Shown one piece after another: positions 1 through 49,187 of a DNA stretch of 49,187 nucleotides. Where the stretch lies: assembly GCA_036557285.1 (NCBI GenBank), contig DATBHW010000025.1:1-49187 (forward strand), written 5' to 3'. The DNA comes from Ktedonobacterales bacterium. Lineage in GTDB: Bacteria; Chloroflexota; Ktedonobacteria; Ktedonobacterales; DATBGS01. The notes under the pieces are model-generated. The model searched no databases. It saw only the letters and a program-made list of their open reading frames with translations, and had not been told where the DNA came from. Positions within the stretch are counted from its first letter, which is position 1, and the number at the start of each line of letters is the position of its first letter. The position numbers and the translations under genes were made by a program.

Positions 1-36
1 CTCCACTCGGTCAGGAGCGCGCTTCTTGAAGGAGCT

Positions 37-834
37 TTAACGGTTCTTTGTGATGGTAAACGGTCCCCACTCGCCAATCAGCCCCTGTCCATGCAGCGAG
101 ATGCTCTTGCCCTGATGCTGAGCCTTCTCGGTCATCAGACCCAGCGCGATCAGGAACGAGTTCATCTTGGCCGGAACTTCGGTATAGTGGCTGGCTTCCA
201 CGCCGTCAATCCAGAAGATCAACTCGTTTGCGCTTTTCGTATAGGCAATCTTGCAATCGTGTCTCGTTCCTGGCTTCGTCGCGGTGTCTAATTCGTGGAA
301 ATAACAGAAATATTTGGGCCGATCAGTCTGGCTCTCTTCCGGCACAGGCACGCCCGGAAAGGGCAGCCGGGCGTAGACGGTGGCGATCACGTCGTTGGAC
401 ATGAACACATCCAGCGCCAGGCCGGTAGCGAAGTCCAGCAGATTGATCGAGACAAACCCGTCATAGAGGTCGTGGGGCGCGGTATCTATGCCGCGCGCGC
501 TCATCCACCATTCCAGGGTAATCGTCCCTTGCTCCGGCGGCTCGAACATCTGCGTGGAGAAATACATGTTCTTGGCGTTGTCGAGAATCTGCACCTGATC
601 ATTGCTGCGCGTCAGAGGTACAGCAGCTACGCGCAGCCGATCACCTTCGACGACGACCACCGCGTTTGGCTCACGATACTGCCAGAACGAGCCATCTGGC
701 AGCGGGAAGCCGCCATATTGCCAGGTCGGGTTCTTCCCGGTAATGATCGAGCCATAGTTTCCGTAGATAATCCGCGAGTCTTTCTCTTTGGCAGGCGAAA
801 TCTCGGTTGCCTGCTCAGTCTGGGCCTTGCTCAT
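37..834 (-). CDS. Hypothetical protein, DUF6081-like (jelly-roll type)
   Basis: A 265-residue soluble protein with no signal peptide or membrane segment. It is rich in short beta-strand-like stretches (TITLEWWMSARG, KIAYTKSANELIFWIDGVE), which resembles concanavalin-like or DUF6081-type proteins; this is family resemblance from memory, and no catalytic residues can be pointed to. ATG at 834 follows a purine-rich GGGGGAG stretch. It lies upstream of a tandem GC-rich repeat and is probably monocistronic. Function is unknown. Confidence 0.6.
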   Translation of the reverse strand: MSKAQTEQATEISPAKEKDSRIIYGNYGSIITGKNPTWQYGGFPLPDGSFWQYREPNAVVVVEGDRLRVAAVPLTRSNDQVQILDNAKNMYFSTQMFEPPEQGTITLEWWMSARGIDTAPHDLYDGFVSINLLDFATGLALDVFMSNDVIATVYARLPFPGVPVPEESQTDRPKYFCYFHELDTATKPGTRHDCKIAYTKSANELIFWIDGVEASHYTEVPAKMNSFLIALGLMTEKAQHQGKSISLHGQGLIGEWGPFTITKNR

Positions 835-850
835 TGCTCCCCCTTTTTTT

Positions 851-912
851 CGCCGCCAGGGACGGCGGCGCTACACGCGGGTTGCCGCCAGGGACGGCGG
901 CGCTACACGCGG
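851..912. repeat. Tandem GC-rich palindromic repeat (two units)
   Basis: Two nearly identical units, about 851-880 and 884-912, each contain GCCGCCAGGGACGGCGGC followed by GCTACACGCGG. The first 18 bases fold on themselves. The same core (NGGACGGCGGCGCTACA) recurs in other intergenic spaces of this window. It sits between two minus-strand genes and could act as a terminator or as a dispersed repeat. Confidence 0.75.
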
Positions 913-938
913 CAGCCGCCCTGGCGAGCGTTCCCAAT

Positions 939-1889
939 TTAGCGCAGAATGCCCTGGACGATGCTGGCCGCCAGCATGATCAGGGCCGCCAGCAGGTTGC
1001 CATTCATCAGATTCGCCATCACGCGCAGATAGCCCGGCAGCGAGCCATCGGCCTGCCGCAGCGCGTTGAGCGGCAGCAGAATGGTCAGCGCCGCGAACGC
1101 CGCGTACCAGGGCAGCGCGCCGATAAAGCTATCGGCCAGAATCACCAGCCCCACCAGCGCCAGCAGCGCGTAGCCGACGATACGCCCGCGCGCTTCGCCC
1201 AGCGCGGCTACGGGCGACATTTTGCCTACGGCTCGATCAGCCCGCCAGTGCAGGAAGTGATGGAAGTATAACACGGTCATGGTGTACAGGCCCACTGCCA
1301 GCGATACGGCCACTGCCTGCCAGGTCACTGTTCCGGCCTGGACATAGAACGCCCCTACCAGCGGCAAGACACCAAAGGCCAGCACAATATCTATTTCGCC
1401 CGCGCCGCGCCCCACGTAGGCCAGGCGCACCGGCGGCGCAACATAGAAGAAGGCCAGCAAGAAGCCGCCAACAGCAAACGCCAGCGTCCAGGGCCGCCAG
1501 ATGGTCAGGACCAGCCCGCAGGCCAGGGCCACACCAAAGAGCGCGCCCGCCAGCGTCCAGTATTGGCGCAGCGTTAGCTTGCCCGTCAGCAAGTTGACCG
1601 AGCCGGTGGGGATCGTCTGCTTCGTGTCGCCGGTATCCAGCGTCGCCGCCTTCTGGTCCGCGCCGCTGCGAAAATCGAAAACATCGTTGATGACGTTTGC
1701 CCCCAGGTGAGCCACCAGCGCGCCCACAAAGGCCAGTAAGAAGAAGCCGATGTTGAAGACCTGGAGTTGATCCCAGGCCAGTGCTGTGCCGAGCAGCACC
1801 GGGGCCATCATCACCGGCAGCACCTGGGCGCGCGTCGTCTGCGCAAAAAAGGCTATGCGCCCTGGTTGGGCGCTTACCGCCGCGTTCAT
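939..1889 (-). CDS. menA: UbiA-family prenyltransferase, MenA-like
   Basis: A 316-residue polytopic membrane protein with about eight hydrophobic segments. It shows the first Mg-prenyl-diphosphate motif NDVFDFRSGAD and a second loop with HWRADRAVGK, the arrangement of MenA/UbiA enzymes that attach an isoprenoid tail to an aromatic ring such as dihydroxynaphthoate during menaquinone synthesis. The exact substrate is inferred. Its ATG overlaps the stop of the upstream FMN-type oxidase by four bases (ATGA), so the two are translationally coupled. Confidence 0.75.
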   Translation of the reverse strand: MNAAVSAQPGRIAFFAQTTRAQVLPVMMAPVLLGTALAWDQLQVFNIGFFLLAFVGALVAHLGANVINDVFDFRSGADQKAATLDTGDTKQTIPTGSVNLLTGKLTLRQYWTLAGALFGVALACGLVLTIWRPWTLAFAVGGFLLAFFYVAPPVRLAYVGRGAGEIDIVLAFGVLPLVGAFYVQAGTVTWQAVAVSLAVGLYTMTVLYFHHFLHWRADRAVGKMSPVAALGEARGRIVGYALLALVGLVILADSFIGALPWYAAFAALTILLPLNALRQADGSLPGYLRVMANLMNGNLLAALIMLAASIVQGILR

Positions 1890-2350
1890 GCGATCATTTC
1901 CTTTTCGGATTGCACTTCAGTGACTTTGTAGCCCGCGCGCAGGTCGGTGATGCGCGCCCAGGTGACGGCCACGCGCACCGGCACAATCGGTACCTGCGCC
2001 ATGAACTTGCCCGCCAGTTCGGATTTGTTCATCACCAGGCTCTTGACGCGCTCGGCTTCCTGCGCCTCCTCCACCACCTGCGCCGCGCCTGTTCCTTCCA
2101 GCCATTCGGTTGGCTGGCGCGGCCCGATGAAAATGCCGACTTTGGGGTTGTCGCGCAGGTTCGCCAGCTTGCGCGAGGTGACAATGAAGGTAAAATAGAG
2201 GGTGATGTCGCCGTTTTCGCTGATCTCTTCGGCGAAGAAAGCGCCCGTTGTAAAGGGCTGGTGATCGCGCTCGGTGGCAATCAACAAGGTATCGTACTGC
2301 GCCAGAAAGGTTTGCATGGTCTGGCGGGTTTCAGCGTCCATTTTTAGCAT
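1886..2350 (-). CDS. Pyridoxamine 5'-phosphate oxidase-like FMN-binding protein
   Basis: About 154 residues from the chosen start. The fold pattern is that of the FMN-binding split barrel: an N-terminal helix, then FTTGAFFAEE, ITLYFTFIVTSRKLANLRDNPKVGIFIG and a basic C-terminal strand. Members reduce or oxidise small substrates with FMN or F420. I chose ATG at 2350 because AGGAG lies about nine bases upstream; the frame stays open to 2440. The stop overlaps the menA-like start (ATGA), suggesting shared expression and possibly a quinone-linked role; that role is inference. Confidence 0.7.
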   Translation of the reverse strand: MLKMDAETRQTMQTFLAQYDTLLIATERDHQPFTTGAFFAEEISENGDITLYFTFIVTSRKLANLRDNPKVGIFIGPRQPTEWLEGTGAAQVVEEAQEAERVKSLVMNKSELAGKFMAQVPIVPVRVAVTWARITDLRAGYKVTEVQSEKEMIA

Positions 2351-2579
2351 GCTTTTGCTCTCCTGCATCCGGCCAGGATCGCTTCGAGTGCGCCACTGGC
2401 CTCTGCTCACTCGTATCAAAGCTGTTCGCGCTGCGCACAAACCGACGCGCCGGTCTGTTCTCTTCCATTAGTAGTTATAGGCCGCCTGGGAGCGGAAAAT
2501 CAAGGGTGGGCCGGGCAGCGCGCTGGCCCTGGGCTGTCGAATGTCGCGTTACCCCGTCAACTGCCTTGCGTTCTACTTC

Positions 2580-2603
2580 TAGATGTTCTTTTAGATGTTC
2601 TTT
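2580..2603. repeat. Perfect 12-bp tandem direct repeat
   Basis: TAGATGTTCTTT occurs twice without a gap, just outside the left end of the TnpB element. It may be a replication slip or a duplicated flank of the insertion. Confidence 0.7.
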
Positions 2604-2667
2604 ACCGAGGGCGAGCGCGAAAGCTCCTGACTTTAGTCATGGGGAGGAAGCGCCGCCGTCTCGCTGT

Positions 2668-2697
2668 TTGACAACGTTTCGCGTTTTGTGCTACAAT
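2668..2697 (+). promoter_or_regulatory. Sigma-70-type promoter of the RHH-tnpB unit
   Basis: TTGACA (2668-2673), 18-bp spacer, TACAAT (2692-2697). The RHH start codon begins only six bases after the -10 box, so the message is predicted to be leaderless. Confidence 0.7.
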
Positions 2698-2703
2698 ATT
2701 GAT

Positions 2704-2865
2704 ATGAAGCAATCAACAGGATTCCGCTTAACACCAGAGGCCAGAGCGTTGCTGGACGCCATGAGTAAGGCCACAGGCATCTCACATACGGCCATGCTCG
2801 AAATCCTGATCCGTGAAGGGGCCAAGAAGCGAGGCGTGCGTGCTGATTCTGGAGTACAAACTTAG
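2704..2865 (+). CDS. Small ribbon-helix-helix (CopG/Arc-like) protein
   Basis: A 53-residue protein. A short N-terminal strand (GFRLTPEARALLDAMSKAT) is followed by a helix-turn-helix pattern (ISHTAMLEILIREGAKK), typical of RHH DNA-binding dimers. No ribosome-binding site can fit between the promoter and the ATG, so it is probably translated from a leaderless mRNA. Its 3' end overlaps the tnpB start by 26 bases in another frame, suggesting coupling. The likely role is autorepression of the element or control of TnpB, by inference. A second, divergent copy of the same arrangement lies at 13.1 kb. Confidence 0.75.
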   Translation: MKQSTGFRLTPEARALLDAMSKATGISHTAMLEILIREGAKKRGVRADSGVQT

Positions 2866-4039
2866 GACCAATCAACGCCAGCAAAGCGCGATTGAGGCAG
2901 CCATCCGTACCACGCAGTTTGTGCGCAACAAGGCGCTCCGGTTGTGGATGGATACGCGGGGTACGGGCAAAAATGACCTGCAAGCCTACTGCGCGCAACT
3001 GGCGAAAGACTACCCGTTTGCCGCGCGGCTCAATGCGATGGCCCGCCAGGCGGCGGCTGATCGTGCCTGGTTTGCAATTGCACGCTTCTACGAGAACTGC
3101 CGGAACCACAAGCCAGGGAAGAAGGGCTATCCCCGCTTCCAGAAAGAGAACCGGTCTGTCGAGTACAAGACCTCTGGCTGGCGGTTGGAACCGGATGGGC
3201 GTTCGCTCACCTTCACGGACGGACACAGCATTGGGACGCTGCGCCTCATTGGCACACGCTCCATTGAAACGTTTCCCATGCAGCAGATCAAGCGGGTCCG
3301 TCTCCTCAAGCGCGCCGACGGGTACTATGTGCAGTTGGCCGTCCAGGCAGATCGACAGATAGACCACTCGCCGACGGGGAAACAGGTGGGCATTGATGTC
3401 GGCTTGAAAGCCTTCTACACCGATTCTGCGGGCCAACAGGTAGACAATCCTCGCTATCTCAGGAAGGCCGAGGCCAAACTGAAACGCTTGCATCGGCGCG
3501 TCTCCCGCAAGCAGAAACGCGGGAAGAACCGCAAGAAAGCCAGCAAACGCCTGGCAAAAGGCTATCTGAAAGTCAGTAGGCAGCGTAAAGACTTCGCCGC
3601 GAAGGCGGCAAGTGCGCTCGTCTCGTCTCACGACCTGATCGCCTACGAAGACCTCAAGATAGCCAGCCTGGTCAAGAATCATCATCTTGCCAAGAGTATC
3701 AGCGATGCCAGTTGGGGGCTGTTCCTGGGCTGGCTCAGATACTATGGCTCCCTGCATGGCATTTCCGTGGTGGCCGTCTCCCCACGCTTCACCACGCAGG
3801 ATTGCTCTGGCTGTGGGTTCCGGGTCAAGAAGACGCTCAGCATGCGGACGCACGTTTGCCCGGAATGCGGTTTGGTGCTTGATCGAGATCATAATGCGGC
3901 TCTCAACATCTTAGAACTGGCCCTCAACCGTACCGCCGGGCAGGCGGGAACGGGTGCTGCCTCGGCAGTACGTAACGCTTCTGGACAGGGAACCTCTGGT
4001 AGCCGCAAGCGATTGCGGTCTGCTAAGCTCGCTGGATGA
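2840..4039 (+). CDS. tnpB: TnpB RNA-guided nuclease (IS200/IS605 accessory protein)
   Basis: About 399 residues from GTG 2840, where the expected N-terminus LILEYKLRTNQRQ begins; the frame is open from 2813. Family: RuvC-like endonucleases guided by an omega RNA from the element's right end. All three catalytic acids are visible in context: GIDVGLKAFY (Asp), AYEDLKI (Glu) and DRDHNAALNI (Asp). The zinc ribbon is intact (CSGCG and CPECG). A basic helical bundle RRVSRKQKRGKNRKKASK precedes the second acid. It overlaps the RHH gene and looks functional. Confidence 0.92.
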   Translation: MLILEYKLRTNQRQQSAIEAAIRTTQFVRNKALRLWMDTRGTGKNDLQAYCAQLAKDYPFAARLNAMARQAAADRAWFAIARFYENCRNHKPGKKGYPRFQKENRSVEYKTSGWRLEPDGRSLTFTDGHSIGTLRLIGTRSIETFPMQQIKRVRLLKRADGYYVQLAVQADRQIDHSPTGKQVGIDVGLKAFYTDSAGQQVDNPRYLRKAEAKLKRLHRRVSRKQKRGKNRKKASKRLAKGYLKVSRQRKDFAAKAASALVSSHDLIAYEDLKIASLVKNHHLAKSISDASWGLFLGWLRYYGSLHGISVVAVSPRFTTQDCSGCGFRVKKTLSMRTHVCPECGLVLDRDHNAALNILELALNRTAGQAGTGAASAVRNASGQGTSGSRKRLRSAKLAG

Positions 4040-4077
4040 AGGAAGAATCCCCTGGCTTGAGCCATGGGGAGTGTCAA
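3930..4077 (+). ncRNA. Putative omega RNA / right end of the first TnpB element
   Basis: In TnpB systems the guide RNA covers the 3' end of tnpB and the right-end hairpin. Here the hairpin CCCCTGGCTTGAGCCATGGG (4049-4069) ends ten bases after the tnpB stop, and the element ends near 4077. The RNA 5' boundary is a guess. The guide would be the flanking sequence beginning near 4078. Confidence 0.4.
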
Positions 4078-4087
4078 TAATCCTCTA

Positions 4088-4193
4088 CTAAGAATGCCTC
4101 ACACAACCGACGGTTGGCCCCACCCCTGCCGCCTGGGAGGACGGCGCTACACCCCCGCCCCTGCTGTGCGGAGGTTGTGTGAGGCGCTCTAAG
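4088..4193. repeat. MITE-like element with terminal inverted repeats
   Basis: 106 bp bounded by perfect 13-bp inverted repeats GCCTCACACAACC (4096-4108) and GGTTGTGTGAGGC (4173-4185). Weaker similarity extends outward to CTAAGA on one side and TCTTAG-type bases on the other. The interior carries the GC-rich GCCGCC...GACGGCGCTACAC motif. Related elements lie at 6055 and 8164. Confidence 0.75.
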
Positions 4194-4252
4194 CCTCCAG
4201 AAACAATCGGGCGACATTAGAAGGCGCTGCCAGCCCTGGAGTAATCGCATTG

Positions 4253-5374
4253 GTGACTCAAAGCAACGTGAACCAGCAAGCGCACATTGATGAGCATGCG
4301 CCCCAGGAACGCTCTGATGGGTCGTCCGGTCATCTGCGCGTGGGTGTGATCGGGTGTGGGCAGTGGGGGCAGAATTACCTGCGCGTCTTATCGGAATTGG
4401 AGCAGACAAAACTTGTTGTCGCGTGTGACACGCGGCCCGACATACGGCAGCGTGTGGCCGCGCGCTATCCGGGTGTGCGTGTGGTGGCCTCGGTGGATGA
4501 ACTCTTGAGCGCCGAGGACATCCAGGCGGTCGTCGTAGCGACTGATGCTCGCTCCCATTTTGCCCTTGCCTCAGCCGCCTTGCGCGCGGGCAAGCATACC
4601 CTCTGTGAGAAGCCGCTGACTACGCAGGTAGAGGAGGCGGTTGCCCTGGCGCAGTGCGCCGATGCGTGTCAGCGGACGTTGATGGTCGGCCATATTTTCC
4701 GCTATAACGCGGGCGTGAACGCGCTCCGGCAGGAAATACTCGATCCTGGCTTTGGAGAGGTGTGTTACCTTTGTCTGGTGCGCACCAACCTTGGGCCAAT
4801 TCGCCCGGATGTGAATGCCGCCTGGGATCTTGCCCCGCATGATATATCTATTGTGTTGCATCTGCTTGATCATATGCCGCTCCGCGTCACCGCGCAGGGC
4901 TTTTCGTACCTGCAAGCGGGGCGCGAGGATGTTGTCTTCATCACCCTCGAAATGCCAGGCGGCGTGGCGGCGCACCTGCGGGTGAGCTGGCTTGATCCCC
5001 GCAAAGTACGTGAGGTCACGGTGGTTGGTCGGCAGAGAATGGCGGTGCTGGATGATGTGCAGCCGATGGAAGGGCTGCGCATTTACGATAAAGGCGCGAG
5101 GGAGGAGCCTTCGCCTTACGCTTCTTACGGCGAGTTTCAGTATGTGGTACGCAGCGGCGAGGTGCGTATCCCTCCGGTGCGCGGCGATGAGCCGCTGCGC
5201 GAGCAGGCGCGCCATTTTGTTCAGGCGGCGCTGGCTGGCCGCCGCCCGTTGAGCGATGGATGGGATGGAGTGCGCGTTGTCGCTATCATGGATGCGATCC
5301 AGCGATCTCTCAAGGCGGGCGGCGTGCCGGTGGAAATGGAACAACGTTATGTCCTCTTTTCCTCTGGAGCATGA
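4253..5374 (+). CDS. Gfo/Idh/MocA-family sugar dehydrogenase (WbpB-like)
   Basis: About 373 residues. The N-terminal Rossmann motif is GVIGCGQWGQNYLR and the family's EKPLTTQ motif follows. The C-terminal part fits the Gfo/Idh/MocA substrate domain (AWDLAPHDISI with the catalytic-type His). Such NAD(P) enzymes oxidise the C3 hydroxyl of nucleotide sugars. The next two genes encode a left-handed beta-helix acyltransferase and a DegT-type aminotransferase, the set used in WbpB-WbpE-WbpD synthesis of diacetamido sugars; the sugar itself is inferred. TTG at 4250 is an alternative start with better spacing to GGAG. Confidence 0.85.
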   Translation: MTQSNVNQQAHIDEHAPQERSDGSSGHLRVGVIGCGQWGQNYLRVLSELEQTKLVVACDTRPDIRQRVAARYPGVRVVASVDELLSAEDIQAVVVATDARSHFALASAALRAGKHTLCEKPLTTQVEEAVALAQCADACQRTLMVGHIFRYNAGVNALRQEILDPGFGEVCYLCLVRTNLGPIRPDVNAAWDLAPHDISIVLHLLDHMPLRVTAQGFSYLQAGREDVVFITLEMPGGVAAHLRVSWLDPRKVREVTVVGRQRMAVLDDVQPMEGLRIYDKGAREEPSPYASYGEFQYVVRSGEVRIPPVRGDEPLREQARHFVQAALAGRRPLSDGWDGVRVVAIMDAIQRSLKAGGVPVEMEQRYVLFSSGA

Positions 5375-6068
5375 TCCGGTTGTCCAGATTGGCGAAGGGC
5401 TTGAGGCCGATGCGTGGGTGATGATTGGCGCCCGGACGGGCCGAGCCGGTGTGGAACTGGCAGGGTCGCTTGGCCCCCATGCCCGCCTGCGGAGCGGAAC
5501 CGTTCTGTACGCGGGCAGCCGGATAGGCGCGCATTTTGAGACCGGGCATTTTGTCATCGTGCGGGAAGAGTGCGCCATTGGGGATCATGTGTCTATCAAC
5601 AGCCACAGTGTCGTTGATTATGGGGTCACGATTGGCAACGCTGTCCATATTCATACGGGGGTCTATATTGCCCAGTACAGTACAATTGAGGATGAGGTGT
5701 TTCTGGCCCCCGGCGTCAAGTTTGCCAATGACCCGCATCCGGTGTGTACCAAGTGTATGCAGGGGCCGGTGATTCAACGCGGCGCGCGCCTGGGGGTCGG
5801 GGTGGTGGTTGGGGCGGGAGTGGTGATCGGCGCGGGCGCGCTGGTTGGTTCAGGGAGCGTGATCACGCGGGATGTGCCTGCCGGAATGGTGGTTGCTGGC
5901 AACCCCGCGCGCATCTTGCGCCCGGTGACGAGTCTGGAATGCCCCTATGGACTGACCCCTTATGATGTGGTGGATGGCCGCTATCGGGATGTGCTTGCCC
6001 AGGGATTGGGCCGGGAGCGCATTGATCAGGGAGGGGGGCCGCCCCGGCGGGCCGCCAAGAATCCCTAA
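5349..6068 (+). CDS. Left-handed beta-helix acyltransferase (WbpD-like)
   Basis: 239 residues. Hexapeptide repeats run through most of the protein (for example VFLAPGVKFANDP and GVVIGAGALVGSGSVI), and a typical LbH ending VVAGNPARIL follows. Members N-acetylate amino-sugar nucleotides. It starts at ATG 5349, inside the dehydrogenase gene (26-bp overlap), so the two are coupled. The last residues AAKNP and the stop codon lie within the left end of a small repeat element that starts near 6055, so the C-terminus seems to have been reshaped by that insertion. Confidence 0.85.
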   Translation: MSSFPLEHDPVVQIGEGLEADAWVMIGARTGRAGVELAGSLGPHARLRSGTVLYAGSRIGAHFETGHFVIVREECAIGDHVSINSHSVVDYGVTIGNAVHIHTGVYIAQYSTIEDEVFLAPGVKFANDPHPVCTKCMQGPVIQRGARLGVGVVVGAGVVIGAGALVGSGSVITRDVPAGMVVAGNPARILRPVTSLECPYGLTPYDVVDGRYRDVLAQGLGRERIDQGGGPPRRAAKNP

Positions 6069-6172
6069 CAAAACCGGCGTTTGGCCCCGCCCCGGCCAGC
6101 GGGACGCTGGCGCTACGGTCCGGCCCCGGCCCGGCCAGCGGGGCGCTGGCGCTACGGCCCCGCCCTATGAGG
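6055..6172. repeat. MITE-like element, one end recognisable, GC-rich core twice
   Basis: The left end CCCTAACAAAACC matches the left end of the 8164 element. The core holds two copies of GGCCAGCGGGACGCTGGCGC or a near variant (6095-6160), each self-complementary (GCCAGCG/CGCTGGC). The right inverted repeat is not visible. The element supplies the stop codon of the upstream acyltransferase gene. Confidence 0.65.
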
Positions 6173-6182
6173 GAGGAAAGGT

Positions 6183-7319
6183 ATGTCTGTTCCGTTTGTG
6201 GACCTCAAAGCGCAGCTCGCTCCGATTCGATCTGATATTGACGCTGCCGTTGCGCGGGTGCTGGATAGCTGCCACTTCATCCTGGGAGAAGAGGTGGCGG
6301 CCTTCGAGGAGGAGTTTGCCGCGTTTTGCGGGACGCGCGCCTGTGTGGGCATGGACTCAGGTATCAGCGCGCTTGAATTGGGGCTGCGCGCGGCGGGGGT
6401 TGGTCCGGGCGACGAGGTGATTACGGTCAGCCATACGTTTATCGCCACCGTCTCGGCGATTTCGTTCACAGGGGCCACGCCTGTTCTGGTGGAAGTGCGG
6501 CCCGATACCTATCTGATGGACCCGGCTTCGATAGAAGCGGCGATTACGCCGCGCACCAGAGCGATTGTGCCGGTGCATCTCTATGGTCAGACGGTGGATA
6601 TGGACCCGCTGATGGAGCTTGCGGCGCGTCATCAGTTGTTTGTGTTGGAGGACGCCTGCCAGGCACATGGCGCGCGCTATAAGGGCCGCCGCGCGGGGAG
6701 CCTGGGCCACGCCGCCGCCTTCAGTTTCTATCCGGGGAAAAACCTGGGGGCGGCTGGCGACGCCGGGGCGCTGACGACGAATGATCCGGCATTGGCGCAG
6801 CGGGTGCGGATGCTGCGCAACTATGGGCAGAAGGTCAAATATCATCATGAGATGCTGGCCTTCAATCGGCGGCTCGATAGCATGCAGGCGGCGATACTGC
6901 GGGTGAAGCTGCGCGCTCTCGACGCCTGGAACGCTGCCCGTCGCCAGGTTGCGCACGCCTACACGACACGGCTGGCCGGGCTGCCCATCGGGCTGCCGCA
7001 GGCGGCGGAAGCCAATGAGCCGGTCTGGCATCTGTATGTCATTCGCGCAGCGGATCGAGCGGCGTTGCAGAACAGCCTGGCGGCGGCTGGCATTGAGACG
7101 GGGCTGCATTATCCGGTTCCTATCCATCACCAGAGGGCGTACCCTGAACTGGCGGGCCTGCGCTTCCCGGTCAGCGAGTGGATTGCCGCGCAGTGCCTTT
7201 CGCTTCCGGTGTTTGCGGAGATGACCGAAACACAGATTACGGCTGTCCTGGAAGCTGTGGCCCAGGCGACCAGGAGCGCGGAAGCGCCTGCGGGCGCGCC
7301 GATCACCGTAACGCGGTGA
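6183..7319 (+). CDS. DegT/DnrJ/EryC1 sugar aminotransferase (WbpE-like)
   Basis: 378 residues. The PLP lysine is Lys186 in SFYPGKNLGA, with LEDACQAHGA (cofactor-binding Asp157) upstream. It transfers an amino group, usually from glutamate, to a keto nucleotide sugar. With the preceding dehydrogenase and acyltransferase it forms a short pathway to an acetamido sugar for surface glycans. Start ATG 6183 has a strong GAGGGAGGAAAGG site. The N-terminal half and catalytic residues look complete. Confidence 0.9.
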   Translation: MSVPFVDLKAQLAPIRSDIDAAVARVLDSCHFILGEEVAAFEEEFAAFCGTRACVGMDSGISALELGLRAAGVGPGDEVITVSHTFIATVSAISFTGATPVLVEVRPDTYLMDPASIEAAITPRTRAIVPVHLYGQTVDMDPLMELAARHQLFVLEDACQAHGARYKGRRAGSLGHAAAFSFYPGKNLGAAGDAGALTTNDPALAQRVRMLRNYGQKVKYHHEMLAFNRRLDSMQAAILRVKLRALDAWNAARRQVAHAYTTRLAGLPIGLPQAAEANEPVWHLYVIRAADRAALQNSLAAAGIETGLHYPVPIHHQRAYPELAGLRFPVSEWIAAQCLSLPVFAEMTETQITAVLEAVAQATRSAEAPAGAPITVTR

Positions 7320-7365
7320 AAATCTGATTGGCCCGGGGAGATGAGCTAACGAGAGGATGCCAGGC

Positions 7366-8166
7366 ATGAGTAGGGATGAAAAGATGCGGGCGGCGCTGGA
7401 TACTGTGCCTGAAACCGCTGCGATGGGCGCTCAGGCAGCGGCGGCTCCCAAACGGACCAGGATTCAGCGGGTGCTGCTGGTGCTGCCCGCCTTGAACGAG
7501 GCGGGCAAAATAGGGGCAACCATCTCCAAGACGCCTGCGGGGGTGGTGCATACGATTCTGGTCGTTGATGACTGTTCGACGGACGGCACCGGGGCAGAAG
7601 CCGCCGCGTTGGGCGCGGTGGTGATCCGCCACGCGCAGAATATGGGCGTCGGCGCGGCCATACGCACAGGCATCTATTATGCGCGCGATCATGGCTATGA
7701 TGTCGTGGTCGTGGCGGCCAGCGACGACCAGGATATTCCCGCTGAGATCCCGCGCCTGCTGGAGCCAATCGAACAGGGGCGAGCCGAGTTTGTGCAGGGT
7801 TCCCGCTATCTGCGCGGCGGCAGGCGCGTGCATCATCCCTTGAGCCGTACTTTCATGACCTGGGGGTATTCGGCGCTGTTCACGCTGATCGCTTTTCGCC
7901 GCGTGACCGATGGGACCAACGGCTTTCGCGCCTTCCTGACCGACACTGCGCTCTCGTTTCCGCTGGGTCAGGAGTGGCTGAATCGCTACGAACTGGAGCC
8001 ATATCTGTATTTTCGCTGCCTCCAGAAAGGCGTTGCCGTTGAGGTACCGGCAACCAAAGTGTATCCCCTTGATCGTAAGATAGGCTATACCAAGATGCGG
8101 CCATTCCGCGATTGGTGGCGGATCTTCCGCCCGCTGCTGCTGGTGCGGCTTGGTATTCGCCGGTAA
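7366..8166 (+). CDS. Family 2 glycosyltransferase (polyprenyl-phosphate type)
   Basis: About 266 residues, GT-A fold. Motifs are LLVLPALNEAGKI, the nucleotide-binding VVDDCSTDGT, and ASDDQDIP in place of the usual DADGQ. It resembles dolichol/undecaprenyl-phosphate sugar transferases but has no C-terminal membrane domain. ATG 7366 is preferred because GAGAGG sits nine bases upstream; ATG 7357 is in frame. The stop codon overlaps the left end of the next small repeat. Context suggests a role in lipid-linked sugar or glycan assembly. Confidence 0.85.
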   Translation: MSRDEKMRAALDTVPETAAMGAQAAAAPKRTRIQRVLLVLPALNEAGKIGATISKTPAGVVHTILVVDDCSTDGTGAEAAALGAVVIRHAQNMGVGAAIRTGIYYARDHGYDVVVVAASDDQDIPAEIPRLLEPIEQGRAEFVQGSRYLRGGRRVHHPLSRTFMTWGYSALFTLIAFRRVTDGTNGFRAFLTDTALSFPLGQEWLNRYELEPYLYFRCLQKGVAVEVPATKVYPLDRKIGYTKMRPFRDWWRIFRPLLLVRLGIRR

Positions 8167-8306
8167 GAGTCCCTGACAAAACCGGCGCTACGGCCCTGCC
8201 CCGGCCAGCGAGGACGCTGGCGCTATGGCCCCGCCCCGGCCAGCGGGGACGCTGGCGCTACGGCCCCGCCCCTTGATGGCACGTAGGTTTTGTGAGGCGT
8301 TCTAAG
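8164..8306. repeat. MITE-like element, third copy
   Basis: The left end CCCTGACAAAACC (8171-8183) and right end GGTTTTGTGAGGC (8286-8298) are inverted relatives of each other and of the 4088 element. Between them are two copies of the self-complementary GCCAGCG...CGCTGGCGCTA core. The TAA of the upstream glycosyltransferase lies in the left edge. It fills the gap before the flippase-like gene. Confidence 0.7.
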
Positions 8307-8313
8307 TTCTGTT

Positions 8314-9453
8314 ATGCCGCCTATGAAGAAACAAGAAGAACTAGAGCAGCTTTCGCTCCGCAAGAAGCTTGTAAGCTGGCGCACTATCGTTCCGCTCATC
8401 GCGGTTATCGTCATCTTTGCGCTGCTGGCGCAGCACTTGAGCCTGGAGTTGAATCCCCAAAGCATCGGCGCTGCGCTGGTCCAGGCCAACATCTGGCTCT
8501 TTCTGGCGGCCCTGATAGCTTTTTACGCCTCGCTCATGCTGCGGGTCGTTCGCTGGAAGCTGCTGCTGGAGAATGCTGGCTATCGCAAAGAGTCAGGGGC
8601 GCGCCTGCCCGGTTTTATTACCCTGACGAAGATTCTCTATCTCTCCTGGTTTGCCAACGTCGTCGTTCCGGCCAAGCTGGGCGATCTCTACCGCGCCTAT
8701 CTGCTGCGGCAAGAGGCCAATGTCTCCACGACGCGCTCGTTTGGCACAGTCTTCGCCGAGCGCATCATTGATCTGATCGCGCTGCCCCTGTTCTTTATTG
8801 TGGCGATTCTGGTGAGCCTGCATGAGCAATTGCCCGCGCAGGTGGAGCTTGCGTTGCAGGTGTGTTTGGCGCTGGTGGTTGCTCTGGTCGGTGGGCTGGT
8901 GGCGCTGCGCCTGTGGCGTCAGCAGATTGGGCGGCTGGTTCCGGCGCGCTTGCGCCCCCACTACGTTCATTTTCAAGAGGGAACCCTTGGTTCGTTCAAG
9001 CGGCTTCACCTGCTGGCCCCCCTGACGGCCAGCATCTGGCTGGTGGAATCGCTGCGTTTTCTGCTGGTGGCTCTGGCTACCGGACTTCTCAGCGGCGATC
9101 CGGCGCATGTTTTCGCAGCGGCGTTTTTGATCGCGCTGGGAGAATCGCTGCTGACCACTGTACCGCTGACAAGCGGCGGGGTGGGATTTGTCGAAGCAGG
9201 GATGTTTGCCATGATCTTGCTCTTTGTGCCGCATACCGGCGCGGCGCAAAACCTGGCGGGCGCAACCATCCTGCTGGATCGGCTGATCAGTCTGGTCAGC
9301 ATCCTGGTGTTTGGGGGTCTGCTTTTCTTCTTTGTGGTGACGCTTGGCAAGCGCGCCCGCAGCGGCGCAGCGTTTTGGGGGCTGGCTCGCGTCTGGCAGG
9401 GCAGAAAGGCGCGGCGCGTGGCCTGGCAAGAGACAGAAGTGCGCACGAATTGA
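8314..9453 (+). CDS. Lysylphosphatidylglycerol synthase TM-region / AglD-like flippase family protein
   Basis: 379 residues with about eight hydrophobic segments and the family's conserved pieces: a WFANVVVPAKLGDLYRAYLL loop, then TVFAERIIDLIALPLF, and a late TSGGVGFVEAGM. It matches the UPF0104 / LPG-synthase transmembrane family, which includes AglD-type and hopanoid-flippase-like proteins; substrates vary. Standing after a GT2 gene, it may handle a lipid-linked sugar, by inference. It converges with the RMD1 gene 30 bp downstream. Confidence 0.8.
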   Translation: MPPMKKQEELEQLSLRKKLVSWRTIVPLIAVIVIFALLAQHLSLELNPQSIGAALVQANIWLFLAALIAFYASLMLRVVRWKLLLENAGYRKESGARLPGFITLTKILYLSWFANVVVPAKLGDLYRAYLLRQEANVSTTRSFGTVFAERIIDLIALPLFFIVAILVSLHEQLPAQVELALQVCLALVVALVGGLVALRLWRQQIGRLVPARLRPHYVHFQEGTLGSFKRLHLLAPLTASIWLVESLRFLLVALATGLLSGDPAHVFAAAFLIALGESLLTTVPLTSGGVGFVEAGMFAMILLFVPHTGAAQNLAGATILLDRLISLVSILVFGGLLFFFVVTLGKRARSGAAFWGLARVWQGRKARRVAWQETEVRTN

Positions 9454-9483
9454 GGGGCGCTGACCAGGCGGCCTGAATGGGGA

Positions 9484-10596
9484 TCAGTGCAGGCCCAGCA
9501 GCGCGACCACCAGTTCCACCGCGATCAGGACGATAATCATAATCTCCAGCAGCGTACCCCAGGCGGCCTGCGTTTCTTCATGCAGGAGAGAAGCCGTTTG
9601 CCGGAGAACGCTCAGGGCTTCGTCAATGCCGGTTTGCCAGACCTGGACGCGCAGGATGGTCAGCGCCGCTGCATAGACGCGGTTCCAATAGACATCTTCG
9701 GTGACTTTAAGAGCGTTTTCGATGCGCGCGCGGGTTTCGGTGATGTCGGCGATCAGGCTATGAATCTCACGCAGAAAGCCGCCAGTTGAACGCAGCGCCG
9801 CCCACTGCGGGCGTCGGGGGCGGGCGATGCGCGGCGTCAGGCGCTGCATATCGCGTTCCACCTCGGCGTCATAGGAGCGTAGAGAGAGTAGCTGCGCGTT
9901 GGCAAACTCCAGCAGCAGTTCGGCGTCCTCGCGCGCGGCAGCGTCTGGCTCGATGACTACCGCCGCGCTCCAGGTGAGAAAGATCAGGTCGTCTTCGTAG
10001 TAGCTCAGGCTGGTCGCCAGCGAAGACGCGGCGGCGCTCAGCGTTTTGCGCTCGCCCAACGCGACCTGAAGCAGCATGGGATGACGGCCCAATGTCGCGG
10101 CTGGTGGGCCTGCGTCGAGCCGTTCGATGAAGAAGATGGTATAGTCTTCGCCGCGCACGTTCTTGTTGGGGCGTTCGATGGCCGGTTCCAGGCGTTTGCG
10201 CAGACCCTCCAGATTTTCAGCAAAGATGGCGGCGACCTGGGCGGGGAACGCCTGGGCATCGGCGAGCAGTTCGATGGCCTCGTTCCAGCGGAGCGGCATC
10301 GGCAGGGCGATGACCAGGGAGAGCGCCACAATGCCCAGGTCATAGACGCGCGCCTGCATGTGGCCGAGCAGTTGTCTGCCGCCGAGCGTCACGGGGTAAT
10401 CGTTCAGGCGCGTTTCCAGGGGAAGCTGGGGAATATCAATCCGCGCGCCCCGGCTCACCACCGGACGGGCGCGGGCGCTTGGTGTCAGCAAGAAGCGGCG
10501 CGCGTGCTCCAGATCAATACTGTAGCTGATGTCATAGAGTTGATAGAGGCGCAGGTGCGCGCTGGTGATCGTCGGTAAGCCATCGGGGGATGTCAC
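9484..10596 (-). CDS. RMD1/YagE (DUF155) family protein
   Basis: 370 residues. The N-terminus YDISYSIDLEHARRFL, a central YYEDDLIFLTWSAAVVI, and a C-terminal coiled region ending in one membrane helix (about 347-367, LEIMIIVLIAVELVVALL) are the hallmarks of the RMD1/Sif2 DUF155 family. Yeast members act in meiosis and mitochondrial organisation; bacterial roles are not established. Probably a tail-anchored inner-membrane protein. No operon partner. Confidence 0.75.
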   Translation of the reverse strand: MTSPDGLPTITSAHLRLYQLYDISYSIDLEHARRFLLTPSARARPVVSRGARIDIPQLPLETRLNDYPVTLGGRQLLGHMQARVYDLGIVALSLVIALPMPLRWNEAIELLADAQAFPAQVAAIFAENLEGLRKRLEPAIERPNKNVRGEDYTIFFIERLDAGPPAATLGRHPMLLQVALGERKTLSAAASSLATSLSYYEDDLIFLTWSAAVVIEPDAAAREDAELLLEFANAQLLSLRSYDAEVERDMQRLTPRIARPRRPQWAALRSTGGFLREIHSLIADITETRARIENALKVTEDVYWNRVYAAALTILRVQVWQTGIDEALSVLRQTASLLHEETQAAWGTLLEIMIIVLIAVELVVALLGLH

Positions 10597-10746
10597 AATG
10601 GAACAGCCTTCTCTCTGGTGAGCCTCGGTTTGCCCCTATTATGCGCCGTTACCAGCATGCGTCGCAAACTGATGAACACGACTTGCAGCGCCCCTCTCTA
10701 CATGCTAAAATGTAGTTACAATTGTGTAGTTACTGTGGGGCAAACC

Positions 10747-11037
10747 GTGCGCTGGATCTGGGATGAGCAGAAGAATGTGAGCAATAAGCGGAAGCATCAT
10801 CTGAGCTTTGAGACAGCAGCCCTTGTGTTCGATGACCCGCTCGCGCTCAGCCGCCGTGACCCGTATCCCGATGAGGAACGCTGGCAAACGATTGGCAGGA
10901 TCGGGCCAGTGACGGTATTCGTGGTGCATACCCCTCCCAAGTTGGACCCTGCGACCAGCCAGGAAACCGGGCGTATCATCAGCGCGAGACGTGCGACTGC
11001 CCACGAAAGGAAAGCTTATGAAGAAGGGAACTTCTAA
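10747..11037 (+). CDS. brnT: BrnT-family toxin
   Basis: 96 residues from GTG 10747, which has GGGG six bases upstream; GTG 10735 is also in frame. The family pattern is clear: WIWDEQKNVSNKRKHHLSF, FDDPLALSRRD, IISARRATAHERKAYE. BrnT is a RelE-like ribonuclease that arrests translation. It overlaps the brnA gene by 20 bases, with the toxin first, as usual for this pair. Confidence 0.9.
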   Translation: MRWIWDEQKNVSNKRKHHLSFETAALVFDDPLALSRRDPYPDEERWQTIGRIGPVTVFVVHTPPKLDPATSQETGRIISARRATAHERKAYEEGNF

Positions 11038-11311
11038 CCAACTCACCCCAGAGCAGCAAGCGGAACTAGAAGCGCTGGCTGCCATGTCTGAGGAAGAGAT
11101 TGATACGTCAGACGCCCCGGAGGTACTCGACTGGAGCGAGGCCAGGCGCGGCGTCTTTTACCGCCCGGTGAAGCAGCAGATCACGCTGCGCCTTGACGCT
11201 GACCTTATTGCCTGGTTCAAGGCCAGGGCGAGTCGGGGCAAGGGGTATCAAACGCAGATGAATCGCGCTCTCCGCGAGTATGTCACGCGGCATCGGGCGG
11301 TAAAAAGTTGA
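11018..11311 (+). CDS. brnA: BrnA-family antitoxin
   Basis: 97 residues. The N-terminal part is acidic and helical (LTPEQQAELEALAAMSEEE), then DWSEARRGVFYRPVK, then the RHH DNA-binding end QITLRLDADLIAWFKARASRGKGYQTQMN. BrnA binds BrnT and represses the operon. ATG 11018 has GAAAGG seven bases upstream. Complete. Confidence 0.9.
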   Translation: MKKGTSNQLTPEQQAELEALAAMSEEEIDTSDAPEVLDWSEARRGVFYRPVKQQITLRLDADLIAWFKARASRGKGYQTQMNRALREYVTRHRAVKS

Positions 11312-11317
11312 ACTGGT

Positions 11318-12466
11318 TCAGGCCGCGCCAGTCCATGTGCCGTCGAAGCGCCTGACGGGGATAGACCCCAGCGCGGCTTCGACGTGGCTGCGGATGCCCT
11401 CTAGCTCCGAGGGTGGCAGGGCGGTGACGTAGCTTTCCGCAGGAGGCCGTGAGACACTGTAGACCTGCACCAGTTTGATGCGCGCGCCCTGCTCCAGAAA
11501 ATCACGAAGCCGCCCGATATACGCGGCAATCTCTTCATCGCTCGGTCCGACGCCATGCACGCGCATAAAGCAGCTCTGAATGACCAGCGGCTGTGCGCGC
11601 CCCAGGTCACGAATGTTGCGCAGGATGCGTTCATAGGGAATGGTCGTATCGTCAATCAGCTTGAAGTAGTCAGCCGTACCCGCGTCCAGCTTGGCCCATA
11701 CCTCGCCGCCAGCGCGGTCCACCAGCGCCAGCGCCTCGCGCACCTGGGGCCGGTGAAAAAGCGAGGCATTGGTAATCACGACGATCTTGATGTTGGGCAG
11801 CCCGGCCTCCGGCCCGGAGTGCTGGACGGCTCCGGGCGCCGCCCCTCTCGCTCCCGCTGGTCGCTCGCGCGCTCCGGCCTCCGGCCCGGAGTGCTGGACG
11901 GCCCCTCCGGGGGGCAGCCCTTGCGGGAACTGGGTTCCCGCACTCTCGCCTGCGGCTCGCGGGCTGCCACCGGGCGCCGCCCCTCTCGCTCCCGTTGGTC
12001 GCTCGCGCGCTCCGGCCTCATCACGCAGGGCAATCGTGCGCTCCACGACAGCCTTGAAGTTGCGGAACGAGGTTGGTTCGCCATCGCCCGAAAAGGCAAT
12101 GTCGGTGACGCGCAGCGCCCCGCCGTCCGGCGCGGCCCGCCCGGCAAAGCGGGCATCGAGCAGCAGTTCGCCGCTCTGCGCCATTGCCAGCGCCGCGCGC
12201 ATTTCGGTGGTCAGCGCCTCCAGGTCCACATCCTTGATGAGCGGGGCCATGCGGCGATTGACTTCGCAGTAGATGCAGCCGAAGTTGCAAATCTTATCAA
12301 CGTTGAGGTTGACGCCAATCGAGACGCCGCCGGTGCGCCGCGCCAGTACCGGATAGATATAGCGATTCTGTCGCCAGAGCCGCGACGAATCCATGACCAC
12401 TACCGGACCCTGCGGCGCACTTTTGGCCTGATCCGATGATGGTTGCTTTCCACGCTGGCTGTCCAT
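11318..12466 (-). CDS. Radical SAM protein (COG0731-like) with internal repeat insertion
   Basis: 382 residues. The iron-sulfur motif CNFGCIYC gives Cys60, Cys64 and Cys67; FSGDGEPT at about 125-132 is the SAM-binding GEP-type motif. The C-terminal part (VIQSCFMRVHGVGPSDEE) is typical of the TYW1/COG0731 group, but the substrate is unknown. Residues 152-221 (nt 11804-12013) are low-complexity GARERP/GAAPG/VQHSGPEA repeats; removing them joins ALRDEA directly to GLPNIKIVVITNA, a natural-looking core. The frame is kept, so the protein may still work. Confidence 0.85.
   Translation of the reverse strand: MDSQRGKQPSSDQAKSAPQGPVVVMDSSRLWRQNRYIYPVLARRTGGVSIGVNLNVDKICNFGCIYCEVNRRMAPLIKDVDLEALTTEMRAALAMAQSGELLLDARFAGRAAPDGGALRVTDIAFSGDGEPTSFRNFKAVVERTIALRDEAGARERPTGARGAAPGGSPRAAGESAGTQFPQGLPPGGAVQHSGPEAGARERPAGARGAAPGAVQHSGPEAGLPNIKIVVITNASLFHRPQVREALALVDRAGGEVWAKLDAGTADYFKLIDDTTIPYERILRNIRDLGRAQPLVIQSCFMRVHGVGPSDEEIAAYIGRLRDFLEQGARIKLVQVYSVSRPPAESYVTALPPSELEGIRSHVEAALGSIPVRRFDGTWTGAA
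11804..12013. repeat. In-frame 210-bp GC-rich repeat inside a radical SAM gene
   Basis: Two unequal copies (about 140 and 72 bp) share GGGCGCCGCCCCTCTCGCTC and CCGGCCCGGAGTGCTGGACG (plus strand). They encode 46 and 24 residues. Length is a multiple of three and no stop is created on the coding strand. Confidence 0.8.
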
Positions 12467-12490
12467 GCGTAATTGGCCCTCTTTCTGCTA

Positions 12491-12525
12491 GATGCCTGGA
12501 AGCACCTGGAAGTACCTGGAAGCGC
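12491..12525. repeat. Short tandem repeat in the gap 12467-12764
   Basis: Three imperfect 11-bp units of CTGGAAGYACC (CTGGAAGCACC, TGGAAGTACC, TGGAAGCGCC). The rest of this 298-bp gap between a minus and a plus gene shows no convincing gene; promoters for both neighbours presumably lie here. Confidence 0.5.
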
Positions 12526-12764
12526 CTGTCGCTTTCATCATACCATGCGCGACAAGGCAGCGTCAGAAGGGCTGCGTGATGGTCTGCGGCGGCTTCGCGC
12601 GCGGCGGCGATTTTGGCGAACGCCCAGGCATGTTACTTACCACAGAGATTGCTCGTTTTCTATCTCAGACCGATTGTATGACAGCATCGAGAGAGGCTAT
12701 TGTCCGGGGTCGTCAGAGCATGGTCGCAGGCTAATCGGCCCAGACAGATGAAAAGGGGCCAGCT

Positions 12765-12980
12765 ATGGATCCGACAATCGAAGGGTTTGAGCAGATCGCC
12801 AACGCGCTGCTGGAGATGCGCCAGCGGATGCAGGCGCTCGTTGCGGAAAACCGCCAGCTTCAAGAAGAATTGGCGGCGCTCCGGCGGGGCGTCGGCGTCC
12901 TGGTGGTGGTGGAGGGCCAGTCGTTTCCACTCCTCACCGGGACGCCAACGCCAGCCGACCCTATTCGCACGCCCTTCTAG
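12765..12980 (+). CDS. Small coiled-coil protein, unknown
   Basis: 71 residues. The first 45 form a heptad-like helix (IANALLEMRQRMQALVAEN, RQLQEELAAL), followed by a hydrophobic strand and a proline-rich tail. ATG 12765 is preceded by AAAAGGGG at good spacing. No domain recognised. It ends 30 bp before the second TnpB element. Confidence 0.5.
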   Translation: MDPTIEGFEQIANALLEMRQRMQALVAENRQLQEELAALRRGVGVLVVVEGQSFPLLTGTPTPADPIRTPF

Positions 12981-13062
12981 CGCCCTGTCCTTTTCTTCTT
13001 TCTTCTTGATGAAAGGGCCGCCGCATACCCCCGTCTTCAGGCGGGGTCAGGAGGCCCACCGC

Positions 13063-13091
13063 TTGGCAAGATTACAAAGCGATGATATACT
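13063..13091 (+). promoter_or_regulatory. Promoter of the second RHH-tnpB unit
   Basis: TTGGCA (13063-13068), 17-bp spacer, TATACT (13086-13091). The RHH ATG at 13098 is six bases beyond the -10, again predicting a leaderless transcript as in the first element. Confidence 0.65.
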
Positions 13092-13097
13092 ATCATC

Positions 13098-13268
13098 ATG
13101 AACAACGATGCCAAACTGAAACGCACGACCATCTATATCTCACCGGAACTTCAAGCAGCCTTACGAGCCTTGGGCAAGGCCCATAAGCGCTCCTTTACCG
13201 GCGAAGTGTTGTGGGCGTTAGAGCAGTATGTGCTGGCCCACCAGAAGGGACCAGCGCGTGCCGAGTAG
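13098..13268 (+). CDS. Small RHH protein paired with TnpB
   Basis: 56 residues. The N-terminal strand KRTTIYISPELQAALRAL and the following helices (RSFTGEVLWALEQYVLAH) form a standard RHH domain. It is clearly diverged from the 2704 protein, yet occupies the same place: leaderless start just after the promoter, stop overlapping the tnpB start (11 bp). A likely DNA-binding regulator of the element, by inference. It lacks any nuclease motif. Confidence 0.75.
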   Translation: MNNDAKLKRTTIYISPELQAALRALGKAHKRSFTGEVLWALEQYVLAHQKGPARAE

Positions 13269-14433
13269 GAAGACGTTCAAATACCGTATCTCCCCAACAG
13301 CCAGGCAAGAACAGACGCTGCTGTTCTTTCTGCGGCGCTGTCGTGACCTGTACAACGCGGGGCTGGAACAACGCCGCACCTACTATCAGATGCGCCACGC
13401 CTCGCTTTCCTGCTATGCCCAAATCAACGAGTTGCCCGACCTGAAGCAGACGTACCCCGCCTATCAAGACGTTCCCTCGCATGTCCTGCAAGACGTGCTG
13501 CGCCGCCTGGACAAAGCCTTTGCCGCCTTCTTCCGCCGCATCAGGAATGGGGACACCCCTGGCTACCCGCGTTTCAAGAGTGCCACCCGCTATCAGAGTT
13601 TCACCTATCCTGACGTGGCTGGCTGGAAGCTGCACGGGGACCGCCTGGCGCTGGCTGGTGTGGGCGACGTGAAAGTCAGGCTGCATCGGGAGATGCAGCG
13701 TACAATCAAAACTGTCACCATCCGGCGCGATATAGACCAATGGTACGTCACGTTCTCCTGTGAGGTGGCCGAGGAACCTCCCTTGCCGCCCACTACTGCC
13801 GCCGTTGGGCTGGACCTGGGTGTGCTGCATTTTGCCACGTTGTCTACAGGCGAGCAGATCGAGAACCCCCGGCAGTATCGCAAAGGCTTGAAGCGTCTCA
13901 AGCGGCTGAGCCAGGTCAAGGACCGGCGGAAATATGGCAGTCATCGCAGAAAACGAGCGGCTATCGCGCTGGCAAAGGCACATCGCAAGGTCCGCAACCA
14001 ACGGCACAACTTTCATCATCAGCTTTCCCGCCGCCTGGTGGATGAGTACGGGCTACTGGCGATGGAAGACCTGTCTATCCTCAATATGACCGCCACGCCG
14101 GAAGCCAAACCGGACCCAGACCACGAGGGCGCGTATCTGCCCAATGGGGCGGCGGCCAAGGCGGGCTTAAATCAATCCATCCTAGATGCTGGTTGGGGTC
14201 AGTTCCAACAGTTCTGCATCGTCAAGGCTGAGAGGGCCGGGCGGCGCGTGGTGTTGGTAGACCCCAAGTACACCAGCCAGCTTTGCAGCGGGTGTGGAAC
14301 CATCGTGAAAAAGGAACTCTCCGAACGCTGGCACTCCTGCGCATGCGGCGCAGAGCTAGACCGGGACCACAACGCGGCACTCAACATGTTGTTCCGGGGC
14401 CAGGAAGTGGCCCACGATGCTACGGCGTCGTAG
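13258..14433 (+). CDS. tnpB: TnpB RNA-guided nuclease, second copy
   Basis: 391 residues from GTG 13258, where PSRKTFKYRISPTARQE gives the expected N-terminus; the frame is open from 13228. RuvC acids are visible: GLDLGVLHFA (Asp), AMEDLSI (Glu), LDRDHNAALN (Asp). The zinc ribbon is CSGCG ... HSCACG, with one residue fewer in the second knuckle than in the first copy. It differs strongly from the 2840 protein, so this is a separate lineage rather than a recent duplicate. Appears intact. Confidence 0.92.
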   Translation: MPSRKTFKYRISPTARQEQTLLFFLRRCRDLYNAGLEQRRTYYQMRHASLSCYAQINELPDLKQTYPAYQDVPSHVLQDVLRRLDKAFAAFFRRIRNGDTPGYPRFKSATRYQSFTYPDVAGWKLHGDRLALAGVGDVKVRLHREMQRTIKTVTIRRDIDQWYVTFSCEVAEEPPLPPTTAAVGLDLGVLHFATLSTGEQIENPRQYRKGLKRLKRLSQVKDRRKYGSHRRKRAAIALAKAHRKVRNQRHNFHHQLSRRLVDEYGLLAMEDLSILNMTATPEAKPDPDHEGAYLPNGAAAKAGLNQSILDAGWGQFQQFCIVKAERAGRRVVLVDPKYTSQLCSGCGTIVKKELSERWHSCACGAELDRDHNAALNMLFRGQEVAHDATAS

Positions 14434-14464
14434 AAGCCCACTGCTTTAACTGTGGGTACTTCAC
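14340..14464 (+). ncRNA. Putative omega RNA / right end of the second TnpB element
   Basis: Expected to span the tnpB 3' end and the hairpin at 14437-14456. The element ends at about 14464 after TACTTCAC, so a guide would derive from sequence beginning near 14465. The 5' boundary cannot be seen. Confidence 0.4.
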
Positions 14465-14562
14465 ATGATGGGCATCGAGTTGCTGGCGTCGTTTGCCACC
14501 GCCCGCGAAAAGGGCTTGCAGCGCCGGGAAGCGGCCACCTGGAAGAAGAGAAGGAGGCGCGG

Positions 14563-15435
14563 ATGCAGATCATCAACACGGTTGCCGAGATGCAGGCTCT
14601 GGCGCGGCGCTGGGCGACGGACGAAAGCGTTGGCCTTGTCCCGACGATGGGCTATCTCCACGATGGGCATCTCTCTCTGGCACGCGCTGCCCGCCAGGAA
14701 TGCGCGCGGGTCGTCGTCAGCATTTTCGTCAATCCCACGCAGTTTGGCCCACGCGAAGACCTTTCGCGCTACCCGCGCGACCTGCCGCGCGATCTGGCGC
14801 TGCTGGAACAGGCGGGCGCTGACTACATCTTCACGCCTGCCGCTGATGATGTCTACGCGCCTGGGTTCGCGTGCTATGTAGACCCCGTTGGGCCGCTGGT
14901 TGAGCGCCTGGAGGGCGCGAGCCGCCCCGGCCACTTTCGCGGTGTTGCCACTGTCGTTGCCAAGCTCTTTCAGGTTGTCTGCCCTCAGCGCGCCTATTTC
15001 GGCCAGAAAGACGCCCAGCAGGTGGCGGTGATCCGTCAGCTTATTGTCGATCTGCATTTTGCCCTGACGCTGCGTGTCCTGCCGACGGTGCGCGAAGCTG
15101 ATGGCCTTGCTATGAGCAGCCGCAACGCGTATCTCTCGCCTGAAGAACGCCAGGCCGCCACGATTCTCTACCAGGCTCTTCAAGAGGCGCGGCGGCTGGT
15201 TGACGCTGGCGAACAGAATACCGACATCCTGCGCGCCGCGCTTGCCCGCGTCATCGCCCGCGAGCCGCGCGCCCACCTGGATTACGCCGATGTGTGCGAC
15301 CCCAACACGATGCTGGCCTTGCCACGCATCGCGCCAGACCAGCCAGTCTTGCTGGCGCTGGCGGCGAGGGTTGGCCCGGCGCGGCTGATTGATAACTTCC
15401 TGCGCCACTCTGATGGGGCGTGGGATGGCGATTGA
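14563..15435 (+). CDS. panC: Pantothenate synthetase
   Basis: 290 residues. It joins pantoate and beta-alanine with ATP to give pantothenate (CoA pathway, cytosol). Signatures: PTMGYLHDGHLSL (ATP-binding HxGH), SIFVNPTQFGPREDLSRYPR, LFQVVCPQRAYFGQKDAQQ and SSRNAYLSPEER. ATG 14563 follows AAGGAGG at six bases. Normal length. No panB or panD nearby. The TnpB element lies just upstream and may have displaced its original promoter region. Confidence 0.95.
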   Translation: MQIINTVAEMQALARRWATDESVGLVPTMGYLHDGHLSLARAARQECARVVVSIFVNPTQFGPREDLSRYPRDLPRDLALLEQAGADYIFTPAADDVYAPGFACYVDPVGPLVERLEGASRPGHFRGVATVVAKLFQVVCPQRAYFGQKDAQQVAVIRQLIVDLHFALTLRVLPTVREADGLAMSSRNAYLSPEERQAATILYQALQEARRLVDAGEQNTDILRAALARVIAREPRAHLDYADVCDPNTMLALPRIAPDQPVLLALAARVGPARLIDNFLRHSDGAWDGD

Positions 15436-15441
15436 GGGCTG

Positions 15442-15481
15442 TTACTGCTAGCGCCGCCAGAGACGGTGGCGCTAGCAGTAA
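15442..15481. repeat. Hairpin with GCCGCC/GGTGGC core between panC and HIT gene
   Basis: A 17-bp stem, TTACTGCTAGCGCCGCC (15442-15458) with 15465-15481, loop AGAGAC, one G-T pair. It belongs to the dispersed GC-rich palindrome family and could terminate panC transcription or end an mRNA. Confidence 0.65.
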
Positions 15482-15503
15482 TTGGAAAAGAGAAAGGAAC
15501 CCT

Positions 15504-15920
15504 ATGGACGATTGTGTCTTTTGCAAAATTATTGCGGGCCAGATTCCTGCTGCGGTAGTCTATCGAGACGAGACGGTCATGGCTTTTATGAGCCTGCAAC
15601 AATTGACAGAGGGGCATACGCTGGTAATCCCCATTCGGCATTTCAGAAACATTTATGAATTGCCTGATGACCTGGCCGGGCCGCTGCTCAGCGCGGCGGC
15701 GCGCATTGCGCGGGCGATCAAGCGCGAGTTTAAGCCAGATGGGATGTGGGTGTCGCAGTTCAACGAGCCAGCCGCAGGCCAGAGCGTCTTTCACTTCCAT
15801 ATTCATGTCATCCCGCGCTACCTCAACGACGCGGCGCTGAAGGGCTTCAGATTGCCTGAGCCGTCTGATATGGCGACGCTGCAAGCTCTCGCGGCGCGTG
15901 TACAGGCGGGGCTGGCCTGA
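15504..15920 (+). CDS. HIT-family (histidine triad) nucleotide hydrolase
   Basis: 138 residues. CVFCKIIAGQIPA at the start and the triad QSVFHFHIHVIPRY (His-x-His-x-His) define the HIT family, which hydrolyses nucleoside phosphoramidates and dinucleotides; the precise substrate is not visible. ATG 15504 has AGAAAGGA upstream. Confidence 0.92.
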   Translation: MDDCVFCKIIAGQIPAAVVYRDETVMAFMSLQQLTEGHTLVIPIRHFRNIYELPDDLAGPLLSAAARIARAIKREFKPDGMWVSQFNEPAAGQSVFHFHIHVIPRYLNDAALKGFRLPEPSDMATLQALAARVQAGLA

Positions 15921-16042
15921 TCGAGACCGGATCAGAGCAGCAGGGGCGCGGACCTGTTCGATGGGGCTGTGCCCCTGCTGCTATCCGGCGGTGAAACGTG
16001 TTTACACGCTTTGAAACCCTCGACGCTCTGCAACGCGCATGT

Positions 16043-16048
16043 TACAAT
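16043..16048 (+). promoter_or_regulatory. Possible -10 box upstream of the helicase
   Basis: TACAAT with a weak TCGACG-like -35 seventeen bases upstream. The region 15921-16193 also contains a short CTCC/GGAG hairpin and no other recognisable gene. Confidence 0.3.
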
Positions 16049-16193
16049 ACCTATATTGGGCTGTTTCTCTCCTTCTCCGAGAGGGAGTATTGCTGTGCTG
16101 ACGCGCGTGTGACGCCCTGGGGCGCGCAGACCCAAAAAACGCTGGAATGCCTGTTGTGAAGAGCATGGACCTTGCTTGCTAAGGAGTTGGCTT

Positions 16194-18596
16194 ATGACCA
16201 TACCAAGGGAGGGAACGAAGTTGGACCTGCTGACGGGATTGAACGCGCCGCAGCAGGAAGCAGTGACACACGGCGAAGGGCCGCTGCTGATTCTGGCGGG
16301 GCCGGGCAGCGGGAAGACGCGGGTGATTACGCATCGAATCGCCTATCTCTTGCGCGAGCAGGACGTGCCGCCCTGGGGCTTGCTGGCCGTGACTTTTACC
16401 AACAAGGCCGCCCGCGAGATGCGCGAGCGATTGGATAAGCTGGTGGGCGCGCGGGCGCGCGATCTGACGATTGGCACCTTCCACGCCATCTGTGCGCGTA
16501 TCTTACGGCGCGAGGGCAACCAGACCGGAGTCATCCCCTCCAACTTTGCGATCTTCGATGATGACGACCAGACCACGCTGGCAAAGCAGGCGGTTCTGAA
16601 TCTCGATCTGAATGATAAACAATATCAGCCCCGCAGCATGCTCAGCGCCATTTCGCGGGCGAAAAATGAACTGATGGGGCCGCTGCAATTCGCCGAGCAA
16701 GCGCGCAAATACTATGATGAAATCGTGGCGCGCGTCTATAAAGAATACCAACGCTTGCTGCAACACAATAACGCCGTTGATTTCGATGATCTGATCCTGC
16801 TGACCCATACCCTCTGGCGGCAGCATCCCGATGTGCTGGAGCGTTATCAGGCGCGCTATCGCTTTTTGCATATTGATGAGTTTCAAGATACGAATATCGC
16901 GCAGTATAAGCTGGTAATGCTGCTGGGCAAAGGCACGCCGGAGAACCCCGGCCATCGCAATGTCTGTGTCGTGGGCGATGAGGACCAGGGCATCTATTCC
17001 TGGCGCGGCGCAGATGTGCGCAATATCCTGGCTTTCGAGCAAGACTTCCCTGAAGCGCGGGTCATTCTGCTGGAGCAGAACTATCGCTCCACCCAGCCGA
17101 TCCTCGACGCGGCGCGCCAGGTGGTGCAGCATAACCTTTCGCGCAAGGATAAGCGGCTCTGGACCGAGACCAGGGGCGGCGAACGCATATTGGTCCACGA
17201 GGCATATAACGAGGAGGAAGAGGGCCAGTGGGTGGCGAACGAAATCCGCCGCCTGGTGGCGCGGGGTGAGGTGAAGCTGAAGGATTGCGCGGTGATGTAC
17301 CGGACCAACGCGCAATCGCGGGCCTTGGAAGAGCAGTTTATCCGGGCGGGCGTCCCCTATAAGGTGATCGGATCCAAACGCTTCTATGAGCGCAAAGAAA
17401 TCAAAGACGTGCTTTCCTATCTGCGGCTGCTGTTGAATCCGTCAGATACCTTTAGCCTGAAGCGCATCATCAACGTTCCCAACCGCAAAATTGGCCCAAA
17501 GACGCTGGATGAACTGCTCAAGTGGGCCGATATGCAAAAGCTGCCGGTCTGCGAGGCGCTGCGCACGATTCAAGATCATCCGACGCTGAACACGGCGGGG
17601 AAGCGGGCGCTTGTCAATTTCTGCGCGATTCTGGATAATCTGCTGGCTGCGGCAGCCACGGAGCGCCTGCCCGATCTGATCGAGCAGATTCTCAATCAGA
17701 CCGGCTATCGCTCGGAGTTGAGCGGGGGCAGCGAAGAGGGCGAAGAGCGTCTGCGCAATGTGCGCGAATTGCAGCGGGTGGCAATGGATTATTCCGAGAT
17801 TGAGCCGGGGACGGCGCTGCAACTGTTTCTGGAGCAGGTGGCGCTGGTCGGCGGGGCCGATGTGGTTCAGACCAGCGGCGATGAGCGGGCCAGACTGGCC
17901 CAGGAAGACGCCGACGCCGCCACACTGATTACGCTGCACGCGGCCAAGGGGCTGGAGTTTCCGGCGGTGTTTATCGTCGGGATGGAAGAGGGGTTGCTGC
18001 CGCATGGGCGCTCGTTGATGGACATCAAGCAGCTTGAAGAGGAGCGGCGCCTGGCCTATGTGGGCATCACCCGCGCTATGAAGCGGCTCTATCTGGTGCG
18101 CGCCTTCCGGCGCACGTTCTATGGCAGCTTTGGCGAGGCGGGCGGTAGTGTGATGGAACCCTCGCGCTTCCTGATGGATATTCCTGAGCATCTGGTGGAT
18201 GGCCGCCAGAGCATGCCGCGCAGCAGAGCCTCTGGCAGCGTGAGCCTGCCGCGCAGCGTGCCAGGGGGCGCGACGATGGACGCCCCCCCCAGCAATCGCA
18301 GCCGGGGCGGCTGGGCTGCCCGCGCCTCTGGCCCAGGTGGCTGGGGCTATTCCAGCCAGATCGCGCGCGAGCTAGCAGAGGATGAGACGCCTTCGGCCAC
18401 ACCAGACCGCCCGCCCGCCGAGCCAAGCGGGCCACAATTTCACGCGGGGGACCGCGTGAAGCATCGCGTCTATGGCGTTGGGACCGTCGTCAGCAGTATG
18501 CAGGAACACGATAACGAACTGGTCGAAGTTGATTTTGGCGAGCGTTTTGGCAAAAAGACGCTGGATGTCAGCTTTGCGCGTCTGGAGAAGATGTAA
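16194..18596 (+). CDS. pcrA: UvrD/PcrA-type 3'-5' DNA helicase
   Basis: 800 residues, superfamily 1A. Q motif LNAPQQEAV, Walker A GPGSGKT (36-42), motif II DEFQDTN, motif III GDEDQGIYSWRGAD, QNYRS, motif V TLHAAKGLEFPAVF and motif VI RRLAYVGITRA. A linker rich in Ser/Gly/Pro leads to the C-terminal Tudor-like domain VKHRVYGVGTVVSS typical of PcrA. Acts in nucleotide-excision and recombination repair and in removing stalled polymerase. ATG 16194 has AAGGAG seven bases upstream. The stop overlaps the next ATG by one base. Confidence 0.95.
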   Translation: MTIPREGTKLDLLTGLNAPQQEAVTHGEGPLLILAGPGSGKTRVITHRIAYLLREQDVPPWGLLAVTFTNKAAREMRERLDKLVGARARDLTIGTFHAICARILRREGNQTGVIPSNFAIFDDDDQTTLAKQAVLNLDLNDKQYQPRSMLSAISRAKNELMGPLQFAEQARKYYDEIVARVYKEYQRLLQHNNAVDFDDLILLTHTLWRQHPDVLERYQARYRFLHIDEFQDTNIAQYKLVMLLGKGTPENPGHRNVCVVGDEDQGIYSWRGADVRNILAFEQDFPEARVILLEQNYRSTQPILDAARQVVQHNLSRKDKRLWTETRGGERILVHEAYNEEEEGQWVANEIRRLVARGEVKLKDCAVMYRTNAQSRALEEQFIRAGVPYKVIGSKRFYERKEIKDVLSYLRLLLNPSDTFSLKRIINVPNRKIGPKTLDELLKWADMQKLPVCEALRTIQDHPTLNTAGKRALVNFCAILDNLLAAAATERLPDLIEQILNQTGYRSELSGGSEEGEERLRNVRELQRVAMDYSEIEPGTALQLFLEQVALVGGADVVQTSGDERARLAQEDADAATLITLHAAKGLEFPAVFIVGMEEGLLPHGRSLMDIKQLEEERRLAYVGITRAMKRLYLVRAFRRTFYGSFGEAGGSVMEPSRFLMDIPEHLVDGRQSMPRSRASGSVSLPRSVPGGATMDAPPSNRSRGGWAARASGPGGWGYSSQIARELAEDETPSATPDRPPAEPSGPQFHAGDRVKHRVYGVGTVVSSMQEHDNELVEVDFGERFGKKTLDVSFARLEKM

Positions 18597-19504
18597 TGCA
18601 GGAACAGGCAGCAGATGTGACTCTGGAGGATGCGACGGTTGAGGCGCGCGGGCTGCGCTTTCATTATCGGGCATGGCAGCCAGCGGCGGGAGCGGCTTCG
18701 GGCCTCCCGCCGCTCTTATTGATTCACGGGCTGGCTTCGGCGGCGCGCATCTGGGACTTGACCGCCCCTCTGCTGGCGCGGCGCGGCTTCCGTGTGGTGG
18801 CGCTCGATCAGCGCGGTCATGGCGAGAGCGACAAGCCAGATCACGGCTACACCTTTGAGGAGATTCTGGCCGACGATCACGCCGTTGCTGCCGCTCTGGG
18901 GCTGGAGCGCCCTGTCGTCGTGGGGCATTCCTGGGGTGGAGGCGTCGTGCTGAACTACGCGGCGACCTATCCGCAGGACACCCACGCGATTGTGCTGGTG
19001 GATGGCGGCTTTACGCAGATGGGCCAGCGGGCAGGCTGGACTAAAGAGCGCATGCTGAAAGAACTGGCCCCGCCGCAGTTTGCCGGAACGCCCGCCGGAA
19101 CGTTCCTGACGTTTCCGCAGCGCGGGCCGCTGGCGGAGGTCTGGAGTCCACAGCTTGAAGACATCTTCTTGCATATCGTCGAACTGCGCGCCGATGGGAC
19201 GGTTGCCCCGCGCCTTTCGCTGGCAAACCATCTCCAGATTCTGGAAGCGATGTGGGAGCAGCCCACGCTGGCGCTGTATGACCACGTGACCTGTCCGATT
19301 CTGCTGGTCTGCCCGGAGCAGCAGGCGGCAGATGATCGTCAGCGCCAGTTTCAGGCCGCCAAGCGCGAGGGCATTGCGCGCATCCTGGCGGCGCATCCTG
19401 CGGTTCGCGTCGAGTATCTGGCCGATACCGTCCATGACGCGCCACTTCAGCGGCCAGCGGTTCTCGCGGGATTGATCGCGCAGATGGCCGGGGCGCCGCA
19501 GTAG
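18596..19504 (+). CDS. Alpha/beta-fold hydrolase
   Basis: 302 residues. Oxyanion region LLIHGLASAARIWD, nucleophile elbow GHSWGG (Ser112), a late Asp region and the catalytic His in ADTVHDAPLQ. Soluble, with a cap segment between strands 6 and 7 (KERMLKELAPPQFAG). The substrate cannot be told. Its ATG shares a base with the helicase stop (TAATG), so it is co-translated with the helicase. Confidence 0.88.
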   Translation: MQEQAADVTLEDATVEARGLRFHYRAWQPAAGAASGLPPLLLIHGLASAARIWDLTAPLLARRGFRVVALDQRGHGESDKPDHGYTFEEILADDHAVAAALGLERPVVVGHSWGGGVVLNYAATYPQDTHAIVLVDGGFTQMGQRAGWTKERMLKELAPPQFAGTPAGTFLTFPQRGPLAEVWSPQLEDIFLHIVELRADGTVAPRLSLANHLQILEAMWEQPTLALYDHVTCPILLVCPEQQAADDRQRQFQAAKREGIARILAAHPAVRVEYLADTVHDAPLQRPAVLAGLIAQMAGAPQ

Positions 19505-19690
19505 GCTTGCCGCCTGTAGCGCCGCCGTCCTGTAGCGCCGCCTTCCAGGCGGCAGGAGGGGCTGCGGGGCGCCTGTAGCGCCGCCGTCCCGGCGGCCACC
19601 GCTGCGCCAGGGCGAACGCTCGCCTTCAGGGGCGGCGGACCAGCAAGCCAGCGTCTAGCCGCCGGGACGGCGGCGGTACACGGGAAGCGT
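19505..19690. repeat. Cluster of GC-rich palindromic repeats
   Basis: At least four copies or halves of TGTAGCGCCGCC(GTCC) with complementary GGCGGC, for example 19515-19560, 19573-19600 and an inverted copy GCCGGGACGGCGGCGGTACA near 19661-19680. They lie between convergent genes and could form bidirectional terminators. Confidence 0.65.
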
Positions 19691-19694
19691 TCTG

Positions 19695-20834
19695 CTAACC
19701 GCCTGCGTGTCCATGCAGTAATTGCTGGTAGAACCGCTCATAGTCGTCGAGCATGCGGGTCAGGCTGAAATATCGCTGGGCGCGGGCGCGGCAGGCGGAG
19801 CGTGAAAGCGAAGAGGCCGAGACGACGGCGCGCGCGGCAGCGTCAATGTCACCAGGGGAAATAAGGAAACCCGTTTCGCCATCCTTGATGATCTCTGGCA
19901 GCGCGCCGCGCGCGTAGGCGATGACGGGGCAGCCAGCCGCCATTGCTTCGGCGGCAACCAGGCCGAAGGGTTCTTCCCAGTCAATAGGCAGCAGCACCGC
20001 GGTGGCATGGCCCATCAACGCCCAGAGGTCGGGGCGCGGAAGCTGCCCCACATATTCCAGGTCGTGCTTGTGCGCGTGAAGCTGGGGCTGAATGGCTTGC
20101 TCGAAATAGGTTGAGTCGTAGATGCCACCGGCCAGGCTCAGACGGCGGCCCGCCCGGCGGGCGATCTTGATGGCGTCGGCGACGCCTTTCTCTGGCGAGA
20201 GGCGTCCGGCAAATAAAACGCAGCCATCCGCGTCGGGTTCCGGGCCAAAGGGGATAGCATCGGTATCAATGCCGTTAGGAATGATGGTATCCAGCGGGAC
20301 AAAGGGGCGATACGTCTCCGCGCACGCCTGGGAAACGGTGATAAATCTGGTCGGGTTGCCTGTTTCGTGCAGTTCGCGCAGGAGCGCGTTGATTTCTGGA
20401 TTGACGGCGGGCAGATGCAGCGTGTGGACAACGGGGCGCTGCCGCGCCAGCAGCGCGCCAAAAGCAAAAGAGGGCCAGTCGAAGGCATGGGCGTGAATCA
20501 GATCATACGCGCTTAGCTCCTGCTGAAGCAGGGTGAAGACGCGCAGAAAGCCATCGGCGCTGCGAAAGAAGGCGCCGTCGGGCGGCTCGCTTTCGCCTTC
20601 AGCGTCGGCGGCAGTTTCATGGAAGCTGGCCGGGCGTAACTGGCGCCAGTCAATTCCTGGGTCGCGCACCGTGACGCCGGGGTCTGGAATGGACGAGCCA
20701 GAGGCGGCAAAAAGGGTGATCTGATGGCCGCGCGCGGCCATGCCGGCGGCCAGATCGGCCAGCAGCGCCTGCGCTCCCCCCATAAACGGCGGCGCGATGG
20801 GTGAGATGAGCGGGGCTACAAGAGCGATACGCAA
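19695..20834 (-). CDS. Family 4 glycosyltransferase
   Basis: 379 residues, GT-B fold. The N-terminus IALVAPLISPIAPPFMGGAQ is the acceptor-domain opening; the C-terminal donor site has LFAGRLSPEKGV and a catalytic-type EPFGLVAAEAMAAGCPVIA. Such enzymes transfer a sugar from a nucleotide donor to a glycan or lipid. No nearby partner fixes the substrate. ATG 20834 follows a GAGGAGAGAAG-type site on the minus strand. Confidence 0.9.
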   Translation of the reverse strand: MRIALVAPLISPIAPPFMGGAQALLADLAAGMAARGHQITLFAASGSSIPDPGVTVRDPGIDWRQLRPASFHETAADAEGESEPPDGAFFRSADGFLRVFTLLQQELSAYDLIHAHAFDWPSFAFGALLARQRPVVHTLHLPAVNPEINALLRELHETGNPTRFITVSQACAETYRPFVPLDTIIPNGIDTDAIPFGPEPDADGCVLFAGRLSPEKGVADAIKIARRAGRRLSLAGGIYDSTYFEQAIQPQLHAHKHDLEYVGQLPRPDLWALMGHATAVLLPIDWEEPFGLVAAEAMAAGCPVIAYARGALPEIIKDGETGFLISPGDIDAAARAVVSASSLSRSACRARAQRYFSLTRMLDDYERFYQQLLHGHAGG

Positions 20835-21030
20835 CGTTCTTCTCTCCTCTCCCTTCCCTGGCTGAACCTTCGCGGGCCAGCCTGCTGAACGAAAGTCCTA
20901 CTGCTTACAAACCCTACACAAATCCTACTCCTTACCATATGCTTGAAACATTGAACGTTATTTGACGATGTGCTTGATGCGGTGAGAGCTATGGGCCTTC
21001 TCTATCAGAAGACGCCTGCTGCCCCCGGAC

Positions 21031-21061
21031 TTGTTGTGCCTGCCAATGGCTGTGTTATAAT
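21031..21061 (+). promoter_or_regulatory. Promoter for the zinc-ribbon membrane protein
   Basis: TATAAT at 21056-21061, with TTGTTG (21031-21036) at 19 bp or TTGTGC (21034-21039) at 16 bp. The remaining gap 20835-21134 shows no gene. Confidence 0.55.
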
Positions 21062-21134
21062 CTGCCTGGCCTTTTTAATAGGTAGTCTAGGAAACCAGTG
21101 AGTCACGGTGTATCGTAGCAGAAAGGATTCCTGT

Positions 21135-21935
21135 ATGGCAATGGCAGCATGTTGGAAATGTGGCGCGCAGGTGGCCGGGCCGACGTGCCAGACGTGCGGC
21201 GCGGCACAGCAGGCGAGCGGAACGCAAGCCCCGCCTGCTTACGCCCCTGGAGGGCAGCCAGTGGTGAGCCAGGCTTCAGTGTCGGTCCGTTCGCACCAGC
21301 CGATGGCGGGCGCCCCCGGCGGCCCATATCCGCCAGCCGGTCAGGCGAGTGGCTGGCAGGGCTATCAGCCGCCAGGCTATCAGCAGCAGGGGTATCAACA
21401 GCCAGGGTATCAGCCGCCGTCGGCCTACCAGCAGCAGCAGGCGTATCTTGGAACGCCGCCTGCTTCGCCAGCCATCGGCCAGCAAGGCGGCCTGGACCCA
21501 ATGGGCCTGGTCCTGGGGTTGGCTGGTGGCCTGGTCGGAGGTATTGTTGGCGCAATCATCTGGGCTTTTTTCTTGCAGCTCACGAAGACCAATTTCACCT
21601 TTCTCGCGCTGGGGCTTGGCTTTCTGGTGGGGCTTGGCGTGCTGCTGGGCGCGCGCGGGCAGCGACATATTGTGCTGGCGGTCCTGGCGGGCGTGCTGGG
21701 TCTGCTGTCGTTCTTCCTGGCGCTGTATTTCCGCTTGAGCCTGGCGCTGGCTGATATTCTCGGCGAGGGGAACAGCCTGTTTGCGCTCCCTTTTGGTGAT
21801 TTCTTCGATGTACTCAAACTCTACCTGCAAGATAACGCTATTAACTATCTCTATTTCGTCCTGGTGCCTTTGATCGCGGCGGGGACTGCGTTCGGGGGCC
21901 TTAATCAGCGACGTTCGGCTCGCCGCCGCCGCTAG
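21135..21935 (+). CDS. Zinc-ribbon membrane protein with Y/Q/P-rich linker
   Basis: 266 residues. N-terminal ribbon: Cys6, Cys9, Cys18, Cys21 (CWKCG...CQTCG). A low-complexity linker of GYQPP/GYQQ repeats (about 70-110) follows, then four membrane segments (LGLAGGLVGGIVGAIIWAFF, FTFLALGLGFLVGLGVLLG, VLAVLAGVLGLLSFFLALYF and a last near 245) and a basic tail. Function unknown. The linker style is shared with the two DUF4870 proteins nearby. GAAAGGA precedes ATG 21135. Confidence 0.75.
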   Translation: MAMAACWKCGAQVAGPTCQTCGAAQQASGTQAPPAYAPGGQPVVSQASVSVRSHQPMAGAPGGPYPPAGQASGWQGYQPPGYQQQGYQQPGYQPPSAYQQQQAYLGTPPASPAIGQQGGLDPMGLVLGLAGGLVGGIVGAIIWAFFLQLTKTNFTFLALGLGFLVGLGVLLGARGQRHIVLAVLAGVLGLLSFFLALYFRLSLALADILGEGNSLFALPFGDFFDVLKLYLQDNAINYLYFVLVPLIAAGTAFGGLNQRRSARRRR

Positions 21936-21952
21936 CCCTTGATAAGCTGGCA

Positions 21953-21999
21953 GAACAGGCCGCAGGCCAGGTGAGTATCGCCTGGCCTGCGGCCTGTTC
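21953..21999. terminator. Bidirectional terminator hairpin
   Basis: A perfect 19-bp stem (GAACAGGCCGCAGGCCAGG at 21953-21971 with 21981-21999), loop TGAGTATCG, between convergent genes. Little U-run on either side. Confidence 0.75.
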
Positions 22000-22005
22000 T
22001 ATCCA

Positions 22006-22728
22006 TCAGGCGTTGCTGAAGATGGGCAGGTTGATGCCGCTGAGGTGGCGGGCGTCGTCGCTGGCAAGGAAAAAGAGGATGCGCGCCAGATCGTCGGGGG
22101 TCATGCCAGCTTTCAGGCCCGGCGCGGCCTGGCGCAGCATCTCGGTATCCACCGCGCCGGGGCTGACGGCCAGCACGCGGATATGATGGGGCTGGCCTTC
22201 TACTGCCAGAATCTCGCTCAGCCCGGCCACCGCGTATTTCGAGACGTTATAGGCGCTCAGGCCGGGGAACTTCTCGACGTTGGGGAAGCCGGAGAGCGAG
22301 GAGATGTTGATGATAACGCCGCTACCCTGCGGAATCATGACATCGAAGGCGCGCCGACAGCAGAGGACCGCGCCGCGCAGATTGACTTCCATGACCTTAT
22401 CCCAGGTTTTTATCGTCATTTCGGCGAAGGGCTGCTTCACCAGCATGGCCGCCGCGTTGATGAGGACATCAATCCGGCCAAAGTGTTCCAGGGCGGCAGC
22501 GAAGAGCGCGCCGACATCCGAGGCGCTGCTGACATCGCAGCGCATGCCCAGGACGCTGCCGCCCGCCGCGCTGATGCTCTGAGCCGTTGCTTGAATCTGG
22601 CTGATGGTGCGGGCGCAGATAACGACGTGATAGCCCTGCGCGGCAAAATGCTGGGCGGTGGCGCGCCCAACGCCGCGCCCGGCTCCGGTGATGAGCGCAA
22701 CAGGCTGGGGAGTCTTTGCTGTATTCAT
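22006..22728 (-). CDS. Short-chain dehydrogenase/reductase (SDR)
   Basis: 240 residues. Cofactor motif ITGAGRGVGRA, NAAAM, catalytic Ser in INISSLSG and YNVSKYAVAG (Tyr-x3-Lys). An NAD(P)-dependent oxidoreductase of unknown substrate. The ATG lies seven bases after a TATAAT box, so its message is probably leaderless. Confidence 0.9.
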   Translation of the reverse strand: MNTAKTPQPVALITGAGRGVGRATAQHFAAQGYHVVICARTISQIQATAQSISAAGGSVLGMRCDVSSASDVGALFAAALEHFGRIDVLINAAAMLVKQPFAEMTIKTWDKVMEVNLRGAVLCCRRAFDVMIPQGSGVIINISSLSGFPNVEKFPGLSAYNVSKYAVAGLSEILAVEGQPHHIRVLAVSPGAVDTEMLRQAAPGLKAGMTPDDLARILFFLASDDARHLSGINLPIFSNA

Positions 22729-22735
22729 AGCGGAT

Positions 22736-22767
22736 ATTATAGCACGCGGCGCTTGCTAGCAAGCGCC
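22736..22767 (-). promoter_or_regulatory. SDR promoter overlapped by a 20-bp perfect palindrome
   Basis: On the minus strand TATAAT is at 22736-22741. The palindrome GGCGCTTGCTAGCAAGCGCC (22748-22767) covers the -35 region. This is a likely repressor operator (for example TetR-type), by inference. Confidence 0.55.
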
Positions 22768-22769
22768 CA

Positions 22770-22824
22770 CCAGACACCAACGGGTCTGTATCGCGCAAAC
22801 AGGCGATACAGACCCGTTGTCTGG
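22770..22824 (-). terminator. Long hairpin after the DUF4870 gene
   Basis: A perfect 17-bp stem (22778-22794 with 22803-22819), extended by CCAGA/TCTGG across a three-base bulge. It lies 15 bp downstream of the 22840-23436 gene and upstream of the SDR promoter; a terminator by position. Confidence 0.7.
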
Positions 22825-22839
22825 CAGCGGTTTAAGGTG

Positions 22840-23436
22840 TTACTGCTGCGGCCACTGGCCCGGAGGCTGCTGGCCTGGGCCGGACTGTGGGTAATTGCCG
22901 GGCTGCTGCGGTGGGTAGCCCTGCGGCGGGTACTGGGTGTTTTGCGGGCCGCCCATCGGGCCAGGCATGCCCGGGTTCCAGTTCATGGCGTTGTTGTAGG
23001 CCATGTCGCCAACCACCGGCAGCTTGAACCATTTGCCATTGTACGCCTGAACGGCAGCGTAGATCGCGCCGATGATCCAGGCGATCCAGAACAGGTCGCC
23101 CAAAACCCACACGTAAGGGAGATAACCCAGGATGAAGGCAAGGATAGCAAAACCGACCCCATAGAGCAATCCTTGCAGCGCGTGGAAGCGCACGAACTTG
23201 TTCTGCTTCTCGATCAGGAAAAAGATCAGGCCGATGATCCAGAAGTAGCTGAGCGCGCCCGCAATGTTGGCGTCAATGCCAATCGAACTGGGGCCGAGCT
23301 GCTGCGCGATCATGCTCTTGACGACGGGCTGCTGGTAGCCTGGAGGGGGATAGCCGGAAGACTGATCATAGTTCTGCGGTCCCGGCGGCGGATATTGGGG
23401 TGGCTGCTGATATTGCTGGTTGGGATCGTAAGCCAT
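22840..23436 (-). CDS. DUF4870-type membrane protein, copy 1
   Basis: 198 residues. N-terminal Y/Q/P-rich segment (YDPNQQYQQPPQYPPPG), three membrane helices (AGALSYFWIIGLIFFLI, LLYGVGFAILAFILGYL, LFWIAWIIGAIYAAV) and a second Q/P/G-rich tail. DUF4870 function is unknown. ATG 23436 has GAGGAAG upstream. It is a paralogue of the next gene; N- and C-terminal blocks are nearly identical and the middle differs. Confidence 0.8.
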   Translation of the reverse strand: MAYDPNQQYQQPPQYPPPGPQNYDQSSGYPPPGYQQPVVKSMIAQQLGPSSIGIDANIAGALSYFWIIGLIFFLIEKQNKFVRFHALQGLLYGVGFAILAFILGYLPYVWVLGDLFWIAWIIGAIYAAVQAYNGKWFKLPVVGDMAYNNAMNWNPGMPGPMGGPQNTQYPPQGYPPQQPGNYPQSGPGQQPPGQWPQQ

Positions 23437-23538
23437 GTGATTCTTCCTCTCATTCTTCAAGGGCTGCTGCCCCTGATAGTAGTATCCCCGCGTTAAGAGC
23501 GATGCAGATTCTAGACGCTCTCTCGCGGGGAATACCCC

Positions 23539-24174
23539 TTACTGCTGCGGCCACTGGCCCGGAGGCTGCTGGGGAGGATACTGACCGGGGCCGGACTGTG
23601 GATAGTTGCCGGGCTGCTGCGGCGGGTAGCCGCCCTGCGGCGGGTACTGGGTGTTTGCCATTGGTGGAACGCCCGCCATCCCGCCATCCGGCGGAACCCA
23701 GGCCATAGCGTTGTTGTAGGCCATGTCGCCAACCACCGGCAGCTTGAACCATTTGCCGTTGTATGCCTGAACGGCAGCGTAGATCGCGCCGACCAGCCAG
23801 GCAACATGGATCAGCCCGCCAAGGCAGCTAAAGCCAAAGAAGAAATAGGAGCCAAGGTAGTCGAAGATGACCCCGACGATGACAAGGCCCACGCCATAGA
23901 AGAGCGACTGGAGCGCGTGGAAGCGCACAAACCGATTCTTCTTCTCGATCAGGAAAAAGATCAGGCCGATGATCCAGAAGTAGCTCAGCGCGGCGGCAAT
24001 ATTGGCGTCAATGCCAATCGAACTGGGGCCGAGCTGCTGCGCAACCGGATTCTGTACTACCATTGGCTGCTGGTAGCCCGGTGGGGGATAGCCTCCGGGC
24101 TGCTGATAGCCCTGCTGGCCGGGCGGCGGATATTGGGGTGGCTGCTGATATTGTTGGTTGGGATCGTAAGCCAT
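23539..24174 (-). CDS. DUF4870-type membrane protein, copy 2
   Basis: 211 residues, same layout as copy 1: an N-terminal YPPPG-rich stretch, ALSYFWIIGLIFFLIEK, a more diverged second and third helix (with an extra SYFFFGFSCLGG), and AYNGKWFKLPVVGDMAYN before a Q/P tail. The shared ends mark a tandem duplication. GAGAGGAAC lies before ATG 24174. Probably its own transcript, from the promoter near 24285. Confidence 0.8.
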   Translation of the reverse strand: MAYDPNQQYQQPPQYPPPGQQGYQQPGGYPPPGYQQPMVVQNPVAQQLGPSSIGIDANIAAALSYFWIIGLIFFLIEKKNRFVRFHALQSLFYGVGLVIVGVIFDYLGSYFFFGFSCLGGLIHVAWLVGAIYAAVQAYNGKWFKLPVVGDMAYNNAMAWVPPDGGMAGVPPMANTQYPPQGGYPPQQPGNYPQSGPGQYPPQQPPGQWPQQ

Positions 24175-24284
24175 GTAATTGTTCCTCTCACTCTTCTTAA
24201 AAATGGTAGCGTCCCGACGTGCCAGATTTGCCCTTCTTCAGCATACATGAATAGAAACGTTCTGTCCAGCCTGGATTTGTGTTA

Positions 24285-24290
24285 TTATAG
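24285..24290 (-). promoter_or_regulatory. -10 box for DUF4870 copy 2
   Basis: TATAAT on the minus strand, 110 bp before the ATG. The -35 region is overlapped by the lon terminator hairpin. Confidence 0.45.
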
Positions 24291-24303
24291 TACATCACAG
24301 TAT

Positions 24304-24340
24304 GAGCCACACTTCTTTCAGTACGAAAGTGGTGTGGCTC
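24304..24340 (-). terminator. Hairpin downstream of lon
   Basis: GAGCCACAC (24304-24312) pairs with GTGTGGCTC (24332-24340), with an inner CTTTC/GAAAG stem. It starts 31 bp after the lon stop. No long U-run. Confidence 0.6.
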
Positions 24341-24371
24341 ACGTTGCAACCGTTCTGGCGCCTGGCCTTAC

Positions 24372-27041
<2,670 letters not shown>

Positions 27042-27164
27042 TATGGCATCCTCGCTAGCCTGTGGATAAGGTCATGGTCGCTGAAGTCTCCGTCTGCGGC
27101 TGCGCAAAGGGGTCTCCTCTGCTGGCTTAGACGGCTGGCTCCACGGTTCTTCACTCCTCGCTCA

Positions 27165-27191
27165 CTTCATCGGACTGGTGGTCCGGTGAAG
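27165..27191 (-). terminator. Hairpin in the clpX-lon gap
   Basis: CTTCATCGGAC (27165-27175) pairs with GTCCGGTGAAG (27181-27191), loop TGGTG, one G-T pair. The 305-bp gap 27042-27345 otherwise shows no gene. The hairpin may end clpX transcription or act in the lon leader. Confidence 0.5.
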
Positions 27192-27345
27192 CACTGTTAT
27201 TCTTTGTAACGAGCATATCGGCAATCGGAATCTTCGGTAGCCCAAAAAGATGAACCCAGGTTCTCAGGTAGCATATATCCCCCTTTACCGAGCGCCTGAG
27301 TCCTGGCGCCATCGCCATAGACGCCTTGCCTTGCCCCGCGCCAGC

Positions 27346-28605
27346 TTATGCCGATTCGTCTTCTAACAATTCGGCCTGACGCTGTTCGCTGCGCGTGAGC
27401 ATCGCTGGTTTGTGGCTCTGGTTGATGACATCCCCGTTGATGACGACTTTTTTCACGTCGGAGCGCGAAGGAATCTCATACATTACATCAAGCAAGACTT
27501 CTTCGATGATGCTGCGTAGACCACGCGCCCCGGTTTTGTGCTTCAGCGCACTTTCGGCAGCGGCGTCGAGCGCGTCGGCAGTGAAGACCAATTCCACGCG
27601 ATCAAGCTGGAAGGATTTCTGATACTGCTTGATCACGGCGTTTTTCGGCTCGGTCAGAATACGGATAAGCGCCGATTTGTCCAGGTTCTCCAGGTTCACG
27701 ACCACCGGCAGGCGGCCTACAAACTCCGGTATCAGTCCGAACTTCAGCAAGTCCTCTGGAATGAGCCGTGCAAGGGCGGCGTTGGCGGCGGCAGGCGATT
27801 CGTCGAGGGTGGCCTTGAAGCCCATCGTTTTGTTACTGCCCAGGCGCTGCTCGACAATCTTGTCCAGCCCCTCAAAGGCGCCGCCACAAATAAAGAGGAT
27901 GTTCGCGGTATTAATCTGTATGAAGTCCTGATGCGGGTGCTTGCGTCCGCCCTGCGGCGGAACGTTGGCAACGGTCCCCTCGATAATCTTGAGGAGCGCC
28001 TGCTGTACGCCTTCGCCGGAGACATCGCGTGTGATTGATGGATTATCGGCTTTGCGCGCGATCTTGTCAATCTCGTCAATATAGACGATGCCGCGCTCGG
28101 CGCGCGCAATATCGAAGTCGGCCATCTGAATCAGGCGCAGCAAAATGTTTTCCACGTCTTCGCCCACGTAGCCCGCTTCGGTGAGGGCGGTGGCGTCGGC
28201 AATGCAGAAGGGGACATCCAGAATCTTGGCGAGCGTCTGAGCCAGCAGGGTCTTGCCGCAGCCGGTGGGGCCGATCAAGAGGATGTTGCTCTTGCCTAAC
28301 TCCACGTCGTCAATCTGCATCCCCGCGTTGATGCGCTTGTAATGGTTGTAGACCGCGACGGCCAGCGTCTTTTTGGCTTTCTCCTGCCCGATGACATAGC
28401 TGTTGAGCTGCTCGTAAATCTTCTTGGGGGTGGGTACTTTGCCAACGGGGGTGCGCGTCTTCGTCGGGATGCTGGTATGCTCTTCTTCGATGATCTCACG
28501 ACAGAGGTCAATGCACTCGTCGCAGATGTACACGCCCCCCGGCCCCGCAATCAGGCGCTGCACCTGATCCTGGCTTTTGCCACAAAACGAGCAGCGATAA
28601 GTCAT
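27346..28605 (-). CDS. clpX: ClpX AAA+ unfoldase
   Basis: 419 residues from ATG 28605 (AAAGGA seven bases upstream; an in-frame ATG at 28632 also has an RBS). Zinc domain CSFCG ... CDECIDLC, Walker A GPTGCGKT, Walker [11 protein letters not shown], sensor region [12 protein letters not shown]. The ClpP-docking loop reads MGF where E. coli has IGF. It unfolds tagged substrates for ClpP. The usual neighbour clpP is absent between tig and clpX. Confidence 0.97.
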
Positions 28606-28645
28606 GCGGCTTCCTTTAGTAGTACTTGGCATATGCTCCTCTGCT

Positions 28646-30028
28646 TTAGATACTGGCTCCGCTCTCCTCAGCCGCTTGAGCCGGACTTTCGCTGGCCGAC
28701 TCGGTCGCTGCTTCAGGAGCAGTGGCGGAGGCTTCCCCGGTTTCCGTTTGTGGCGTCGTGGCGTGTTCGATCAAGAAATTACGCGCTTTGTCCCGCTTGA
28801 TGCTGGCTTCCAATCGCCGCCGCGCTGTGGCCGAAAGCTGGCCTGCCCGCTGCGGGCGCGTGGCCCCCAACCGGGCATAGAGATCAAGCAGGGATTGCAG
28901 TTCGCGTTCACTGACGGTCAGACCCTCTTTGTCGGCGATGGCCTCCAATACCAGGTCCGTCTTGGCGTTCTTTTGTGCTTCTGGCTCCAGTTCCTTCTTG
29001 TATTCATCAACCGTTTTCTGACTGAGCATCAGAAACTGGTCCATGCTCATCTGCTGCTGTTGCAGCAGGTGTTCCATCTGGTGATAGAGCGAGTCGGCCT
29101 CTTCTTCAATCAGAAGATGGTGCATCTCGACGCTCGCCTGATCGGTAGCGGCCTCCAGAATCTTCGACTCCAGATCGCGCTGCGCCTGCGTGGTGCGGTT
29201 CTGGAGTAATTGCTGGCGGACGGACTGGCGCAGTTCGTCGAGCGTCTGATACTTTCCGGCGCTTCTGGCGAGTTCATCGTCCAGCGGTGGCAGGTCTTTC
29301 TCTTTGACGGCTTTAATGGTGACGCTGTAGAGGGCTTCTTTGCCCGCGATGTCTTTATTCGTATAGTCTTCAGCGATGGTGGTCGTGAACTCTTTGCTTT
29401 CGCCCTCCGACATCCCCGCGACGTGGGCGTCCATTCCGGCAAATAATCCAGGGCGCTCGTCGGTCAGCTCGAATTCGTTATCTTTCAGATCGCTGATGGT
29501 GCGATCCTCCACCTTCAGGTGGAGGTTGACGGTCACATGGTCGCCGATCTGCGCCGGGCGCTCGACTGGCGCCCAGATGGCCTGCTGGTTCTGGTAGTCG
29601 GCCAGCACCTTGTCAACATCCTCATCGGCCACGCTGACCTCGGCCTTGTCGAAGTGAATGGAGTGGTAATCACCAAGTTCGACGGGGGAAAGGATGGGGA
29701 CGGTGGCTTTGAAGCGGTAGGGCTGCCCTGGTTCCAGCGGTTCGGCATCTACATCAGCCTGGCCGATGGGTGTCAGTTGATGGTCGGCCACCGCCTGCTT
29801 ATAACTCTGGTTAATCAGGTCATCCAGCCCCTCTTGATAAATGGCGTCTTTGCCGATCATGCGCTCCAGCATGGTGCGTGGCGCGTGGCCGCGCCTGAAG
29901 CCGGGGACCGTATATTTTTGCGCCAGTTTGCGATAGGCTCGGTCGGAGGCTTTTTCTACTTCGTCCCAGTCGAGTTCAACGTCCAGAACGGCCTCGCTTT
30001 GGGGAGTCTTTTCGACGGTGATCTTCAC
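28646..30028 (-). CDS. tig: Trigger factor ribosome-associated chaperone
   Basis: 460 residues. The ribosome-binding signature [10 protein letters not shown] lies in the N-terminal domain. The FKBP-like PPIase domain covers about 150-245 ([13 protein letters not shown] ... [12 protein letters not shown]), followed by a long helical C-domain and an Ala/Glu/Ser/Thr-rich tail. It helps nascent chains fold at the exit tunnel. GTG start with GGAG seven bases upstream. First gene of tig-clpX-lon. Confidence 0.96.
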
Positions 30029-30089
30029 TCGTTTCTCCAGCCGTGAGGGCTATCTTCCACAACAACCAACAATGGTATCCATATCCTGT

Positions 30090-30117
30090 ATTATAACATT
30101 GAACTGATACTACCCAA
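30090..30117 (-). promoter_or_regulatory. tig promoter
   Basis: Minus strand: TTGGGT (30112-30117), 16-bp spacer, TATAAT (30090-30095), leaving a leader of about 55 nt. An imperfect 12-bp inverted repeat lies upstream (near 30150 and 30190). Confidence 0.6.
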
Positions 30118-30281
30118 CGCAAAACAGCGGTTTCCTGGTATAAGGCGCGCGACGTGCGTGTCTCCTGCGTGGCCTGGACATCTTGGGAACACAGGACACA
30201 CGCCAGACATTCCGCCCGGCGCGGGCATACTGAGGAAAGGCACACCCAAACGACGCCTGAGCACCCGTCCAGGTGGACCGG

Positions 30282-30353
30282 AGCGGGAGACGGGATTTGA
30301 ACCCGCGACCTTCTCCTTGGCAAGGAGACGCTCTACCCCTGAGCTACTCCCGC
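30282..30353 (-). tRNA. tRNA-Gly (GCC)
   Basis: 72 nt cloverleaf: acceptor GCGGGAG/CTCCCGC, anticodon stem TCTCC/GGAGA with loop TTGCCAA, T arm GCGGG-TTCAAAT-CCCGT, discriminator U as in bacterial glycine tRNAs. CCA is not encoded. Same strand as tRNA-Leu and probably co-transcribed. Confidence 0.95.
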
Positions 30354-30414
30354 GAGATACGCTTCCAAAACTCTCTGGGGGGTCGGACCTCCCAAAGCCA
30401 CGCCGACCGCCAGG

Positions 30415-30496
30415 TGGGCGGTGAGGGACTCGAACCCTCACGTCTCTCGACAGCAGATCCTAAGTCTGCCCTGTCTGCCAATTTCAGCAACCGCCC
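30415..30496 (-). tRNA. tRNA-Leu (TAG)
   Basis: 82 nt class II tRNA: acceptor GGGCGGT/ACCGCCC, anticodon stem GCAGA/TCTGC with loop CTTAGGA, a long variable arm, and T loop TTCGAGT. CCA is not encoded. Confidence 0.94.
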
Positions 30497-30543
30497 TCGA
30501 TGGGCCGCCAGAAACATGAAGGTTGCTCGGAGGCCCACTAAAA

Positions 30544-30573
30544 ATGATACATCGCTCTGAGGGCAGGTGTCAA
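30544..30573 (-). promoter_or_regulatory. Promoter of the tRNA-Leu/tRNA-Gly unit
   Basis: Minus strand TTGACA (30568-30573), 18-bp spacer, TATCAT (30544-30549), 48 bp before tRNA-Leu. Confidence 0.75.
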
Positions 30574-30622
30574 GCCTTGTGGAACAGAACTGGATGAATG
30601 CCGATTGCCAGGCTGTGCCAGG

Positions 30623-30641
30623 AGCATAGCTATGCTACAAT
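30623..30641 (+). promoter_or_regulatory. Palindrome overlapping a -10-like box
   Basis: AGCATAGCTATGCT (30623-30636) is a perfect palindrome; TACAAT follows at 30636-30641, upstream of the 30768 gene. Possible operator. Confidence 0.35.
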
Positions 30642-30767
30642 AAACGAGAACGCTTGAGGTCTGGCAGGCGGATGACCGGCCCAGGCGCAAGGCACACAAA
30701 CTGATCTGGACTTCTTTCCTATATCTGGCAGGGCGCGGGCGCATGCTGCACCGAGGAGGATGTTACG

Positions 30768-31163
30768 ATGGCTGATAGCTCCTATGGCGAGGGTCTTGGC
30801 TTTGAGGTGGTGGCGTCTTCGCTGCGCGCGGACGTGGGCGACAACAAAACGTTTCTGGAGGTGTTGGCGGGCAAACTTGGCGGCGCGCTCCCCACGCGCA
30901 CGATGATTGAGCGCGAGTCGCACCTGTTTTCACGGGAAAAGCCGGTGAAAGCCATCAGCATTGAGCTTGGGGAGTTTCGCTATCAGATCGGCCACGCGTA
31001 TGGGACGCTGGCGGCCCAGCGCACGCGCGTGGTGCGCGGCATCGCGCTCAAGACGGAGGCGCTGGGGGTGGATGACTGGCTGGACGCGCTCTCCCAGGGT
31101 CTGATGGAACTGGCGCAGCAGAGCGCCCAGGACCGCGCCGCGCTTCAGCGCATGCTGATGTAG
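30768..31163 (+). CDS. Conserved-looking hypothetical protein
   Basis: 131 residues, soluble, alpha/beta, no membrane segment. It opens MADSSYGEGLGFEVVASSLRADVG and ends in an acidic amphipathic helix. No catalytic motif recognised. ATG 30768 has GAGGAGG upstream. It converges with the M42 peptidase across a long terminator. Confidence 0.6.
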   Translation: MADSSYGEGLGFEVVASSLRADVGDNKTFLEVLAGKLGGALPTRTMIERESHLFSREKPVKAISIELGEFRYQIGHAYGTLAAQRTRVVRGIALKTEALGVDDWLDALSQGLMELAQQSAQDRAALQRMLM

Positions 31164-31211
31164 CGCCTCAGCCGACGGCGCGCCCAGTCACGGAAAAAGA
31201 GGGAGATTACC

Positions 31212-31249
31212 GCCCTACCCTGATGCCTGCTCAGGCGTCGGGGTAGGGC
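31212..31249. terminator. Bidirectional terminator
   Basis: An 18-bp stem with two G-T pairs (31212-31229 with 31232-31249; GCCCTACCC at one side, GGGGTAGGGC at the other) between convergent genes. Confidence 0.75.
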
Positions 31250-31275
31250 TGTCGTGTGCGCGAGAAGGCCGCTGT

Positions 31276-32325
31276 TTACAGGCTGTAGTCGCCGTTGTGC
31301 GCGTCTTCAAGATAGCGCGCCAGCAGGGTGATGCCTGCTTCCAGGTCGGCCTGGTGGATCATTTCGTTGACGGTATGGACGTAGCGCGAAGGGGTTGAGA
31401 GGGTGATGGAGGGCGAGCCTTCGCGCGACCGCTGCATCGCGCCGCCATCGGTGCCGCCGCGCGGCAGTACCTCAAGCTGATATTTGATGCTGTGCCGCTC
31501 GGCCAGATCGCGGAAGTGGCGCACCAGCCTGGGGTTGGAGATTTGCGACGAATCCATAATTTTGATGGCTGTGCCGTTGCCCAGGCGCGTCACGGCGTCC
31601 TGGTCAGCGCCGCCGGGGATGTCCACTGCCAGCGTCGTATCCAGCGCCACGCTGACATCGGGCTGGACATGATAGGCCGCTGTGGTCGCGCCGCGCAGCC
31701 CCACCTCTTCCTGCACCGTTGCGACGGCCAGAATGTTGACCTCGTGATGCTTCAGGGCGCGTAACGCTTCGATCATCAGGAAGAGGCTGGCGCGGTCATC
31801 CAGCGACTTGCTGATGACGGTATCGCCGATCACTTCCAGCGTGCGGTCCATCGTCACCATGTCACCGACCTCGGCTTTGGCGCGCACCTGTTCGCCGGGC
31901 ATGCCCAGATCAATAAAGAGGTCATCGAGCTTGGGCGCGGCAGGCTTTTCGTCGCCCAGGAGGTGAATGGGCTTGCTGGATGGCATCAGGACGCCGCGCA
32001 GGCTTTCGCCCGCGAAGCCATGCACCCAGACGCGCTGGGCAAAGAGGACGCGCGCATCAAAGCCGCCGACGGGCTGAATGCGTATGAAGCCGTCTTTGTC
32101 AATGTGCTTGACGATGAAGCCAATCTCGTCCATGTGCGCCGCCAGCATGACGCGGCGATCATTTTTGCCGCGCTTCCAGGCGACGACGTTGCCCAGGCGG
32201 TCTACGCTGACATCATCGGCCAGCGGGCGCAGTTCATCCACCACGATAGCCCGGACGCGCTCTTCGCGCCCGGAGATGCCCGGCGTTTCGGTCAATCGCT
32301 TGAGCAGGGGAATGTTGAGAGCCAT
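31276..32325 (-). CDS. M42-family metallo-aminopeptidase
   Basis: 349 residues. Metal-site motifs of the M42 (FrvX/CelM, tetrahedral aminopeptidase) family are visible: LAAHMDEIGF, SLDDRAS, VQEEVGLRGA, VALDTTLAVDIPG and a late GTDGGAM. It releases N-terminal residues from peptides in the cytosol, usually as a dodecamer. Complete length. Confidence 0.93.
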   Translation of the reverse strand: MALNIPLLKRLTETPGISGREERVRAIVVDELRPLADDVSVDRLGNVVAWKRGKNDRRVMLAAHMDEIGFIVKHIDKDGFIRIQPVGGFDARVLFAQRVWVHGFAGESLRGVLMPSSKPIHLLGDEKPAAPKLDDLFIDLGMPGEQVRAKAEVGDMVTMDRTLEVIGDTVISKSLDDRASLFLMIEALRALKHHEVNILAVATVQEEVGLRGATTAAYHVQPDVSVALDTTLAVDIPGGADQDAVTRLGNGTAIKIMDSSQISNPRLVRHFRDLAERHSIKYQLEVLPRGGTDGGAMQRSREGSPSITLSTPSRYVHTVNEMIHQADLEAGITLLARYLEDAHNGDYSL

Positions 32326-32592
32326 GAAAACCTCCAGGTAAGGCGCTATAGGGTCTTAATGTGATGCGGCCCGGCTCCATTGCCGTACTGAGTGAAGGAG
32401 GCAGGTCTGCCGGTGTTGGGATGGATAGCCTTCTGGAGATTATAGCACGTTTTTCTGCCTCTCCTGATGCTCAGGCAGGATGCGCCGGGATGTGCGCGTG
32501 TAGGCCCAGCCGTCCCACGCCATTGGTCCATGATTTGCAGCTATGGGTGGGCCAGGCTTCCTATTATGTTGACATAAAGAAAGGCTTCAGGT

Positions 32593-33060
32593 ATGGTCAA
32601 ACAGGTGGTTCTCTCTAAAAAAATCGCTTGTATGTGTCTGGCGCTGGTGGCGTTTGGTGTCGTGCTGAATGCGTGTGGAAGCACGACGACCACAACTCCT
32701 TCAACCAGCGCCCCCAAAGCTGGAGTGACAACTGTATCGTCTGGATTAACGGCTACAGCGGGGCCGCTCACGCCTACGGCTACGGTAGCCCATGCGCCAG
32801 TGAGCAGCGCCACGATCATTCTTTCAGAAACCAGTGGGCAATATGCCTTCAACCCGAAGACAGTCACTATCAAGGCGGGTGAGACGGTTGCCTGGAAGAA
32901 TACGACTTCCAGTAACCAGGGAGTCACAGGTGTGGGCTTTCCTTCCAGCCCGCCGCTGCCGCCAGGGGCAACCTATACCTACACGTTTCATAAGGCAGGC
33001 AGTTATGAGTTTTCCAACCCGTTCCATCCGTCGGTGAAGGGGACGGTTATCGTGAAATAA
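32593..33060 (+). CDS. Cupredoxin-like lipoprotein with degenerate copper site
   Basis: 155 residues. Signal with lipobox LNAC (Cys at about 27), a long Ser/Thr/Pro linker, then a cupredoxin domain (YAFNPKTVTIKAGETVAWKN ... GSYEF). In plastocyanin-like proteins Cu is held by His, Cys, His and Met. Here the first His position reads SSNQGVT and the Cys/Met positions read FSNPFHPSVKG, so only one His remains. Probably a cell-surface protein that does not bind type 1 copper. AAAGG precedes the ATG. Confidence 0.75.
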   Translation: MVKQVVLSKKIACMCLALVAFGVVLNACGSTTTTTPSTSAPKAGVTTVSSGLTATAGPLTPTATVAHAPVSSATIILSETSGQYAFNPKTVTIKAGETVAWKNTTSSNQGVTGVGFPSSPPLPPGATYTYTFHKAGSYEFSNPFHPSVKGTVIVK

Positions 33061-33170
33061 GCGGGGTCGGCGGCCAGGAGTGCTTTGCCAGGCATGGATG
33101 GGTTGGCATCTGACGCGCTGCCACATGGGATGCCCTGATGGGGGTATCCTCCAGCGCAGAGGAGGCGCCA

Positions 33171-33485
33171 ATGAGCGAACCCTGCCCGAATTGTGGAAGC
33201 TATCGGACGCGCGCTGCGCGCCGTGGCACACTCTACTACAGCCGACATGGGCCTGTCGTCCCTCCTGGCTGTCTCTCGCTGATTCTGGTCGCTGTCGGCT
33301 TCGCCCTGTTTGTGGTGGGGGAATGGCTGCTCCCCGCTTTCCGGCTGGGGCTGTTTCTTTTCGGCGCGGTGGTCTTGCTGATGCCGCTGGTGCTCCCCTT
33401 TCACTATCTGAGGTATAAGCGCGCCTATCGCTATGAGTGGAAGTGCAAGACCTGCGGGCATCGCTGGCGCGGGCAGGCCAGTTAG
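33171..33485 (+). CDS. Small zinc-ribbon protein with two membrane helices
   Basis: 104 residues from ATG 33171 (AGAGGAGG upstream). CPNCG at the N-terminus and CKTCGHRW at the C-terminus form one split ribbon around two helices (PGCLSLILVAVGFALFVVG and FRLGLFLFGAVVLLMPLVL). Both zinc halves would lie in the cytoplasm. Function unknown. Confidence 0.65.
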   Translation: MSEPCPNCGSYRTRAARRGTLYYSRHGPVVPPGCLSLILVAVGFALFVVGEWLLPAFRLGLFLFGAVVLLMPLVLPFHYLRYKRAYRYEWKCKTCGHRWRGQAS

Positions 33486-33544
33486 CCCCGCCCGATCCCC
33501 CAAAAGTCCTGGCGCGGCAAAAAATAATCGGGCGTCTGCTCAGG

Positions 33545-33550
33545 TATACT
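33545..33550 (+). promoter_or_regulatory. -10-like TATACT before a hairpin-rich leader
   Basis: TATACT in the 328-bp gap 33486-33812. It may start the structured leader that follows. Confidence 0.35.
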
Positions 33551-33615
33551 TGACGCATCTTCTCTGATGGAGGCGCACCCGCACAGTAGATCGTTGTTGT
33601 ATTTGATCGAAGGCT

Positions 33616-33792
33616 GGCGCGGACGGTGAAACAAACACCAACCGCGCCAATGACCCCCACACTGCACAGGTCAGATGGGGGCTGGGGCGCATTGTACCAT
33701 CGAGACCCCTCAGCCGCCATCGCTGACGACCTTCCGGCCACTTCTGGCCTGGTGTGCAGAAGTGGCCGTCGTTTTTGTCGCCTGTGGGCGAC
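33616..33792 (+). promoter_or_regulatory. Structured leader with hairpins and an internal terminator
   Basis: Hairpin 1: GGCGCGG...CCGCGCC with inner GGTG/CACC (33616-33648). Hairpin 2: perfect 12-bp stem CGGCCACTTCTG (33735-33746) with 33757-33768, then TCGTTTTT, a classic intrinsic terminator. Hairpin 3: GTCGC/GCGAC (33777-33792). An RBS follows at 33797. It looks like an attenuator or riboregulated leader for the gene at 33813; alternatively the terminator belongs to an unseen short RNA. Confidence 0.5.
33735..33776 (+). terminator. Intrinsic terminator inside the leader
   Basis: Perfect 12-bp stem, 10-nt loop, U-rich tail TCGTTTTT. It sits 37 bp before the next start codon, on the same strand. 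Confidence 0.75.
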
Positions 33793-33812
33793 ATACACAG
33801 GAGGTTGTCTCG

Positions 33813-34253
33813 ATGGCCTTACCGTTTCGTCGTCACCTGCATCCCTGCCCCTGGAACCCTGCTGCCCTGGCCGGTCCCCATCCGGCGCTCACCCTGCGCG
33901 AGTGGCAGGTCGGCGTCCTGCTCTCGCGGCTCTCCCCCGTCGTGCGCGCGGCGCTCTGCGCCTGGCTGCTCGCTCCCACCGACCTGAACCGCTGGCCGCC
34001 ACCGGAGCATTTTCACCACCAGCGCCTGCCCATCCGTCCCGAAGAGCAGCGCGGTCAGCCGCGCTCCACCGCCTGCCATCTGTTGTACCAGGAACTGAAA
34101 GTGATTCGCCAGACGCTGGACATGCCGCCGCAGGTCTTGAGCGTCATGACGCACAACGGGCTGCTGGCGGTGCATGCCATCCGGCTCCAGCAGTTGGAGC
34201 GGTGGCTCTGGCCGCCCTATGCCGCCCGACAGATCCAACGCCTGATCGCGTAA
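33813..34253 (+). CDS. Hypothetical protein
   Basis: 146 residues, His/Arg/Pro-rich N-terminus, helical middle (TLREWQVGVLLSRLSPVVRA) and amphipathic C-terminal helices. No domain recognised. ATG 33813 has CAGGAGG eight bases upstream. It is preceded by the terminator-bearing leader and followed by a strong terminator, so it is a single-gene unit. It converges with the spore gene. Confidence 0.5.
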   Translation: MALPFRRHLHPCPWNPAALAGPHPALTLREWQVGVLLSRLSPVVRAALCAWLLAPTDLNRWPPPEHFHHQRLPIRPEEQRGQPRSTACHLLYQELKVIRQTLDMPPQVLSVMTHNGLLAVHAIRLQQLERWLWPPYAARQIQRLIA

Positions 34254-34262
34254 GGAGAAAAA

Positions 34263-34301
34263 GGTCGAGGGCATCTCCCTGGATAGGGGATACCCTCGAC
34301 C
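34263..34301. terminator. Bidirectional terminator
   Basis: GGTCGAGGG (34263-34271) pairs with CCCTCGACC (34293-34301), with an inner ATCTCCCT/AGGGGAT stem, between convergent genes. Confidence 0.75.
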
Positions 34302-34318
34302 AGAACAAGAAGCGGCGA

Positions 34319-34834
34319 TCAGAAGGAGCCAGGTTTGCGCATCGCTGCGAGGGCGAGCATTCCAGCGCGCTTGCGCTGCTTGCGCCCCATCTGCTGGAAC
34401 ATGAGCCACCTGCCCAGGCGCGCGCGGGTCAGTTCCTTGCTGAGCAGAGCGGCGCTGGCTTTCTGGTTGCGGCGGGCCAGCCACAGGAAGGACAGGCCAA
34501 GGGCGCTAAAGACCGAGGCGGCTATGCGGTTCAGGTTGAGGATGGGTTTGACATGGACGCCATCCTGGGCCATTACAATGACGGCAACGGGGCGTTCGCG
34601 CACGCCGCCGCCGCCGCCAAGGCCCTCGCCTGTCTCCGACCGCTGTTCTTCGGTATTCTGGCGAGGGGCGCCCCCGCCCAGACCCAGGCCCAGGGCTATT
34701 TCGGAACAGGGGATAACGGTGACGCCATCGCGCTGGACCGGCTGGCCGAAGACCGCATCGGTTCTGGCGACGTTCACCAGCCGATTCATGGTCTGTTCGA
34801 GGGTCTGAGCGTGCGACTTCGGTTGTGTCATCAT
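34319..34834 (-). CDS. ytfJ: GerW/YtfJ-type sporulation protein
   Basis: 171 residues. The family core is visible: TDAVFGQPVQRDGVTVIP, EIALGLGLGGG, and GGGGGVRERPVAVIVMAQDG. In Bacillus, YtfJ/GerW is a spore-associated protein of unclear role. A hydrophobic stretch (ASVFSALGLSFLWLA) and a basic tail are additions here. It supports a spore-forming host. Its start overlaps the upstream gene's stop, so the two are coupled. Confidence 0.8.
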   Translation of the reverse strand: MMTQPKSHAQTLEQTMNRLVNVARTDAVFGQPVQRDGVTVIPCSEIALGLGLGGGAPRQNTEEQRSETGEGLGGGGGVRERPVAVIVMAQDGVHVKPILNLNRIAASVFSALGLSFLWLARRNQKASAALLSKELTRARLGRWLMFQQMGRKQRKRAGMLALAAMRKPGSF

Positions 34835-35244
34835 CAGGCTTTTCTCCTTCTCCTTTTCTTTTCTCTGAGGGGTTTACGTTTTGTTTGTGTCCACGACAGC
34901 AGCAGGCTCGTTATCGCCAGGCCAATCAGTGACGAGGCAATGATGCGCCGTGTCATGTTTCGGATGGGAAGGCGAGTTTGTTGCGCTCCCTGGCGCACTT
35001 CAACGGCCACCGGGCGATTCCAGAGCAGCCCGCCACCCGGCCAGATGATCTGGGCGACTCGCCCAATGGGGGTGATCTCGTATCCGTGTGCCTGAACTGG
35101 CTGGCCGCGCGTCTCATAGGTGCGCCAGCCGGTGCGTGGTTGTCCTTGTTGCATCTGTGGTTCACCAGGGGCGAGCGCGGAAGCCCCCTGCTTGAGCAGT
35201 GGGGAGGAAGCGCCGCCCGTTTCGCTTGTTTCCTGGTTGCTCAT
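34834..35244 (-). CDS. Hypothetical membrane protein upstream of the GerW gene
   Basis: 136 residues. A single membrane helix near 102-121 (RIIASSLIGLAITSLLLSW) and a very basic tail (REKKRRRRKA). The middle (ITPIGRVAQIIWPGGGLLWNRPVAVEV) is unassigned. The first ~27 codons lie inside an IS200/IS605-type left-end sequence, so ATG 35244 may be a captured start; ATG 35154 is the next candidate. Co-transcribed with the GerW gene. Confidence 0.6.
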   Translation of the reverse strand: MSNQETSETGGASSPLLKQGASALAPGEPQMQQGQPRTGWRTYETRGQPVQAHGYEITPIGRVAQIIWPGGGLLWNRPVAVEVRQGAQQTRLPIRNMTRRIIASSLIGLAITSLLLSWTQTKRKPLREKKRRRRKA

Positions 35245-35468
35245 GTGCTATACTGTCCTGGCTTAGACACTCAGGGTGAATGGCCCAGAGCAACGGTTTG
35301 CACGTTTTCAATCAAACATTCGGCTGGTTCTGCCACATATGACTTCCGGTGGCAGGTAAAATGTTTGCGGTCTCCATTCCAGGGCGACCGTCAAGACGCC
35401 TATCGTAGCAACGGCTGTTTCGTTAGCTGCAAGCCCCTCGCTTTAGCGATGGGGTACTTGACTTACCT
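35165..35468. mobile_element. Deleted TnpB element (about 300 bp, ends only)
   Basis: The left part (GGGGCGAGCGCGGAAGC ... GGGGAGGAAGCGCCGCC, 35168-35217) aligns with the left end of the 2604 element, including its promoter-like GTGCTATACT. The right part has the hairpin CCCCTCGCTTTAGCGATGGGG minus its last base (35434-35453) followed by TACTTGAC, a typical right end. No RHH or tnpB remains between. A non-autonomous PATE-like derivative. Confidence 0.7.
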
Positions 35469-35649
35469 CCAGAACGTCTGCTATGAGCAGAGATGTGGCG
35501 CTCACTCCCGCAGACCATAGGGGGGTGTCGCACGATGCGTGCCGGGAGGCGCTCAGGCGGAGGGGCGCTGTGATCGGTTGCCTGGGATTGCTGGCATGAC
35601 CTGTGATGAAAGCCCACCCTGCATGGCTCTATATAGAGCGCGATGCGAG

Positions 35650-35679
35650 TTGACAATCGGGGGGTAGAGATGGTATAGT
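35650..35679 (+). promoter_or_regulatory. Promoter of tRNA-Val
   Basis: TTGACA (35650-35655), 18-bp spacer, TATAGT (35674-35679), 12 bp before the tRNA. The gap 35469-35649 shows nothing else. Confidence 0.8.
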
Positions 35680-35690
35680 GTGTGTGCTGA

Positions 35691-35764
35691 GGGCAGTTAG
35701 CTCAGTTGGTTAGAGCGCCACGTTGACATCGTGGAGGTCACAAGTTCGAGTCTTGTACTGCCCA
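35691..35764 (+). tRNA. tRNA-Val (GAC)
   Basis: 74 nt cloverleaf: acceptor GGGCAGT/ACTGCCC, anticodon stem CCACG/CGTGG with loop TTGACAT, T loop TTCGAGT. No encoded CCA. Confidence 0.95.
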
Positions 35765-35771
35765 CCCGAAA

Positions 35772-35797
35772 CGTCGCCATTGCGAGCGGCGTTTTTT
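35772..35797 (+). terminator. Intrinsic terminator between tRNA-Val and tRNA-Pro
   Basis: CGTCGC (35772-35777) pairs with GCGGCG (35786-35791), followed by TTTTTT. Suggests tRNA-Pro has its own start or depends on read-through. Confidence 0.6.
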
Positions 35798-35805
35798 GGG
35801 ATGAG

Positions 35806-35882
35806 CGGGGTGTAGCGCAGTTGGTCAGCGCGCCTGGTTTGGGACCAGGAGGTCCCCGGTTCGAGTCCGGGCACCCCGACCA
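35806..35882 (+). tRNA. tRNA-Pro (TGG)
   Basis: Acceptor CGGGGTG/CACCCCG, anticodon loop TTTGGGA in stem CCTGG/CCAGG, T loop TTCGAGT, and an encoded CCA at 35880-35882, unlike the other three tRNAs here. It directly borders the Tn7-like element. Confidence 0.95.
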
Positions 35883-35900
35883 CTTTTCCCCTTTGGTAAT

Positions 35901-35966
35901 TGACACGAATTTTAGACCATTCATTACATGAATCTTAGACCATTTACATAAATCTTAGACCACTTA
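35901..35966 (+). repeat. Tn7-like transposon end: three tandem TnsB-type repeats
   Basis: TTAGACCA occurs at 35912, 35935 and 35955 within a longer shared unit (ACAYRAATYTTAGACCAYTY), spaced 23 and 20 bp. The outermost bases TGACAC at 35901 are the likely terminus, 18 bp beyond the CCA of tRNA-Pro. Arrays of this kind are bound by TnsB at Tn7-like ends. The partner end was not found. Confidence 0.7.
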
Positions 35967-36056
35967 CACCACATATCACTTCTCGAAATTTTAAAACCCT
36001 CTGTTTAAGCGGCCTCATACCTTGCATACAGCATTAGGTATCCCCCTGTTTTGTCG

Positions 36057-36068
36057 AAATTCGAATTT
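36057..36068. promoter_or_regulatory. 12-bp palindrome at the tniQ start
   Basis: AAATTCGAATTT is perfectly self-complementary and ends two bases before the tniQ ATG; possible operator. The gap 35967-36070 has no clear Shine-Dalgarno sequence. Confidence 0.35.
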
Positions 36069-36070
36069 AA

Positions 36071-36967
36071 ATGCCAGGCCGTTATTTTCCCAATTTTTCT
36101 TTTCAATGGGTTGCCGAAGGAGAAAAGCATCAAGTAATGCAAGCAGTGTCACTCGGTGACTCAGCTTGGACCGCTACCTTTCCTCATCGTGTGACTCCCC
36201 TTTATGATGAATGGTTCGCTGGGCTGTTACTGCGCTGTGATGAAGTTAATCATTGGCCAAGTGGAACCACTTTGACCATGCTCAGACAGGCCAGTAGTCC
36301 AACGAAACTCATCCAACTCCCCAATCTCAGTGTGCCCACTCAATATCAAATTGAGTGCATGGCAGTGTGGCTGGCTTTGCCGGTACAAACCGTGCGTGAT
36401 ACCACCTATCTCCAGGAACTGACCAAGCTCTATGGTGTGCTCCATCCGGTTCCGAAGGATTTATGGCCTTCTCTCACCTTTCGCATCTGCCCCGAATGCT
36501 TGAGAAAAAATCGCCTCCTCAAACGAACCCTGGCGTTGCCCCATGTGTGGTGTTGTCCCTGGCATGAAGTCACATTATTGACCCGCTGTCAATGTGGATC
36601 CCCTTTACGCCTCTTCAATCAACAAGCACTGCCATTTACCTGTCACGTCTGCAGGCGAGACTGGGCTGATCTTCCCACGGTTTCTCCTACCCCTGAGCGA
36701 ATTGCGATCACACGCCAACTCTTATCTTGCTACGAGAAGTTCCTTATTTGGGGCAATCCGGCGATGGTGGAGCAAGCCTTTTACGCTATTGTCCAAACCT
36801 GGGCAAACGAAATCAAACCCGGCTGGCGGCTGCCACCAGAATGGTTTCTTTGGGAGAACCGCCCGAGGCCAAGCCCTGCGTCATCAAATGGCGTTCCTTC
36901 ACTTAGCCGCCTCGTATTCAACTTGATCAAATACCACCTCTACTTTGATCCGCGAGTCGTCTTCTGA
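36071..36967 (+). CDS. tniQ: TniQ-family transposition protein (short form)
   Basis: 298 residues. The N-terminal TniQ signature is present: WTATFPHRVTPLYDEWFAGL, then LLRCDEVNHWPSGTT. A zinc cluster follows: Cys140, Cys143, Cys161/162, His165, Cys173, Cys175, Cys191 and Cys194 (CPEC, CPWH, CQCG, CHVC). Short TniQ proteins bridge a target-selecting module and TnsC. It ends soon after the zinc region and lacks the extra C-terminal domain of the 40909 paralogue. It stands first in the transposition cluster, with lower-GC codons than the flanking chromosome. Confidence 0.85.
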   Translation: MPGRYFPNFSFQWVAEGEKHQVMQAVSLGDSAWTATFPHRVTPLYDEWFAGLLLRCDEVNHWPSGTTLTMLRQASSPTKLIQLPNLSVPTQYQIECMAVWLALPVQTVRDTTYLQELTKLYGVLHPVPKDLWPSLTFRICPECLRKNRLLKRTLALPHVWCCPWHEVTLLTRCQCGSPLRLFNQQALPFTCHVCRRDWADLPTVSPTPERIAITRQLLSCYEKFLIWGNPAMVEQAFYAIVQTWANEIKPGWRLPPEWFLWENRPRPSPASSNGVPSLSRLVFNLIKYHLYFDPRVVF

Positions 36968-37060
36968 GGCAAGGACAAGTGGGGATAATCGAAATATGCA
37001 AGCAGATTTTACTCAATAGTTGTGAGGAGGATTTTTTTGTTGACAGCCCGAAGTTAATGC

Positions 37061-37136
37061 TTGCAACCTTTGAAAAGATATGCTATCCTGCTGGCAACCG
37101 AATGGTAGGAACGTTGTAGAAGCTGAAGTACAACGT
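37061..37136 (+). promoter_or_regulatory. Promoter and inverted repeat before tnsAB
   Basis: TTGCAA (37061-37066), 17-bp spacer, TATCCT (37084-37089). An 8-bp inverted repeat ACGTTGTA/TACAACGT (37111-37118, 37129-37136) lies just downstream, in the likely leader. No gene is seen in the 309-bp gap. Confidence 0.45.
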
Positions 37137-37276
37137 CCTCTACCAGCAAGTACCTCCCTGTATTACCCCTTTGTAGTGCTGAACTCATTCGTCAACTGTT
37201 GCTCGCCTCTTGACTTATGGAACCCTTTTGCGCCTCCTTGGTTTAATTTGAGATTCGTTCTATAAATGGAGGCCTT

Positions 37277-39928
37277 ATGGTTAAAACAGCTTCCAGTCCA
37301 ACCAACACACGACGCGGAACCCCTGGAGTCGACATCTTCAAACTTCCCGGAGCTTCTTATTCGGGCTATTTCAACAGTTATAAGACAGGGGATAAACAGC
37401 TTATTCGTATGCCGTACGCCTCAACACTAGAATTTAAACTCGGCTTGCTATATATGGAATATCATCCCCATGTTGTTCGCTTCCAACGAGGTGATATCAG
37501 TCCCGAGTTCGCCCATGCTCATCGCCATGCAACCCCTCTTTCTGTATCATTACCCTATCGGATTAATTATCCCTTTGAAGGGAAATCCCACGAGTACTGG
37601 CCAGATTACATCGGTATCTTGTCTGACGGCGGCCTTCTCATCGCCGAAGCAGGACTCACCAAGGAAAAATTAAAGGGGCAGGCGCTGGCGAAAGCCGATG
37701 CAGCACGCCGAGTTGCTCAATTGAAGGGTGGGGAGTATTGGATTGCCACGGAGCAGCACCTTTCTGATCGCCGCTTCAAAAACTTGCTGTTTCTTCACCG
37801 TTGCCGGGACGCTTTTGGAACCTTCGATGAAATTGCTGCTGCGCTTCGTGCTGACTGGCCTTGGGGAGAGGAACGCTGTGTTCGAGAGATCATCGAGCAT
37901 TGGGGGAGCAGGTGGTCTGATGACGAAGTAGAAGCTGCCGTGTGGAAAATCGTTGGAGACGCTGCTGCTGCTGGGAAGCTTGTTGTTGATCTGAGTGAGG
38001 TCTTATTAGATTTAGACACGCCGCTCAACTTGTTGGACCCGGAGGCTCCACCGATCCTCCCCGATCCTCTTCCCGATTCGCTTGAGGGGATGCTCGCAGC
38101 TGAGCAGTCTCCTTCAGAAGAGCTGGCAGATGATGAGGAAGCCGAAGCCACTGTGCTTTCCGACGATGGGCTGATTCCTGGTCCAGCCTATGATCCCGAA
38201 GAGCTTGATAAGGAAAGTCGCGAAACGTTCAATCGCAATCGTGACGCTGTAATGGCTGTCCTTTCTGGGCAGGGAGTGCGCCAGGTAGCTGAGGCGAACG
38301 GCATGGTCCATTCTGCTTTGCTCTACCTCATCAAGCGGGTCAATGAATATGGTCAAATTGCTCTGGTGCCTTACGGGGTCTATCATCGTGATCCAGCGCT
38401 GCGCCCAGCATTTCAGGAGAAGATTCGCAAGCTCTACAAGAGTCGCATGCGCCCGACTGTCAGGGCGGTAGAAAGAGACCCTGAACTGAGGGCGCTAGCC
38501 GAAGAGTTGACTAAACTTGAAGGCAAGTTGGTGAAGCCTCCAACGTATCGGCAAGTTTGGTGGTTTATCAGACGCATCGAGAACGAGCGCGATATCGTGG
38601 AGGCGCGATCAGGCTTGAAACACCCCCCCAAGCCGCGCATGTCGCCTACCTCCTTTGTTCGCTCGATTACCGCCCCAGGACTTATCTGTCAAACTGATGA
38701 GCATGACCTGGACATCTTGGTGGTGACCCGGGATGGAACGGTCGTCACCCACCGTGTTCATGGTGCTGTGCTGATCTGTGTCAAAACAGCAGCCATCCTG
38801 GCGGCAGTTCTCTCCCTCGATAGCCTGAAAGAAGAAGACTACATGCGTCTGATCAAGCAGGCAATTGAGCGAAAAGACAAGCTGGTGCGGCTGTATGAAT
38901 GCAAAAATTCCTGGCCCTGTCATGGAAAACCAGCCCTGGTTTTCCATGATCGTGGGAATATCTTCACCTCGGAGCGGGCGCAGCAAGTTTTGGTTGAACG
39001 GTTCCATATTACGACAGAGCGTGCGCCTGCGTTTTGTCCACAGGCAAAAGGAACAGTAGAAGCATTGTTTGTGTGGGTCATGGAGGAAGTGACGCATCGC
39101 TTACCTGGCACGACGAAAGCCAATCCACGAGACCGCGGAGCCTATCCGAGCGCCCAAGAGGCTGCGAAAGCAGGCATTACGCTTGATGTTCTGGAAATGT
39201 ATTTCATTCGAGCTATCACCGATAGATACATGCTCAAGTGGAACGACCTCCGAAATCAGACACCTCAGAATTTGTGGAACGATGCGGTGCGCCAGTATGG
39301 CATCCCCAAATGGTTGGGGTCTCAAGATGATCTCAAACTGATGCTCATGAAAGCCCACAACCGCAAGAATCCAGCAACAGGGCGCTATGCCATCCAGGAT
39401 GACCGCATTTCGTTCTTGGGACGCTGGTATGTCAGCCCAGGAGTGCTCAATCAGTTACGTGGCAAAGAGATCGACATTTACTATGACCGAAACGACATCT
39501 CGGTTATCTATCTCTTTTTAGAGGGTCTGCATGTGGGTGAGGCATATTGTGCTGAGTTCATGGGCCAAAGAGTCAGTCTGTGGGAGGCAAATGCTATACG
39601 TCGAGCCTCTGCGCCCCTGAAGAAAGCAGCTGAGGCCGAAAGTCTCGCAAATCACCAGGAGATTTTGGTGAAGGCCCGGTCTGGAAAACGCCACCAATAC
39701 GAGGAATCGATCCGCATGGAAAGGCAACGCTTGCTCGATTTGCGGGATGGAGAAATCCATACAGATCAGGTGAATGCTACAGTGCGCGCGCTCAGACAGC
39801 ATCAGCATCTCCAAAGTCAGGAGGAATCACCAGCGCCGGTATCAGGCGGTTTCACTTTCGAAGAGGATGAAAAAGACCAGCCAGCACGCCCGCTGGCCAT
39901 TCGCCCACGGAGGAAACCTAATGGGTAA
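37277..39928 (+). CDS. tnsAB: TnsA-TnsB fusion transposase
   Basis: 883 residues. Residues ~40-165 are TnsA-like: TLEFKLGLLY (Glu52), YWPDYIGILSDGG (Asp110), then LIAEAGLTKE where TnsA has an xVK motif; here the Lys position is Gly126. An acidic linker (~265-300) leads to HTH regions and the TnsB DDE core: Asp474 (CQTDEHDLDI), Asp558 (VFHDRGNIF) and Glu595 (KGTVEALF), then the beta-barrel and a basic C-tail that would contact TnsC. TnsB joins the 3' ends; TnsA normally cuts the 5' ends. GGAGG before the ATG. The stop overlaps tnsC. Confidence 0.9.
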   Translation: MVKTASSPTNTRRGTPGVDIFKLPGASYSGYFNSYKTGDKQLIRMPYASTLEFKLGLLYMEYHPHVVRFQRGDISPEFAHAHRHATPLSVSLPYRINYPFEGKSHEYWPDYIGILSDGGLLIAEAGLTKEKLKGQALAKADAARRVAQLKGGEYWIATEQHLSDRRFKNLLFLHRCRDAFGTFDEIAAALRADWPWGEERCVREIIEHWGSRWSDDEVEAAVWKIVGDAAAAGKLVVDLSEVLLDLDTPLNLLDPEAPPILPDPLPDSLEGMLAAEQSPSEELADDEEAEATVLSDDGLIPGPAYDPEELDKESRETFNRNRDAVMAVLSGQGVRQVAEANGMVHSALLYLIKRVNEYGQIALVPYGVYHRDPALRPAFQEKIRKLYKSRMRPTVRAVERDPELRALAEELTKLEGKLVKPPTYRQVWWFIRRIENERDIVEARSGLKHPPKPRMSPTSFVRSITAPGLICQTDEHDLDILVVTRDGTVVTHRVHGAVLICVKTAAILAAVLSLDSLKEEDYMRLIKQAIERKDKLVRLYECKNSWPCHGKPALVFHDRGNIFTSERAQQVLVERFHITTERAPAFCPQAKGTVEALFVWVMEEVTHRLPGTTKANPRDRGAYPSAQEAAKAGITLDVLEMYFIRAITDRYMLKWNDLRNQTPQNLWNDAVRQYGIPKWLGSQDDLKLMLMKAHNRKNPATGRYAIQDDRISFLGRWYVSPGVLNQLRGKEIDIYYDRNDISVIYLFLEGLHVGEAYCAEFMGQRVSLWEANAIRRASAPLKKAAEAESLANHQEILVKARSGKRHQYEESIRMERQRLLDLRDGEIHTDQVNATVRALRQHQHLQSQEESPAPVSGGFTFEEDEKDQPARPLAIRPRRKPNG

Positions 39929-40919
39929 TGAGTCTTCTCATCTGCCACCAGGTCGCTCATTCATAGAACGTACCGACTTTATCGACACTCCTTTTGAGCA
40001 ACGCTTTCAGTGGCTTTTGCGTCTGGGATGGAAACAGCGAACGTGGCACGTGATTGGCGCGGTCCCCCGAAGCGGGAAGTCGTTTGGTATTGATGATCTA
40101 CTTGAGCGCAGCGGAGCCAGCAAAGAAGCCACAGGACGAACCTATTTGCCCCTCCTGGTGATTCGTTCTCCGAAGAATCGGACGACAGAACGAGCCTTAT
40201 GTGTTGCTTTGGCTGGCGCCTTTGGGGTGATCCCGAAAATGACAGCGGATACGCTTCACTCATGGTTGGTAGCAGAATGTGTTCGTGCCCAGGTGGAGTG
40301 CATTATCATTGATGATGCTCAAGATCTGTCGGTAGCTCACTTGCGCTATCTGAAAGAACTCACTGATGATTTGGCCGCGCTTCCACATCGTCGCCAGGTC
40401 GGACTCTGCCTGGTTTCTGCCACGTACGGCGAGGCGTTTCCCCTCCAGAAAGAACTAAACCAAACCGGCACGCTCTGGGCACAGTTTCGGGAGCGATTGG
40501 ATAGAGAGCGACCATACTGTCGAGTCCCAGGGCATACGGAAGCAGAAGTACATGACATTCTGGGGGCCTATGAAGAGTTGTACCGCGATCAATTTCCCGA
40601 CTTGCACCTGCGTAAGTGGACCAAATCTATCTATACATGCCTGACAGACCCGGCTCTAGATCCTCGATCAAGCAGGCGTGTCGTTATGTATCATCTCTCG
40701 ACATTTGTGAGGCTTTCCTTAAAGAGGGCGGCTGAAGCTAGGTTGACCAATGTGGATAAATCCATCATGGAAACGGTAGCCAACCTGATGACATTAAGAC
40801 GCGATGAAGTGATCGATATCGATGAGGTACCGCTCGAGGATGAGGAGTTACCTGGTAATGAAGTAACTGACATTGATGGATTGCCACCTGAGGATGAAGA
40901 GCCACCTGGTGAGGAATAG
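39921..40919 (+). CDS. tnsC: TnsC-type AAA+ transposition regulator
   Basis: 332 residues. Walker A GAVPRSGKS (46-54), Walker B CIIIDDAQDL (127-136), sensor-type GLCLVSATYGEAF and a helical C-terminal part. It assembles on target DNA and activates TnsB; contacts TniQ/TnsD. The acidic tail contains repeats of IDEVPLEDEELPG type. ATG 39921 (GGAGG seven bases upstream) lies inside the tnsAB end, so the genes are coupled. Confidence 0.9.
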   Translation: MGNESSHLPPGRSFIERTDFIDTPFEQRFQWLLRLGWKQRTWHVIGAVPRSGKSFGIDDLLERSGASKEATGRTYLPLLVIRSPKNRTTERALCVALAGAFGVIPKMTADTLHSWLVAECVRAQVECIIIDDAQDLSVAHLRYLKELTDDLAALPHRRQVGLCLVSATYGEAFPLQKELNQTGTLWAQFRERLDRERPYCRVPGHTEAEVHDILGAYEELYRDQFPDLHLRKWTKSIYTCLTDPALDPRSSRRVVMYHLSTFVRLSLKRAAEARLTNVDKSIMETVANLMTLRRDEVIDIDEVPLEDEELPGNEVTDIDGLPPEDEEPPGEE

Positions 40920-42285
40920 ACCAGTGGATTCCATAGGGATACATGACCCCCACTGGCGCACAACCTTTCCTGATCGTGTCCTCCCTCAGGAAGGAGAGTG
41001 GCTGCTCGGTCTCTTGCTACGTTGTGATGAAGCCAATGGGTGGTTCAGCGGAACGACGGCGTTATACATCGCACGGTTCGCTACAGGGCCCCAAACACTG
41101 AGCAGATCAGCGCTCTTTGTGATGGGCTCGATTTTTGAGCTTCCATTGCTTGCTGAGAGGCTGGTTGTCACTCCCAAGGAGATTTTCGCTACTACTTTCA
41201 CCGCGCCACTCCAGCGCCTCTATGCCCCTGCTTCTCCCAATGTAGCCCAGATTGGGCCATCCCCACCGTTTCGTGTCTGCCCAAAGTGCCTGGCCCAGAA
41301 TAAACTCCTCCCCCTTTCTCTCGCCTTGCCCGCTATTCAAAACTGCCCTACGCATCACCTGGTCTTGCAAACCGTATGCTGTTGTGGCGTCCCGCTCCGT
41401 CCATTCTCTAGGCATATCAAACCGTTTACCTGTGAGAAGTGTGGCCTGTATTGGTCCAATTTGCCCCAATTGCCTGCTGAACCAGCTGCCCTCAAAATCG
41501 AAGCCAAGTTGTACTCCCTCTATGGGTTCTTTTTGACAAAGGGAACACCAGAGATCATTGCATATGCGCTTCGTCTGATTCGTACCTCGGAAGCAAAGAA
41601 CACAAAGCGAGAAACCACGGAGCCTGGAGGCAGCTCCCTCTTCAAGAATTCGTACTATTCTGGAACCGTCTCACTGGCATTTCTGGTGACCAATCTGGTT
41701 GGCCAGGGAATCACGATGGAAGATATTGCGTGGCCTGCCCGCCCTTTCTCAAAGGAAGAACGGTACTGTCTCAATCGCGCCTGTCCCTTGTTTAGTGTCG
41801 TGGATGCAGGTAATGTGCATCGCTATGGTCACCGCGATGGGGTGCAAGAGTGGTATTGCAACATGTGTGGCAGCCGGTTCATCGGCGACCATCTCTGTAT
41901 GTCCTTTGACGTGGGGTGTCACGGCCAAGGAAACGATGATGTTTATCTTTCGTCTAGCGCCATTGAGCGCGCCCAGAAGCGCCTGGCACGGTGGAAACAA
42001 AAGCTTGAGGCTACCTGCGAAGCCATGCTGGTACGTGGAGAACCCATTGCAGTCGAAAATGCCTTTGCACACGCGGGGATTCCAGGAACAGCGAATCTGC
42101 GAGCAACCCGCCTGGGGTTAGTGCGCCTGGTGGCCGAGTATGCTGCAAGACAGGAACAAGCACTACCTCCAGAAGGACGAGAACGGTGGGTGGTGCGTAC
42201 ACATATGCACCGACGAAAGAAGCTTCTCGCAAAGCAGAAAACAGAGGGTGCTGGTAGTGGTCCTGACTCGCAGGAAACTGCCTGA
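40909..42285 (+). CDS. tnsD: TnsD-like (long TniQ) target-selection protein
   Basis: About 458 residues; GTG 40909 (overlapping tnsC) or GTG 40924 are the likely starts. N-terminal TniQ signature WRTTFPDRVLPQEGEWLLGL and zinc cluster CPKC, CPTHH, CCCG, CEKC match the 36071 protein. A second Cys/His module follows (YCLNRACPLFSV ... YCNMCGSRF), then a helical basic C-terminus. TnsD proteins bind a fixed attachment site; here the neighbouring tRNA-Pro is the natural candidate, by inference. Confidence 0.85.
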   Translation: MRNRPVDSIGIHDPHWRTTFPDRVLPQEGEWLLGLLLRCDEANGWFSGTTALYIARFATGPQTLSRSALFVMGSIFELPLLAERLVVTPKEIFATTFTAPLQRLYAPASPNVAQIGPSPPFRVCPKCLAQNKLLPLSLALPAIQNCPTHHLVLQTVCCCGVPLRPFSRHIKPFTCEKCGLYWSNLPQLPAEPAALKIEAKLYSLYGFFLTKGTPEIIAYALRLIRTSEAKNTKRETTEPGGSSLFKNSYYSGTVSLAFLVTNLVGQGITMEDIAWPARPFSKEERYCLNRACPLFSVVDAGNVHRYGHRDGVQEWYCNMCGSRFIGDHLCMSFDVGCHGQGNDDVYLSSSAIERAQKRLARWKQKLEATCEAMLVRGEPIAVENAFAHAGIPGTANLRATRLGLVRLVAEYAARQEQALPPEGRERWVVRTHMHRRKKLLAKQKTEGAGSGPDSQETA

Positions 42286-42318
42286 GCGCTTCCAGATTTG
42301 CATACTCTGGCAGCGATG

Positions 42319-42606
42319 TTAGATGTAATCTCCATCTGTCTCGTTTGCTAGAGGGTTTCGATGCTGCTCCTGGCTGCTCCGAAAAACCCATTGTTCGGGA
42401 GGAGTGGTCAGTCGTTTCCGTGAGGTCTTGAGCGCTTTGGCAAGCTTGTCGATGGTCGCATAGTGGGCATTCGCCCCGCGTTCGAGACGACTAATCGTGG
42501 CAATTCCCACGCCAGAGCGCGCCGCCAATTCTTCCTGGGAAAGTGTCGCACGTTTTCGCATTGCCGCCAATCCGGGTACTGGCACGCCCCTGGTGTCCTC
42601 TGCCAC
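42319..42606 (-). CDS. XRE-family HTH regulator
   Basis: 95 residues from GTG 42606; the frame is open to 42651. The HTH domain reads MRKRATLSQEELAARSGVG, ATISRLERG, preceded by RGVPVPGLAA. A C-terminal tail lacks known motifs. It is a paralogue of the 43336 protein, which shares the RGVPVP leader. Converges with tnsD. Confidence 0.8.
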   Translation of the reverse strand: MAEDTRGVPVPGLAAMRKRATLSQEELAARSGVGIATISRLERGANAHYATIDKLAKALKTSRKRLTTPPEQWVFRSSQEQHRNPLANETDGDYI

Positions 42607-42651
42607 GCTGTTGTGTGCATTCCTCCTGTCTGGTTGCACACAACATAGCAC

Positions 42652-43335
42652 ACCTTATTAATAGTAGATTGCTTATTTTAATCAATACTTTATCTTTACC
42701 TAATCATCAAGTAATCACTATATGATTTATTGTATGGAGTCTGGCTTTTAATGCACTGGCTTCTTTCCAGACTTATAATGAGAAGATTTGCAACAATATC
42801 GAAGTTTGTAGTACATTGAGAGGTAAAGACGTAGCCTTCGGCCTGTGCTGCGGGACCATGCGCGTGAAAATGCAGGGAGCGGGCGCGATTTCCACCTGCA
42901 TCAAAACGCTCTTCCCAGTCAGGTCTGCTTCGTTCGTTTAAGCGTTTCTGCCAGGAGATCCCCGGCTTTCCCTGTTCGGTGCTGTTCCGGCATCTGGCTA
43001 CAGCTCCTTTACATACAGGCGTCTACGAGAGACAAGCACCACCGAAGCTGTCGTGAACACCATGTGTCAATGGCATTGGTTTCTACTTCTTCAGATAAGA
43101 TGATTGACCTTACGGTTGCCCAATATCATATGGTCTTCCTCTGCGGCACCTTCTCATTGCGCAAACGATTGCCTCCTCCGGCTTGTCTCTCTCTGCTCTG
43201 ACAGCTCTCAAACAGCGTCAAAACTGGTGAATAGGTGAGCACTCAGTAGGAAATTAATGATGCAAACGAGGAAACAACCCAAGAACGTCTGTGTTATCGT
43301 GAAAGAAAAGCGTGTAAGGGAGCAGACACACCAAC
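42652..43335. other. 684-bp gap without a recognised gene
   Basis: AT-rich at the start (TTATTTTAATCAATAC), then ordinary composition. Contains a weak IR AGTCTGG/CCAGACT (42743 and 42770 region). Frames here are short or lack RBS and family similarity. It may hold a decayed transposon end or promoters for the two divergent XRE genes. Confidence 0.5.
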
Positions 43336-43593
43336 GTGGGAGGCAACACCAGAGGAGTGCCAGTGCCATCTTTAGCACTCTTCCGAAAACGAGCAGCCCT
43401 CTCTCAGGGAGAGTTGGCGGCGCGCGCAGGTGTGGGGAGGGCTACGATTAGCCGACTTGAGCGGGGCGGAAGCGCAAGCTTTGAGACCATTGAGCGGCTC
43501 GCAAAGGCGTTGAGGAAAGAACGCACCCAGTTGACCCAAAAACCACGTCTGGCGACCAGTAGGAAACACTCCAGAGCGATCTCACAAGGCTGA
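43336..43593 (+). CDS. XRE-family HTH regulator, paralogue
   Basis: 85 residues from GTG 43336. FRKRAALSQGELAARAGVG and ATISRLERGGSASF form the HTH; a basic tail follows (RKERTQLTQKPR). Preceded by RGVPVPSLAL as in the 42319 protein. The two diverge from one gap, so they may control each other. It lies just before a ParB-like gene. Confidence 0.8.
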   Translation: MGGNTRGVPVPSLALFRKRAALSQGELAARAGVGRATISRLERGGSASFETIERLAKALRKERTQLTQKPRLATSRKHSRAISQG

Positions 43594-43728
43594 GAGTTCT
43601 GGAATGCCCTCCTTGAGAATGCTTGAATCTCCTGGTTCGAGCAGCATCCTTCTGCTCTCGAATGAATATGGGAGACACCAGATTCGAGCTTCATGAGAAC
43701 TCCGGTGTTGTTGATGAAGGAGATTTGC

Positions 43729-45183
43729 ATGGCGACAGCCCTCACCATTGGGACAGTGCCTTTGGAGGAGATTCACGACCTGCGCTGGCCGACGGATCGC
43801 CATCTCGTGCAGTCGTTTCGGAAGACGCTGCAGCATAGCGGGCACTTTGCCCCCATGCATTTGAATCGTGTCTGGCAACCAGAGGTTTCCTGGCGCTATG
43901 AGGTCATTGATGGGTTCCACCGCTACGAGGCGGCCAAAGCCGAAGGGGTGGCTTCGCTGCTCTGCCAGGTCGTGGAAATCGAGGCCCAGCAGGCGCGCTA
44001 TGCCCGCATTCAAGCCTGCGTGGGTAAGCCCGCAGAGGTCACGCGAGAGCGGGCCTTGCGCGAACTGCGGTTGGCTTTTATCAGCGATATGCGCGGCGTC
44101 ATTGGCAGTCCAGCGCTCCTCTATGAACCCATTCTGAGCGAAGAGGGACAGGTGCAGGCGCGGCTGCGCGCTCTGCCACTGCCTGAGGAGCCGCTGGCCG
44201 CCCTGGAGGCGCTGACCGACCATCTGCTGGCGACGCAGCAAGACGTGCTTCCATCCTTCCTCCCGTCTGGGGTACAAGGAGGGGGTCGCACGCCCTTTGG
44301 GCAGCGCACTGGTTGGGAACAGCATCTCACGGACTGGCTTGCTGACCTGGGCGAGCGCTTCGGCTATGATTCCAGCTGGCTCCTCCAAGAGCTGCATCTG
44401 CATGTTCTCCAGGAACAGGGGCTGGGCCAGGGCTGGGCCACCCGCGAGCGCGATGCCTTCCAGCGTCAGGGAGGCTACGCCTTTCATGCCCTCTGGCTCT
44501 GGAACGTGCCTGATGTGGAACTGCGCGCCTGGCTGCGTCGGCAGATCCAGGCGCATCCCGAGCAGAGCGAGTGGCTGTGGAAAGCGCTCATGCTTTTAGG
44601 GTTCACCACGGCCCCGCAGCCTGGCAATCCGTTCCAAACGCTGCCCAAAAGCGCTCTGCTGGCCTTGTTCAATCGCCATCCTAGTCCCCGCGACCTGTAT
44701 CTGGCGCTGCGGGATCGGCAGGCCGGGCCGCCGCGCGACTCAGCCTCAGCGCCGCCTCCTCCACCAGCTGCACCGCCTCCTCCACCTGCCGCCCCAGTCC
44801 GTGAAGTGCCCGCCTCCGCTCCTCAAGAGCTGCCGCTTGTTGTTCCTGATAAGCCGGAACAGGTGTCCAGTGTCTTTACTGTCGTCTCGCCAACCTTTGG
44901 GCAGCCCCCACCTCGGCCTACTGCTCCGGTAATGCCCCCGGCTGCGCCGCCAGCCAAGCCGCCCGCCCCACGGAGTGCCGCAGTCCCACCGCGAGCGCCT
45001 CAACAGCCGGATCCTACCGCGGCCTATCAGCCGGTGCATAACGCCTGTGTTGCCTTGCTGCAAGCCATCGAGCAGCTCAACGCGCAGTATGGGCGAGCAT
45101 GGATGCAGTGGGAGCAGGCCCAGGCTGATTTGGCCCACCTGCGCGCCATTCTTGCGCCAGGTGATGAGAGCTCCAACCAGTGA
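43729..45183 (+). CDS. ParB/Srx-like N-terminal domain protein with proline-rich region
   Basis: 484 residues. N-terminal ParB-like fold: GTVPLEEIHDLRWP, HFAPMHLNRV and the core YEVIDGFHRYEAAKAEG (ParB GxxR-type region). A helical middle follows, then a long Pro/Ala stretch (nt 44735-45010, APPPPPAAPPPPPAAP) and a C-terminal helix with LNAQYGRAWMQWEQAQADL. Known relatives are plasmid partition CTPases or nucleases; here no ParA is present, so the role is open. ATG 43729 has AAGGAG six bases upstream. Higher GC than the Tn genes. Confidence 0.65.
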   Translation: MATALTIGTVPLEEIHDLRWPTDRHLVQSFRKTLQHSGHFAPMHLNRVWQPEVSWRYEVIDGFHRYEAAKAEGVASLLCQVVEIEAQQARYARIQACVGKPAEVTRERALRELRLAFISDMRGVIGSPALLYEPILSEEGQVQARLRALPLPEEPLAALEALTDHLLATQQDVLPSFLPSGVQGGGRTPFGQRTGWEQHLTDWLADLGERFGYDSSWLLQELHLHVLQEQGLGQGWATRERDAFQRQGGYAFHALWLWNVPDVELRAWLRRQIQAHPEQSEWLWKALMLLGFTTAPQPGNPFQTLPKSALLALFNRHPSPRDLYLALRDRQAGPPRDSASAPPPPPAAPPPPPAAPVREVPASAPQELPLVVPDKPEQVSSVFTVVSPTFGQPPPRPTAPVMPPAAPPAKPPAPRSAAVPPRAPQQPDPTAAYQPVHNACVALLQAIEQLNAQYGRAWMQWEQAQADLAHLRAILAPGDESSNQ

Positions 45184-45235
45184 AACGGCACTAGGCGGCG
45201 GAGACGCCTGTGTGCCAGATGATGGTATGAGGAGT

Positions 45236-45268
45236 GGACGTGGGTCGTCCCAAGTATGGGTCCCATAC
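45236..45268. promoter_or_regulatory. Two adjacent inverted repeats before abiEi
   Basis: GGACG/CGTCC (45236-45250, loop TGGGT) and GTATGGGTCCCATAC (45254-45268). AbiEi-type antitoxins repress their own promoters through inverted repeats, so these are plausible operators. Confidence 0.5.
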
Positions 45269-45321
45269 CGATGTGACGAATACGCTATAGATAACCAGGA
45301 AATGTGGAGGAATTGTCACCA

Positions 45322-45936
45322 ATGTCCGTGTCTTCCCCTTCTCCTCGATGTGAGGAAGTCCTCACCTTGGCACGCCAGTTGGGGGTACTCCGTTCTCGTG
45401 ATCTAGCCGCGCATGGCCTGGCCCGCGAACATCTGCGTCGGCTTGTCCAGGCCGGGCATCTCCAGCAGATTGAGCGGGGCTTCTATCACCTTCCTGCTGT
45501 TGATCAGTCCGAGCACTCCCCGCTCGTCGAAGTGGCCGGGCGCGTCCCGGCAGGAGTGGTCTGTTTGCATTCGGCTTTGGCTTTTCATCATCTCACGACT
45601 CAGGCGCCGAGAGAAGTGTGGCTGGCTCTGGAGCGGGATACCTACCAGCCCCGCGTCACATGGTGGCCGCTCCACATCGTTCGCTTCTCTGGATTGGCCT
45701 GGACTTTCGGGATGCAAGCGCATCAGGTGGAAGGGATACCAATCCAGGTGTATTCCCCCGCCAAAACCGTGGCGGATTGCTTCAAGTTTCGCTATAAACT
45801 TGGGTGGCATGTTGCGGTAGAGGCTTTGCGCGAGACGTGGCGCGCTCGGCGAGCGACACTAAGCGAGCTCTGGGAGGCTGCCCAGGTGTGCCGGGTCACC
45901 AGTGTGATGGGCCCGTATCTCGAAATCCTGGGGTGA
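45322..45936 (+). CDS. abiEi: AbiEi-type (type IV) antitoxin family protein
   Basis: 204 residues. Winged-helix start (CEEVLTLARQLGVLRSRDLAAHGLAREHLRRLVQ in part, ending GHLQQIERGFYHLP), then VCLHSALAFHHLTTQ and the family's YSPAKTVADCFKFRYKLG. AbiEi normally neutralises the nucleotidyltransferase AbiEii encoded next door. No such gene follows. ATG 45322 has GGAGG 11 bases upstream; GTG 45304 is an alternative. Confidence 0.8.
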   Translation: MSVSSPSPRCEEVLTLARQLGVLRSRDLAAHGLAREHLRRLVQAGHLQQIERGFYHLPAVDQSEHSPLVEVAGRVPAGVVCLHSALAFHHLTTQAPREVWLALERDTYQPRVTWWPLHIVRFSGLAWTFGMQAHQVEGIPIQVYSPAKTVADCFKFRYKLGWHVAVEALRETWRARRATLSELWEAAQVCRVTSVMGPYLEILG

Positions 45937-46133
45937 GCCACTCGCCCCAGGAATAAGCTGATACAGGGTTGTTCATGAGCAAGCCTCTGGATCAATTATT
46001 ATTCAGCCTGCCTTCACCTATGTCGTGTTCAGACCTGCCCTCCTGCTGGGCTGAACGAGCGAGAAGCCATATGCCGTTTCGGTTCTGCTATACTAAAAGC
46101 TAAAGCGTCAGCCACCAGGTAAAAGGGGAGCTT

Positions 46134-46727
46134 ATGACCACCCTTGAGCAAGCTATTCAGACGTTGCTCGATACCAGAGCTGCCGACCTCGTGCGCTTCG
46201 CCTGGGGCCAGAAGGGCACGACCTTTCAGAAAGCGCTTCCTCCCCTGCCCGTCTTTGATGCGCAGGTGGTCGTTTCCCATCTCTGCCGGGTGCAGCATGG
46301 ACACAACATTGGTCTGGTGCATCTGCAGATGCAGGCAACGCCCAATCCACTGCTCTCTGAGTCGATCTTTGAACAGGGAAGCGGAGTCTGGTGTGAAACC
46401 CATCTGCCCGTCCTCTCGACACTCTACTGGCTCGCCAAGGGGCATGCCCCGCCCTCTTCACCTTATCAGTGGATGGTCGATGGCCGTCCAATGCTGCAAT
46501 GGTTCTTTCGCATCATCGACATTACCAGCTTGTCGGCTGCGACCCTCCTGCACTCGGAACTCCCAGGCTTACTCCCACTGATCCCTTTCACACAGGATGC
46601 AGATAGCAAGACCATTGAACGCGCCAGGCAACAACTGCCAACGGCCTTACCAAGAAAGCAAATTGAGCAACTGGAAACCTTACTCCTGTTCTTCTGGGAG
46701 TATGTTCAAAGGAGCTCCACAGATTAA
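46134..46727 (+). CDS. Rpn/PD-(D/E)XK-like protein, degenerate
   Basis: 197 residues. Pattern NIGLVHLQMQATPNPLLSE, then SPYQWMVDGRPMLQWFFRIIDI and LPGLLPLIPFTQDA, close to the Rpn/DUF4351-type nuclease-like proteins common in cyanobacteria and Ktedonobacteria. The usual ExQ pair of the core (IEFQ) reads LQMQ here, so the metal-binding Glu is missing. May be inactive or a regulator. RBS AAAGGGGAG. Confidence 0.5.
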   Translation: MTTLEQAIQTLLDTRAADLVRFAWGQKGTTFQKALPPLPVFDAQVVVSHLCRVQHGHNIGLVHLQMQATPNPLLSESIFEQGSGVWCETHLPVLSTLYWLAKGHAPPSSPYQWMVDGRPMLQWFFRIIDITSLSAATLLHSELPGLLPLIPFTQDADSKTIERARQQLPTALPRKQIEQLETLLLFFWEYVQRSSTD

Positions 46728-46910
46728 TATTGGCTGCTAAGTAGGGAGAGGTGGTGTAAAGCTTCCTCAGACATGAATGCCTGGTCATCTACGACTAGGG
46801 CTTTCCTTGCCAGCTTCCTTCATGGCCTCGCTAGTGTGTCGTGCCGTCTTATTATTCCTGTTACATCTTACATTCAATTGCCCCTGTTTTTGCTGGATGC
46901 TTCAGCCTGC

Positions 46911-46973
46911 TTCAGCTATGCTTTGGATAGCTGAAACGCACCGTGCATTGGCGAGTGCTCGCCAATGCACGGT
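46911..46973 (+). promoter_or_regulatory. Two consecutive hairpins, one a perfect 34-bp palindrome
   Basis: TTCAGCTAT/ATAGCTGAA (46911-46935), then ACCGTGCATTGGCGAG (46940-46955) perfectly paired with 46958-46973 around TG. They end 35 bp before the small membrane gene. Possible regulatory or recombination site. Confidence 0.6.
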
Positions 46974-47007
46974 ATCCAGCAGATTCCTTAATAGAAAGGA
47001 GGGGGCA

Positions 47008-47151
47008 ATGATGAGGAATCGATACAACCGCACTGCCGGCCACCATTCCAGCGGGTCGGGAGAGGCCGCTCTCAAGCTGATACTCTTCCTGGCGTTGTCC
47101 ATCGGGGTACAAGTGCTGGTCAGTGCTCTGAATCGGCGCCTATCGTCCTAG
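47008..47151 (+). CDS. 47-residue single-pass membrane protein
   Basis: MMRNRYNRTAGHHSSGSGE is a polar basic lead, then one helix ALKLILFLALSIGVQVLVSAL and a basic end. AAAGGAGGGGG before ATG 47008 is the best RBS in this region. The TAG stop sits at the IS630 insertion; the two joined flanks would still read TAG, so the insertion spared the gene. Small membrane toxin or regulator are possibilities; nothing decides. Confidence 0.6.
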   Translation: MMRNRYNRTAGHHSSGSGEAALKLILFLALSIGVQVLVSALNRRLSS

Positions 47152-48339
47152 TGCATTTCCACCAAAGGTGATGGCGAATGTGGTATACTACAGGGCATGA
47201 GACCCCCCATTTTTACCCGACCTTTCACCCCAGACGAGCAGCATCAGATCCAGGCTGGGTTGCGTTCGTCCGATGCGTTTGTGCTGCGTCGCAGCCAGAT
47301 TTTGCTGGCCTCGGCCCGTGGCGAGCGCGCTCCGGTCATCGCTCGCCAACTCAGCTGCGACGACCAGACCGTGCGCAATGTGATCCACGAGTTCAATACG
47401 ACGGGCCTGACGGTCTTCCAGGAAGGCTCCTCTCGCCCGCACCGCCTGCGCACGACCTTCTCCGAGGAAGCCGCACAGCAGGTAAGAGCTCTGGTGCATC
47501 GCAGTCCCCACGACTTCGACAAAGCGAGCGGGCTGTGGACCTTAGACCTGGTGGCCCAGGTCAGTTTCGAGCAGGGACTGACGAGCACGCTCGTGTCCGA
47601 CGAGAGTATCCGCCGTCTGATCAAACGCTTAGGCCTCAACTGGAAGCGGGCCAAACACTGGATCACCAGCCCCGACCCGCAGTACCTGGTAAAAAAAACG
47701 CCCGAGACCGTTTGATTGCTTGGGCCAGTCACCAGCCCACCTGGGCGATCGGCTTTGGTGATGAAGTCTGGTGGAGCCGCTTTGCGCTGCCTCAGGCGCA
47801 TGCCTGGCAAAGTCCGGACCACCCCGTGCGGTTGGTCGAACAAGCCTGGCGCAAGGATGACCCTGACCCCAAAGCGCTGGCCTGCTACGGGGTCCTGTGG
47901 CAGCAGGGAACCCCCGAAGACCCCGACCGCTCGCAGATCTGGCTGCGCTTCGTGACCGGACGGCCGGTCAGCGCGATCACCAGTCAGTTCTTGGACTGGT
48001 GCTGCCAGCGACTGCACCAGCAAGGGAAGACCCATTGGCTCTTGATCTGGGACAATGCCTCCTGGCATAAGAGCCAGGCGGTGCGGAGGTGGATACGGGC
48101 GCACCATCAGCAGGTCAAGCAAGCGGGCAAAGGGGTACGCATCCTGCCCTTCCTGTTGCCGACGCAAAGCCCCTGGCTCAATCCGATTGAACCCAAGTGG
48201 GTGCATGCCAAGCGCAACGTGGTGGAGCTTGACGGCCTGCTGTCGGCTCGCCAATTGGCGGAACGCATCTGTGCTTACTTTGACTGCTCGTATGAACCCC
48301 ATCTCATCATCTCCGAACAGGTCGCGTGATTATGCACTA
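47149..48339 (+). mobile_element. IS630-family insertion sequence
   Basis: Flanked by the TA target duplication (47149-47150, 48338-48339) with short inverted ends TAGTGCAT / ATGCACTA. Carries one transposase reading through a -1 frameshift. About 1.19 kb, normal size. Confidence 0.85.
47197..48329 (+). CDS. IS630 transposase (two frames, -1 frameshift)
   Basis: The first part (47197-47715) carries the HTH region (VIARQLSCDDQTVRNVIHEF). The catalytic part continues in the -1 frame: FGDEVWWSRF (Asp), LIWDNASWHKS (Asp) and LLPTQSPWLNPIEPKW (Glu), the DDE triad of IS630/Tc1. A run of eight A (47691-47698) precedes the first-frame stop and suits programmed -1 slippage, known in many IS630 elements. 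An ordinary frameshift mutation is the alternative. Confidence 0.85.
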
Positions 48340-48350
48340 GTGACACTGGC

Positions 48351-48382
48351 TTGCGGGAGGCAGCGAAAGCTGCCTCCCGCAA
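48351..48382 (+). terminator. Perfect 14-bp stem with GAAA loop
   Basis: TTGCGGGAGGCAGC (48351-48364), GAAA, and the complement to 48382. Before the IS630 insertion it lay 12 bp after the small membrane gene's stop, as its terminator. No U-run. Confidence 0.65.
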
Positions 48383-48482
48383 CCTTGATAACGCGAAAGG
48401 GGATGCATGTTGCAGGAATGTATGAAATATAGGGAGCAGAAGGAGGTCGGAAGAGTTTCTCTGCTCTCAACACGAGGATACG

Positions 48483-48686
48483 ATGATAGCATCTACGAGC
48501 TTGCCCAGGTGCTATACTAAAGCTCAATTGTTGGAAGAAGCGCGAGCACGACACTATCCAGTGACGGAACGCTTGCTCACTGATTGGGTTGAACGAGGTT
48601 TGCTGGGGAGGCCAGAACGGCATGGTCAGGGGCGGAAAAAGGGCATAGGCGCCTGGTGGTCACGCCAGTACGCTTCCAGCCAGTAG
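48483..48686 (+). pseudogene. Truncated MerR-like HTH protein
   Basis: 67 codons. YTKAQLLEEARARHYPVTER, LLTDWVERGLLG and HGQGRKKGIGAWW match a MerR-like HTH family common in this group. After about residue 60 (nt 48663) the sequence enters an IS fragment on the other strand and the frame closes; the usual C-terminal part is gone. Confidence 0.55.
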
Positions 48687-48890
48687 CGGTGCGCGCAGTT
48701 TGGTGGCATGTCCATGTCGCCCATCGATCAGGGCCGCCTCGCCCTCGGTACGCACCCGCTTGAGGAAGTGGTAGGCCGTGGAACGGCTGATCCGCAGGCC
48801 CGCAGCGGCCACCGCTTCGTGCCAGGGCTGCCCCTGGAGCATGTGTTTCACCGCCTGCATCTTAGCTGACCGGTATGCTGCTGCCTGCAT
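48660..48890 (-). pseudogene. Transposase 5' fragment (HTH part only)
   Basis: MQAAAYRSAKMQAVKHMLQG, then SRSTAYHFLKRVRTEGEAAL and DGRHGHATKLR, the N-terminal HTH of an IS transposase. It ends abruptly at the HTH-gene junction, with no DDE domain left. Confidence 0.6.
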
Positions 48891-49041
48891 CGCGGCGCTC
48901 CCTTCATTGGGTTAGACGGTTCTCTTGCCTCGCGCAGGATACCAGATTGGTGCGTCCGAGTCTAGCTGCACACTTTAGCAGATGGGCAGACTCCCTGAGA
49001 CACCTTTGACAAATTGGAGTTCTTGAAAGCGTTGGTGCATA

Positions 49042-49080
49042 TGGACCTAAGTGGTCCATCCGGTAAGTATCTGCTATAAT
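49042..49080 (+). promoter_or_regulatory. Inverted repeat and -10 box of the edge IS630
   Basis: TGGACC/GGTCCA (49042-49047, 49053-49058), then TATAAT at 49075-49080 before the next transposase start. The stretch 48891-49041 holds no gene. Confidence 0.5.
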
Positions 49081-49108
49081 ACGGGCATCTGCTTGCTGGA
49101 GGTGCCCG

Positions 49109-49187
49109 ATGCCCCGTCCCCTGCCCACACGTGACCTGACGCCCGAGGAACGCGCTGACCTCGAACACCTGACCCGCTCCCGAACAG
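49109..49187 (+). CDS. IS630-family transposase, partial at window edge
   Basis: The 26 codons visible (PRPLPTRDLTPEERADLE, then HLTRSRT) are the usual IS630 N-terminus. GGAGG lies eight bases before the ATG. The gene continues past the window. Confidence 0.7.
   Translation, partial: MPRPLPTRDLTPEERADLEHLTRSRT

What the first reader, a model, noticed from the sequence alone, without database searches (positions are those of the whole stretch)
2604..4077. RHH protein coupled to TnpB in place of TnpA, leaderless
Seen: a promoter whose -10 ends six bases before the RHH ATG, then tnpB starting inside the RHH gene. TnpA is absent. Inference: the RHH represses the element or acts with TnpB, a regulatory layer not usual for IS200/IS605.
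Basis: partly seen in the sequence, partly recalled or inferred. Interest (0 to 1): 0.65.

Follow-up and report, generated by a model that had tools for sequence, protein, structure and literature searches.

The report
Small repressor gene replaces transposase gene
A small mobile DNA element carries, where its transposase gene would normally be, a gene for a tiny DNA-binding protein that overlaps the gene for its RNA-guided nuclease TnpB, and the same swap has happened repeatedly in related bacteria, apparently giving the nuclease its own off-switch.

Summary
A 53-aa ribbon-helix-helix (RHH) gene (2704-2865) overlaps a nuclease-intact tnpB (2840-4039) inside an element with IS608-type ends (2606-4077) and no tnpA. 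All 8 long copies of this tnpB family in the genome carry the RHH, under purifying selection. The finding is wider than its coordinates: 16 of 30 fetched tnpB loci of this genome, and 31 of 167 in its class, have an RHH gene directly 5' of tnpB (11 of 167 divergent); 32 of 167 have TnpA. RHH-led and TnpA-led elements share left end and tnpB while the gene between is swapped. In 24 other RHH-led elements a palindrome centred 14.5 bp before the ATG covers the -10 (52.5% paired, background 25%); TnpA-led and solo-tnpB elements lack it (24-25%), 18 further RHH loci show it (59%). Best reading: an autorepressor of an RHH-tnpB operon, replacing the transposase. For the window's own RHH type no operator is shown. 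The leaderless geometry is real but general. Ten paper searches found no report of RHH-TnpB coupling; two key surveys could not be read.

The parts
2602..2605 (+). TTAC target / left cleavage site, followed by C
   Evidence: Equals IS608 CL TTAC (PMC5934647 passages). Of the 8 copies 5 have TTAC, 2 TTAT, 1 (L146) no clear site
2606..4077 (+). whole element, 1472 bp, IS608-type ends, no tnpA
   Evidence: left and right end motifs
2620..2623 (+). left guide AAAG at the foot of the left hairpin
   Evidence: IS608 GL is AAAG; AAAG in 4 of the 5 TTAC copies (not L143), AAAA in both TTAT copies
2624..2646 (+). left-end hairpin
   Evidence: sequence; DNA fold -13.6 kcal/mol, z -1.8 for 2606-2662
2668..2697 (+). 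promoter TTGACA-18-TACAAT
   Evidence: same arrangement in the other copies
2704..2865 (+). RHH gene, 53 aa, start codon 6 nt after the -10
   Evidence: Pfam RHH_3; AlphaFold2 mean pLDDT 84, helices 11-24 and 28-43; dN/dS
2831..2834 (+). GAGG, possible ribosome site of tnpB inside the RHH gene
   Evidence: sequence; purine-rich at the same place in the other copies
2840..4039 (+). tnpB, GTG start, 399 aa
   Evidence: guided_TnpB E 2.6e-79; RuvC residues D186, E270, D350 align with those of a solved TnpB-like nuclease (9yyg; ISDra2 TnpB is the next hit)
4045..4048 (+). right guide GAAT
   Evidence: IS608 GR is GAAT
4048..4070 (+). right-end hairpin
   Evidence: DNA fold -7.8 kcal/mol, z -2.3 for 4040-4077
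4074..4077 (+). TCAA right cleavage site; a TnpB guide would begin after it
   Evidence: IS608 CR is TCAA; GTGTCAA in the 7 copies with an intact tnpB end
13006..14464 (+). second element of the same design in the window: TTGAT 13006-13010, TTCAC 14460-14464
13081..13097 (+). palindrome GATGATA-TAC-TATCATC over the -10 (13086-13091) of the second element
   Evidence: p 0.045 against shuffles
13098..13268 (+). second RHH gene, 56 aa
   Evidence: weak alone in Pfam (FitA-like_RHH E 0.036); found by an RHH profile of which it was one seed
13258..14433 (+). second tnpB (34% identical to the first), overlaps the RHH gene by 11 nt

Best explanation
The element is a non-autonomous IS200/IS605-type element in which the transposase slot holds an RHH repressor gene. 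Transcription starts at or next to the RHH start codon; the RHH dimer binds its own promoter and shuts off the RHH-tnpB operon, so that TnpB, and probably the guide-bearing tail of its mRNA, stay at a low set level; tnpB is translated from an internal site overlapping the RHH gene. The element would move only by a TnpA supplied in trans. Shown: gene order, overlap, purifying selection, shared ends, gene swap, promoter geometry, and in sister elements an RHH-specific palindrome over the promoter. Inferred: DNA binding, repression, start of transcription, mobilisation in trans, and the extension of the operator to the window's RHH type.
For: RHH family by Pfam and a fold whose best matches are Arc and CopG repressors, though at E 1.1 or worse. 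8 of 8 copies conserve it. RHH next to tnpB is recurrent: 16 of 30 fetched tnpB loci of this genome and 31 of 167 in the class co-directional, 11 of 167 divergent. Slot swap with TnpA or serine recombinase between a shared left end and tnpB. Palindrome axis at -14.5: 52.5% of 360 possible pairs in 24 RHH loci, mean over axes 25.2%, sd 4.6%; controls TnpA-led 24.4% (n=24), solo tnpB 24.6% (n=58); 18 further RHH loci 58.9% of 270 pairs. Inverted-repeat scores of 29 RHH promoters sum to 192 against 135.5 +/- 5.2 in shuffles, highest of 200 being 150. The half-site has no second match outside the promoter in 7 of 10 elements tested; the 3 with matches (L134, L137, L270) have short arms of 7-8 bp.
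Against: The window's RHH family shows no shared palindrome axis (best z 2.6 among related copies; 27.5% at -14.5), and its own promoter has no significant inverted repeat (p 0.88). Divergent RHH promoters give only a modest excess (60 against 49.1 +/- 2.8, highest of 200 shuffles 59), cyanobacterial ones none (64 against 58.3 +/- 3.3, highest 70). No binding, transcription or expression data. No Y1 TnpA with TTAC-type ends was recognised among the six Y1 hits of the draft genome.
Confidence: 0.66

Rival explanations
1. Antitoxin-like pair: the RHH protein binds TnpB (or its RNA complex) directly and holds the nuclease in check, as RHH antitoxins do with their toxins, besides any autoregulation.
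For: Overlapping co-directional order, small DNA-binding gene first and nuclease second, is that of type II toxin-antitoxin operons (recalled); some members hit antitoxin RHH models weakly.
Against: RHH types are hardly alike in sequence yet pair with closely related TnpBs, and the same TnpB clades include members with TnpA or no partner. In the window family much of the RHH tail is encoded by the tnpB overlap, so its conservation says nothing. Several RHHs of 50-53 aa have hardly any tail to bind a partner.
Confidence: 0.12
2. Transposition helper: the RHH binds the element and recruits a TnpA made elsewhere, as the RHH protein NikA helps a relaxase (recalled).
For: The RHH sits where TnpA sits; three RHH-like proteins of divergent elements (two cyanobacterial, one of Ktedonobacteria) match Pfam NikA-like at 3.6e-6 to 6.2e-5; ends and targets fit TnpA recognition.
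Against: Operator half-sites lie in the promoter; in the elements where the right end was in the DNA searched (L134, L137, L138, L158) no exact match lies at the ends (the other six loci do not hold the right end). RHH also pairs with tnpB of serine-recombinase lineages (L158, L159).
Confidence: 0.08
3. Translational leader or passenger: the small ORF matters only for placing tnpB translation, or is a relic.
For: First gene of the operon, short, overlapping tnpB; many elements have no such gene (none recognised in 87 of 167).
Against: Protein-level selection, RHH fold, different RHH families recruited at the same place, and a palindrome found only with the RHH.
Confidence: 0.06
4. Domesticated pair: RHH and TnpB serve the host, for example in defence or gene control, rather than the element.
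For: No matching TnpA recognised in the genome; copies are sequence-divergent (75-84% TnpB identity).
Against: Eight copies in one genome with element ends, ends of sister elements shared with TnpA-led relatives, one truncated copy (L007); RuvC residues intact, unlike nuclease-dead TldR.
Confidence: 0.08

Closest known systems
IS608 and tnpB-only (IS1341-type) elements of IS200/IS605
   Same: TTAC/TCAA cleavage sites, AAAG/GAAT guides, subterminal hairpins, intact TnpB
   Different: an RHH gene stands in the tnpA slot and overlaps tnpB
ISDra2
   Same: the second window element follows TTGAT and begins with G, as ISDra2 insertions do; TnpB relative of known structure
   Different: RHH instead of TnpA
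Arc/CopG-type RHH autorepressors of phages and plasmids (recalled)
   Same: small RHH protein; in the sister elements a palindrome over its own promoter
   Different: sits in a transposable-element operon with an RNA-guided nuclease; operator not shown for the window's RHH
TldR, TnpB-derived RNA-guided repressors (PMC13418256 passages)
   Same: TnpB-type protein with a new gene neighbour
   Different: here RuvC residues are intact and the neighbour is a DNA-binding protein in the transposase slot
Type II toxin-antitoxin operons with RHH antitoxins (recalled)
   Same: overlapping order, autoregulation
   Different: no sign that TnpB is a toxin bound by the RHH

Membership tests
IS200/IS605 superfamily | subterminal hairpins with cleavage and guide tetranucleotides | tested here: met
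   TTAC, AAAG, GAAT, TCAA at 2602, 2620, 4045, 4074 equal those of IS608; hairpins; TTAT goes with AAAA in two copies, though L143 (TTAC) and L146 lack AAAG
IS200/IS605 superfamily | TnpB with RuvC active site and zinc finger | tested here: met
IS200/IS605 superfamily, autonomous form | Y1 transposase TnpA encoded in the element | tested here: not met
   no such ORF in 2606-4077; 6 Y1 hits in the genome, none at any of the 8 copies
tnpB-only (IS1341-type) group | tnpB as the sole gene (definition recalled) | tested here: not met
   a second, selected gene (RHH) is present
RHH (MetJ/Arc/CopG) proteins | RHH domain by profile | tested here: met
   RHH_3 over cut-off
RHH autorepressors | operator at its own promoter | tested here: inconclusive
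   clear in 24 sister and 18 further RHH loci, not in the window family
RHH autorepressors | binding and repression | not testable with these tools
   needs gel shift and reporter
TldR | inactivated RuvC | tested here: not met
   D186, E270, D350 present
type II toxin-antitoxin | partner protein neutralised by the RHH | not testable with these tools
   needs binding and activity assays

The most novel reading that the evidence does not exclude
Across Ktedonobacteria, and in divergent form in cyanobacteria, TnpB elements have repeatedly traded their transposase for an RHH repressor of changing specificity, each with its own operator. This gives a class of self-limited elements whose only gene products are an RNA-guided nuclease and its repressor, so that copies with the same operator silence one another and fire only in a naive cell.
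Probability: 0.4. Interest if true: 0.8.

Novelty: new variant of a known kind. Interest (0 to 1): 0.68.

Why it matters
How TnpB expression is controlled, and why so many tnpB genes lack a transposase, are open questions for IS200/IS605 elements and for the ancestry of Cas12. A dedicated repressor gene that repeatedly replaces the transposase gives a direct, testable control layer, predicts homotypic silencing among copies, and offers natural, compact off-switches for RNA-guided nucleases.

Tried and rejected
A search for the overlap in genome contigs relatives with an RHH profile of the window family alone gave no convincing hit in 79 loci (best E 0.21). This was too narrow: a wider profile and a listing of upstream ORFs then showed L012 (co-directional; its RHH and promoter look the same as those of L123) and 12 of 79 loci with a divergent small RHH-like ORF, read by eye, mostly cyanobacterial. 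I scanned 6 of the 12 with Pfam: 2 pass the RHH_1 cut-off, 4 give only weak matches. RHH profile search over 251 Chloroflexota genomes: of 30 loci fetched, 10 of 11 in the class lie beside tnpB, 0 of 19 outside it; the profile was built from this class, so other RHH types elsewhere are not excluded. (My notebook entry gives 11/12 and 0/18 for this; the table gives the figures here.) Rfam over 2500-4300: no match up to E 1. A shared operator axis for the window family was not found; four of eight copies (L145, L148, L150, L152) have ATGT-N12-ACAT ending in the start codon, seen by eye only. TnpB loci of other Chloroflexota classes were located, but I did not classify their upstream genes. Metagenome, viral, phage and plasmid collections were not searched.

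How counts were made: the 167-locus survey is not random: 30 G000 loci of 33 matches, 28 of the 30 loci (L102 and L127 dropped as G000 duplicates), 29 new loci, and 80 stretches that I picked by hand from the listed matches. 'None' (87) includes loci that I later read by eye as RHH (L125, L126, L160), RHH-like (L154, L173, L232, L262) or TnpA remnant (L201); the tree uses the corrected labels and 86 of the 87 loci with a long tnpB. One RHH call (L230) is weak. In some searches three start codons (L123, L124, L160) were set by hand. In one search the ATG was chosen by its -10, so only its palindrome count is used; 1 of 19 loci had no usable ATG; some of the 18 are relatives of loci in the first set. 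Of those 18, 13 show TnpB just downstream, 3 run off the contig, 2 show none.

Full report
WHAT IS THERE. The window lies in a draft genome (G000, 5.1 Mb) that is the only member of its family in the set searched. I name the class Ktedonobacteria by inference, from named relatives such as Dictyobacter and Ktedonobacteraceae. The element at 2606-4077 has the complete IS608 end grammar: TTAC before the left end, AAAG before the left hairpin, GAAT before the right hairpin, TCAA at the right end (IS608 values from passages of PMC5934647). Of the 8 copies, 5 have TTAC (4 of them with AAAG, L143 without) and 2 have TTAT with AAAA, the change expected if guide and target still pair; L146 has no clear site. 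Between the ends lie an RHH gene (2704-2865) and tnpB (2840-4039), overlapping by 26 nt. TnpB matches guided_TnpB (E 2.6e-79) and its three RuvC acidic residues align with those of a solved TnpB-like nuclease. There is no TnpA.

IS THE RHH REAL. Pfam RHH_3 is over its cut-off. The AlphaFold2 model (single sequence, mean pLDDT 84) has the two RHH helices, and the first structural neighbours are Arc and CopG, though no E-value is below 1.1. All eight long copies of this tnpB family keep the gene at the same place (L004 with one more codon), with dN/dS 0.08-0.41 in the 14 of 28 pairs where it could be computed.

HOW WIDE IS IT. Of 30 fetched tnpB loci in this genome (33 matches), 16 have a co-directional RHH gene directly 5' of tnpB, 2 have TnpA and 5 a serine recombinase. 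A second such element with a TnpB only 34% identical lies in the window itself at 13006-14464. In 167 tnpB loci of the class: RHH co-directional 31, RHH divergent 11, TnpA 32, serine recombinase 6, none recognised 87 (sampling in Tried and rejected). Of 28 representative RHH proteins, 16 match Pfam Arc and 14 RHH_1 at E up to 0.05. In a profile search of the phylum, 30 loci were fetched: 10 of 11 in the class are beside tnpB, 0 of 19 outside it. Among 79 close relatives of the window TnpB, mostly cyanobacterial, one has a co-directional RHH and 12 a divergent RHH-like ORF, only some confirmed by Pfam.

IT SITS IN THE TRANSPOSASE SLOT. L140 (TnpA) and L134, L139, L142 (RHH) share 54-85 bp of left end at 81-86% identity and tnpB at 77-81%, while the gene between differs; L114/L126 and L119/L123 show the same, and L156/L158 the same for a serine recombinase with a 27-bp left-end match. 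Three other pairs compared (L161/L159, L153/L154, L141/L138) share tnpB without a clear left-end match. On a tree of 86 TnpBs the RHH-co label needs 11 changes and TnpA 13: partners are exchanged often, though the number of independent gains is not fixed by this.

HOW IT LIKELY WORKS. In RHH-led elements the -10 ends six bases before the ATG in 28 of 32, so transcription should begin at the start codon. In the 24 RHH-co loci outside the window family, positions around an axis 14.5 bp before the ATG pair in 52.5% of cases against a mean of 25.2% (sd 4.6%) over all axes. TnpA-led (24) and solo-tnpB (58) elements show 24.4% and 24.6% there, and 18 further RHH loci show 58.9%. The palindrome runs from the end of the -35 to the start codon, and its sequence changes from one RHH type to the next, for example CATGCAACCATT-N10-AATGGTTGCATG in L192 and CATACTAGAA-N14-TTCTAGTATG in L261. 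This is what an autorepressor's operator looks like. I therefore commit to autorepression of the RHH-tnpB operon. For the window's own RHH type the case is weaker: no shared axis and no significant inverted repeat in its promoter.

WHAT IT IS NOT. Leaderless geometry is not a mark of the RHH: TnpA-led elements have 6 or 7 nt in 20 of 24 and solo tnpB in 28 of 58. It is not a TldR (RuvC residues intact). A transposition-helper role is not favoured, since the half-sites lie in the promoter (the right end was in view for only 4 of the 10 elements).

NOVELTY. Ten full-text searches gave no paper that I saw to describe an RHH gene coupled to tnpB; I saw the listings, and passages of PMC8303175, PMC3119063, PMC8987985, PMC13092281, PMC12737573, PMC13418256 and PMC5934647. 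The two surveys most likely to mention it (PMC10691335, PMC11702177) are not held, so novelty is provisional.

Noticed in passing
window 13006-14464: Second RHH-tnpB element of another tnpB lineage, with ISDra2-like TTGAT target and a perfect 7-bp palindrome over its -10.
   Followed up: partly
window 35161-35231: Isolated copy of the left end (79% identical to the start of the element) without tnpB, followed by a hairpin like the right ends of the other lineage: a short non-autonomous remnant.
   Followed up: no
L162, L164, L166, L168, L172 and others (15 of 87 loci with no recognised partner): Solo tnpB elements have TTTACA-N15-TGTAA (one variant lacks the first T) over their -10 without any RHH gene; a repressor in trans or TnpB itself may bind it.
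   Followed up: partly
L145 and L152 left ends: Target TTAT goes with guide AAAA where most other copies have TTAC with AAAG: natural covariation of target and guide.
   Followed up: partly
L279 and L322: RHH genes of the same kind with no TnpB recognised downstream in the DNA held.
   Followed up: no
L158 and L159: RHH genes also sit before tnpB genes of the serine-recombinase (IS607-type) lineage.
   Followed up: partly
L007 (G000:C42): One copy of the window family has a truncated tnpB; a piece of its 3' end lies about 0.9 kb away, suggesting an insertion.
   Followed up: no

Follow-up and report, generated by a model that had tools for sequence, protein, structure and literature searches.

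TnsA activity decides between clean insertion and cointegrate formation in Tn7-like elements, CRISPR-guided tools included. The locus described here raises the question whether a TnsA domain in which glycine stands at the place of the motif III lysine can still cut DNA, and how an element with such a domain moves. The window analyzed is a stretch of 49,187 nucleotides, the whole of a contig from a soil bacterium of Ktedonobacteria type, and the domain in question belongs to a TnsAB fusion transposase encoded on it.

A Tn7-like element beside a tRNA gene

The window carries a Tn7-like element (TniQ1, TnsAB, TnsC, TniQ2) beside a tRNA-Pro gene, with the following features:

35806..35882, plus strand: tRNA-Pro (TGG), probable attachment site; 11 bp separate it from the right end, which lies downstream
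35889-35893: 5-bp flank CCCTT, outside the right end
35894..35963, plus strand: right end, made up of the terminus TGGTAATTG and, behind it, three TnsB-type repeats
35901-35920, 35924-35943 and 35944-35963: TnsB-type repeats of 20 bp each, core ACATRAATYTTAGACCA
36071..36967, plus strand: TniQ-family protein 1, 298 aa; TniQ match at E=3e-4, below the Pfam cut-off
37277..39928, plus strand: TnsAB fusion transposase, 883 aa, intact
37322..37966, plus strand: TnsA-like PD-(D/E)xK domain, about residues 16-230, with E52, D110, E124-A125-G126, K131 and K139
37643..37666, plus strand: motif III, A123-E124-A125-G126-L127-T128-K129-E130, bases GCCGAAGCAGGACTCACCAAGGAA; K131 follows at 37667-37669
38654..39640, plus strand: TnsB catalytic region with D474, D558 and E595; Mu-type C-terminal domain
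39921..40919, plus strand: TnsC AAA+ ATPase; likely start ATG at 39921 after GGAGG, open frame from 39774
40873..42285, plus strand: TniQ-family protein 2, TnsD-like, 470 aa, with a C-terminal zinc ribbon
42286..49187, no strand assigned: probable cargo, running to the contig end

Tn7-like transposons are defined by the DDE transposase TnsB and by TnsC, together with TnsA and/or TniQ (PMC11406308), and all of these are encoded here, the two TniQ proteins being 35% identical to each other. The right end at 35894-35963, whose terminus was placed by comparison with relatives, has the form expected of Tn7-like ends (TG...CA termini, repeated TnsB sites), and the 5-bp target-site duplication (TSD) that belongs to this type of element is found in 13 relatives. 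The right-end repeats read towards the genes; three matches were found in the window against 0.13 expected, and no other copy was found anywhere in the genome. A three-mismatch scan, a weight-matrix scan and a TSD-anchored pattern found no left end in the window or in the whole assembly.

The cargo contains two XRE regulators, a 496-aa protein, an AbiEi-like gene and an IS630-type DDE_3 transposase, and no resolvase was recognized in its visible 6.9 kb (42286-49187). Both XRE-type regulators are small, lie downstream of tniQ2 (42319-42651, minus strand; 43336-43593, plus strand) and have similar helix-turn-helix parts. No partner toxin gene was recognized beside the AbiEi-family antitoxin-like gene (45304-45936). 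A second TnsA-like fragment is present in the same genome (G000:C38:47122-47337) and matches NF033179 with E=5e-8.

In its architecture the element resembles the group of TnsAB-fusion, two-TniQ, tRNA-site elements behind the I-B2 and I-D CASTs (PMC10293859, PMC11406308). With the cyanobacterial members of this group (PmcCAST of type I-B2, CyCAST/McCAST of type I-D) it shares the TnsAB fusion, TnsC, two TniQ genes, an end adjacent to a tRNA gene that serves as the probable attachment site, and 5-bp TSDs in its relatives; however, no CRISPR-Cas genes were recognized nearby, motif III reads EAG, and the end lies 11 bp from the tRNA gene rather than about 30-33 bp. Tn5053 and the type V-K CAST possibly work with a transposase without 5' cleavage, as might the window element, but they have no TnsA domain, and the presence of such a domain in the window TnsAB sets it apart from this TnsA-less class.

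The altered motif III

The initial annotation had read from the translation of the open reading frame that E52 and D110 are in place, that glycine stands at the lysine position (G126) and that the TnsB triad is intact. We can confirm these readings, and D474, D558 and E595 are furthermore invariant across the family. The same annotation had named Lys130 as the nearest lysine, which is an error: residue 130 is glutamate, and the lysines near G126 are K129, K131, K133 and K139. At the site of the canonical (E/Q)-x-K, the TnsA domain has E124-A125-G126, as aligned by MAFFT with 20 canonical TnsAs, among them that of Tn7 (1f1z sequence). The metal ligands of TnsA (E63, D114 and an acidic residue or Gln in motif III) have their counterparts in E52, D110 and E124. 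Tn7 TnsA (1f1z, 1t0f) and the window TnsA have the fold, E63/E52, D114/D110 and the helix lysine K145/K139 in common, whereas Q130-V-K132-P of the former is replaced by E124-A-G126-L and L137 by K131.

The canonical set (n=20) comprised Tn7 TnsA (identical to 1f1z), six TnsAs from proteobacterial plasmids and 13 from Chloroflexota. All 15 clade members with sequence at position 126 have Gly there, against Lys in 19 and Arg in one of the canonical TnsAs. At position 131 every one of the 15 has Lys, against a Leu, Ile or Val in 18/20 of the canonical set. Lysine at position 139 is shared more widely (15/15 clade members and 11/20 canonical TnsAs, including K145 of Tn7). Every clade sequence that the alignment covers at the carboxylate positions retains them (E52 in 12/12, D110 in 14/14, E124 in 15/15). 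A decayed fragment outside the conservation set (L070) has Asn at position 110. Since Gly126 is fixed in the clade, a mutation confined to the window copy or a sequencing error at this codon was rejected. The motif III change defines a clade and is no lesion of the window copy, and G126 and K131 are a paired change within it.

In a maximum-likelihood phylogeny built from 34 TnsA domains, the Gly126 clade forms one branch (support 100/99), a long one, and the deeper nodes of the tree are unsure. The NF033179-type TnsA-like proteins of Chloroflexota and the EEWKP TnsAB group come from the same phylum, with fusions in the same domain order, but they keep the lysine (ECK or EWK) and form a different clade. 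Relatives of the window TnsAB occur in 19/47 genomes of the class, some of them matching solely in the TnsB part, and all 24 loci from the genome-wide scan lie in Ktedonobacteria or in a Chloroflexi MAG. Two further relatives were found elsewhere in Chloroflexota, one of them (G101) with a TnsAB 56% identical and the other (G348) 32% identical to that of the window; even the latter keeps EAG, K131 and K139. In the collections searched here the Gly126 clade was found only in Chloroflexota: viral contigs gave no relative of the TnsA domain, and matches on plasmids covered the TnsB part only and none the TnsA domain. The G101 locus (L128, on a contig of 9135 bp), the closest relative, has apparent genes for a Tn3-family transposase and a tyrosine recombinase directly upstream of tnsAB. 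We found no published report of a Gly126/Lys131 TnsA variant in a limited literature search.

In two pairs with unsaturated dS, the dN/dS of the TnsA domain was about 0.085 and about 0.09. Together with the kept carboxylates, these low values fit a TnsA domain under selection, although they do not by themselves prove catalysis.

Candidates for a relocated lysine

A structure prediction had been proposed in the initial annotation as a check on the domain, and the fold of the AlphaFold model turned out to match Tn7 TnsA only (Foldseek matches significant for 1t0f/1f1z alone, E 1e-6, prob 1.00). A search of PDB sequences with the TnsA profile gave no match, although the fold comparison did. The model reaches a modest mean pLDDT of 65, with about 72-89 for residues 91-150, and it is based on 14 similar sequences. 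Its core consists of a helix at 50-62 with E52 and of strands at 103-107, 111-115 and 120-125; the third strand ends at E124-A125 and is followed by a short turn at 129-131 and a helix at 135-149.

One could suppose that the alignment is off, that a different lysine is the catalytic one and that the domain is a normal PD-(D/E)xK enzyme. The TnsA models of Pfam (PF08722, E=0.011) and NCBIfam indeed match the domain weakly, below their cut-offs. The strand-turn-helix stretch, however, aligns without gaps to the TnsAs of Tn7 and Chloroflexota, and in the DSSP assignment for the model E124 closes the third core strand, so that we consider a misalignment very improbable. With scores below the cut-offs of these models and the textbook lysine absent, members of the Gly126 clade would enter annotations as a missing or dead TnsA.

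A shift of the lysine from motif III to motif IV is known from other PD-(D/E)XK families, where motif III then reads (D/E)X(D/N/S/C/G) and the moved lysine sits in the motif IV helix (PMC1913061). DUF506, DUF790 and DUF1626 are comparable to the window TnsA in having a motif III of the type (D/E)x(G etc.) and, beyond the third core strand, a positive residue; they differ in being non-transposases and in carrying the moved residue in the motif IV helix (PMC1913061). In the window TnsA two conserved lysines follow the third core strand, K131 and K139, both present in 15/15 clade members. A third candidate, K129, is D, Q, R or A in relatives and was rejected as a substitute because it is not conserved.

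In the model, K131 falls in the turn that links the third core strand to the next helix, and we regard it as the better candidate for taking over the role of the lost lysine, with K139 less likely. The suggestion made in the initial annotation that another lysine may substitute is therefore one that we favor, with K131 in place of its "Lys130". The nuclease might instead be active without any lysine substitute in the metal site, or through the helix lysine K139, with K131 making contact to DNA or to another subunit. K139 occupies the motif IV helix position where published lysine migrations end, and in this respect it fits the precedent better than K131 (PMC1913061). Position 131, on the other hand, is nearly always hydrophobic in canonical TnsAs, and since the equivalent of K139 is already present beside K132 in Tn7 TnsA, this reading leaves the coupled change at 126 and 131 unexplained; we consider it quite unlikely.

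Insertions of the relatives and the mode of movement

The ends of the relatives have the form TGGTAAWT...AWTTACCA and were paired in the fetched regions by inverted similarity over 30 bp. Perfect 5-bp TSDs flank 13 of 32 candidate end pairs, a set that includes nested and wrong pairings, against 0.03 expected. The perfect-TSD set spans larger elements (3.8, 5.0 and 14.1 kb) as well as transposase-less elements of 289-1972 bp, some of them with a passenger gene. Those discussed below are:

L054:7844-11664: 3.8-kb element of Ktedonospora formicarum with tnsAB (frameshifted) and tnsC only; TSD ATGTG
L065:7770-12768: 5.0-kb element of Ktedonobacter racemifer with tnsAB (frameshifted), tnsC and one more ORF; TSD ATTCC
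L191:2777-4577, L192:17435-18918, L194:1954-3408 and L205:2488-4459: transposase-less passenger elements, each with a perfect 5-bp TSD
L186:1929-2217 (289 bp) and L189:2744-3162 (419 bp): MITE-like elements with TGGTAA...TTACCA ends and perfect 5-bp TSDs

In the two compact elements (3.8 and 5.0 kb) tblastn detected no TniQ and no resolvase was recognized. Among the bounded relatives with tnsAB, those read are all decayed or interrupted. A 14.1-kb perfect-TSD element carries nested elements, and two tyrosine recombinases and one group II intron within it appear to belong to nested insertions. The four passenger elements have near-perfect inverted ends of the clade type (70-165 bp) and carry, as judged by eye, genes such as those for an MFS-like transporter, an NTF2-like protein and a phosphotransferase-like protein. 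Two passenger elements were searched for in their genome and gave one full-length copy each, so that the multiple copies that would have pointed to replication were not seen; the inside of one passenger element has a 91% match elsewhere in the genome, without ends.

The glycine at position 126 throughout the clade, the invariant lysine five residues further on and the clean insertions argue that the TnsA domain is probably not dead and still cuts, by means of a moved lysine. We lean towards a working TnsA nuclease with a relocated lysine and movement by cut-and-paste. The clade has exchanged the motif III lysine for glycine and gained the invariant lysine at 131; in our proposal the TnsA domain would still cut the 5' strands, while TnsB would cut and join the 3' strands, and the window element would move by cut-and-paste.

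The initial annotation had proposed that the element may copy itself. The TnsA domain would then no longer cut and would persist in a structural role or as a contact for TnsC. TnsB alone would make the 3' cuts, and the element would move by copy-and-paste, forming cointegrates that recombination of the host resolves. In canonical TnsA, a PD-(D/E)xK enzyme, the motif III lysine is essential. Active-site mutants of TnsA switch to cointegrates, those of a TnsAB fusion included (PMC8188705), many Tn7-like elements do without TnsA altogether (PMC8649781), and some relatives studied here (racem_b outer, robin) have ends without a matching TSD. Against a dead domain, however, speak the metal ligands kept down to 32% identity, the strong purifying selection on the domain, the pairing of Gly126 with an invariant new lysine, the perfect-TSD simple insertions of very short elements, the lack of a recognized resolvase in the compact elements and the finding of one full copy each for the two elements tested. 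Tn5053-type elements, for comparison, carry resolvases. We therefore consider replicative movement unlikely, but the case against it falls short of decisive, since a cointegrate, once resolved, likewise leaves a simple insertion with a 5-bp duplication.

For the lineage as a whole, we are evenly divided on a broader proposal built on the relocated lysine: that a Chloroflexota Tn7-like lineage has rebuilt its TnsA site, with Gly at motif III and a lysine in the next turn, that it has kept cut-and-paste movement, and that compact TnsAB-TnsC members without TniQ or a resolvase mobilize single-gene passengers via their ends. If active, the domain would represent a natural relocation of an active site in a transposase, in which the role of the lysine could be tested by swapping residues 126 and 131. 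If dead, the fusion would have retained its metal ligands for something other than catalysis, which would be surprising as well.

Two arrangements among the relatives deserve mention. A 12.6-kb element (L053:6471-19042) has well matching ends with unlike flanks (GCTCA/ATACC) and holds a nested 5.3-kb element with a perfect TSD. At L200:1267-4803 two elements lie 93 bp apart; their outer ends share the TSD GGAGG and the inner flanks differ, and this adjacent pair may have moved as one composite unit.
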